A stretch of 36,511 bases of DNA from NCBI GenBank assembly GCA_017477465.1, contig JAFUVU010000043.1, positions 1-36,511 on the forward strand, read 5' to 3'. The stretch is from Bacteroidales bacterium (GTDB lineage Bacteria; Bacteroidota; Bacteroidia; Bacteroidales; UBA932). A program made the position numbers and the translations under genes. The notes below the pieces were generated by a model that was given only the letters and a program-made list of their open reading frames with translations, had not been told where the DNA came from and searched no databases. Shown piece by piece: positions 1 through 36,511 of the stretch (within the stretch, counting starts at the first letter, position 1; each line of letters begins with the position of its first letter).

Positions 1-93
1 CTGCTCACCGGGCTTATCGCCTTTGTCTCTGTCATCTGGCAGGTATTGAAGGCGGCGAAGACGAATCCGGCAACGGAACTCAAAAAAGAGTAG
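1..93 (+). CDS. C-terminal end of an FtsX/MacB-type ABC transporter permease (partial)
   Basis: The window opens inside this gene; only the last 30 codons are present, ending at TAG. What is visible is a hydrophobic helix (LLTGLIAFVSVIWQVLKAA) followed by the tail TNPATELKKE. A final membrane helix followed by an A..NP...L+.E tail is typical of FtsX-family permeases of lipoprotein-release or antimicrobial-peptide exporters, which in Bacteroidota often come as tandem paralogs. A second, truncated copy with the same kind of tail (TNPAEALKNE) follows directly, which supports the family call. The substrate cannot be inferred from the visible part. Confidence 0.6.
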   Translation: MLTGLIAFVSVIWQVLKAAKTNPATELKKE

Positions 94-134
94 GCTTTTC
101 ATAAGCAAGGTTAAACATAAACACTTTTTTCCTG

Positions 135-458
135 ATGCCGGGCGGGGCTCTGGAAGGTTCCGCCCGGCGGATGGAGATTTCCGTAAAGCGGGTGTTCGGG
201 GCCGACATGGGCCAGATTACCAGCGAAGGCCTGATGCTGTATCTGAGGACGGTAGCCATCTGTTATGTGATTGCGGCGCCCATCGGCTGGCTGGTAGTGC
301 GATACTACTTGCAGCAGTTCTCCCACCGGGTGGGCTTCTTGCCGTCGGTGTTCCTGCTGGCACTGGTGATTGTGGGGGTGCTCTGCGCCATCGTGGTGCT
401 GTATCACTACCTCAAGACCGCCAGGACCAATCCGGCGGAGGCGCTTAAGAATGAATAA
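135..458 (+). pseudogene. Truncated FtsX-type permease, C-terminal domain only
   Basis: The 107-codon frame contains RRMEISVKRVFGA, the segment that precedes the last two membrane helices in FtsX-like permeases, then two hydrophobic helices and the tail TNPAEALKNE. Full-length family members have roughly 400-800 residues, so the N-terminal helix, the periplasmic domain and the first half of the permease core are missing. The frame is closed by a stop at 102-104 just upstream, and the residues before RRMEIS (GGALEGSA) do not look like FtsX sequence. I infer a 5' deletion that left the 3' end of a tandem paralog of the gene ending at 93. A short expressed membrane peptide is possible but unlikely. 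Confidence 0.6.
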
Positions 459-517
459 TTTTTGAATTTTGAAGCAGTATTTTAGTCTTCTGTGTGTTTA
501 ATAAGAAAACGTGAACT

Positions 518-928
518 ATGATGAAAATATTTAAAACTGTTCTTTGCGCGACGCTGCTGGTGGCAGGGCTGAGCGGGTGTGAGAAGATAGATGTGAACAA
601 GTTGGAAGGGACCTGGACTGAGCAATACGACCCCACGGTCTTTGCGATGGATGGCTCTGTGGAGTACACCTTTGACGGAAGTAACCACTATCAGATGCAT
701 GTCTATGACGCTCTTAGCGGCGAGTCCCACGACTATAGTGGAACGTATGCCATTGACTTGATCAATAAGGGAACCATCACCATCAATCCGCAGATGTCGG
801 ACTACAGCAACGTCACTTATACGTTGGTCAAATTGACGTCCAAGGAGATGGTCTGGCAAAAGGAAGGAACGACGTATTCCGTGGGAACGTGGGGCTCAGA
901 CTATCGACACTTTGTCCGGGTCAATTAG
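518..928 (+). CDS. Small lipoprotein, lipocalin-like (hypothetical)
   Basis: 136 codons. The N-terminus MMKIFKTVLCATLLVAGLSGC is a lipoprotein signal peptide with lipobox LSGC, so the mature protein starts at Cys21 and is probably anchored in the outer membrane. The mature part begins KLEGTWTEQYD and continues as alternating beta-strand-like segments (YTFDGSNHYQMHVYD, DYSGTYAID, ITINPQ, VTYTLVKLTSKEMVWQ). 'L.GTW' followed by about eight short strands is typical of lipocalin-like lipoproteins of Bacteroidota. No catalytic residues are apparent. Two adjacent ATGs are possible starts, differing by one residue. It lies alone on the + strand between the FtsX remnant and the decayed strip. The ligand is unknown. 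Confidence 0.7.
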   Translation: MMKIFKTVLCATLLVAGLSGCEKIDVNKLEGTWTEQYDPTVFAMDGSVEYTFDGSNHYQMHVYDALSGESHDYSGTYAIDLINKGTITINPQMSDYSNVTYTLVKLTSKEMVWQKEGTTYSVGTWGSDYRHFVRVN

Positions 929-1006
929 ATTTCGGGCATATTGACTGAATAATAGAACTGCCGTCATCTCGGATTGAGGTGGCGGCAGCGTACTAATCGC
1001 TAGGCC

Positions 1007-1084
1007 GCCAAAAGCCGTAGCATCGACATCAGGATAGGCCACGACTTTCCGTCCGGACAGGACATCCAACTTATTGCCCAGCAA
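1007..1084 (-). pseudogene. Possible remnant of a toprim-like (DUF6371-type) protein
   Basis: On the minus strand the short frame reads LGNKLDVLSGRKVVAYPDVDA. 'L.GR.VV.YPD' resembles the toprim-like segment of DUF6371/primase-type proteins on Bacteroidota mobile elements. There is no ATG (the frame would open with TTG), a stop lies just upstream, and the resemblance is lost after about 26 residues. I treat it as a weak fossil of a mobile-element gene. The rest of 929-1293 contains no convincing gene on either strand; its only other notable content is the 23-bp repeat array at 1176-1237. Confidence 0.25.
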
Positions 1085-1175
1085 GATTGATAGTCAACAA
1101 GCTATATTCTCTTTTCTTTCCCTTTGTTTAATCCTGTTAAGTGTTTTTACATAGTGCGGACACGGCCCAAAATCC

Positions 1176-1237
1176 CGCCGAATAACCAAACAAAACTTCG
1201 CCAAACAACCAAACGATTTTCCGCCAAATAACCAAAT
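1176..1237 (+). repeat. Three direct repeats with 23-bp period upstream of an ATPase remnant
   Basis: The motif CGCCRAAYAACCAAAY occurs at 1176-1191, 1199-1214 and 1222-1237, with starts exactly 23 bp apart. The 16-bp cores are nearly identical, while the 7-bp spacers differ (aaaactt, gattttc). The array ends 56 bp before the ATG of the DUF4143 ATPase remnant. A period near two helical turns with variable spacers suggests tandem protein-binding sites on one DNA face. An alternative is a decayed tandem repeat with no function. Confidence 0.6.
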
Positions 1238-1293
1238 TGTCTTGTTTGTTTCATTTCCAATTCATATCGTTGCCAGGTAGATAGAAGCATTAT

Positions 1294-1395
1294 ATGGAAT
1301 ACAAAAAGCGAATCGCAGACGGCATGCTCCGTGACAAATTGGACGCAATGGGCGCTATTCTTATTGAAGGCCCCAAGGCTTGCGGCAAGGCGGTT
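1294..1395 (+). pseudogene. N-terminal stub of a DUF4143-type AAA ATPase
   Basis: The translation starts MEYKKRIADGMLRDKLDAMG and continues AILIEGPKACGKA. This matches the start of DUF4143/AAA_14 ATPases: RIAD..L...L...GA.LIEGP..CGKT, the last part being the Walker A loop. The match ends at GKA, where the expected Thr is replaced, and the remaining codons up to the stop at 1518 run antisense through the 3' end of the acyltransferase gene and look unlike the family. Family members have about 400 residues, so more than 90% is missing. Two intact but differently starting relatives lie at 7805-9154 and 14505-15695. Confidence 0.65.
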
Positions 1396-1429
1396 TGTTT
1401 ATTTAGGTGGCACGAAAAGTTGCACAAAA

Positions 1430-2554
1430 TCAGGACTGTTTCCTGTTTTCCCCTAGCACACACCAACGCATCAAGGGGATGCGGCGAATCACTTCATACA
1501 GCAGCGGAGAGAGTGTGAACACCGCGACCGTCAGGATTGCGTACATGGACCACGGCGGTAATTGGGTATAGATCTTCATCATATATCCCAGACTGGCTAT
1601 TACCAAATAGTGGACGATATAGATGCCGTAGCTGGAGCGGGTCATATAGGCTGCGAAAGCCCCCGTACGGTCAAACTTTGACTTGAACCAACCCATCATT
1701 GCAAGGCACATCAGCCAGCCGTACAGGCAATTCAAAGGACTGCCCAGATACTGCGGCGAAGTATTGTCCTGTCCGAAGGTAGTACCGATAAGGATTCCCC
1801 CGGATACAATGGCGCAGACCATAAGCGGAATCCAGGCTTTGGAGAGTTTCTCCTGCACCGCGTCATGGGAAAAGACAAAGTATCCCAGCAGGAAGGGCAC
1901 TAGATAGAAAAGAGGCTTATACAGGTTCCATAAGCCGTCGAACGACTGAGGACGGGGCTCCATGATGAGTGTTTTCTCGCCCAGCCAAAAGAAAAGGCCA
2001 AGGAGGATGACCCAAACAAGGCCATACTTTACAGAGAAAGCCTTGCCAGATGCTCCGTGCAGACGTTCCTGCCCGTCAATCCGGCGCACAAGCAGCAGCA
2101 CCAGGGACAGCAGCCAAAGAACCTGGATGAACCAGAGCGGTCCGGTGCCGCTAAACGCCATAATGAAATAACGGCCGACAGCGGGAACCCCGTCAAACAC
2201 CCCTTGCCTCGTCGCCTCAACCGTATTGAAATACCCCACCATCCAGTGGAACACGAAGAGGCCGATAGTCCCCGGCACCAGCAGCTTCCGCGTGCGAGCC
2301 TTGAGCCAATCCCGCGCCGAATGCTTCTCCAGCGCATAGCGCGCACTAATCCCTGCCAGAAGGAACAACAGCGGCATGAACCACGGATACAGGACATACA
2401 TCACCACGTCCTGATACTGAGGCACGTCCGGGTAAGCGCCAAAACCACCGATTCCCCCGAAAACGCCCTTATTGTTGTAGAAATAGACTACATGATACAG
2501 CAGAACCAGGAGGACCGTCACCCAGCGCAGATTGTCTATCCAATGCTTTCTCAT
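1430..2554 (-). CDS. Membrane acyltransferase (acyltransferase_3 family)
   Basis: 374 codons. The start MRKHWIDNLRWVTVLLVLLY followed by HVVYFYN fits the acyltransferase_3 family, in which the His of the first helix (here H21) is a conserved catalytic residue in an R-x10-H arrangement. About ten hydrophobic segments follow, among them WFMPLLFLLAGISARYAL, PLWFIQVLWLLSLVLLLV and YGIYIVHYLVIASLGYMM. Family members transfer acetyl or other acyl groups from cytoplasmic CoA donors onto sugars of surface polysaccharide, peptidoglycan or secreted glycans. Its ATG overlaps the stop of the upstream AbrB-like gene by 4 bp, so the two are co-translated. No glycan genes are adjacent, so the acceptor is unknown. 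Confidence 0.85.
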   Translation of the reverse strand: MRKHWIDNLRWVTVLLVLLYHVVYFYNNKGVFGGIGGFGAYPDVPQYQDVVMYVLYPWFMPLLFLLAGISARYALEKHSARDWLKARTRKLLVPGTIGLFVFHWMVGYFNTVEATRQGVFDGVPAVGRYFIMAFSGTGPLWFIQVLWLLSLVLLLVRRIDGQERLHGASGKAFSVKYGLVWVILLGLFFWLGEKTLIMEPRPQSFDGLWNLYKPLFYLVPFLLGYFVFSHDAVQEKLSKAWIPLMVCAIVSGGILIGTTFGQDNTSPQYLGSPLNCLYGWLMCLAMMGWFKSKFDRTGAFAAYMTRSSYGIYIVHYLVIASLGYMMKIYTQLPPWSMYAILTVAVFTLSPLLYEVIRRIPLMRWCVLGENRKQS

Positions 2555-2760
2555 TTCGTGATGTCTCCCATTACCTGATCTACTGCACTCTGGAAGATTT
2601 CGGTCTTCACCAGCGCCATACCTTTCTGGTCGCCAAGGAGGAGCAACGCATCTCCCGGCTTGATATCATAGACCTTCCTGGCATCGCGCGGAATCACAAT
2701 CTGGCCCTTTTCGCCCACCTTCACCACACCGAAGATGTATTTACCGTCATTCTCTTGCAT
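2551..2760 (-). CDS. AbrB/MazE/SpoVT-type DNA-binding protein
   Basis: 69 codons from the chosen ATG (MQENDGKY). The swapped-hairpin AbrB fold is recognisable: GVVKVGEKGQIVIPRDAR, then KVYDIKPGDALLLLGDQKG. I place the start at 2760, not at an in-frame ATG at 2784, because a TAnnTTTG box lies at 2786-2793, which would put the transcription start inside the longer version. The stop overlaps the acyltransferase start (2551-2554). In other genomes such small AbrB proteins act as autoregulators of the membrane-protein genes they precede, or as antitoxins. The operon here favours the first role, which is inferred. Confidence 0.8.
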   Translation of the reverse strand: MQENDGKYIFGVVKVGEKGQIVIPRDARKVYDIKPGDALLLLGDQKGMALVKTEIFQSAVDQVMGDITK

Positions 2761-2785
2761 AGTTATATTTGTTAGAAATTTCATA

Positions 2786-2815
2786 CAAATATAACTATTA
2801 TTACTATAATTCCAA
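2786..2815 (-). promoter_or_regulatory. Promoter of the AbrB-acyltransferase operon
   Basis: On the minus strand TATATTTG (2786-2793) matches the Bacteroidota -7 box TAnnTTTG, and TTG (2813-2815) lies 19 bp upstream of it, the usual spacing. It points towards the ATG at 2760. Confidence 0.7.
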
Positions 2816-2843
2816 GCGTATGCAGTAAAATCTAAGTCTTCAT

Positions 2844-2851
2844 TATATTTG
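2844..2851 (+). promoter_or_regulatory. -7 promoter box (TATATTTG) of the antitoxin remnant
   Basis: TATATTTG matches TAnnTTTG and ends 16 bp before the ATG at 2868. It is divergent to the AbrB promoter. Confidence 0.55.
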
Positions 2852-2867
2852 TAAAAATGATGTAACC

Positions 2868-2939
2868 ATGACTGCTGTTAGCATACGTGATTTTAGAGCA
2901 AACCAAAGCAAGTTAATACAAACTGTATCAATACTTTAA
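2868..2939 (+). pseudogene. N-terminal remnant of a Phd/YefM-type antitoxin
   Basis: ATG opens a 23-codon frame, MTAVSIRDFRANQSKLIQT, ending at TAA. 'S..DFRANQSK' is the N-terminal DNA-binding segment of Phd/YefM antitoxins, normally about 80-90 residues long. The dimerisation part and the toxin-neutralising C-terminus are missing, and no Txe/YoeB or RelE toxin follows. A promoter box is still present at 2844-2851. I infer a deleted toxin-antitoxin pair whose operator and antitoxin start have survived. Confidence 0.6.
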
Positions 2940-2942
2940 GCA

Positions 2943-2974
2943 AATTGACCTATGCAAATCTGCGCAGGTCAATT
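2943..2974. terminator. Inverted repeat, possible terminator
   Basis: AATTGACCT (2943-2951) pairs perfectly with AGGTCAATT (2966-2974), and the inner loop adds GCA/TGC pairing. It lies after the antitoxin remnant and beyond the end of the minus-strand lipoprotein gene at 3024. It has no strong T-tract, so termination is only one explanation. Confidence 0.4.
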
Positions 2975-3023
2975 CGTTTAAGTCGCTAACTGTCAGGCGT
3001 TTATTGTACAACACCGCGTGCCT

Positions 3024-4040
3024 TTATTCTGCGGCGGGCTGATAAACCGGACGCACAGGATAGCCATAGCACCGTTCGGGACTACCCTGGGAAAAATTTC
3101 CCTCTTTTATGAATCCATTCCACGCTGTTTCCGGTTTATCCTCGTAACGAAGACTGGAAGTCCAATAGTAACCCACGCCCCCCACTCCACCTGCGCTTTC
3201 GTCATTTTTCTTGAAACCTGCCGCAGGAAGGAAGATGCTGTTGCCGTTATTACCGGTGATAAGCATACCCTTAACTCCATTCTGGGTAGTCCATACCTTC
3301 TTTTCGCATTTGCCAAGTTCCTGCCACTCTTTAAAGGTAGGCATACGCCAATTGCCGCCTAGCTTTGCGTGAGCTACATCGTCCTCAGGGTCAAGGACAA
3401 TCTTCCCGTCAGGGGAACCGGAGCCAGCCCAATACGACTGTAAGTTCGTCGGACAATACTTTGTCAGCTTATTAGAGGCACCTTTGCACCAAACATAAGT
3501 TGCCCAGCTGTAATCTGTTTTGGGCTTAACCTCGCCCCAGGCGTAGTAATCGCCGTTACCTTCGGGGGATGTTGCGCCGAGGTTGCTGTCGGCCCAATAG
3601 AGTTTATAGGTAGTGCCGCCTGAACCTTTCATCGTGATTCCAAGGTCCACTGCTCCCGAAGGGACAGCTGACTTGGCTTTTACAGTGACACTGCATTCCG
3701 CCTTGACACCGCTGCCGTCAAGGGCGTAAACTGCAATGCTGGCGTTTCCAGCCGACAAAGCTTCAAATTCCTTTGAAGTCCCTTCGCCGGACAGCATTTT
3801 TATAATGTCATTGGGTGCCGCAGCCCATGAGAGTGACTTGTCGGTGGCATCGGCAGGAGTGACGGTTGCCGTGATGACTACTTTCTCGCCGATTTCGAGC
3901 GTGAGGTCTGTAGGAGATAAGCTTATAGCGGTTACGGGAGTTTTGCCGACAGGTTTTTCCTCGCCGGAGGTTTTGGGCTCTTTTTTACAGCCGGTGACTG
4001 CAATCAGAAGCGCTGCGGCCAAATAAACGATTCTTTTCAT
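3024..4040 (-). CDS. Lipoprotein with Big_2 domain and Fibrobacter-type paralogous domain
   Basis: 338 codons. The signal peptide MKRIVYLAAALLIAVTGCKK has lipobox VTGC (Cys18). Residues about 35-120 form one bacterial Ig-like Big_2 domain (VTAISLSPTDLTLEIGEK, TATVTPADATDKSLSW). From about 130 to the end comes the domain found in DUF1566/'Fibrobacter succinogenes major paralogous' proteins: VDLGITMKGS, YWADSNLGATSPEGNGDYYA, GGNWRMPTFKEWQEL, IFLPAAGF, YYWTSSL, YPVRPV. The same C-terminal domain ends the giant lipoprotein at 16723-20616. It is surface-exposed by inference; the ligand is unknown. No small leader ORF precedes it, unlike the four fimbrillin-like lipoproteins. The 120 bp upstream show no clear TAnnTTTG box. 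Confidence 0.8.
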   Translation of the reverse strand: MKRIVYLAAALLIAVTGCKKEPKTSGEEKPVGKTPVTAISLSPTDLTLEIGEKVVITATVTPADATDKSLSWAAAPNDIIKMLSGEGTSKEFEALSAGNASIAVYALDGSGVKAECSVTVKAKSAVPSGAVDLGITMKGSGGTTYKLYWADSNLGATSPEGNGDYYAWGEVKPKTDYSWATYVWCKGASNKLTKYCPTNLQSYWAGSGSPDGKIVLDPEDDVAHAKLGGNWRMPTFKEWQELGKCEKKVWTTQNGVKGMLITGNNGNSIFLPAAGFKKNDESAGGVGGVGYYWTSSLRYEDKPETAWNGFIKEGNFSQGSPERCYGYPVRPVYQPAAE

Positions 4041-4160
4041 GGCAGAATGAATATTAAATAGGTCTGCAACAAATGTCGCTAAAAATCAGAACAAAAGCAA
4101 ATGAGATTCTTCGGCAGGGAAGCTGCCTAAGAATGACAACGACCTGCCTGAGAATAACAG

Positions 4161-6014
4161 CTACAAACCCTGAATTTCAGAGTCTAAAGCATTGACGCGA
4201 TAGGTGAAAGCCTCTTTCATGCGAGTGACAGCCTGGGAGAAGGAAAGCCTTTCGTCGCCATTTACGCCGGATGAAGTGCAGGGCCACATGCGCCAGTTAA
4301 TTGCCTCGGACTCGCCGATTGAGGCGGCTTTGGCATCGATGTAGTCGGGAATATCGGCAATAAGCGGCTTGATGGCTGCCCAACGGGATTTGAGGGCGGT
4401 GACGAATTCCGGCTTCGAGAGAAGTTTCTCGAAATAGATGCTCCGGTTGATGTTAAGCTCCTGGATGCCAGGCTGGAAAGTATACCAGTCAAAGTCCCAT
4501 ACCGGGCCGGCGTACATAACACCGTCGCGGAAATAGAAGTAGCAGCTTTTAGGGTGGTTCGGCTCAAAGTTGCAGCAGAGTTCGTGGACCAGATACCAGT
4601 CGGCAAACGAGTCAATATCAAGCAGTTCCTGCCACTTGCCCTGGTTGAGATAAAGCGATTCTTCCACTCCCCCGACAAGGGTTTTGACTTCGTTGAAAAG
4701 TTCGTCTGTCATCTTGTCGTCGTCGGGTTCCTTTATGCCGACGGGCATGCCGGCGGCCCATTCGTTCACCCTGCGCCCATAGCTGCTGTAGAAGCGCCAG
4801 ACGGCATCGTAGTAGGTATCCATTTCGATGAGGAAATCGGCCTGGAGGCGGGCTTTGCCGGTTTTGACTTTTTCGCCCAGCCAGTAGTTGCCCATGTGGC
4901 GGCCGTTGAGGTACAGTTCCACGAATTCGCCCGACGGAGTCCACTCCAGGCCTGCGCAGCGGCGCGCCACTTCAAAGGCGACGTCGTTTCTGAGCAGCGT
5001 GCGGTCCATCCAGTTTGCAAGGAGCACCCAGCGTTTGTCGGCCCCGGTTCCCAGGAGGTCGGCCTTCTCGGGAAGTTTGACGGCGTAAGGCTTCTTGGGA
5101 TAGTTCCAGGTGGAGTTTCCCCGGCCCTTGACGGAAACGCCGGCACTCTCGTAGCGCACCTTGCCGCTCATGTCAACCAGTTTGAAGCTGCAGCCTTCCA
5201 CCCAGCTGTCCTTGGAATAAATGCCGACGCCGCCGGGCGTGTTCACGTACAACTTTTTAAGGCCGATTCCGTCCGGCACCTCAACGCTCACGAACCTCCC
5301 GCGTTCCAGCGTACGCGACTCCGGCAGAGCATATTCATAATCGCCTGCGAGGGTCTCGACGCTGATGACCAGGCCTCCGGAGAGTGTCTGGGGAGGCAGC
5401 ACCACCACCCACTTCTGTCCTGCTTTCAAATAGCCGGACGGAGCCTGCACTTGCAGCGTTCCGCCGTCGGAGAGGGCTTCGGCCTCCCAGCCGTTCAGCG
5501 AGTAACGGACGGCACCAGAGAGGGATTCGCCTGCAGCGGCGCGGATGGTGACGGATTTGACATCGTCCCGTAAGAAACTGAGAATGAGGCCGCTGAAAAG
5601 AGACTCGAGGGTGAGCGTCTTCTGTTTTCCGGCGGCTGCGGCAAATGCCAGCGTCCCGGGCACTCCGGCCGATGAAGCCTCGACGCTTGACGGATAAGTG
5701 AGCGTAAGAAAGCTTCCGTCGAAGCTTGATTCTGTCTCGGGAGAGAGGACGATGTACTTTCCCAGGGGCTCAGGGACAGGATACAGGCCTTCGCTGTCGC
5801 GGGTGAGGGTGGCGGCGTTGCCGAATTCGTCGAACAGACGAACTTTGCAAGCTATTGTCCACGAAGGCGAGCCGGCTTGGACCTCATGCTTCAATGTAAG
5901 CTTAACTTCCTTCGGCTCAGGCGTTTGAGGCGGGTCTACAGGGTTATCCTTCTCCGTGCAGGAAAAAGCGCACAGAGCCACTGCGAAAAGGACGAGTATT
6001 TTGTATAATTTCAT
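4161..6014 (-). CDS. CotH-kinase family lipoprotein
   Basis: 617 codons from ATG 6014 (MKLYKILVLFAVALCAFSC); an upstream ATG at 6047 is rejected because it would place 11 residues before the signal peptide and beyond the promoter box. The lipobox is AFSC. An N-terminal beta-rich, fimbrillin-like region (about 20-255) is followed by a CotH domain: VKGRGNSTWNYPKKPY, DKRWVLLANWMDRTLLRNDV, VELYLNGRHMGNYWLGEKVK, FLIEMDTYYD and GPVWDFDW. CotH proteins of spores are atypical protein kinases; the Bacteroidota lipoprotein members are not characterised to my knowledge. The acidic WDFDW motif is in the family's metal-binding position. It is a single gene divergent from the 6086 operon. Confidence 0.85.
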   Translation of the reverse strand: MKLYKILVLFAVALCAFSCTEKDNPVDPPQTPEPKEVKLTLKHEVQAGSPSWTIACKVRLFDEFGNAATLTRDSEGLYPVPEPLGKYIVLSPETESSFDGSFLTLTYPSSVEASSAGVPGTLAFAAAAGKQKTLTLESLFSGLILSFLRDDVKSVTIRAAAGESLSGAVRYSLNGWEAEALSDGGTLQVQAPSGYLKAGQKWVVVLPPQTLSGGLVISVETLAGDYEYALPESRTLERGRFVSVEVPDGIGLKKLYVNTPGGVGIYSKDSWVEGCSFKLVDMSGKVRYESAGVSVKGRGNSTWNYPKKPYAVKLPEKADLLGTGADKRWVLLANWMDRTLLRNDVAFEVARRCAGLEWTPSGEFVELYLNGRHMGNYWLGEKVKTGKARLQADFLIEMDTYYDAVWRFYSSYGRRVNEWAAGMPVGIKEPDDDKMTDELFNEVKTLVGGVEESLYLNQGKWQELLDIDSFADWYLVHELCCNFEPNHPKSCYFYFRDGVMYAGPVWDFDWYTFQPGIQELNINRSIYFEKLLSKPEFVTALKSRWAAIKPLIADIPDYIDAKAASIGESEAINWRMWPCTSSGVNGDERLSFSQAVTRMKEAFTYRVNALDSEIQGL

Positions 6015-6034
6015 ATCGGCACAATGAAGGAGTG

Positions 6035-6042
6035 CAAACTTA
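6035..6042 (-). promoter_or_regulatory. -7 promoter box (TAAGTTTG) of the CotH lipoprotein gene
   Basis: TAAGTTTG on the minus strand matches TAnnTTTG, 20 bp upstream of the chosen ATG at 6014. This spacing is the main reason for that start. Confidence 0.55.
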
Positions 6043-6056
6043 CACAAAAAATTTCG

Positions 6057-6064
6057 TACTTTTG
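6057..6064 (+). promoter_or_regulatory. -7 promoter box (TACTTTTG) of the 6086-7751 gene run
   Basis: TACTTTTG matches TAnnTTTG and ends 21 bp before ATG 6086. It is divergent to the CotH promoter, with only 14 bp between the two boxes. I see no -33 TTG at standard spacing. Confidence 0.55.
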
Positions 6065-6085
6065 TGAATTAAAAGCCTATAATAA

Positions 6086-6736
6086 ATGAACACGCAGGAT
6101 AAATTCGTCATTACCATCAACCGGGAACTTGGCTCCGGCGGCCGCACAGTAGGCGCCATCCTTGCCCGCAAACTGAATGTCCCCTATTACGACAAACTCC
6201 TCATCCAGGCCCTGGAAAAGAAGTATCAACTTGACATTGAGGAAATTGAGCGCCTGAAAGGGCAGAAAAAAAGCTGGTGGGAAGACTTTGCCCGCATGGT
6301 GAAGCCCTTCGTGGACGCCAGCCAGGAGAACTTCCTCATGCACACCATCGGCGAAGAAGTGGGCGAAGGCGCCGCCACCCCCGAAAACGTCTTCAAGGCC
6401 GAAAAAGAAATCCTCCACGGCATTGCCGATGCCGGCTCCTCAATCATCGCAGGACGCAGCGCCTTCTATGTGCTCAAAGACCACCCCAACAAGCTTAGCG
6501 TGCTTATCCAGGCCCCCCTGGAGCAGCGCATAGCCCGCGTCATGCAAAAGCAGAAACTTCCCCGCCAGAAGGCCGTCGAGGCCATCGAGAAGGTCGATAA
6601 AATGCGCGAGAACTATGTTCAACGCTTCACCGGCACGTCAAGGTACGACACCAGAAACTACGACATCGTCCTGAATATGAACGGCCTAAGCGAAGAAGAG
6701 GCCGCGGACCTGATTTTAAAGTATATCAAAATATGA
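6086..6736 (+). CDS. Cytidylate kinase-like family protein
   Basis: 216 codons, soluble. The start FVITINRELGSGGRTVGAIL is the P-loop of the cytidylate-kinase-like (Cytidylate_kin2) family; then come ARKLNVPYYDKLLIQAL, IIAGRSAFYVL and the Arg-rich lid QRIARVMQKQKLPRQKAVE. Family members are P-loop kinases related to Cmk, but their substrate is generally undefined, and Bacteroidota usually have a separate canonical cmk gene, so I do not assign the symbol. Its stop overlaps the next ATG by 4 bp (ATGA at 6733-6736). It is the first gene of a run with the barrel protein and the PCC protein. Confidence 0.85.
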   Translation: MNTQDKFVITINRELGSGGRTVGAILARKLNVPYYDKLLIQALEKKYQLDIEEIERLKGQKKSWWEDFARMVKPFVDASQENFLMHTIGEEVGEGAATPENVFKAEKEILHGIADAGSSIIAGRSAFYVLKDHPNKLSVLIQAPLEQRIARVMQKQKLPRQKAVEAIEKVDKMRENYVQRFTGTSRYDTRNYDIVLNMNGLSEEEAADLILKYIKI

Positions 6737-7320
6737 GAAAAGCTCTTATCTTTTTAGCAGCCTTTTTAACCTTGTCGTCCATCGATGCTCTCGCACAAGT
6801 GAGCATCGGCGTTGGGTCCGGCAGCCGCGTCTATTCCCTTAAGCAGGCCGATATTATATCCGCCTCCGCCGTCCACCTTTCCCTTGAGGCCGAGGCGTCC
6901 TTCAGGCTGGGCAAACGCTTTGGCGTATCGGCAGGAGCATCCCTCGCCGGCTCTGCAGGTTACCACTTCGGCGGCGACGAAACCAAGAATCTGGGCGAAA
7001 TCTACCTCGAAATTCCTGTCCGCGGCAAAGTTTTCATTCCGCTGGGATCGACAGTGGACCTGTATCTTTTCGCCGGCCCGTCCCTTTCCGTGGATTTGTA
7101 TTCCATTGACGCTCATACGAAAAGCTCGGTTTCCAACTTCGAGACTTATCCCACGATGACCAGGCTGGACGTTATGCTGGGCGGCGGTATCGGCCTTGAA
7201 ATAATCCGGCATATCAGGGTCTCCCTTAGCTACGACCAGGGCCTGATGGACCGCGACACTGCATCTTCTGTCACAGCGCATACCGGAGTCGCAAAAGCAA
7301 TGGTAGCATACATGTTCTAG
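6733..7320 (+). CDS. Outer-membrane beta-barrel protein (PorT-like size class)
   Basis: 195 codons. A Sec signal peptide, MRKALIFLAAFLTLSSIDALA, is followed by amphipathic strands: VHLSLEAEASFRLGKRFGVS, GEIYLEIPVRGKVFIPLG, DLYLFAGPSLSVDLYS, LDVMLGGGIGLEIIRHIRVS and LSYDQG. It ends in AKAMVAYMF, an aromatic C-terminus as in outer-membrane barrels. The size fits the 8-stranded 'outer membrane beta-barrel' (OMP_b-brl) families common in Bacteroidota. The start overlaps the kinase-like gene by 4 bp, indicating coupled translation, and the PCC gene follows after 2 bp. The role is unknown. Confidence 0.75.
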   Translation: MRKALIFLAAFLTLSSIDALAQVSIGVGSGSRVYSLKQADIISASAVHLSLEAEASFRLGKRFGVSAGASLAGSAGYHFGGDETKNLGEIYLEIPVRGKVFIPLGSTVDLYLFAGPSLSVDLYSIDAHTKSSVSNFETYPTMTRLDVMLGGGIGLEIIRHIRVSLSYDQGLMDRDTASSVTAHTGVAKAMVAYMF

Positions 7321-7322
7321 CC

Positions 7323-7751
7323 ATGTACAAATATAAAGAAGTAAAAGAGGGGACTTTTGTCCTCAGCATCGACAACCATCAGCTTCTCGTGGCGGCACTG
7401 GCCGATTTCTGCACCGCAAAAGGCATCCTCGCCGGCAGCATAAACGGCATCGGAGCAATCTCGGAGGCCACTTTCCGCTTTCTGGACCCCGCCACAAAAA
7501 AGTATGTGGACAAGACCTTCGCCGAACAGATGGAGATAACCGCCCTCATCGGCAACATCTCCGAAAAGGACGGCGCACCATACCTTCACGTTCACGTAAC
7601 GGCAGGCCGACAGGACTACAACTGCATCGGCGGCCATCTTCTCGAGGCCAGCATCAACGGCGCCTGCGAACTTGTGGTGGAATCCTGGCCCGGCACAGCC
7701 CTCGGCCGGTATGCCGATCAGGAAACCGGCCTGAACCTGTACAAGCTATAA
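7323..7751 (+). CDS. PCC/DUF296 domain protein
   Basis: 142 codons, single domain. Recognisable features are FVLSIDNHQLLVAALADFC, GSINGIGAISEATFRF, the conserved PYLHVHVTAG and GGHLLEASINGACELVVE. This is the PPC/PCC (DUF296) fold, trimeric in characterised archaeal and bacterial members; in plants it is linked to AT-hook proteins, but bacterial stand-alone proteins have no AT-hook and no established function. The His pair in HVHV is conserved and may bind metal. It is the last gene of the 6086 run and converges with the ATPase gene at 7805. Confidence 0.85.
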   Translation: MYKYKEVKEGTFVLSIDNHQLLVAALADFCTAKGILAGSINGIGAISEATFRFLDPATKKYVDKTFAEQMEITALIGNISEKDGAPYLHVHVTAGRQDYNCIGGHLLEASINGACELVVESWPGTALGRYADQETGLNLYKL

Positions 7752-7804
7752 GCTTCGGAATGCCGCCCCAGGGTTTTGCGGAATTTGAGTATCGGCTGGC
7801 CAGA

Positions 7805-9154
7805 CTAGACCTCCTTTGCCTCTATGCAAAATACTGCGTATAGAGGCACTGATTTTATTTCATTCGCAAATCCGAAGTTTTTCCCGGAGATGCGGTAGGC
7901 GAAGGGGCAGTTGTAGGTTTTTTTGAAGTTGTTCAGGCTGATAGCGTCCACCTTACGACCCTTTTTGACTTCGACCGGAATTACATTTGCCCCGTCCTGC
8001 AAGACGTATTCGACTTCCTGCGTATTGTCGTTTTTCCAATATCGGAGCGTGATTCCATTAGCTCTCAGAGCTTGCCCTACGTAATTTTCGGCCACGGATC
8101 CGAGGAATGTATTATCAGTTTCGATAGAGTTCAGAAGCATCGGCACCGGCATCTGTGCTTTGGTGTTCAACAGGCCGATGTCTGACATGTATATTTTAAA
8201 GTCGCTGTCGTCTTCTTGTGCCGATATAGGGATGAATCCGTGAGAAATTAGCTTGCATTTATGTACAGTGCCTGAGAGAATAAGCCATTCGATGGCTTCT
8301 CCGAAGATTTTGGCCGTTCCGCCTTTCATGGCCAGTTTGTATTGGAACTTGCGATTCTCCTTGGCCAGTTGGGCGGGAATACTGTTGAAGCAAGCTCTTA
8401 TTTTGACAGTAGTGGCCGGTTTTGCGTATTTGGCCATATCGCCATTATATCCAACCAAAATCGATTGCTGTACTGTTCGGCATTCTAAATAGCTATTGGT
8501 ATCCACCCACTTCTGCACGCTTTCCGGCATTCCCCCAACTACAAGATACTTCTGATAGAGATCTAGCACCAGGGAGTGCACCGAAGCGGGCATGGCTTCA
8601 TTCGACAGAAAATGGGCACGTATCTCATGTGCCAAAATATCGTTGCCGGTAGCCCATAGGAACTCCTCAAAATCCATGGGGGAAAGGCTTAGTTCATCAA
8701 CTTTGCCCACAGGGTAAGAGAATTCCTCATTTTCTTCATTATTGTCCTCTTCCTCCGGTTTATTGCCTTGATTTATGGCTACGCCAAGAAGACTCCCCGC
8801 CGCAACAATATCATACTGCGGATAATCCTCCTGGAAATACTTCAATGCAAGAAGGGCCCGTTTGCAGTCTTGAATCTCGTCCAGGATAACCAGCGTTTCA
8901 TGTGGCAGGATACGCACGTTGTACAAGGCTTCAAGAAAGGCAATGATTTCCATAGGATTAATATTGCTTTTCAGGAAATTGCCCACATCCGGAACCAGGT
9001 CGAGACTTACCTTGACATAATTCTTATAATGCTCTTTTCCAAATTCTTCCAGAATATATGTCTTCCCAACCTGGCGCGCTCCTTGAAGAATAAGAGGCTT
9101 GTGCCCAGGCCGATTTTTCCAGTCAATTAAACGCTGTGTAATTTTTCTCTTCAT
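7805..9154 (-). CDS. AAA ATPase with C-terminal DUF4143
   Basis: 449 codons. The Walker A loop is LILQGARQVGKTYILEEF, with Walker B TLVILDEIQDCKRAL and sensor region YDIVAAGSLLGVAI. The C-terminal part carries the DUF4143 region and ends with a PD-(D/E)xK-like segment: LRYWKNDNTQEVEYVLQDGA, then VIPVEVKKG. This is the abundant 'ATP-binding protein, DUF4143' family of Bacteroidota, whose function is unestablished; nuclease-like C-termini and patchy distribution suggest a role in defence or mobile DNA. Length is close to family average. It stands alone, with dispersed repeats in the flanking DNA, and a stub of a relative lies at 1294. Confidence 0.85.
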   Translation of the reverse strand: MKRKITQRLIDWKNRPGHKPLILQGARQVGKTYILEEFGKEHYKNYVKVSLDLVPDVGNFLKSNINPMEIIAFLEALYNVRILPHETLVILDEIQDCKRALLALKYFQEDYPQYDIVAAGSLLGVAINQGNKPEEEDNNEENEEFSYPVGKVDELSLSPMDFEEFLWATGNDILAHEIRAHFLSNEAMPASVHSLVLDLYQKYLVVGGMPESVQKWVDTNSYLECRTVQQSILVGYNGDMAKYAKPATTVKIRACFNSIPAQLAKENRKFQYKLAMKGGTAKIFGEAIEWLILSGTVHKCKLISHGFIPISAQEDDSDFKIYMSDIGLLNTKAQMPVPMLLNSIETDNTFLGSVAENYVGQALRANGITLRYWKNDNTQEVEYVLQDGANVIPVEVKKGRKVDAISLNNFKKTYNCPFAYRISGKNFGFANEIKSVPLYAVFCIEAKEV

Positions 9155-9179
9155 AAAAATCCCTTTATCTATCCGGATA

Positions 9180-9187
9180 CAAATATA
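9180..9187 (-). promoter_or_regulatory. -7 promoter box (TATATTTG) of the first DUF4143 ATPase
   Basis: TATATTTG on the minus strand matches TAnnTTTG, 25 bp upstream of ATG 9154. No -33 TTG at standard spacing is seen. Confidence 0.55.
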
Positions 9188-9388
9188 AACAAATCATATG
9201 AAAAAGTAATATAAATTTTGATTTTTTCATAGTTTTTGATTAGATGATTTATTGAACCTCACAGCAAACCCTCCCAGTATTTTTGGCTTGAGTTCCCGCA
9301 TTTTTGACCTTTTTTGCGGGAACTGAGTGTTGGCTGAGTCCCGGGCAAAGAATCCATCTTATATTGTCGGCTATTAAAGTTATAGCTG

Positions 9389-9425
9389 TTACGCAAAATA
9401 GCTTAAAAAGTGTAATGCCAGGACC
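9389..9425 (+). repeat. Dispersed intergenic repeat, copy 1
   Basis: This 37-bp stretch (ending GTGTAATGCCAGGACC) matches 16630-16667 with only about four differences over 38 positions, although the two sites are 7 kb apart and in unrelated surroundings. In this copy the right half of the palindrome is replaced by other sequence. Confidence 0.6.
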
Positions 9426-9513
9426 GCATTCTTGCCATCTTTGCCCCAGACAACACCCCCTCCGTAGACTTCGACGACTGGGGGCCCACGCTGTTCTAGG
9501 GCGCGCTGTGGCG

Positions 9514-9547
9514 GGCCACCTGGGTGGCTGGCATCCCGCAAAAAAGG
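9514..9547 (+). repeat. Degenerate REP-like palindrome
   Basis: GCCACC/GGTGGC separated by TG forms a hairpin, followed by TGGCATCCCGCAAAAAA. The same order (GCACC, GGTGC, GGCATT, CGC-AAAA) occurs at 15792-15829 and 16655-16692, so this is probably a diverged copy of one element. Confidence 0.4.
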
Positions 9548-9554
9548 AAGGAAA

Positions 9555-9583
9555 CCGCCCCGTAGCGGGAGGTTGCGGGGCGG
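9555..9583 (-). terminator. Terminator of the LRR lipoprotein gene
   Basis: CCGCCCCG (9555-9562) pairs perfectly with CGGGGCGG (9576-9583). On the minus strand the hairpin is followed by TTTCCTTCCTTTTTT. It lies 23 bp beyond the stop of the LRR lipoprotein gene. Confidence 0.7.
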
Positions 9584-9605
9584 AGTGTTGGGTTTTAAGG
9601 CTTAG

Positions 9606-11738
9606 TTAGGGCATTTTTTGAATACAGTTCTGCTGGTGATAGTAATTCCACCCTGCACTGTTCAACCGGTAAGCAACTAATGACTCTTCAGGGACATAGA
9701 TGATGAACCCGGATGCATGTCCCACAAAGACATCACTCGCGTGGTTAGTAATGGAAGGTGGTGTGGTCGGATAACTATACACCGTTTTCAGATTCTCACA
9801 ATACGAAAAAGCATGGTTTCCTATTGATGTCACTTTATGCGGTATTTCAACGGTAACAAGAGAAGAGCAGTCCCGGAATGCGGAATTACCTATGGTTTCA
9901 AGATTGGAACTCGTGGGCCCACCTTTATACTCTATATCAGTCAGTGACGTACATCCCTCGAAGGCGGAAGCGCCGATGGAAGTGAACCAATAGTGGATTT
10001 CAATATGCTCCAGCGATGTGCACCCGGCAAAAGTATAGGGCTCTATACTTGATGCCTGCGCCGATAACAACGGGCTCAGGACTATCGACTTCAAGCTGGT
10101 GCAGTTTCGGAATGCGCCTTTTCCTACTGTTGTCCCGGGCGAAGTAGATACATTGTCAAGGGAAGAACAGCCTCTGAAAACATATTCCCCAATCGTATTG
10201 ATGTTGGCCAATGAAACAGACATAAGTGCAGTGCACCCCTCGAATGCACTATCTTCCAACGTTTTTATACTCGAGGGCAGGTCAATACCGTCCAGGGAAG
10301 TACAATTTTGGAATGTTCCCGAAGCTATCGATGTAAGACTGCAGGGAGATTCAAAATACACGTCCGTAAGAGCGGAGCAGGCAATGAATGCCTGACTTCC
10401 AATTTCCGTTACGCTGGACGGAATCTGGATACCATTAATGGAAGAACACCCCTCAAATGCCCTTTGTCCAATACTAGTCACTCCGGATGGAATGCTGAAG
10501 GTGTTCAGGGATGTACAGCCGGAGAATGTCTCAACTCCAATACTTGTAAGATGCTTGGGAAGATTCACCCTAGTCATGTTGGAGCAGTTATAGAAGTTGT
10601 TCCCCGATAATGAAGTCAGCCCGGTAAAATAATAAAGAAAGGAAGCATTCGTCAATTCAGTAAGACTATTGAACGAAATGTCATTTGTTATCTGCGCCGC
10701 TTCATACTTGCTGAGATAACCATTCCCATCCTTATCATTAGATCCCGTAAATACTCTGTTCCTCACCGACTCCGGCTGCCCCAGCAGCACATCCTCGTTG
10801 TCCGGATCTTTCAGGGTGACGGCTTTCGTGTAGCCCTTGCCCGGCACGATGACCTGTTTGTCGATGATGCCGCCGGTCAGGCCGTATTCCTTGTAGTCAT
10901 TTTCCATGCCGATCTGAATCTTCACCTCGTCGTATATGACGTCGTCATCCTCGATGCGCATGGACTTGTCGGCCAGGATGGCCAGATATGCCGTGCCGCT
11001 GGTGGAGTTGGAGGCGCGGAACGTGCCGCTGACGGTGGCGGCCTCATTTTCTCCGCCCCATCCAAGGCCCCAGTTGCTCGCCTTGGAGCGAATATGGTAA
11101 TCGTATGTGGCCGAGACCGTATAATCCCTCGCCAGATCGGATTCCTCCGACGGTACGGTCACGTTCATCTTGACATAGCTGTTCAGCATTCTGAAGGAGA
11201 ACTTCCTGGCCTCATACGTGGTCTCGCCATCATACATAATCGTACGGCTTACGAGGGCCTCGAGATCCGAATCAATAACGCCCTTGGAATAATCGACCGT
11301 AAGTCTTTTCGTGGAAGGATCGTATGTGAAAATCCCTGCAGAAACGCCCGCCTCAGGAATCAGCGATGCAAACAGTCTCTTTCCTGCCAGGTCGGCCTCG
11401 GTCTTACCTTCCGCAAGGGTCAGGTTGCCGCTGAAGGTAGCGGAGCGCTGGCCGGCCCCGGACTTAAGCGTAAGGATAGATGGCTGCACATAACCATTCA
11501 GAAACACCATCAGCTTGTCTCCGGCAGAGAAAACAATGTTGGCGGTGCTGCCGCCGCTCATCTCCACCTTGGTCTCGGTGGCACCGGCCTCGGCCGTGAA
11601 CGGGACTATGACCTGACCGCTTTCGCCGACAGCGGAGGACGGCTCGGTTCCTACTTCGGGTTTTGCAGTTTCCTTGGTGCAGGAAAACGCAAGTGCTGCC
11701 GCAAGAGGCAGTGCAAAAAGAAATGATTTAGATCTCAT
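9606..11738 (-). CDS. Fimbrillin-like lipoprotein with BspA-type leucine-rich repeats (module A, ON orientation)
   Basis: 710 codons from ATG 11738 (MRSKSFLFALPLAAALAFSC, lipobox AFSC); a GTG three codons upstream is the alternative. Residues about 35-315 look like the fimbrillin N-terminal fold: an ETKVEM segment and FSAGDKLMVFLNG. Residues 335-346 (DKDGNGYLSKYE) are a perfect 12-residue EF-hand calcium loop. From about 360 to 700 come BspA/LRR_5 repeats with the pattern IG..AF.GC.SL..I..PSSV. BspA-type repeats in oral and gut bacteria bind host or bacterial partners; here binding is inferred. It is preceded by the 50-codon ORF A (11-bp gap), whose promoter and ATG lie in the putative invertible segment. 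It has its own terminator at 9555-9583. Confidence 0.9.
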   Translation of the reverse strand: MRSKSFLFALPLAAALAFSCTKETAKPEVGTEPSSAVGESGQVIVPFTAEAGATETKVEMSGGSTANIVFSAGDKLMVFLNGYVQPSILTLKSGAGQRSATFSGNLTLAEGKTEADLAGKRLFASLIPEAGVSAGIFTYDPSTKRLTVDYSKGVIDSDLEALVSRTIMYDGETTYEARKFSFRMLNSYVKMNVTVPSEESDLARDYTVSATYDYHIRSKASNWGLGWGGENEAATVSGTFRASNSTSGTAYLAILADKSMRIEDDDVIYDEVKIQIGMENDYKEYGLTGGIIDKQVIVPGKGYTKAVTLKDPDNEDVLLGQPESVRNRVFTGSNDKDGNGYLSKYEAAQITNDISFNSLTELTNASFLYYFTGLTSLSGNNFYNCSNMTRVNLPKHLTSIGVETFSGCTSLNTFSIPSGVTSIGQRAFEGCSSINGIQIPSSVTEIGSQAFIACSALTDVYFESPCSLTSIASGTFQNCTSLDGIDLPSSIKTLEDSAFEGCTALMSVSLANINTIGEYVFRGCSSLDNVSTSPGTTVGKGAFRNCTSLKSIVLSPLLSAQASSIEPYTFAGCTSLEHIEIHYWFTSIGASAFEGCTSLTDIEYKGGPTSSNLETIGNSAFRDCSSLVTVEIPHKVTSIGNHAFSYCENLKTVYSYPTTPPSITNHASDVFVGHASGFIIYVPEESLVAYRLNSAGWNYYHQQNCIQKMP

Positions 11739-11749
11739 AGCCGTCACGA

Positions 11750-11902
11750 TTAAAAGGATGTACTGGTAATAGTCTCAAAGCTGAACCCGGGCAGTTCCCC
11801 GGTTCCAAATTCGTCGGTCGTCCCCGACACACAAATCACGCCCTCCGACCGCATTTGTATCACCTCAATTTCGGGTGAAAAATAACGTTCTTTTTCTTTC
11901 AT
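11750..11902 (-). CDS. Small leader-like ORF A, upstream of the LRR lipoprotein
   Basis: 50 codons from ATG 11902: MKEKERYFSPEIEVIQMRSE, then GVICVSG, then an acidic and Gly/Phe-rich tail ending STSF. It has no signal peptide and no membrane helix. The same architecture recurs in three other ORFs (13332-13472, 20616-20771, 35893-36042), always directly upstream of a fimbrillin-like lipoprotein. Shared features are Y(F/L)xP(E/L) near residue 7, E-G-V-(I/V)-C-x-S near residue 20-26, and a G/P/D/F-rich tail. The start at 11902 is supported by a promoter box at 11937-11944; the in-frame ATG at 11950 lies upstream of that box. The first twelve bases (ATGAAAGAAAAA) and the promoter belong to the putative invertible segment. 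The function is unknown; a translational-coupling peptide or a secreted partner are possibilities. Confidence 0.7.
   Translation of the reverse strand: MKEKERYFSPEIEVIQMRSEGVICVSGTTDEFGTGELPGFSFETITSTSF
11874..11890 (-). repeat. Left inverted repeat of the putative invertible segment
   Basis: On the minus strand this is GAACGTTATTTTTCACC, identical to the + strand at 13332-13348. It encodes codons 5-10 of small ORF A. Together with the preceding bases it forms the near-palindrome GAAAAAGAAC/GTTATTTTTC, which has one mismatch in 10 bp and a CG centre, the kind of dyad that serine recombinases use as a crossover site. Confidence 0.65.
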
Positions 11903-11936
11903 AAGCTTATAGTTTTTATACAAATTCTTCCCTTTA

Positions 11937-11944
11937 CAAAAATA
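11937..11944 (-). promoter_or_regulatory. -7 promoter box (TATTTTTG) of module A
   Basis: TATTTTTG on the minus strand matches TAnnTTTG, 34 bp upstream of ATG 11902. It lies within the putative invertible segment, between the AraC gene and ORF A. Confidence 0.55.
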
Positions 11945-11982
11945 TAGCATACGCGCGAAATTGTCCTTGTCAATTTCTTACA

Positions 11983-12522
11983 TTATTCGGCTTTCGGCTT
12001 ATTGTTTTCTATCAAGCCGTCTCGGTACTGGCCCGGAGAGCAGCCATAGATGCGTTTGAAAGCGTGGTTGAAACTACTGGCATCCTCGAAACCGCAATTC
12101 CTGCCTATCTCCTGAATATTCACGTCTTTTTGCATCAGGAGCATGCTTGCGGCTTTACGCATCTGCAGCGAAAGAATGTAATCTTTTGGGCTTATTCCGG
12201 CGGCATTCTGCAGGCGCCTGCGGAAGGTTTGGGTGCCCAGATTCATTCGCAGCGCAACTGAATCGACACTTATATCTCCAGCATCAATCGCCTCATTGAC
12301 ACGCGTTTGTACTTCTTTAAGGAAGAGATCATCAGGCGAAGTCGTTGTCTCTTCTTCGGGCTTAGTAGTTAGCAGAGCCAACTTTTCACGAAGGCGGGCG
12401 ATCTCTTGTTTCAGCGTATCTACCTCGGCCTCATGTTCCTTGCGGCTTCGACAAAGAAGCTGCCAGGCCCCGACTATCAAGACCAGATAAAGGATTACTA
12501 TGAGCGCCCAGTACATTGCCAT
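11983..12522 (-). CDS. Membrane-anchored AraC-family regulator
   Basis: 179 codons. Residues about 3-23 (MYWALIVILYLVLIVGAWQLL) are a single membrane helix. Residues about 27-55 (EHEAEVDTLKQEIARLREKL) form a likely coiled coil, and the C-terminal ~100 residues are an AraC helix-turn-helix domain: SVDSVALRMNLGTQTFRRRL, then DVNIQEIGRNCGFEDASSF and the signature FKRIYGCSPGQYR. This looks like the last part of a hybrid two-component or one-component sensor without its sensory domain, so it may act directly from the membrane or be tethered to a partner. It lies 81 bp upstream of ORF A and inside the putative invertible segment, so it would always precede whichever module is ON. Confidence 0.85.
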   Translation of the reverse strand: MAMYWALIVILYLVLIVGAWQLLCRSRKEHEAEVDTLKQEIARLREKLALLTTKPEEETTTSPDDLFLKEVQTRVNEAIDAGDISVDSVALRMNLGTQTFRRRLQNAAGISPKDYILSLQMRKAASMLLMQKDVNIQEIGRNCGFEDASSFNHAFKRIYGCSPGQYRDGLIENNKPKAE

Positions 12523-12599
12523 TTTTCTTTATCGCAAAAATGGCCTGTATTATGGACTTTTGGTTAATGATTTTTCAGTAATTTGCTCCCTCGATGCGC

Positions 12600-13214
12600 T
12601 TATTTGAGCAAATCCGGCATCTTTTCCCTTAAATACCGCAAGAGAGTGTTCTTGTCAACTCTGCATGCACGGGCTATCTTACGTTTTGACATACCGCTCC
12701 TCACAGAACGCCTGATGTACTTTTCCTTCCCGTACAGTTTATACTTCTCGGGACTGTTCCGCCGCCCCCTGGGTCGGCCCAACTTTATTCCTTCGGCCTT
12801 CTTCCTCGCAAGCGCTTCCTTGGTTCGCTGACTGATTAGCGTGCGCTCAATTTCGGCCGATAGTCCAAAAGCAAACGCCAGGACTTTGCTTTGGATATCC
12901 TCTCCGAGCCGATAGCCGTCCTTGATGGTCCACACCTTGCATTCCTTTTGCATGCACAGGTTCAGAATCTCCATAATCATGAAAAGGCTTCGGCCAAGGC
13001 GCGACAGCTCCGCGCAGATGATCAAGTCATCTTTCCGGCATCGCTTGAGAAGCCGGCCAAGCGCCCGCTTATTATAGTTCTTGGTGCCGCTTATGGTCTC
13101 CTCTATCCAGCCATCGACACCCAAACCCTCCCTGCTGCAGAAGTTGAGAATCTCGAAACGCTGATTTTCAACAGTTTGTTTATCCGAGCTTACTCGAACA
13201 TATCCGTAAATCAT
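12600..13214 (-). CDS. mpi: Mpi-type serine DNA invertase
   Basis: 204 codons. The resolvase/invertase catalytic domain starts MIYGYVRVSSDKQTVENQRF, with the nucleophile in RVS (Ser9), then ELSRLGRSLFMIMEILNLC with conserved arginines, and the helix FAFGLSAEIERTLISQRTKE. The C-terminal helix-turn-helix is SKRKIARACRVDKNTLLRYL. The wording closely follows Mpi, the Bacteroides fragilis invertase that flips several capsule promoters, and the length is typical. It lies between the two inverted repeats, the same arrangement as hin inside its own segment. It probably recombines sites in DNA by double-strand exchange at a 2-bp centre. Whether it acts on the flanking repeats, or on distant sites like Mpi, is not shown by the sequence. 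Confidence 0.9.
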   Translation of the reverse strand: MIYGYVRVSSDKQTVENQRFEILNFCSREGLGVDGWIEETISGTKNYNKRALGRLLKRCRKDDLIICAELSRLGRSLFMIMEILNLCMQKECKVWTIKDGYRLGEDIQSKVLAFAFGLSAEIERTLISQRTKEALARKKAEGIKLGRPRGRRNSPEKYKLYGKEKYIRRSVRSGMSKRKIARACRVDKNTLLRYLREKMPDLLK

Positions 13215-13241
13215 AATTACATTGGTTATAGGTTAACCCTG

Positions 13242-13249
13242 CAAAAATA
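13242..13249 (-). promoter_or_regulatory. -7 promoter box (TATTTTTG) of the invertase gene
   Basis: TATTTTTG on the minus strand matches TAnnTTTG, 27 bp upstream of the invertase ATG 13214. The invertase therefore has its own promoter within the segment. Confidence 0.55.
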
Positions 13250-13331
13250 CTAATGTCGGTACTGTGTAGTGTCGGCGTTATTTTAGCCGGCAGTCCGGTG
13301 AGTAAAACAGCCTCGAGGATGTAGAATTATT

Positions 13332-13348
13332 GAACGTTATTTTTCACC
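13332..13348 (+). repeat. Right inverted repeat of the putative invertible segment
   Basis: GAACGTTATTTTTCACC is identical to the minus strand at 11874-11890, and GAGGTGAT follows in both after seven unmatched bases. It encodes the first six visible codons of ORF B in the same reading frame as in ORF A. Confidence 0.65.
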
Positions 13349-13472
13349 TTTGATCGAGGTGATTTACGCTGCCCCGGAAGGGGTGGTGTGTGCCAGTGAA
13401 GTGGATGCTGACGGTTTGGGCGTCGGCAGTTATCCTAATCCGTTTGGAGACACAGAAGTACCTCTCTTTTAA
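13332..13472 (+). CDS. Small ORF B without a start codon (silent partner of module B)
   Basis: Forty-six sense codons in frame: ERYFSPLIEVIYAAPEGVVC, then ASEVDADG and a Gly/Pro tail ending VPLF and TAA. It is a clear relative of ORF A from its first codon, and the part of ORF A from the same Glu to its stop is also exactly 46 codons. In frame, back to the stop at 13299-13301, there is no ATG, GTG or TTG start, and no TAnnTTTG box lies upstream on this strand. I infer that the missing MKEK start and promoter sit at the far end of the 11891-13331 segment. Decay of a duplicated ORF is the alternative. The lipoprotein gene starts 12 bp after its stop. Confidence 0.65.
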   Translation, partial: ERYFSPLIEVIYAAPEGVVCASEVDADGLGVGSYPNPFGDTEVPLF

Positions 13473-13484
13473 AAAATGCAAATT

Positions 13485-14447
13485 ATGAAAAAGTATATAC
13501 TTCTTTTCTGCATCGCTGCATTTGCTTTTGCCTGCAGCAAACCCGAAAACCTGGAGCCGATGGCTCCCGTATCGGAAGATGAGATCTTACTGGAAGTGGA
13601 TTTCACCGTAACGGATGGTACGCCCGATGTAAAAGGCATCAAGAAAGCCTGGGCCAACAATGACGTCATCTATGTGTTCTTTAACGGGGACTACTATTAT
13701 CACGGTTATTTAAAGATTAAGTACAATAATAGTCAGAAGAAATGGTTGGTAGATTCCTGGGAGGGAGATGCCCAATCAGTCGTGGCGGCCACAACCTCGG
13801 GAATCCTCAGCGCAGTTTATGCTCCGATAGATAAAATTGGCGGATATATAGACAGGACATCGGGCCTCAGCTATAAAACGGCCAAAGGCACATCTTATTT
13901 GGGTTTATACCTCATAGCCGAAAAAGCCCCGTATACTGTTTCAAACGGGAAACTGACGGCGACCATCAACATGGTCCCTCACGAAGAAAAGATGGTCCAG
14001 TTTTATATGGAGCCCAAACATCGGGACGGGAGCACTATTTATGATACCTATGCTTCTAATGAGGAGAATAATCAGGAAATTAATCGCTTTACCCTGCAAG
14101 TAAAAAAGAATGCAAATTCTGCAGTGGCGTTCCAGAATCCATATCGACTCTCTTCCCTTCTCGATGACGGATCGTTTCAATTTTCTAATTCCGGAGCCCT
14201 GTACAACTATGTTGACCCGTACTATTACGGAGGTCTGTGCTTTGCTCTTACGGACTTTTCAGTCAACACCGGGGTCGAGGCCATTCTGATTAGACTGAAC
14301 GACTCAAAAACTAATAAAAGCTACGATTTTACCCTCCAGCTCTCCAGCGCCTCCTGGTGGAACAACAAAGCATATTCCGCCTTCAAACTTCCCGCTCTCA
14401 ACCAAAAAGATAGCTCGGACAATTATTACTGGAAAGAGAATAATTAG
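13485..14447 (+). CDS. Fimbrillin-like lipoprotein (module B, probably OFF orientation)
   Basis: 320 codons from ATG 13485, MKKYILLFCIAAFAFACSK, with lipobox FACS; an ATG three codons upstream is possible. The mature part begins with strands like those of the other fimbrillin-like lipoproteins (EILLEVDFTVTDGTPDV, KAWANNDVIYVFFNGDYYYH), where 'W...D.I.VFF' corresponds to the W-GD-I segment of that fold. I see no extra C-terminal domain, so it is the shortest of the four modules. It might be a fimbrial subunit or a surface lipoprotein. Its small ORF B lacks a start and no promoter is seen, so it is probably silent in this orientation. It ends in a strong hairpin shared with the convergent ATPase gene. 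Confidence 0.75.
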   Translation: MKKYILLFCIAAFAFACSKPENLEPMAPVSEDEILLEVDFTVTDGTPDVKGIKKAWANNDVIYVFFNGDYYYHGYLKIKYNNSQKKWLVDSWEGDAQSVVAATTSGILSAVYAPIDKIGGYIDRTSGLSYKTAKGTSYLGLYLIAEKAPYTVSNGKLTATINMVPHEEKMVQFYMEPKHRDGSTIYDTYASNEENNQEINRFTLQVKKNANSAVAFQNPYRLSSLLDDGSFQFSNSGALYNYVDPYYYGGLCFALTDFSVNTGVEAILIRLNDSKTNKSYDFTLQLSSASWWNNKAYSAFKLPALNQKDSSDNYYWKENN

Positions 14448-14469
14448 TCGTTGATTATCAGCCATTTAC

Positions 14470-14506
14470 AATAATCTCCTGCGGCCCAAAACCGCAGGAG
14501 ATTATT
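14470..14506. terminator. Bidirectional terminator hairpin
   Basis: AATAATCTCCTGCGG (14470-14484) and CCGCAGGAGATTATT (14492-14506) form a perfect 15-bp stem with a 7-base loop, between converging genes ending at 14447 and 14505. The right arm overlaps the ATPase stop codon. Confidence 0.85.
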
Positions 14507-15695
14507 ATTTAAAAAGGGTCATCGGATCGATGCTGAGGAAATCTTCCGCCTGCATCCCGCCTTCTCCCACGACAAGGGCAAGGTAGGGCTGGTATTGGGC
14601 TTTGAACTGGGCGAGCCCTTTATTGCCGGGGCTGTCATTGCTTTTTACTTCGATGGCGACCACACGACCTTTTTTCTCCAGCACATAGTCTACCTCGCAG
14701 CCTGGGTTTGTCCTCCAATAATACACCATGTAATCACCGGCATAGGCGTAGCTCATAATGTGTGCGCCGATGGCGGACTCGAACAATCGGCCCCACAAAG
14801 GGCGGTCCTGGACTGCTTCCGGGAAAGGCTTCTCGCAGTAGATGCTCTTCAAAGCATTGTTGTATACCTGATGCTTGGGCACGCTGTTTTTCTTCCGGGC
14901 CAAATCTACGGCATACTTGTTCAGACCACAGACGAGGCCTGCCTGGGAAAGAAGATTCAGATAACCGGTGATGGTTGTCGTGTTGCCCGCATCCTGCATC
15001 TGGCCGATCATCTTGGTAAGGGACAGTTCCTTTCCGGAATAGGCTGCCGACAGTTCAAAAGCCTGTCGGAGCAGGGCCGGCTTGGCGATTTTCTCATTCA
15101 CAAGGATGTCCTTGTTGATGGTCGCATCTAATATAGAGCCGGTTATGTAATCCCGCCAGCGGTCTTCGTCGCCGATGAGTTCCGCAGCGCCGGGATATGC
15201 GCCATAGTATACATACTGGTCCAGGGTGAAGCCGAAGGCGTCCCTCATCTCGGAGAAGGACCAGTGGGAGAGGATGATCCGTTCAAATCGGCCTTGTAGG
15301 CTGTCGGAGAGCCCTTTGTCCAGCATTACGCGGGACGACCCCAGAAGAATAACTTTGAGATTGACATCGTTGAAAGTGTCGGTGTCCCATTCTTTTTTCA
15401 CCACCTCGCTCCAGCCGGTGATTTTCTGGATTTCGTCGATAACCAGGATAAGCTCCTTAAGACCCTGGACTCGCATTTTTGCACGGGCCGCTTCCCAGCA
15501 GTCGCTGACCCAGTTGAGCTGGGTGGCGGGGACTGCATCTGCAGGATAAAAGACAAAAGGAATTCCTAATGCGTTTACTACCTGTTTCATCAGGGTGGAT
15601 TTGCCAACCTGACGAGGGCCGGTAATCACTTGGATAAAACGCCTTTTCTCCTGCATCCTGGAGAATAAAGTATAGTATTGTTTCCTCTGATACAT
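14505..15695 (-). CDS. AAA ATPase with C-terminal DUF4143 (second copy)
   Basis: 396 codons. Walker A is VITGPRQVGKSTLMKQVVN, Walker B ELILVIDEIQKITGWSEVV, and the sensor segment KVILLGSSRVML. The DUF4143 region follows, with DRPLWGRLFESAIGAHI and the nuclease-like GCEVDYVLEKKGRVVAIEVK. It belongs to the same broad family as 7805-9154 but to another branch, with a different N-terminus (MYQRKQYYTLFSRMQEKRRF) and little shared sequence outside the motifs. Its function is not established. A promoter lies at 15739-15769. It is a single gene, convergent with module B. Confidence 0.85.
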   Translation of the reverse strand: MYQRKQYYTLFSRMQEKRRFIQVITGPRQVGKSTLMKQVVNALGIPFVFYPADAVPATQLNWVSDCWEAARAKMRVQGLKELILVIDEIQKITGWSEVVKKEWDTDTFNDVNLKVILLGSSRVMLDKGLSDSLQGRFERIILSHWSFSEMRDAFGFTLDQYVYYGAYPGAAELIGDEDRWRDYITGSILDATINKDILVNEKIAKPALLRQAFELSAAYSGKELSLTKMIGQMQDAGNTTTITGYLNLLSQAGLVCGLNKYAVDLARKKNSVPKHQVYNNALKSIYCEKPFPEAVQDRPLWGRLFESAIGAHIMSYAYAGDYMVYYWRTNPGCEVDYVLEKKGRVVAIEVKSNDSPGNKGLAQFKAQYQPYLALVVGEGGMQAEDFLSIDPMTLFK

Positions 15696-15738
15696 AGCAA
15701 GTTATCTTAGAATTTCCAATTTTACTCAATGTACTGCG

Positions 15739-15769
15739 CAAAATTACTCAATGAATTTGGGATTTGCAA
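15739..15769 (-). promoter_or_regulatory. Promoter of the second DUF4143 ATPase
   Basis: On the minus strand TAATTTTG (15739-15746) matches TAnnTTTG, with TTG (15767-15769) 20 bp upstream. The box is 43 bp before ATG 15695. Confidence 0.6.
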
Positions 15770-15791
15770 ATCTTATAAGACAATCCTCCGT

Positions 15792-15829
15792 AATGCCGGC
15801 CACCCGGGTGCCTCGCATTCTGCAAAATC
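15792..15829 (+). repeat. Degenerate REP-like palindrome next to a small-ORF fragment
   Basis: AATGCCGGCCACC, CG, GGTGCCTCGCATT, then CTGCAAAAT: the same layout as the hairpin at 16655-16692 with several mismatches between arms. It ends immediately before the third copy of GAACGTYATTTTTCACC. Confidence 0.45.
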
Positions 15830-15871
15830 GAACGTCATTTTTCACCCGAAATTGAGCGTTGGCACAAATAG
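15830..15871 (+). pseudogene. 5' fragment of a third small ORF of the A/B type
   Basis: GAACGTCATTTTTCACC (15830-15846) and the next ten bases match ORF A (minus strand 11864-11890) at 26 of 27 positions. In frame it reads ERHFSPEIERWHK and stops at TAG (15869-15871). There is no start codon; the sequence before it is the REP-like palindrome. No lipoprotein gene follows, the next gene being the unrelated DUF6935 protein. It has the orientation of ORF B and is inverted relative to ORF A. I infer a leftover recombination site or a deleted third module. Confidence 0.55.
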
Positions 15872-15925
15872 TGAATATTTAACGTTGTCATGGGAGCCCA
15901 AACATCCAATCGAGACAGTAAGTTC

Positions 15926-15956
15926 TTGCATTTTTCTGAGAAAGCAGTTACCTTTG
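15926..15956 (+). promoter_or_regulatory. Promoter of the DUF6935 gene
   Basis: TACCTTTG (15949-15956) matches TAnnTTTG, with TTG (15926-15928) 20 bp upstream. The ATG at 15982 follows 25 bp after the box. Confidence 0.6.
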
Positions 15957-15981
15957 AATGCTAACCTTTTAACTTACTTAT

Positions 15982-16596
15982 ATGGGCATTCTTAACAGCA
16001 TTATCTCAAATGTTGTCCGCTCTATCGCCGGGAAGGAAATCATGAAGAATATTCCGGGCATGGACAAGTTGGACGAACTTAAGAAAAACGTGGGCTGCAA
16101 CACGCAGACTTATACTTTCGAATCTCTGCCTGCAAACGTGGAGGAACTGAAAAAGCTGCCGGAAGCGGCTCTGTACGATGTATATGCAGTGGCCGCACTG
16201 TCGGTGCTCGCACTCACGCGCTTCGAAGCGGACCGCGAGGCTTCGATAGCCATGCTCAACTATCTCAAAGGACCGGAGCCCATGTCGAACATGGATATTT
16301 CCATGATATCGGACCGCTTCATGGACGGAAAGTTCTACAAGGTGAATTCTTTCTTCGATGGCGCCACGCCGCAAAACTATTACACTCCTGACAAGCCTTA
16401 CAAAATCAAAGTCACTTCCAACCCTTATTCCTTTGAAAACGAGAACTGGGCCAATCTTTTCCTGACTTCCGGCGGGGCCGACAATCCCCGTCAGGTAAGG
16501 CTTCGCATGAAACCCAGCACCGGCCAGTGGTTCCTTGTGGAGATACAGTACCTGGGCGATATCCGTCCTCCGGTAGTTGCCGACAAGTGGGCATGA
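15982..16596 (+). CDS. DUF6935-type conserved protein
   Basis: 204 codons, soluble, without signal peptide. Typical stretches are TYTFESLPANVEELKKLPEA, YAVAALSVLALTRF, AMLNYLKGPEPMSN, SDRFMDGKFYKVNSFFDGAT, and the C-terminal FLTSGGADNPRQVRLRMK with STGQWFLVE. I recognise this as the DUF6935 family of Firmicutes and Bacteroidota from memory; no function is established. The Gly-rich start (MGILNSIISNVVRSIAGKE) resembles tails that associate with a membrane or scaffold, but this is weak. It has its own promoter and ends ahead of the REP-like hairpin. Confidence 0.7.
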   Translation: MGILNSIISNVVRSIAGKEIMKNIPGMDKLDELKKNVGCNTQTYTFESLPANVEELKKLPEAALYDVYAVAALSVLALTRFEADREASIAMLNYLKGPEPMSNMDISMISDRFMDGKFYKVNSFFDGATPQNYYTPDKPYKIKVTSNPYSFENENWANLFLTSGGADNPRQVRLRMKPSTGQWFLVEIQYLGDIRPPVVADKWA

Positions 16597-16629
16597 TGCA
16601 CCGCGGGAGACCGTCAGAGTGCTCCGCGC

Positions 16630-16692
16630 TACGCATAATAGCTCAAAAACGTGTAATGCCAGGCACCGAGGTGCTTGGCATTACGCGAAAAT
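16630..16692 (-). terminator. REP-like palindrome, probable terminator of the giant lipoprotein gene
   Basis: AATGCCAGGCACC (16655-16667), GA, then GGTGCTTGGCATT (16670-16682) forms a 13-bp stem with one wobble position. On the minus strand it is followed after ACACG by TTTTTG, as expected for a terminator beyond the stop at 16723. The left flank (16630-16667) is the second copy of the dispersed repeat at 9389-9425. Confidence 0.55.
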
Positions 16693-16722
16693 GGGGAAAA
16701 ATGCGTTATGCGGGGCCTTACC

Positions 16723-19700
16723 CTACAGCTGCTTCACGGCCCTCATCGGGCAGGACAGTTCTGCCTTGCCTATTGCATTGTTCACGTTGAAGGTCTGGCC
16801 GTCGTACGCGGCAACGTAGGCGTTATCGCCTTCTTCCGTGGCCGTCCACAACATGAAGTAGTACCCTTCTCCCTGGCGGCCGTATTCGCTGTAATCCATA
16901 CCCGTCATGGGGAAGAAGAGATGCTTTCCGTTGTGCGTGCTTGTCAAGAGCAGTCCTTTGACACCGTTGTAAATCAGAATCGAATGAACACACTCGGCAA
17001 TAAGTTCTTCAAACTGCGCCTTGGTAGGAGTCTGCCAGCCTTCATTTGGTACGATGTCGGCCCAATTGGTGAATGTACCATAAATCTCCGGCGAGGTTGC
17101 TCCCGTATTGCAGTTGGCCCAAATGAGCCCGGAAGGAAGACCCAAGTCCACAGTTGCCGATGTCTCCAGAACCAGTTGATTCACAGTTACCGTGCAGGTG
17201 GCTGTGAAGTTGCCGTCGGCCGATGTTACGGTTATCACGGCCGTACCGGCAGACACGCCCGTAACCTGCCCGTAATCGTCTACTGTGGCCACGTCCGGGT
17301 TGGAACTGCTCCAGTTCACCTGCTGATTGGTTGCATTTGAGGGAGTGAAAATCGGATAAAGAGAGAATACCTGGCCCTCATACACGGTGTTTTCCGTTAT
17401 TGCGAGGGCAATGCTTTCAACCGCAGTGGGTGCATTCACCGTAACAGGCAGCACAGCCGATATGCCGGAGCCGTCATCCGCGGCGAATGTTATGGAAGCG
17501 GTTCCCGGGGCTACGGCTGTAATCGTATAATATTTTCCCTGCAGGAAGCTGTATTGGTTGCTTACGGTGACAATACTTTCATCAGATGAACTTACTGTCA
17601 TATTCTGATTCGCGGCACCGGCGGGCAGCACCTTATAGGTATATGGCCTTGTCGTAGCCACAACCCCGTCGTAATAATCGGCTTTCTGGCCGGGATCCAG
17701 CGTCAGGCTTGCAGGATTGAGCTGAATCTCTTCGACTTTCACATCCTCCTCAACAGTAACATGGCACATGGCCGTAAAGTTGCCGTCGGCAGTTGTTGCC
17801 TGGATATATGCCTGACCGGCTTTTACTGCCTTGAACCACTGAGCGTACATCATGCCGGTTTCTTCCATCTCAATGACGTCCTTGCCGGTGATGACCTCAA
17901 AGGTAACATTCTTATTGCTTGCGTCCTGGGGCTGCACTTCGGCGCTCAGATACAGTTCTTCTCCAACCTTCAGCGTGGCTGTCGTCTTGTTCAGCTCAAC
18001 GCCGGTCACCGGGATGGGATTCACGGTCACCGTACAGGTTGCCGTAAAGGAACCGTCTGTGGTTGTGACGGTTATCACGGTCTCTCCGGGCTTTTTAGCC
18101 GTTACCAGACCGTTTTCGTCAACTGTAGCCACGGTAGTTTTGCTGCTGGTCCAGGTGACGGACTTGTCGGCGGCGTTGTCAGGAGTTACGACAGCGCTCA
18201 GCTGCACGGTCTCGCCGGGATCGACCGCTGCCTGGGACGGTTCGATGCTTACGCCTGTCACTGCGACAGGAAGAGGTTCCGCATTCTCGTCAAAGGGCAC
18301 GAGAACAATCTCGTATTTTCTCATCAATTCACTTCCCCCTGAGATGCCGTAGTAGTCGAAACTGCTTTTGTAGGTCAGGGATGAGCCGATGAAGCAGCCG
18401 ATAAGACAGCCTCCTGAGCTTGTTCCAGTGTAAGATGCGTCGCCCATGCAAAGCACTCCGACTTTATTCGTGCTTCCTTCTGAATCGGCATCGCAGACTA
18501 TATGAATTACGTCATCTACATAAAACACATCCCATTCGCACCAGGTGTCCGGCTCCAGAGGATTGAGACGTACGACACCAAACTTGTTGTACGCGATAAA
18601 TTGATTGAGGTCGCTCATGTTGCTGCCCTTTCTCAAATAACGCTTAATCTCTTTCCCTTCCGCATCAAGGCCGAAGTTGACGTAGATATAATATTTGTTG
18701 CTGCCTTCAATGGGCTCGAAATTGAACAGCGTAGCAAGCATGCCCTGGCTGGTGGGAGTAAGCATCTTTGATGCCGTAGGCTGATCGCCTGTCTCCAGTG
18801 AGAAGGTATAGGGCGTGATGATTTCTTCGCTGTCAACGCGTCTGTCAATATAGGTTGAATACCAGTAATCTTCACCTTCCGATACCATCCAGTACTTTCC
18901 GGGGGCCAGCTTCTTGAATCGCTTAACCCTTATTGTCAGCGACTTGGAGCTATTCAGCGGGTCGCTTATTACAACATCGGCATCTACTGCGCTTCCCGTT
19001 ACCTCCAGAGGCGCTGCGGTGACATTTATGCGGGTGCACCATAGTCCGTTCCGGTCTTTGAAAAGCTCCGAAGTCCAGCTGACGGAGGGGTCGTCACAGG
19101 TAATATCGGGAGTGAAATTGCACACAAGTTCGGAGCTGTCTTCTCCGCCGAACCAAGGCATATATGCAGTCCATGTCTGCCCCACATTGCGGAAATCGCG
19201 TTTGAACTGGCTGATGTAAACATACTGGCTAAGAGTTCCAGCCCTGACTTCTATGGAGCCGCTGCGGGTACCTATGCCGTAAGCCGAAGCATAGCTTGTC
19301 TCGTATGTGGGATTCGCATCATACTGGAGGGTGATTTTCCCGGTAGCAGGGTCGAGCGTGGCCGTAGCCCAATCGCAGTATGAGGCATCGACGGTCACTT
19401 CGGAGATGTCTCCCGTGTAGTCAACATCCAGCGTCAGAGTACCGGCATCCGGCGAGAAGTAGGGGTCGATAGACAGTCCGGAATTGGAACTGCTCGTTTG
19501 CTCCTGCCCGTTGGAATCGACATAAGTATAGCTGAGGGTCAGTTCCGGGGCCTTTTCCATGGCCACTGAGAACTCGGTAATCCTGCCGTTTTCGAACCTG
19601 ATGGCGGCGTTCTTGGCAGCAAGGTCAACGTTTTTGACATAGCTGTGTTCAGAGCCGATGTAAGACTCATTTGCCATGTCGTACTGCATTGTAGATACTT

Positions 19701-20616
19701 CGACGCCCAGCTTTTGGTCAATCTTGCCGGCAGGAACGCGCAGCCATACATCCACCTTGCCCTCACTGTCCACGAAAATATCGCTGGAGGAACATTCAAA
19801 GCTGAGGCTTGGCTGGACATAAGTTTCCGGACCACCGACCGGAATCATTCCTTCGCCTCCCTGATTTAAATTAACTTGCCTCACCAAACCGCGCTCGAGG
19901 TCAAATTCAAGCGGAGCATCCACGGCATAGTCACTGTCCAGATACAATCTTCCGGACACAAGCTTTTCGCCGGCCGGAAGGCCCGTGAGAGTCATCTTCA
20001 CCGTACCGCCGATTCGGCCGAAATTAAGGGAAATGTTGTTTTCGGCACGGGCGTCAAGAGCCATCGGCTGCGAGACTATGAAGTCGGCCTGCGGGTCAAA
20101 ACTTGTAGCTGTAGGCTGCTGCCAGGTGGAAAAATAGAAGTTAAGCACCGGATGCACCGGGAGGGCTGCTTCGGAGTCGGACCAGGTCTCGGAATAATAT
20201 TCTTCGTCGGACCAGTAGTAGGAAACCTGCGCAGGCGAAATCGCCACATAGCGGTATTTTCCTGCCGACGGATTGCTCAGCTGGGTACTAAGATCCACGG
20301 TAAAAGTCGCGGTCTCGGCGTCGGCAGTCAGTCCCTCGGAATAAAATTCGCTGCAGTCTGTAGCGTTTTCCGCTTCCGAACCGTGATTTTCGTACACATA
20401 TTCCAGCAGGGCGATATTGTCCCCCTCCTTCCATTTGAAGCGGTAGCCATCCTCGTCATTACCTGAAATCTCGGTTTTGGTCTCGAGGACCCGGACTTCA
20501 ATCACACGTCCTTTTGCCGATGGAACAGGCTCTTTATCAAGACCGTTTTCTTCTTTCTTGGCGCAAGAAAAAAGCGCAGCGGCCGATGCCGCAAAAAGCA
20601 AAATATACTTTTTCAT
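16723..20616 (-). CDS. Giant fimbrillin-like lipoprotein with BACON-like, four Big_2 and Fibrobacter-type domains (module C)
   Basis: 1297 codons. The signal peptide MKKYILLFAASAAALFSCAK has lipobox LFSC. Residues about 35-345 are fimbrillin-like (VLETKTEISGN, FKWKEGDNIALLEYV). Residues about 350-475 resemble a BACON domain (CDWATATLDPATGKITLQYD). Residues about 783-1147 hold four Ig-like Big_2 units (PDNAADKSVTWTSS, PGETVITVTTTDGSFTATC; PSNATNQQVNWSSSNPDVAT). Residues 1152-1297 form the DUF1566/Fibrobacter-type domain (VDLGLPSGLIWANCNTGATS, EGWQTPTKAQFEEL), as in 3024-4040. It is probably a surface adhesin or carbohydrate-binding scaffold; no catalytic motif is seen. Its ATG overlaps the stop of small ORF C (TGATG), so translation is coupled. 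Confidence 0.85.
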   Translation of the reverse strand: MKKYILLFAASAAALFSCAKKEENGLDKEPVPSAKGRVIEVRVLETKTEISGNDEDGYRFKWKEGDNIALLEYVYENHGSEAENATDCSEFYSEGLTADAETATFTVDLSTQLSNPSAGKYRYVAISPAQVSYYWSDEEYYSETWSDSEAALPVHPVLNFYFSTWQQPTATSFDPQADFIVSQPMALDARAENNISLNFGRIGGTVKMTLTGLPAGEKLVSGRLYLDSDYAVDAPLEFDLERGLVRQVNLNQGGEGMIPVGGPETYVQPSLSFECSSSDIFVDSEGKVDVWLRVPAGKIDQKLGVEVSTMQYDMANESYIGSEHSYVKNVDLAAKNAAIRFENGRITEFSVAMEKAPELTLSYTYVDSNGQEQTSSSNSGLSIDPYFSPDAGTLTLDVDYTGDISEVTVDASYCDWATATLDPATGKITLQYDANPTYETSYASAYGIGTRSGSIEVRAGTLSQYVYISQFKRDFRNVGQTWTAYMPWFGGEDSSELVCNFTPDITCDDPSVSWTSELFKDRNGLWCTRINVTAAPLEVTGSAVDADVVISDPLNSSKSLTIRVKRFKKLAPGKYWMVSEGEDYWYSTYIDRRVDSEEIITPYTFSLETGDQPTASKMLTPTSQGMLATLFNFEPIEGSNKYYIYVNFGLDAEGKEIKRYLRKGSNMSDLNQFIAYNKFGVVRLNPLEPDTWCEWDVFYVDDVIHIVCDADSEGSTNKVGVLCMGDASYTGTSSGGCLIGCFIGSSLTYKSSFDYYGISGGSELMRKYEIVLVPFDENAEPLPVAVTGVSIEPSQAAVDPGETVQLSAVVTPDNAADKSVTWTSSKTTVATVDENGLVTAKKPGETVITVTTTDGSFTATCTVTVNPIPVTGVELNKTTATLKVGEELYLSAEVQPQDASNKNVTFEVITGKDVIEMEETGMMYAQWFKAVKAGQAYIQATTADGNFTAMCHVTVEEDVKVEEIQLNPASLTLDPGQKADYYDGVVATTRPYTYKVLPAGAANQNMTVSSSDESIVTVSNQYSFLQGKYYTITAVAPGTASITFAADDGSGISAVLPVTVNAPTAVESIALAITENTVYEGQVFSLYPIFTPSNATNQQVNWSSSNPDVATVDDYGQVTGVSAGTAVITVTSADGNFTATCTVTVNQLVLETSATVDLGLPSGLIWANCNTGATSPEIYGTFTNWADIVPNEGWQTPTKAQFEELIAECVHSILIYNGVKGLLLTSTHNGKHLFFPMTGMDYSEYGRQGEGYYFMLWTATEEGDNAYVAAYDGQTFNVNNAIGKAELSCPMRAVKQL

Positions 20617-20771
20617 CAGAACGATCCTCCCTGAATAATGTCGTCATTTTTGATGGGGTCGCCGGCGCTGCCTTCGGTACTGCTGAAGTTAAGCGCACTG
20701 CCACAGACTACGCCTTCACCTTGAAAGGTGAAAGCCTGCGTCTCCGGTTTAAAGTAAGGTAAGTATTGCAT
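20616..20771 (-). CDS. Small leader-like ORF C, upstream of the giant lipoprotein
   Basis: 51 codons from ATG 20771: MQYLPYFKPETQAFTFQGEG, then VVCGSALNF and an acidic tail ending QGGSF. It shares with ORFs A, B and D the YF.PE start, the EGVVCxS core and the Gly/Asp tail, but hardly any nucleotide identity, so it is a diverged paralog. Its TGA overlaps the lipoprotein ATG. An in-frame ATG at 20801 is excluded because a TAnnTTTG box lies at 20799-20806. Confidence 0.65.
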   Translation of the reverse strand: MQYLPYFKPETQAFTFQGEGVVCGSALNFSSTEGSAGDPIKNDDIIQGGSF

Positions 20772-20798
20772 AGTTTTTAAGATAGTTTTCCTCGAATA

Positions 20799-20806
20799 CA
20801 AAAATA
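20799..20806 (-). promoter_or_regulatory. -7 promoter box (TATTTTTG) of module C
   Basis: TATTTTTG on the minus strand matches TAnnTTTG, 27 bp upstream of ATG 20771. No -33 TTG at standard spacing was found. Confidence 0.55.
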
Positions 20807-20915
20807 ATCCATACCCAAGACAAAATCCTTGTCAGAATCTTTCAAGAAATAAGTATTTGCTTGTCATTTCCTTACAAAAACCTTCATTCTATGACGCCAG
20901 TGGCACCTGCACAAA

Positions 20916-20945
20916 TTGAACAGAGCGTTTTTTTAACTATCTTTG
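20916..20945 (+). promoter_or_regulatory. Promoter of the TPR-LuxR regulator
   Basis: TTG (20916-20918), 19 bp, TATCTTTG (20938-20945): a full match to the Bacteroidota TTG-N19-TAnnTTTG arrangement. The ATG at 20953 follows 7 bp later, so the leader is very short or absent. Confidence 0.75.
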
Positions 20946-20952
20946 TTCTACT

Positions 20953-22392
20953 ATGAAAGCCGTCAAACTAATTCCTCTGCTGCTCCTTAGCCTTCTGTCC
21001 TGCCGACAGACAGGCAATGACGCGCTGCAGACCCCCGCCGCCACATTAATTGAACAAGCCGCCAAAGACGTTGCGTCGCAAAAATTCGAACAGGCCATGC
21101 AAAAATCGTTGAAGGCGCTGGAACTGTCGGAGGACGACCCTCTTATGCAAATCAAGGCGCTGTCCAGCATCGTAGGCGTAGATATAATGACGAGCCGCGA
21201 TGCCGATGCATGGGAAAAAGCGCTTGAGGCAGAGGAACTTGCACGGAAGCACGGCCACAACAAGGAGCTTGCCGGAATCCTAATCTCGAAAGCAAAGTTG
21301 TGCTCCTATGCGGAAATATCACCCGAGACAGCCCGCAACGACGAAGGCCTGGAGTACGCCAAGGAAGCAATCGGCATAGCCTCCAAAGAAGGTTATAGCG
21401 AGGAAGAGGCGGAAGCCAACTTAGTAGCCGGTTCCTTGTACATCAACAAAAACCGCTGGAGCAATCCCATAGACCGGGAAATCTACCGCACCGCCGGAGA
21501 GTATCTTGACCGCGGCCAGGCAATTGCCGATTCCTGCGGCATAGAGCGTCTCCGCCGCAACGGCTTCCTCTTCCGTTCGCGCTGGTTCCAGCAGGGCGAC
21601 AGGAACGACGAGGCGCTGGAGTACTTCACATCGGCCCGGGCGGCGCTGCCGGAGGGCGAGCATCTGATGGCAAGCGCGCTGGACGACAGGCTGGTGCGCC
21701 TCTATACGCGCACTGGCGATGCGCAGAAAGCCCTTGACACGCACGACGACTATGTAAGGGAAATTACCCGCTACATGAATCAGAAGTCGGACGAAGTGCT
21801 GCAGGAGATGGAGACCCGCTTCGAAGTGCAGGAGAAAGAACGCGCCATCGAAAGCCGTAACTATCAGATTACCATCCTTTTGATGATAATCCTGCTGGCT
21901 GTCGCCATCATCATGATAGTGACCAACTACCTCCGTAGCGCCCGCAGAAGAAACGCCGAACTTCTGCAAATCAACGACACAAAAGAGCAACTCATCACCC
22001 TCCTGTCAAAGAACCTGCAAAAGCCCACAAACGCCTATAAATCAGAGATTGAGCAGCTTGCAATCGATGCCGCCACCCTGTCTCCCGAAGACATCCGCGA
22101 GCGTTGCCGCTCAATAGCGGCCAGCGCTGAAACAATAAATGAGGATGTCGCCGCATACGTGGGGGACATCCTCATAGAAAGGGGCCGTAAAATTGCCGAT
22201 ATCGGCCTGTCCAAGCGCGAGATTGAGATCATACGCCTTAGCGCCGAAGGGCTCTCCGCCTCAGAAATAGCTGAGCGTCTGTTCCTTAGCGTCCATACCG
22301 TGAATACTCACAGGCAGCGCATCTACGCTAAGATGGACGTCAAAAACGTCTCCGACATGCTCCGCAAAGCAAATGATCTTGGCCTGATTTAG
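20953..22392 (+). CDS. Membrane TPR sensor with C-terminal LuxR helix-turn-helix
   Basis: 479 codons. The signal peptide MKAVKLIPLLLLSLLSC ends in a lipobox (LLSC), so the N-terminus is exported and possibly lipidated. Residues about 30-275 are TPR-like helical repeats in the periplasm. Residues about 303-323 (ITILLMIILLAVAIIMIV) cross the inner membrane, a coiled region follows, and residues about 415-479 are a LuxR/GerE domain: GLSKREIEIIRLSAEGLSAS, EIAERLFLSVHTVNTHRQRI. A periplasmic TPR sensor linked to cytoplasmic DNA-binding is a known layout in Bacteroidota. It is divergent to module C, which makes that lipoprotein its most likely target. The ligand is unknown. Confidence 0.85.
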   Translation: MKAVKLIPLLLLSLLSCRQTGNDALQTPAATLIEQAAKDVASQKFEQAMQKSLKALELSEDDPLMQIKALSSIVGVDIMTSRDADAWEKALEAEELARKHGHNKELAGILISKAKLCSYAEISPETARNDEGLEYAKEAIGIASKEGYSEEEAEANLVAGSLYINKNRWSNPIDREIYRTAGEYLDRGQAIADSCGIERLRRNGFLFRSRWFQQGDRNDEALEYFTSARAALPEGEHLMASALDDRLVRLYTRTGDAQKALDTHDDYVREITRYMNQKSDEVLQEMETRFEVQEKERAIESRNYQITILLMIILLAVAIIMIVTNYLRSARRRNAELLQINDTKEQLITLLSKNLQKPTNAYKSEIEQLAIDAATLSPEDIRERCRSIAASAETINEDVAAYVGDILIERGRKIADIGLSKREIEIIRLSAEGLSASEIAERLFLSVHTVNTHRQRIYAKMDVKNVSDMLRKANDLGLI

Positions 22393-22411
22393 CAAGACCT
22401 TAAAAAAGTCG

Positions 22412-23653
22412 CTATTTAATGTGCGCTTCCAGGAAATCGCTCCTCTCCTCAGACCATTGGGGCTGCTGCCACATTTCGTGTCCGCAGGTGGGGACGCACA
22501 GGTAGCGCTTGTCGGCAGTGCCTAAGTTATTGTAAATGGCAAAGTTGGTATGCGGCGGGCAGGTAGGGTCCTGCAGGCCGAACGACATGTAAACAGGGCA
22601 AGTCACCGAAGGAGCGAAGTTCTTGATATCGAAGTACTTGAGCATTTCGAAAAGATCCTCGCGGGAGATGCCTTCCGCATCGGCGGCCTGGAAAACTTCG
22701 TGCACCGGCCACCAGACTATGCGCGCATAGTCCTGATAATCACCAAGGAAAGGCACTGATGGTGCCACGGCTTTAAGCCTCTTGTCCAGCGCAGCGGCCG
22801 CAAAGGTTAGCGCACCGCCCTGGCTTTCGCCAAAGGCTACGATGCGGGAAGTATCGGCCTGTTCAAGGGAGGCTACGAAGTCGATGGCGCGGACCGCATC
22901 GGCAAAGGCTCCGCGGTAGTAGAATTCTTCCTTGGAGGCGAGTCCACGGTCGATCCAGCGGTCCTGGCCGGCTTTGAAAATGCCCTGGTCGCGCACGCTG
23001 ACGAGGTATTCTATGCGCTCGGGATTGGACGAGGGATCGAAGTAGAAAGGCTCGGCGCCATAGCCCATGTAGGAGATGATTGCCGGATATTTTCCGGGCG
23101 CAACGGGCACCGAAAGGATGCCGCCGGAGACAGCCCCGCCAAATGAAGGATAGCTCACTTCGTAGCAGCTACGCACATCGTTCGAATATTCGGGGACGGG
23201 CTTAAGCTCCGGCTGCAGAGGCACTTCGGAAAGTTTTGCCAGGGTGGCGGCCCAGAAGGCGTCGAAATCGGCCAGGGCGTCGGGGGCGCTGACTACATCG
23301 TCGGGCCTTACGCCGATGTTAAAGCGCACGGAGTCCCGCAGGCGCACCTGGTAAAAACCGGGCTTCAAAGCTCCCAGAGGCACAGTAAGCGTACTGTCAG
23401 GGCCGATCTGGACATCGGAGCTGAGAACCACCTCCGGCGCATCGGCCATTAGGGAAAGATCTGTCACAAGGGCGAAGGAAGCGGGGCCGGGAGCGGCGTC
23501 CACCTTGGTGGTAAGGGTGTAGGGACCTTTGTCAAGGAAAAGCCAGCCAAGGTCGGGTACTGAGCTGCCGGTGGGCTTTGGCGCAGGCGCGGAGCATGCA
23601 AAAACCAAGGCCGCAAAAACGCAGCCTTGGAAGATATTACGTAATTGATTCAT
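22412..23653 (-). CDS. AXE1-family acetyl esterase lipoprotein
   Basis: 413 codons. The signal peptide ends in the lipobox VFACSA. An N-terminal beta domain (about 30-120) precedes the alpha/beta hydrolase, with nucleophile elbow VAFGESQGGALTFAA, the acid loop PVYMSFGLQDPTCPPHTNFA, and the catalytic His in VPTCGHEMWQQPQW. This is the AXE1 (acetyl xylan esterase / cephalosporin-C deacetylase, CE7) family, which removes acetyl groups from xylo-oligosaccharides and related esters. It follows the split transketolase genes after 2 bp, so it belongs to their operon. A pentose-using context (transketolase) fits xylan use, but no xylanase or SusCD pair is present. Confidence 0.85.
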   Translation of the reverse strand: MNQLRNIFQGCVFAALVFACSAPAPKPTGSSVPDLGWLFLDKGPYTLTTKVDAAPGPASFALVTDLSLMADAPEVVLSSDVQIGPDSTLTVPLGALKPGFYQVRLRDSVRFNIGVRPDDVVSAPDALADFDAFWAATLAKLSEVPLQPELKPVPEYSNDVRSCYEVSYPSFGGAVSGGILSVPVAPGKYPAIISYMGYGAEPFYFDPSSNPERIEYLVSVRDQGIFKAGQDRWIDRGLASKEEFYYRGAFADAVRAIDFVASLEQADTSRIVAFGESQGGALTFAAAALDKRLKAVAPSVPFLGDYQDYARIVWWPVHEVFQAADAEGISREDLFEMLKYFDIKNFAPSVTCPVYMSFGLQDPTCPPHTNFAIYNNLGTADKRYLCVPTCGHEMWQQPQWSEERSDFLEAHIK

Positions 23654-23655
23654 AG

Positions 23656-24603
23656 TTATTTAACTATTTCGCGAACTTTTGCGGCAATGTGGGCGGCGTC
23701 CAGGCCGTAGAGCTCCATAAGGGCAGCCGGAGAGCCTGTCTGGCCGAATTTGTCCTCACCGTTCATGAACACAAGCGGAGTGGGCCTCAGGCGGGCAAGC
23801 ACACCGGCAACGGCCTCGCCCAGACCGCCGGCCATGTTGTGCTCCTCGGCCACTATGGCGCGGCCGGTTTTGCTGACGGAGGCTACGATGGCATCCTCGT
23901 CCAAAGGCTTGATGGTGGCAAGGTTTACAACCTCTACGCCAATTCCTTCTGCCTCAAGTGCTTCCGCTGCTTTCAGGGCTTCCCATACAAGGTGACCGCA
24001 GCAGAAGACGGTGATGTCCTTGCCTTCGTTCATTACGTATGCTTTGCCAATCTCGAAGGGCTGCTCCGGATCAGTGAAATTGGGCACGGAAGGGCGGCCG
24101 AAGCGAAGATACACGGGACCGTCGTACTTAACGGCTGCGATAGTGGCCTGCATGGTCTGGTTATAGTCGCAAGGATTTACGACAACCATGCCGGGCAGCG
24201 CGCGCATAAGGGCGATATCCTCCATAGTCTGGTGCGTTGCGCCGTCTTCGCCGAGGGTGATGCCAGCATGGGAGGAGGCAATCTTGACGTTGGTGAGGCC
24301 GTATGCAACTTCCTGGCGGAGCTGGTCATATACCCTGCCTGTCACGAATTCGGCGAATGAGCCGATAAAGGGAATCTTCCCGGCGATGGCAAGGCCGGCG
24401 GCTGCGCCCACCATGTTGGCTTCGGCAATGCCGCACTGGATGAAACGGTCCGGGAATTCGGCGGCAAAGGCGTCCATTTTGAGGGAGCCTTTAAGGTCGG
24501 CAGTCAGTGCTACTACGCGCTCGTCGGCCTTTCCTGCGCGGAGCAGGCCTTCGCCAAAACCGCTGCGGGTGTCTTTCTTTCCTGTGTCGATATACTTTTT
24601 CAT
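23656..24603 (-). CDS. Transketolase, C-terminal subunit
   Basis: 315 codons from ATG 24603 (MKKYIDTGKKDTRSGFGEGL); an in-frame upstream ATG at 24651 would overlap the preceding gene by 35 bp and is rejected. It carries the pyrimidine-binding domain (VVALTADLKGSLKMDAFAAE, FIQCGIAEANMVGAAAGLAI with the conserved Glu) and the C-terminal domain (IKPLDEDAIVASVSKTGRAI, VAEEHNMAGGLGEAV). With the N-terminal subunit it forms one transketolase of the non-oxidative pentose phosphate pathway. Split transketolases are common in anaerobes. It lies 13 bp after the N-terminal subunit gene. Confidence 0.9.
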   Translation of the reverse strand: MKKYIDTGKKDTRSGFGEGLLRAGKADERVVALTADLKGSLKMDAFAAEFPDRFIQCGIAEANMVGAAAGLAIAGKIPFIGSFAEFVTGRVYDQLRQEVAYGLTNVKIASSHAGITLGEDGATHQTMEDIALMRALPGMVVVNPCDYNQTMQATIAAVKYDGPVYLRFGRPSVPNFTDPEQPFEIGKAYVMNEGKDITVFCCGHLVWEALKAAEALEAEGIGVEVVNLATIKPLDEDAIVASVSKTGRAIVAEEHNMAGGLGEAVAGVLARLRPTPLVFMNGEDKFGQTGSPAALMELYGLDAAHIAAKVREIVK

Positions 24604-24616
24604 AATCACTTCTGTT

Positions 24617-25468
24617 TTAATAGTCGCCAAGGGTTTCGGGAAGCTGGGCAAGGGCTTCTGCGCACTGCTCCGGTGAGGGAGCTTTGCCGTGCCATTTGTG
24701 GGTGCCGGCCATGAAGTCGACGCCGTGGCCCATGTCGGTCTTGAAGAGAATCATTGTGGGCCGATTTGTCTTCTTGCCCATCTCCTGAGCCTTTTCGAAG
24801 GCCGTCAGGATGGCTTCCATGTCGTGCCCGTCGGCCGTGATTGTGTTCCAGCCGAAGGCCTGCCATTTGAGCTGCAGGTCGCCGCCGCCTGAGACTGATT
24901 CCACGGGACCGTCGATCTGCTGGCCGTTCCAGTCAGTTATGCCGATAAGGTTGCCAAGGCTGTGATGGGTTGCGAATTCCGCTCCTTCCCAGATTTGGCC
25001 TTCTTCGGATTCGCCGTCGCCGCAGAGGACGTACACGTGGTGCTTGTCGCCGTCGAATTTTTTGGCAAGAGCCAGGCCGGCGGCAACCGAAACGCCCTGT
25101 CCAAGGGAGCCGGAGGCCTGCGTAACGCCCGGAAGGCCTTTACGCACGGAAGGGTGTCCCTGCAGGCGGGAACCCATCTTGCGGAGCGTACCAAGCTCGC
25201 TGATAGGGAAATACCCGGCACGCGCAAGGACTGAATAATAGACCGGAGCCAAGTGGCCTGCGCTCAGGATAAACTGGTCCTGCCCTTTGCCGTCCCGCGT
25301 CCATGTGACCGGATTGTGGTCCATAACGCCGAAATAGAGGGCGGTGAGTATGTCCGTTGTGGACAGGGAGCCTCCGGGATGGCCTGATTTGGCCTCCGTG
25401 ACCATGCGCACAATGTCGCGGCGCACCTGGCTGGCTATGCTTTGAAGTTTCTGGATGTCTTTTTCCAT
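24617..25468 (-). CDS. Transketolase, N-terminal subunit
   Basis: 283 codons. The thiamine diphosphate-binding half is clear: SGHPGGSLSTTDILTALYFG, GSLGQGVSVAAGLALA, the GDG...N cofactor motif in VLCGDGESEEGQIWEGAEFA with ITDWNGQQ, and GHDMEAILTAF. It transfers two-carbon ketol units between pentose and triose/hexose phosphates when paired with the C-terminal subunit encoded next. It is the first gene of a three-gene operon (two transketolase halves, AXE1 esterase), with promoter boxes at 25489 and 25509. Confidence 0.92.
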   Translation of the reverse strand: MEKDIQKLQSIASQVRRDIVRMVTEAKSGHPGGSLSTTDILTALYFGVMDHNPVTWTRDGKGQDQFILSAGHLAPVYYSVLARAGYFPISELGTLRKMGSRLQGHPSVRKGLPGVTQASGSLGQGVSVAAGLALAKKFDGDKHHVYVLCGDGESEEGQIWEGAEFATHHSLGNLIGITDWNGQQIDGPVESVSGGGDLQLKWQAFGWNTITADGHDMEAILTAFEKAQEMGKKTNRPTMILFKTDMGHGVDFMAGTHKWHGKAPSPEQCAEALAQLPETLGDY

Positions 25469-25488
25469 AGGTTATACACTTAGTCTTA

Positions 25489-25516
25489 CAAAAATAAGGA
25501 TATTTACACAAAAATA
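25489..25516 (-). promoter_or_regulatory. Two -7 promoter boxes upstream of the transketolase operon
   Basis: TATTTTTG occurs on the minus strand at 25489-25496 and again at 25509-25516. Both match TAnnTTTG; the nearer lies 20 bp upstream of ATG 25468. Which of them is used cannot be told. Confidence 0.5.
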
Positions 25517-25542
25517 AAAGCCACTCTTTCCGGCGTTTTTCT

Positions 25543-25550
25543 TATATTTG
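25543..25550 (+). promoter_or_regulatory. -7 promoter box (TATATTTG) of the phosphodiesterase operon
   Basis: TATATTTG matches TAnnTTTG and ends 20 bp before ATG 25571. It is divergent to the transketolase promoters. Confidence 0.6.
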
Positions 25551-25570
25551 TGAGTCTTTATTTCTGACGT

Positions 25571-26791
25571 ATGCATAAAGTACTAAAACTCATCACTCTC
25601 TTTGCAGGAATTCTGGTACTCGCCACCTCCTGCAAAGCCCAAAGGGACAATTACACAGTCATCATTTCACTTGACGGCAGCCGCTGGGACTATGCGGATT
25701 ATTACGACATGCCCTTCTTCGACTCGCTGGCAACCGTGGGTGTTAAAGCGCGCATGCAGCCTTCGTTCCCGTCTTCAACCTTCCCCAACCATTACACAAT
25801 GGTAACAGGCCTGGTCCCTGACCATAACGGCCTCGTAAACAACAGTTTCTGGGACCCGGGCCGACAGTACAAATACTCAATGGGAGACCAGAAGTGCAGG
25901 TACGACCCCTATTACTACAAAGGCGAGCCAATCTGGGTGACAGCGCAGAAGCAGGGAGTAAAGACAGGCAACGTGTACTGGGTAGGCTCGGATATTCCAA
26001 TCTGCGACACCTACCCCACATATTACCGCAAATGGGACGAAGATCCGCACTGGACCTTCGAGGAAAGGATAGATGAAATCATCCGCCTTCTCAGCCTTCC
26101 GGAAAGCGAGCGTCCCCGCCTTGTGATGGGCTACTTCGACGAGCCGGACCACACCGGCCACATGTACGGCCCCATCTGCCCCGAAACCAAGGCAATGGCA
26201 GAGCACATGGACAGCCTCATGCATTCTCTTTACCTGAGGCTCATGAAACTCCCTTTCAGCAAGAAAATCAACTTCATAGTAGCCGGCGACCATGGCATGA
26301 CCGAGGTCTCGCCGGAGCGTTTCATCGCAATCACCGACGTAGTGCCGGAGGGCTGGGTGGACAAAGTCATCGGCAACAATCCTACAAGCATTTTCGCTAA
26401 GGAAGGTTATGCCGACAGCCTCTACAACCACCTGCAGGGCATCGAGCACATAAGCGTCTGGAAGCACGGGGAAGTACCTGAGTATCTGTGCTATGGCACA
26501 AGCGACAGAATCGGCGACATAATAGTAAGCCCGGACCTTGGCTGGCAGTTCGACACTCATCCGTCCAGCAGCAGGGGCCGCCACGGCTACGACTGCACGG
26601 AGCCGGAGATGATGGTTGCCTTCCGCGCCATCGGCCCGGATTTCAAGAAAGGATACGAGGCTCCCTTCACCCCCGGGGAGAAGTCGGCCTTCCGCAATAT
26701 CGACCTCTATCCTCTGCTCTGCGAACTTCTGGGCATCAAGCCCGCACCTGTAGATGGAGACCTAAACAGAATCAAAAAAATCCTTAAATAA
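25571..26791 (+). CDS. Type I phosphodiesterase / nucleotide pyrophosphatase lipoprotein (NPP family)
   Basis: 406 codons. The signal peptide MHKVLKLITLFAGILVLATSC has lipobox ATSC. The alkaline-phosphatase-superfamily active site is complete: metal Asp in VIISLDGSRWDY, nucleophile Thr in FPSSTFPNHYTMVTGLVPDH, metal ligands in MGYFDEPDHTGHMYGP and NFIVAGDHGMTEV, and the final His in SRGRHGYD. Family members hydrolyse nucleotide or lipid phosphodiesters in the periplasm or on the cell surface. It is followed after 2 bp by the NagB-PIG-L fusion and then by nagB, so it could release phosphorylated or sugar products for that pathway; this link is inferred from gene order only. Confidence 0.9.
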   Translation: MHKVLKLITLFAGILVLATSCKAQRDNYTVIISLDGSRWDYADYYDMPFFDSLATVGVKARMQPSFPSSTFPNHYTMVTGLVPDHNGLVNNSFWDPGRQYKYSMGDQKCRYDPYYYKGEPIWVTAQKQGVKTGNVYWVGSDIPICDTYPTYYRKWDEDPHWTFEERIDEIIRLLSLPESERPRLVMGYFDEPDHTGHMYGPICPETKAMAEHMDSLMHSLYLRLMKLPFSKKINFIVAGDHGMTEVSPERFIAITDVVPEGWVDKVIGNNPTSIFAKEGYADSLYNHLQGIEHISVWKHGEVPEYLCYGTSDRIGDIIVSPDLGWQFDTHPSSSRGRHGYDCTEPEMMVAFRAIGPDFKKGYEAPFTPGEKSAFRNIDLYPLLCELLGIKPAPVDGDLNRIKKILK

Positions 26792-26793
26792 CT

Positions 26794-28719
26794 ATGGCTA
26801 AACATTTTACCCTTCCCTACGAAGGAGGGCTCATCGAGAAGAACCTGCCCTCAGGCATTCTTCACACCTACGAAAAAATCTGGACCAACGTATATCCGGA
26901 ATCCCGTCCCGCATCCTACGCAATCGCAGATTTTATAGTAGAAGAAATCAACAAGCACAAGGACGGCCTGTTCCGCCTGGGCCTCACCACAGGCGCCACC
27001 CCCACTTCACTCTACAACGAGCTTGCACGCCGCTACCGTGACGGAAAAGTGTCGTTCAAAAACGTGGAAGTGGTCTCCATCGACGAATATTATCCTTGCG
27101 CAAAAGATGATGCACAGAGCCGGAATTTCCGCCTGCACGAAGCCCTGCTCGACAAGGTGGACATCCTCAAGGAGAACGTCCATATCCCCGACGGCACCGT
27201 CCCTCAGGAATCGCTGGGCGAATACTGCGCCAAATTTGACGCCCTCGCACGCGGGCTGGACCTGCTTGTCATCGGCGTCGGCGAACAGGGACAGGTCGGC
27301 TTCAACGAAGCTGGCTCGAACGAAAAGACGCGCACCCGCACCGTCCGCCTCTCCTACCCTTCCCGCAAGCGTCAGGCCAAGAATTTCAACCACGACCTCA
27401 GCGCAACGCCGGACAAGGCCATAACCCTGGGCATCGGCACTATGCTCAGCGCAAAACGCATAATCCTGATGGCCTGGGGCGAGGATAAAGCCCCCGCAGT
27501 CAAAGCAATTGCCGAAGGCCCCAGCACCGCCGACTGCCCCGCATCGCTCCTGCAGGCCCACGACCACATCTCCTTCTACGTGGACGAGACCGCGGCAAGC
27601 CTTCTCACCCGCAGCGAGGCTCCCTGGCTGGTCGGCCCTTGCGACTGGACGCCCAAATTCGTGCGCAAAGCAGTCGTTTGGCTGTGCCAGACCGTCGGCA
27701 AGCCCATCCTCAAGCTCACTGAGAAGGATTATCTGAACAACAACCTGGGCGAACTGCTGGAAAAAATCGGCTCCTTCGACAAGATTAACATCGACGTTTT
27801 CAACGACCTCCAGCACACCATCACCGGATGGCCGGGCGGCAAACCCAATGCCGACGACAGCACCCGTCCCGTGAAGGCAAAGCCCTTCCCCAAGACCGTG
27901 CTCATCTTCTCGCCGCACCCCGACGACGACGTCATCTCCATGGGCGGCACCTTCATCCGTCTGGTGTCCCAGGGGCACAATGTGCATGTAGCGTACGAAA
28001 CTTCCGGCAACGTAGCCGTCCACGACGACGTAGTACTCCAGCACATGGACGCCGCCTTCCAGCTAGGCTTTGCCGACAAGTTCGACGAAGTTAAACGCCT
28101 GGTTGACAGCAAAGTACCCGGCGAGCCCGAACCCCGCGCACTGCTGGAGATGAAAGGCGCCATCCGTCGCAGCGAGGCCCGCGGAGCAGTCCGTTCCTTC
28201 GGCCTCAACGACAATACCAACGCCCACTTCCTCAACCTGCCCTTCTACGAAAGCGGCGGCATCAAGAAGAATCCCCGCACCCAGGCCGATGTTGACATAA
28301 TCAAGAAGCTCCTCAGCGACATCAAGCCCGACATGGTCTTCATGGCCGGCGACCTGGCCGACCCTCACGGCACCCACCGTGTGTGCACAGAGGCGGCAAT
28401 GGAAGCCATGGACCAGCTTCGCGAAGAAGGCGCAGCCTGGATGGCCGACACTCACGTGTGGCTGTATCGCGGCGCCTGGATGGAGTGGGAACTCGGCCGC
28501 GTGGACATGGCCGTTCCGCTGTCCCCCGACGAGGTTGTGAAAAAGCGTCACGCCATCTTCCGCCACCTTTCGCAGAAAGACATCGTCCCCTTCCCGGGCG
28601 AAGATCCGCGCGAATTCTGGCAAAGGGCCGAGGAGCGCACCTCCAACACAGCCAAGCTGTACGACCAGCTGGGAATGGCTGAATATCAAGCAATTGAAGT
28701 TTTCTTGAAATTATATTAG
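26794..28719 (+). CDS. Fusion of a degenerate glucosamine-6-phosphate deaminase domain with a PIG-L deacetylase
   Basis: 641 codons, cytoplasmic. Residues about 45-290 are NagB-like (LGLTTGATPTSLYNELARRY, VVSIDEYYPCA). The catalytic loop reads GEQGQVGFNE, where active NagB has G-x-D-G-H-I-x-F-N-E: the Asp and His of the Asp-His-Glu relay are replaced by Gln165 and Gln167. From about 365 comes a PIG-L/LmbE zinc deacetylase with the metal motif HPDDDVISMGG (His375, Asp377, Asp378) and DLADPHGTHRVC. I infer that only the second half is enzymatically normal and that the first may bind a sugar phosphate. Annotation as 'glucosamine-6-phosphate deaminase' would be misleading. A canonical nagB follows. 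Confidence 0.85.
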   Translation: MAKHFTLPYEGGLIEKNLPSGILHTYEKIWTNVYPESRPASYAIADFIVEEINKHKDGLFRLGLTTGATPTSLYNELARRYRDGKVSFKNVEVVSIDEYYPCAKDDAQSRNFRLHEALLDKVDILKENVHIPDGTVPQESLGEYCAKFDALARGLDLLVIGVGEQGQVGFNEAGSNEKTRTRTVRLSYPSRKRQAKNFNHDLSATPDKAITLGIGTMLSAKRIILMAWGEDKAPAVKAIAEGPSTADCPASLLQAHDHISFYVDETAASLLTRSEAPWLVGPCDWTPKFVRKAVVWLCQTVGKPILKLTEKDYLNNNLGELLEKIGSFDKINIDVFNDLQHTITGWPGGKPNADDSTRPVKAKPFPKTVLIFSPHPDDDVISMGGTFIRLVSQGHNVHVAYETSGNVAVHDDVVLQHMDAAFQLGFADKFDEVKRLVDSKVPGEPEPRALLEMKGAIRRSEARGAVRSFGLNDNTNAHFLNLPFYESGGIKKNPRTQADVDIIKKLLSDIKPDMVFMAGDLADPHGTHRVCTEAAMEAMDQLREEGAAWMADTHVWLYRGAWMEWELGRVDMAVPLSPDEVVKKRHAIFRHLSQKDIVPFPGEDPREFWQRAEERTSNTAKLYDQLGMAEYQAIEVFLKLY

Positions 28720-28746
28720 AAGAAACTGCCGCCGTTGCAGGTTCTT
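28720..28746 (+). terminator. Hairpin after the fusion gene
   Basis: AAGAAACTGC (28720-28729) and GCAGGTTCTT (28737-28746) pair at 9 of 10 positions directly after the TAG of the fusion gene. There is no T-tract, so it may reduce read-through into nagB or stabilise mRNA. Confidence 0.35.
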
Positions 28747-28776
28747 CCGGTTATTAACTTATAAACATTTATCATT

Positions 28777-29571
28777 ATGAAAGTTATCATCCGTCAGAAC
28801 TCCGCCGAGGGTTCTCTGTGGGCTGCCCATTACATTGCAGCCAGAATCAAAGAAAAAGCCGCACGCACCAGCGAGCCGTTCGTAATCGGCCTTTGCACAG
28901 GTTCCACGCCTATCGAGACCTATGCCGAGCTTATCCGCATGGTCAAGGCCGGGGAGCTGTCCTTCAAGAATGTCATCTCCTTCAATATGGACGAGTATGT
29001 GGGACTTCCCGTAGAGCATCCCGAAAGCTATCACAGCTTCATGCACCGCTACCTCTTCGACCATATCGACGAGAAGCCCGAAAACATCCACATCCTCGAC
29101 GGCAACGCTGCCGATATCGAGGCCGAATGCGCCGCCTATGAAAAGGCCATCGTGGACGCAGGTGGTTTCGACCTCTTCCTTGGCGGAGTGGGCGAGGATG
29201 GCCATATCGCCTTCAACGAGCCCTTCTCCTCCCTGTCCTCCCGTACGCGCGTTGTCACGCTCACCCAGGACACCCGCGAGGTGAACGCCCGCTTCTTCGG
29301 CGGTGACCCGTCGGCCGTTCCGGCCCAGGCACTTACGGTTGGCGTAGCAACTGTGCTCAGCGCCCGCGAAGTGGTGATTCTGGCCTTCGGTTCCAAGAAG
29401 GCACGCGCCCTGAAAGATGCAATTGAAGGGCCGATGTCCCACTATTGCACCCTGAGCGGACTGCAAAATCACCCCGCCGGAACAATCGTCTGCGACGAAA
29501 ATTCAATCAGCGAGGTGAAAGTGTCTTCCTACCGTTATTTCAAAGCAGTAGAAGCGGCGGAGAATCTATAG
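28777..29571 (+). CDS. nagB: Glucosamine-6-phosphate deaminase
   Basis: 264 codons, close to the E. coli length. All catalytic residues are present at the E. coli positions: Asp72 in VISFNMDEYVGL, Asp141, His143 and Glu148 in GGVGEDGHIAFNEPFSS. The enzyme converts glucosamine-6-phosphate to fructose-6-phosphate and ammonia, feeding amino sugars into glycolysis. It lies 57 bp after the fusion gene in the same direction, without a clear promoter box, and so probably is expressed with it. Adjacency to a NagB-like domain lacking these residues suggests a catalytic/regulatory pair. Confidence 0.93.
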   Translation: MKVIIRQNSAEGSLWAAHYIAARIKEKAARTSEPFVIGLCTGSTPIETYAELIRMVKAGELSFKNVISFNMDEYVGLPVEHPESYHSFMHRYLFDHIDEKPENIHILDGNAADIEAECAAYEKAIVDAGGFDLFLGGVGEDGHIAFNEPFSSLSSRTRVVTLTQDTREVNARFFGGDPSAVPAQALTVGVATVLSAREVVILAFGSKKARALKDAIEGPMSHYCTLSGLQNHPAGTIVCDENSISEVKVSSYRYFKAVEAAENL

Positions 29572-29579
29572 AGATCTCT

Positions 29580-30020
<441 letters not shown>

Positions 30021-30025
30021 AGGGA

Positions 30026-30643
30026 TTAAAGCATCTCGTCGATGTCCTTCTCGAAGTCCTTGGGCTCGGTGGTGGGGGCAAAACGCTTCACTGTCTGTCC
30101 GTCACGGGACACCAGGAACTTTGTGAAGTTCCACTTGATGTCGCTGTCCTTCTCCACGCTCTTGGAGATTGTCTTAAAGAGCTTAGAGGCTGCCTTTGCT
30201 TTAAGGCCGTTGTACTCCTCTGTCGGAGCCTGGGTCTTCAGATACTCGAAGATGGGCTGAGCCTGGGCGCCGTTGACATCGCCTTTTGCCATCAGCGGGA
30301 AGGTGACGCCGTGATTGAGGCGGCAGAATTCGGCAATTTCTTCATTTGAACCGGGCTCCTGGCCTGCGAACTGGTCGCAAGGGAAGCCGATGATTACCAG
30401 CCCCTGGTCCTTGTACTTCTGGTACAGGGCCTCAAGGCCGTCGTACTGAGGGGTGAAACCGCATTTGGAAGCAGTGTTTACAATAAGCACAACTTTGCCT
30501 TTGTACTCGGAGAAGTCAACTTCCGCACCTTTGTTGTTCTGAACTTTGAAGTCGTAAATCGTTGCCATGTCTCGTTCGTTTTGACCGGAGGCGGTACACA
30601 GGGTCAGAATCCCCAGCACCGCCGCCGAAATTAAAAATCTCAT
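30026..30643 (-). CDS. Exported glutathione peroxidase (Cys type)
   Basis: 205 codons. A hydrophobic start, MRFLISAAVLGILTLCTASG, suggests export, unlike typical cytoplasmic bacterial Gpx. The peroxidase motifs are VNTASKCGFTPQYDGLEALY (active Cys), VIIGFPCDQFAGQEPGSNEE and IKWNFTKFLVSRDG, giving the Cys, Gln, Trp and Asn tetrad. Cys replaces selenocysteine. Bacterial Cys-type enzymes mostly use thioredoxin rather than glutathione; the partner here is unknown. It lies between the ferritin and ohrR in one operon, so peroxide detoxification under OhrR control is likely. Confidence 0.88.
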   Translation of the reverse strand: MRFLISAAVLGILTLCTASGQNERDMATIYDFKVQNNKGAEVDFSEYKGKVVLIVNTASKCGFTPQYDGLEALYQKYKDQGLVIIGFPCDQFAGQEPGSNEEIAEFCRLNHGVTFPLMAKGDVNGAQAQPIFEYLKTQAPTEEYNGLKAKAASKLFKTISKSVEKDSDIKWNFTKFLVSRDGQTVKRFAPTTEPKDFEKDIDEML

Positions 30644-30646
30644 ATA

Positions 30647-31102
30647 TTAAAGCTGTTGGATTAGCCAGTTCTGCAGGCCGATGCACTCGATTAACTCCAG
30701 CTGACCCCTCATCCAGAACATGTCTTCCTCCTCGTCCTGATAATAGCCTTTCATAAGATCGTAGGTGGTCATATCGGCAGCAAGGGAGAGGGTTACTTCG
30801 CCCAGGCGGGGTACTTCGCGCTCTGAGACTTCCAGATCGGCCTTGATGAAGGCTACGGGATCTTTGTAGATGGTCTGAGCTTCCGTGGCTTCTACTTTGG
30901 CTTCGCCGCCGAGGTCGATGATGCGGTCGATGAACTTGTCAACCCATTCCATCTCTTCCGTTGAGTGGCTGGCGTATTTATCGGCAAGTTTGGTGAGTCC
31001 CATGGACTTGAAAACTTTGCTCTGAACTTTGTGCTGCATGCTCTGGGCAGCAAGGCCGGTAGCGTAGGCCTGAAGTACTTGGATAGAAACTTGTGTATTC
31101 AT
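30647..31102 (-). CDS. Bacterioferritin-like ferritin family protein
   Basis: 151 codons from ATG 31102; an ATG 15 codons upstream is rejected because it lies beyond the promoter box. A four-helix bundle is predicted with carboxylate/His motifs: YASHSTEEMEWVDKFIDRII, and later KGYYQDEEEDMFWMRGQLEL, consistent with ferroxidase ligands. Length and 'E..H...E..W.DKFI' point to bacterioferritin, but I cannot identify a haem-ligand Met with confidence. Iron storage next to a peroxidase limits Fenton chemistry. It is the first gene of the OhrR operon. Confidence 0.8.
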   Translation of the reverse strand: MNTQVSIQVLQAYATGLAAQSMQHKVQSKVFKSMGLTKLADKYASHSTEEMEWVDKFIDRIIDLGGEAKVEATEAQTIYKDPVAFIKADLEVSEREVPRLGEVTLSLAADMTTYDLMKGYYQDEEEDMFWMRGQLELIECIGLQNWLIQQL

Positions 31103-31133
31103 ATTATTTAAGTGGTTTATATCGTTCACGACA

Positions 31134-31170
31134 CAAATATACGACAAAAAAATTATATCGCAAGCGATAT
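31134..31170 (-). promoter_or_regulatory. Promoter and candidate OhrR operator of the ferritin-peroxidase-ohrR operon
   Basis: On the minus strand TTG (31161-31163), 19 bp, TATATTTG (31134-31141) is a full Bacteroidota promoter, 31 bp upstream of ATG 31102. A perfect 7-bp palindrome, ATATCGC-AA-GCGATAT (31155-31170), covers the -33 element, where a bound repressor would block the polymerase. Its 16-bp length suits a MarR dimer. The assignment to OhrR is inferred from the operon. Confidence 0.65.
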
Positions 31171-31225
31171 TTTTAACTTTTTTCCACCCTCGACACGCAA
31201 ACGCCTGATACTCAACGAAATCTGA

Positions 31226-31258
31226 AAATCAAGTGTGGCAAAAAGTCACACTTGATTT
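31226..31258 (-). terminator. Terminator of the M64-transglutaminase operon
   Basis: AAATCAAGTGTG (31226-31237) pairs with CACACTTGATTT (31247-31258) over 12 bp, just beyond the stop of the transglutaminase gene at 31266. Confidence 0.7.
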
Positions 31259-31265
31259 CAGGAAG

Positions 31266-33842
31266 TTATTGATTGATTGGGGGTTGCGTGCCACGGATTT
31301 TGGCCGATAGTTGGTTGCCCAGGCCGATTGTGTAGCCTTCGGAGCAGAAGAAGAGGCGGTTGAAGCTGTCGGCAAGCACTACTATCGGCAGGCGGCCGCC
31401 AAGCTTCTGACTACCTATCAAAGCCTTGCCGATGCTGCCGGAAGGAGCGTCGATCCCGAAGATGACGTTGGAAGGAAGCGTACCGTAGCGCCCGGCGGCA
31501 ATCTCCTGCTGCAAGCGCTCCAGCGAAGAGGCCGATTGGCACAGCAGCACGATGGGCCGTCCCCAGGCGTCAAGCTCGGCCTTAGCGGCGGCAAGGTCCC
31601 TAAGCACATGATTAGTAGGCTCTTTCCCCGGATCCAAAATAGCCAGGGCGTAAAAACCGCGGCCCGTCGCCGAAAGGATGGAGCGCGCGGAACCATCGGC
31701 AGAAGTAAAGAGCGATTCCGCGTCCAGGAAGCCGATTACAGGCACGCTACCGGAAGGTTCGTCGATTATGAGTGGCGCCACCGTCGTCTGTCCAGACTCG
31801 ATTCGCAGGAATTGCATCGTCACAGGCACGGACCCATCGGAGAGGCGGTTGCCCGACACCAGAAGATACAGCCCCTCGTCCAAAGTGCAGCCGTCCTTGA
31901 AAACGTGCTGCCAGTCAACGCCGCCGCCCATGTCAAGCTCGCCCTCGTCAAAGGTGAGCAGCCTGGGGCGCCCATCATCAATGCGCGAAAGCGTGAAATG
32001 GCTGTAATACTTAGGGTTATCAACCGAATTGCGCCCGGAGTAACTAAGCTGCAATGTCCCCTGCAAAGGGGCCGATGCCACGCTGCCGCCGCCAAAGGAC
32101 ACATCCAGCCATCGGCCTTCCTGCAGATACTGCACTTTGCCGGTCACCGGGTCTTTCTGCGCTGGGAAGCCGAGCGCCCTTGCGGCCGATACGAAGAAGA
32201 TGTCACGCGAACGGGCGTCGCAGCTGCGCGTCTCAAAGACAGCCTGCGGCGACATGGGAATACGCCAGGCCAGGGGATTATCCTCGACTGTTATGCTGTC
32301 CCGCACCCAGCCGACAAGAGCCTCGGGCGACTGGGGTGCAGGCGTAAAATGCTCCCGGAAATAGCCGTAGAACGGCGTGAGGAACTCGTTTTCCACGCGG
32401 GCGCCAAGGAAGTTATCGGCAACGTAATAATCCTGCAGGATGTCAAGGGAGACGTCGTGCAAATCCTTGGTGCTGAGGGCCTCCAGGACAGCCTCTATAC
32501 GCTCGTGATTGCCGCAGGCCGCCATGAAGTCCTTGATGGTCTCGGCGTTTCCGCGGGACTGCACAAGCACGTTTGCCATGTGATGCCCATAGCCCTGCTC
32601 TGCAGTGAACGCAAGCGCCTCATCCATAGTTGGAAAGCCCGCCTCATAGGCATGCCTCAGGGAATCCTCCCTTGCAAAGCGAATGTTGTTAAGTGCGCGC
32701 TGCTCGTCGCTGACCGGCGGAGTATTGGCACTTTCCGGAGGAGGGACAATCGTAAGAGACTCCTTCAGGGGAAGAGTGCCCCACGGAACCCTTCCAAGCT
32801 TGATTTCAACGTTCTCATCCTTGCCGAAAGATACCTTCTTATAGCCAAAGTGCCCGTCCTTGGAGGCCCAGACCAGAAGATCCCCCAGGCCGGATTTGAT
32901 GAAGGTACGGCCGTCCTTATCGGCATATTTTGTCACTGCGGGGTAGAATTCCGCGTAATTGTAGATGCAGAAATCCACGCGGGCGCTGTCGGCCGGGGTG
33001 CCGTCGGCACTTATTATGCGAAAATTTACGCGCGCGGTCTTGGCATAATTGTCTATCAGATTTACTTCCGTGTAGTTGGGGCTTTCAAGCACCACTTCCT
33101 CGGGCCCGTCGTACTTGCCGAAAACCTTGGTATGCATGAGCATGGCCCGGGAAGCAGGAGAGTTGAACCAGCCAAGGTCCAGCACCGGTTCGGGCTCGCA
33201 GGCGCCAAGGAAATGCCACTGTCCGTCGGCCCAGGCTTCCACCCAGGCGTGGTTGTCGTCTGTGTGCGCCCAGCGGGGCGTATAAACTTGCCGTGCAGGG
33301 ATGCCGACGCTGCGCAGCGCCGCAACGGTGAAGGTGGATTCCTCGCCGCATCGGCCGAGGGCGTTCTTCACGGTATTGAGGGGCGATGAAGTGCGGGCGT
33401 CGGAGGGCTGATAAGTCACCTTCTCATGGCACCAGTGGTTGACTTCCAGGATTGCATCGGCCATCGGGAGGCCCTGGATGCGGGGAAGCAGCTCCTGCTG
33501 GAAAACAGCCCTGTGGCCGTCCAGATTCTCGTTGTTCACGCGTACCGGCAGCACAAAGTGACGGAACTCGCGCTCGGGGACATTCCATCTGTCGCGAACC
33601 TTCATGGCCGCCCGCACGTTTTCAAGATAAAAACTTGAGGGATAGTCGCTTACGTCGGCACTGGGCATGTAGGCATAAAGGAATTCCAAGGCCTCTTTTT
33701 CACTGGCCGACGCCTCCTCCGGAATAGCCATGAAAGCCTTAAGAGGGCCTTTGCTGCGGGCGATATAGTCTGAATGATAAGAGGCTCCCCCGCTGCATGA
33801 CAGCAGAGAGAGCCCCAGGATAAATAGGCTTATTTTTTTCAT
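31266..33842 (-). CDS. Transglutaminase-like lipoprotein
   Basis: 858 codons. The signal peptide MKKISLFILGLSLLSCSGGA has lipobox LLSC. Residues about 110-230 hold the transglutaminase core with a complete triad: Cys165 in ALGRCGEESTFTV, His198 in HTDDNHAWVEAW, and the Asp of LDLGWF. The rest is beta-rich and contains a carboxypeptidase-regulatory-like insert (ADSARVDFCIYNYAEF, DKDGRTFIKSGLGDLLVW). In bacteria this fold more often hydrolyses peptides or amides than cross-links them. Its ATG overlaps the stop of the M64 gene (TAATG), so both are made together. I infer a joint surface or periplasmic role in protein or peptide breakdown. Confidence 0.85.
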   Translation of the reverse strand: MKKISLFILGLSLLSCSGGASYHSDYIARSKGPLKAFMAIPEEASASEKEALEFLYAYMPSADVSDYPSSFYLENVRAAMKVRDRWNVPEREFRHFVLPVRVNNENLDGHRAVFQQELLPRIQGLPMADAILEVNHWCHEKVTYQPSDARTSSPLNTVKNALGRCGEESTFTVAALRSVGIPARQVYTPRWAHTDDNHAWVEAWADGQWHFLGACEPEPVLDLGWFNSPASRAMLMHTKVFGKYDGPEEVVLESPNYTEVNLIDNYAKTARVNFRIISADGTPADSARVDFCIYNYAEFYPAVTKYADKDGRTFIKSGLGDLLVWASKDGHFGYKKVSFGKDENVEIKLGRVPWGTLPLKESLTIVPPPESANTPPVSDEQRALNNIRFAREDSLRHAYEAGFPTMDEALAFTAEQGYGHHMANVLVQSRGNAETIKDFMAACGNHERIEAVLEALSTKDLHDVSLDILQDYYVADNFLGARVENEFLTPFYGYFREHFTPAPQSPEALVGWVRDSITVEDNPLAWRIPMSPQAVFETRSCDARSRDIFFVSAARALGFPAQKDPVTGKVQYLQEGRWLDVSFGGGSVASAPLQGTLQLSYSGRNSVDNPKYYSHFTLSRIDDGRPRLLTFDEGELDMGGGVDWQHVFKDGCTLDEGLYLLVSGNRLSDGSVPVTMQFLRIESGQTTVAPLIIDEPSGSVPVIGFLDAESLFTSADGSARSILSATGRGFYALAILDPGKEPTNHVLRDLAAAKAELDAWGRPIVLLCQSASSLERLQQEIAAGRYGTLPSNVIFGIDAPSGSIGKALIGSQKLGGRLPIVVLADSFNRLFFCSEGYTIGLGNQLSAKIRGTQPPINQ

Positions 33843-35896
33843 TAAAAGTCTTCTAAAACAGGCGGAACCATTGTCATGGGATACGGCGGAACAATGTCTG
33901 ACACACCTTCCGGCATAGGGGCCGGCAGGGTGATGGGACCATCGCGCAGCGGATCGTCGGGGACGTCGCTTGCCAGGAACTCTGCCAGCGTGTATGCCTC
34001 TCCTCCTGCAAGTTTCATGATGCGGTTGACAATGAGCCAGCGCTGCCAGGCTGAGAAGTAGAAACGATTGTCAATCATGCAGCTTATGGGTTCGCTGCGC
34101 CAACGGTAGAACATGCACACTGCACCGCCCTGGTACACGCCTACGCGGCTGTAAAGACTGCTTTTAGCAAGCAGGGTGCTGCTGTTTGACAGAAGTTCAT
34201 CCCAAGGCGTAACGCTGCCGGATGCCGATATATTGAGTCCGAAAGGCACTGAATTGCTGTGCTGCGATATGGCCGATACGGGAGAGCCGTAGTCTTCGTA
34301 CCAGTACTCGTCCATGAATTTGGCGAAGCTGTGGCCGCCGAATTCGTGCACAAGGACGTTTTTCCAGTCGCCATTGTTCAGGCCCTGGAGCTCCCTTTCG
34401 GCATCGGTAACTTCTTTCACAGCCGGCGGAACTGCGGTGGCGGAGACTGCCTCAAAGCCCTTGCTGGCATACCTCCAGGACAGCGATTTGCCATTGGCCT
34501 TGGAAGTTATGCAATAGGTTTTTCCGCTGTTCCAGTTACGGCTGATGCCGCCGTAGCGCGAGTCGTTGGCAATTATCAGTACGGGGACTTCGGCTATTGT
34601 GTGACTGCCGTCCATGATGTCGGGGCAGTGGTCCTCGACATAGGCGAAGACTTTTTCATCGTCGGCACTCATGTCGTTGTAGGTGCTTTCGCCCCACATT
34701 GACTTGAAGTAGCAGTCCCTTGGCGTAGTTATTGTGCCATTGCCGTCGGTAATATTGACGCCGGATTCATTGGACGCCACCCTTAAAATCCAGACCGTGA
34801 AGAAGTTACGGTAGGTTTTGAAAGGCTCTGTGCTGAAGAGCGCGTCAATGCCGGCTTTGGCGTCCAGCTCGAACTGGTCAAGCTCGCTTTCTACGTAACC
34901 GTCCGGGAGCACTACCATGGTCACAGGCTTTGCGCCGGCAACCGACGCCTGCATGTACGGAGTGAGGGGCGCCTCAACGGGATCGTACGTGTCGCCGATG
35001 TTGATTGTGCCAAAATCGGTAATGCGTGAACGATTGAGCGTCAATGTTTTGGCCGATGTCTTAGTAACGCTGCCGCCTTCGCAGGTGAAGACCATTGTGA
35101 AGCCCTCCTGCGAGCTGGGGGCAAGCGCAAGGTAATAGTCCGTGTCGGGTTGGAAGCTGCCGCTGAGGGTGACGCTGCGGGAAAGCACGTCGCCCGACCA
35201 TGACACTCCGGTGAGGATCTGCGGAAGATTGTCGGCATCAATAATCACGGGCAGCGTGCCTGCAAGGTTTCTCGTTCCCGTGAACTTGATGCTCTGCAAT
35301 TTATCCACGAGGGCGCCGGAAAGGCGGAATTTCAGAAGCGACACGACATTGTTGAAGGCGGGGCTGTCCGTCTGTTCGACGGTCTTTGCCATCGCAACCA
35401 TAGCCTGTGGGTCCGGGGAACCGGGTGTTGCCGATTGCTCCGTAGGGACAAGCAGCCTGAAGGCTGTCTCGGTGCTGTTGTAGATGCCCAGAGCCTTGAA
35501 TGCATCGGCCGGACTTATGGAATAATAGCCGTTGCCTTTATAATCGTCGCTGAAACTGTAGTTTGTAGTGAACTCCACTTTTGCGCCTTCCTCACTGGTC
35601 TGATAAGGGACCCACTGGTAATAATGGTCCGAACGGACGGCCAGCATATTGAAGCTGTCGCCGCTCTGCCAGAAGCAGGAGGCGTAGGTCCCGGCGCCGT
35701 TAAGGCTGACGCCGGCCTTGGTCTCGAATCCGGCCACGAGGGTGGACGGGGCACCCATCGGCCCCAATTCTCCCTGGCATGTGACTACGGTCCAGGGGTC
35801 TGAGGTTGATGCGGGCTCGCTCACATGGAAAGGTTCCTGCTTGCCGCAGGACAGCAGCAGCACGGCTGCCAGCATAGGACAGATTATCTTTTTCAT
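33842..35896 (-). CDS. Fimbrillin-like lipoprotein with M64 (IgA-peptidase family) metallopeptidase (module D)
   Basis: 684 codons. The signal peptide MKKIICPMLAAVLLLSCGKQ has lipobox LLSC. Residues about 40-310 are fimbrillin-like (LVAGFETKAGVSLNGAG, FWQSGDSFNMLAVRSDHYYQ). Residues about 320-600 are the M64 peptidase domain: VTMVVLPDGYVESELDQFEL, LIANDSRYGGISRNWNSGKT, and the zinc motif HEFGGHSFAKFMDEYW, with ligands His517 and His522 and catalytic Glu518. The M64 type member cleaves IgA; Bacteroides relatives are less specific. Target and cell-surface location are inferred. Its ATG overlaps the stop of small ORF D by 4 bp, and its stop overlaps the transglutaminase ATG, giving a fully coupled three-gene operon. 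Confidence 0.9.
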   Translation of the reverse strand: MKKIICPMLAAVLLLSCGKQEPFHVSEPASTSDPWTVVTCQGELGPMGAPSTLVAGFETKAGVSLNGAGTYASCFWQSGDSFNMLAVRSDHYYQWVPYQTSEEGAKVEFTTNYSFSDDYKGNGYYSISPADAFKALGIYNSTETAFRLLVPTEQSATPGSPDPQAMVAMAKTVEQTDSPAFNNVVSLLKFRLSGALVDKLQSIKFTGTRNLAGTLPVIIDADNLPQILTGVSWSGDVLSRSVTLSGSFQPDTDYYLALAPSSQEGFTMVFTCEGGSVTKTSAKTLTLNRSRITDFGTINIGDTYDPVEAPLTPYMQASVAGAKPVTMVVLPDGYVESELDQFELDAKAGIDALFSTEPFKTYRNFFTVWILRVASNESGVNITDGNGTITTPRDCYFKSMWGESTYNDMSADDEKVFAYVEDHCPDIMDGSHTIAEVPVLIIANDSRYGGISRNWNSGKTYCITSKANGKSLSWRYASKGFEAVSATAVPPAVKEVTDAERELQGLNNGDWKNVLVHEFGGHSFAKFMDEYWYEDYGSPVSAISQHSNSVPFGLNISASGSVTPWDELLSNSSTLLAKSSLYSRVGVYQGGAVCMFYRWRSEPISCMIDNRFYFSAWQRWLIVNRIMKLAGGEAYTLAEFLASDVPDDPLRDGPITLPAPMPEGVSDIVPPYPMTMVPPVLEDF

Positions 35897-36042
35897 AGTC
35901 CGGGCGAATTATATTCCGGAGCGAAACCGGGGTCAAACGGATCTACATGGAAACCTTCCTGGCCGCTGGCTTCCAGCAGTATGCTGTCGGCCGATGATAG
36001 CAGGATGGAAATCGATAGGGGTTGCAAATACTTATCCTTCAT
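35893..36042 (-). CDS. Small leader-like ORF D, upstream of the M64 lipoprotein
   Basis: 49 codons from ATG 36042: MKDKYLQPLSISILLSSADS, then ILLEASG and an acidic tail rich in Asp, Pro, Phe and Gly. It has the placement, length and tail of ORFs A-C, and the MK.K start of A, but its core (DSILLEAS) lacks the Cys of EGVVCxS. The stop overlaps the lipoprotein ATG (ATGA). The promoter box at 36048-36055 supports this start. Confidence 0.6.
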   Translation of the reverse strand: MKDKYLQPLSISILLSSADSILLEASGQEGFHVDPFDPGFAPEYNSPGL

Positions 36043-36047
36043 AAGTG

Positions 36048-36055
36048 CAAAGATA
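36048..36055 (-). promoter_or_regulatory. -7 promoter box (TATCTTTG) of module D
   Basis: TATCTTTG on the minus strand matches TAnnTTTG, only 5 bp upstream of ATG 36042, and directly follows the T-tract of the EF-G terminator. The leader of ORF D is therefore very short. Confidence 0.6.
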
Positions 36056-36060
36056 CAAAA

Positions 36061-36089
36061 AATCCGGGCTCTTAGACAGAGTCCGGATT
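36061..36089 (-). terminator. Terminator of the EF-G gene
   Basis: AATCCGGGCTC (36061-36071) pairs with GAGTCCGGATT (36079-36089) with one mismatch; on the minus strand the hairpin is followed by TTTTTTGT. Confidence 0.75.
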
Positions 36090-36106
36090 CTTTTTGAAAA
36101 GAGTGA

Positions 36107-36511
36107 TTAGTCTTCTTCCTGCTCCTGGGCTGCGTATTCCGCGAGGAGTTTGGTCTGGACGTCGGCGGGAACTTGGACGTACTCGGCAAACTTCATCTGG
36201 AAGGTGGCGCTGCCGCCGGTGAGGGAGCTCAGGATGGTGGAGTAGCGGTAAAGCTCTGCAAGCGGAACGCGTGCGTGAAGGACGGTGAAGCCCTTGTCCA
36301 TATCCTGGTTCATGATCATGCCGCGACGGGTATTGAGGTCACTCATGCAAGGGCCGACATACTCGTTGGGGGTTATGATATCTACGTTATAGATGGGCTC
36401 CAGAATCTTAGGGCCTGCGTTGCGGAAGGCCTCTTTGAAGGCGTTGCGGCCGGCGATGATGAAGGCGATTTCCTTGGAGTCCACCGGGTGCATCTTACCG
36501 TCGTAAACATA
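36107..36511 (-). CDS. fusA: Elongation factor G, C-terminal part (partial)
   Basis: The gene enters from the right edge; the last 135 codons are visible. The reading frame continues upstream as YVYDGK before MHPVDSKEIAFIIAGRNAFK, the end of EF-G domain IV. Domain V follows: KILEPIYNVDIITPNEYVG and SDLNTRRGMIMNQ, then LHARVPLAELYRYSTILSSL and the Gly-rich TGGSATFQMKFAEYVQVP. The ATG at 36493 is internal, not the start. EF-G drives ribosome translocation; Bacteroidota often have two paralogs, and the visible part does not tell which one this is. Confidence 0.9.
   Translation of the reverse strand, partial: YVYDGKMHPVDSKEIAFIIAGRNAFKEAFRNAGPKILEPIYNVDIITPNEYVGPCMSDLNTRRGMIMNQDMDKGFTVLHARVPLAELYRYSTILSSLTGGSATFQMKFAEYVQVPADVQTKLLAEYAAQEQEED

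What the first reader, a model, noticed from the sequence alone, without database searches (positions are those of the whole stretch)
11874..13348. Putative flip-flop switch: Mpi-type invertase inside a segment that carries the only promoter and start codon for two opposed lipoprotein modules
The 17-bp sequence GAACGTTATTTTTCACC lies inverted at 11874-11890 (minus) and 13332-13348 (plus), each inside a small ORF of one family and in the same codon register. Between them lie the Mpi-type serine invertase and a membrane AraC regulator. The left ORF A has its promoter and ATGAAAGAAAAA inside the segment. The right ORF B has neither an in-frame ATG nor a TAnnTTTG box. Inversion would give ORF B those first four codons in frame, making a 50-codon ORF, the same length as A. 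It would turn on the lipoprotein at 13485 and turn off the LRR lipoprotein at 9606. Regulator and invertase would always precede the active module. Invertible promoters controlled by Mpi are known for capsule genes; switching a start codon between two lipoproteins is inferred here and I do not know of a description.
Basis: partly seen in the sequence, partly recalled or inferred. Interest (0 to 1): 0.92.

Follow-up and report, generated by a model that had tools for sequence, protein, structure and literature searches.

The report
Flippable start for two surface lipoproteins
A gut bacterium seems to carry a DNA segment that flips around and lends its promoter and start codon first to one surface-lipoprotein gene set and then to the opposite one, a new arrangement of a known kind of surface switch.

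Summary
The 17-bp sequence lies inverted at 11874-11890 and 13332-13348 around an Mpi-family serine invertase and an AraC regulator. Leader ORF A has its promoter box and ATG inside the segment; leader ORF B has neither. A virtual flip gives B a 50-codon ORF and beheads A.

Relatives support a switch. In 400 same-genus genomes the exact 16-bp core occurs 7 times in 4 species, each time in a leader ORF. In two of those species (G098, G246) one copy is headless and the other starts at base 1 of its contig, the break expected where both orientations coexist. G430 has an opposed headed/headless pair around a 62%-identical AraC, but no invertase between them. Many invertase relatives sit beside inverted restriction-gene modules with similar sites.

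Against: no inverted junction was seen for this species, and its own contig crosses both sites unbroken. No head-bearing segment was found in G098 or G246.

The swapped start is that of a leader ORF; both lipoproteins keep their own ATG. Verdict: probable promoter-plus-head flip-flop, a new variant of a known kind.

The parts
11874..11890 (-). left crossover site (17 bp), in codons 5-10 of leader ORF A
   Evidence: exact inverted match
13332..13348 (+). right crossover site (17 bp), at the open 5' edge of leader ORF B
   Evidence: exact inverted match
11750..11902 (-). leader ORF A, 50 aa, headed (ATG inside the segment)
   Evidence: reading
13332..13472 (+). leader ORF B body, headless (no in-frame ATG)
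11937..11973 (-). probable promoter of module A: TTGACAAG, 21 bp, TATTTTTG
   Evidence: box at 11944; same layout ahead of headed leaders in G253 and G430
11983..12522 (-). AraC-type regulator with hydrophobic N-terminus
   Evidence: HTH_18 E=6e-22; N-terminus by eye
12600..13214 (-). Mpi-family serine invertase
   Evidence: NF009949 327 bits, cut-off 272; only match in the own genome
13242..13249 (-). TAnnTTTG box ahead of the invertase
9606..11738 (-). lipoprotein A with BspA-type leucine-rich repeats
   Evidence: LRR_5 E=1.6e-68 (scanned from 11729)
13485..14447 (+). lipoprotein B, 320 aa, no Pfam or NCBIfam match
   Evidence: 33% identical to the G246 C9 lipoprotein
15830..15846 (+). third, one-mismatch site in a remnant leader ORF

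Best explanation
The Mpi-family invertase recombines the two 17-bp sites and inverts the segment between them. The segment carries the invertase, the AraC regulator, a promoter and the first four codons (ATGAAAGAAAAA) of a leader ORF. In the present orientation leader A and the LRR lipoprotein behind it are expressed and module B is silent. After a flip the same promoter and head fuse in frame to leader B and drive lipoprotein B, while A is beheaded. Invertase and regulator always read toward the active module. Shown: the sites, their register, the headed and headless states, and recurrence in relatives, with contig starts exactly at the site. Inferred: that recombination happens in this species, that this invertase does it, that the promoter works, that lipoprotein expression follows orientation, and that the leader ORF matters for translation of the gene behind it.
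For: Exact inverted 17-mers in one codon register; the flip yields a 50-aa ORF B and a headless A. The exact 16-bp core: 7 matches in 4 of 400 genus genomes, all 7 in leader ORFs. G098 and G246: one headless copy each, and the other copy at base 1 of its contig; chance per site about 3-5 in 100,000 with rounded contig counts. G098: invertase start 32 bp from the headless leader. G430: opposed headed/headless modules around a 62% AraC. Promoter and head have the same layout in the window, G253 and G430. Of 32 non-site leader rows, 31 have an in-frame Met within 12 residues and 1 is cut by a contig edge. Restriction-type relatives of the invertase have short inverted sites GAGCGTTTTCGTGCAGCA (18 bp, L115) and TGAGCGTTTTTGTGGAGCA (19 bp, L098); on their matrix the window sites rank 25, 55 and 127 of 72,988.
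Against: The window is one unbroken contig through both sites, so only one orientation is seen here. No head-bearing copy of the site was found in G098 or G246, no close AraC there, and G246's one Mpi-like invertase (63%) lies at another locus. G430 has no invertase in its segment, one mismatch in each site, and only a 43% Mpi-like protein elsewhere. No invertase was found in G253 or G418 (G253 is 67% complete). The matrix ranks are good but not top. Part of the 17-mer, TATTTTTCACC, is also kept in a non-switch leader of G200.
Confidence: 0.75

Rival explanations
1. A relic: the segment once flipped, but this copy is locked, and B is a silent module that will decay.
For: The own contig shows one orientation without a break. 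G430 and G253 carry the AraC and head without a nearby invertase, and decayed sites exist at window 15830 and in G461, so locked forms occur.
Against: The invertase is intact and above its family cut-off, both sites are exact, and the body of ORF B is open to its stop.
Confidence: 0.13
2. Coding homology only: two paralogous leader ORFs share codons for ERYFSP, and B has merely lost its start.
For: The leader family is genus-wide (83 of 151 genomes at E<=0.1) and a non-switch member in G200 keeps TATTTTTCACC.
Against: Inside the repeat all five full codons match, beyond it 4 of 9 identical residues do. The exact core is confined to 4 of 400 genomes, three of them with two exact copies. Two contigs begin exactly at it.
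Confidence: 0.06
3. A three-site system: the copy at 15830 also recombines, inverting or deleting a larger piece that includes lipoprotein B.
For: The third site has one mismatch, and its 32-nt arm is 91% complementary to that of site A. It has the same orientation as site B.
Against: Its ORF stops after 13 codons and the gene downstream is a DUF6935 protein, not a lipoprotein. It ranks lower on the site matrix (127th).
Confidence: 0.05

Closest known systems
Mpi-controlled invertible promoters of Bacteroides fragilis (PMC4747536 and PMC8375218, passages)
   Same: Same invertase family; surface genes; the reported repeat ARACGTTCGTN shares the ACGTT core with the window site.
   Different: There one master invertase flips promoters at many places. 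Here the segment is 1.4 kb, carries the invertase and a regulator, and the site lies inside coding sequence.
Hin-type switch of Salmonella (PMC5903667 passage; details recalled)
   Same: Serine invertase encoded inside the segment that it flips, with a promoter on it.
   Different: Hin joins a promoter to one operon; here promoter and start codon serve two opposed modules.
vsa lipoprotein system of Mycoplasma pulmonis (PMC2268961 passage)
   Same: Inversion places promoter, ribosome-binding site and a coding head in front of a silent surface-lipoprotein gene.
   Different: There 714 nt of the lipoprotein gene itself are moved. Here only four codons of a separate leader ORF are. Its recombinase family differs (recalled).
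Mpi-type invertases beside type IIG restriction genes with inverted specificity modules (seen here)
   Same: Nearest invertases by tree path; short inverted sites within coding sequence.
   Different: They appear to exchange TaqI_C-type specificity modules, not lipoprotein leaders, and the invertase lies beside the inverted part.
Intragenic invertons (Chanin et al.; seen only as a reference in PMC11868660)
   Same: Crossover inside an open reading frame.
   Different: Here the inversion would alternate the 5' head between two opposed genes rather than recode one gene.

Membership tests
Mpi-family master DNA invertase (NF009949) | score above the curated cut-off | tested here: met
   327 bits against 272, residues 1-199
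Mpi-family master DNA invertase (NF009949) | inversion activity | not testable with these tools
   needs reads or an assay
B. fragilis-type Mpi inverton | repeat ARACGTTCGTN | tested here: inconclusive
   by eye 7 of the first 10 positions fit GAACGTTATT; consensus from a passage of PMC8375218
B. fragilis-type Mpi inverton | short segment with a promoter only, between genes | tested here: not met
   segment of 1475 bp with two genes; sites inside ORFs
Hin/Gin-type switch | invertase gene inside the inverted segment | tested here: met
   12600-13214 lies between the sites
Hin/Gin-type switch | enhancer bound by Fis (recalled) | not tested
   no search made
vsa-type head swapping | one promoter-plus-start moved between silent coding bodies | tested here: met
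   in silico flip only
vsa-type head swapping | moved head is part of the lipoprotein gene itself | tested here: not met
   head belongs to a separate 50-aa leader ORF; lipoproteins start at 11738 and 13485

The most novel reading that the evidence does not exclude
A recurrent, self-contained leader-head switch of this gut genus. An invertible cassette of invertase, membrane-anchored AraC regulator, promoter and start codon docks in frame onto the leader ORFs of opposed lipoprotein modules, the leader ORF acting as the docking adaptor. The cassette has spread among species and to different lipoprotein pairs, and has sometimes lost its invertase (G430, G253), perhaps then being flipped in trans or locked.
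Probability: 0.3. Interest if true: 0.75.

Novelty: new variant of a known kind. Interest (0 to 1): 0.62.

Why it matters
If true, one flip exchanges two unrelated surface lipoproteins and re-aims a regulator at the one that is on, and with only these two sites exactly one of the two leaders is headed. It extends Mpi-type inversion from capsule promoters to in-frame start switching in Bacteroidales, and gives a 16-17 bp tag with which metagenomic reads can be scored for surface state. It also suggests a role for an abundant, unnamed leader-ORF family ahead of surface lipoproteins. Phase-variable surface lipoproteins affect phage resistance in Bacteroides (PMC12548429, passages), so the trait may be under phage or host pressure.

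Tried and rejected
Rfam at gathering thresholds on 9000-16500: no match. Structure of lipoprotein B from its single sequence: mean pLDDT 32.6, not usable, so no fold search was made. ERYFSP-type sites next to the invertase in relatives: my script's regex found no such leader ORF with a usable start or register among the 109 loci L036-L144, only scattered motif matches; repeats found near invertases there were of other kinds. Site elsewhere in the family: among 329 genomes (many of them same-genus) only the window's own has the exact core. Phage records: only the resolvase/invertase gene of Bacteroides phage B124-14, 71% over 29% of the query, in two records; I took this as no sign that the segment is a phage element. 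Invertase tree: nearest rows by path are restriction-type, but deep support is poor and the bootstrap had not settled. The relative closest by identity, G009:C76 (87% over 159 residues), ends inside the gene, so its context is unknown. G230: invertase near two same-direction lipoproteins with like N-termini, no clear inverted pair.

Full report
WHAT IS THERE. The window is one whole contig (C4, 36,511 bases) of a 2.4-Mb genome of 82.5% completeness. No call named the organism; its nearest named invertase hits are mostly Bacteroidales gut and rumen assemblies. The 17-mer GAACGTTATTTTTCACC lies at 11874-11890 (-) and 13332-13348 (+), with a one-mismatch copy at 15830-15846 (+); at up to 3 mismatches 0.07 matches are expected and 3 found. 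Between the first two, both on the minus strand, lie an Mpi-family invertase (327 bits, cut-off 272) and an AraC-type regulator whose N-terminus is hydrophobic by eye. To the left, reading left, are leader ORF A (50 aa) and a lipoprotein with BspA-type leucine-rich repeats. To the right, reading right, are the body of leader ORF B and a 320-aa lipoprotein without Pfam or NCBIfam match.

HEADED AND HEADLESS. ORF A begins ATGAAAGAAAAA just inside the segment, behind TTGACAAG - 21 bp - TATTTTTG. ORF B has no Met in the 30 codons before the site, an in-frame TGA with 10 codons between, and no TAnnTTTG on its strand in 13000-13490. That box is the Bacteroides -7 consensus according to a passage of PMC4747536. 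A virtual inversion gives B the ORF MKEKERYFSPLIEVIYAAPEGVVCASEVDADGLGVGSYPNPFGDTEVPLF (50 aa) and leaves A without a start. The lipoproteins have their own ATGs at 11738 and 13485, so the flip moves their promoter and the leader's start, not their own start codons.

CODING HOMOLOGY AS A RIVAL. The repeat encodes ERYFSP, and the leader ORF is a genus-wide family: 83 of 151 genomes have a match at E<=0.1. A non-switch member in G200 keeps TATTTTTCACC. Against homology alone: inside the repeat all five full codons match, plus the first two bases of the sixth, while beyond it 4 of 9 identical residues share the codon. In 400 genus genomes the exact 16-bp core occurs 7 times in 4 species, all 7 in leader ORFs. 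At up to one mismatch there are 23 matches in 16 genomes, 13 in leader ORFs or their remnants and 10 elsewhere; the pattern read backwards, a control, gives 7. In 329 genomes drawn from the family, many of them of the same genus, only the window's own has the exact core.

RELATIVES. Of the 13 site-bearing leader ORFs or remnants, 4 are headed (window A, G430 right, two in G253). Seven have no in-frame ATG (window B, window 15830, G246 C9, G098 C26, G430 left, G461, G418), and 2 are cut at the site by the contig edge (G098 C74, G246 C41). Of 32 other family rows, 31 have an in-frame Met within 12 residues upstream and 1 is cut by a contig edge. That scan needs the motif, so it would miss decayed copies, and some rows are near-duplicates. 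In G098 C26 a stop lies two codons before the site and an invertase starts 32 bp upstream, divergently; the contig ends inside that invertase. G246 C9 carries the nearest relative of module B (leader 62%, lipoprotein 33%), also headless, and its contig ends 83 bp past the site. In both genomes the other copy is at base 1 of its contig. An assembler stops there if two different sequences precede the same suffix, as in a population holding both orientations. The chance of such an edge is about 3 to 5 in 100,000 per site, from rounded contig counts. Against this: no head-bearing copy of the site was found in either genome, no close AraC, and G246's only Mpi-like invertase lies at a different locus, so the missing segments were not seen. 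G430 has a headless leader plus lipoprotein and a headed leader plus lipoprotein facing away from an AraC gene 62% identical to the window's, but no invertase between them; each of its sites has one mismatch, and its best Mpi-like protein elsewhere is 43% identical. G253 has AraC (48%) ahead of a headed leader, and no invertase was found in that 67%-complete genome. Promoter and head have the same layout in the window, G253 and G430.

WHAT THE INVERTASE'S KIN DO. A scan kept the best 80 of 549 named relatives. In 49 of the 80 a GAGCG-type match lies between 15 bases before and 60 after the end of the aligned invertase; 7 of these 49 contigs end 14-26 bp after the start of that site. Over all 80, contigs end within 500 bp of the 3' side in 31 and of the 5' side in 3. 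The gene behind the site has a TaqI_C domain in L130, the one of the 49 tested; a same-genus locus outside the 49 (L200) has Eco57I and TaqI_C. I read these as type IIG restriction genes with inverted specificity modules. The short exact repeats there are 18 bp (GAGCGTTTTCGTGCAGCA, L115) and 19 bp (L098). Of 57 sites 52 were kept, 27 distinct; their matrix ranks the window sites 25th, 55th and 127th of 72,988 positions, supportive but not decisive. The tree puts restriction-type rows nearest by path, with poor deep support, and leaves out the truncated relative G009 (87% over 159 residues, context unknown). In G019 an invertase 61% identical sits beside a 29-nt inverted repeat (90%) around 136 bp, ahead of a complete leader ORF and lipoprotein, so the genus also has what looks like a classical invertible promoter for the same kind of module.

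KNOWN AND NEW. B. [quoted passage not shown] Fimbrillin genes and restriction-specificity genes are reported near or across invertons in gut bacteria (PMC11892184 passages). Mycoplasma pulmonis vsa moves promoter, ribosome-binding site and 714 nt of coding sequence (PMC2268961 passage). So head-swapping and Mpi inversion are each known. Searches for intragenic invertons, for start-codon or lipoprotein switching in Bacteroidales, and for Mpi with type IIG enzymes listed no paper whose title or abstract start describes this architecture; most of those papers were seen only as listings. Novelty: a new variant of a known kind.

LIMITS. No read or second assembly of this species was available. Promoter activity, translation and recombination are inferred. 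The relatives are fragmentary assemblies, and the contig-edge argument is indirect.

Noticed in passing
15825-15856: Third copy of the site in a remnant leader ORF (ERHFSPEIERWHK, then stop), same orientation as site B; similar headless remnants occur in G461.
   Followed up: partly
11750-11902; 20688-20759; genus-wide: Unnamed leader-ORF family with a Y..P...EG..C.S core ahead of surface lipoproteins; the two window members scanned have no Pfam or NCBIfam match. A weak further match at 20688-20759 (-) precedes the large lipoprotein gene 16723-20616.
   Followed up: partly
L065-L144: Mpi-type invertases beside restriction-like genes with inverted specificity modules, mostly in Bacteroidales and also in records labelled Akkermansia, Kiritimatiellae, Ottowia and Parasutterella; contigs often end just 3' of the invertase.
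   Followed up: partly
L202 (G019:C24): Mpi-type invertase between two opposed SusC-like genes that share 42 identical bases before and 89 after the start: perhaps the same flip-flop layout with other cargo. Loci L046, L051, L057-L061, L063 and L064 also have inverted repeats on both sides of the invertase.
   Followed up: partly
L185 3898-6305 (G019:C15): Invertase, 29-nt inverted repeat around 136 bp, then a complete leader ORF and lipoprotein: looks like a classical invertible promoter for the same kind of module.
   Followed up: partly
L187 5067-5340 (G045:C8): Only the N-terminus of the AraC relative (matching residues 1-53) stands directly ahead of a leader ORF and two lipoprotein modules.
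   Followed up: no
7805-9154 and 14505-15695: Two AAA_14/DUF4143 ATPase genes bracket the switch region; no role was worked out.
   Followed up: no
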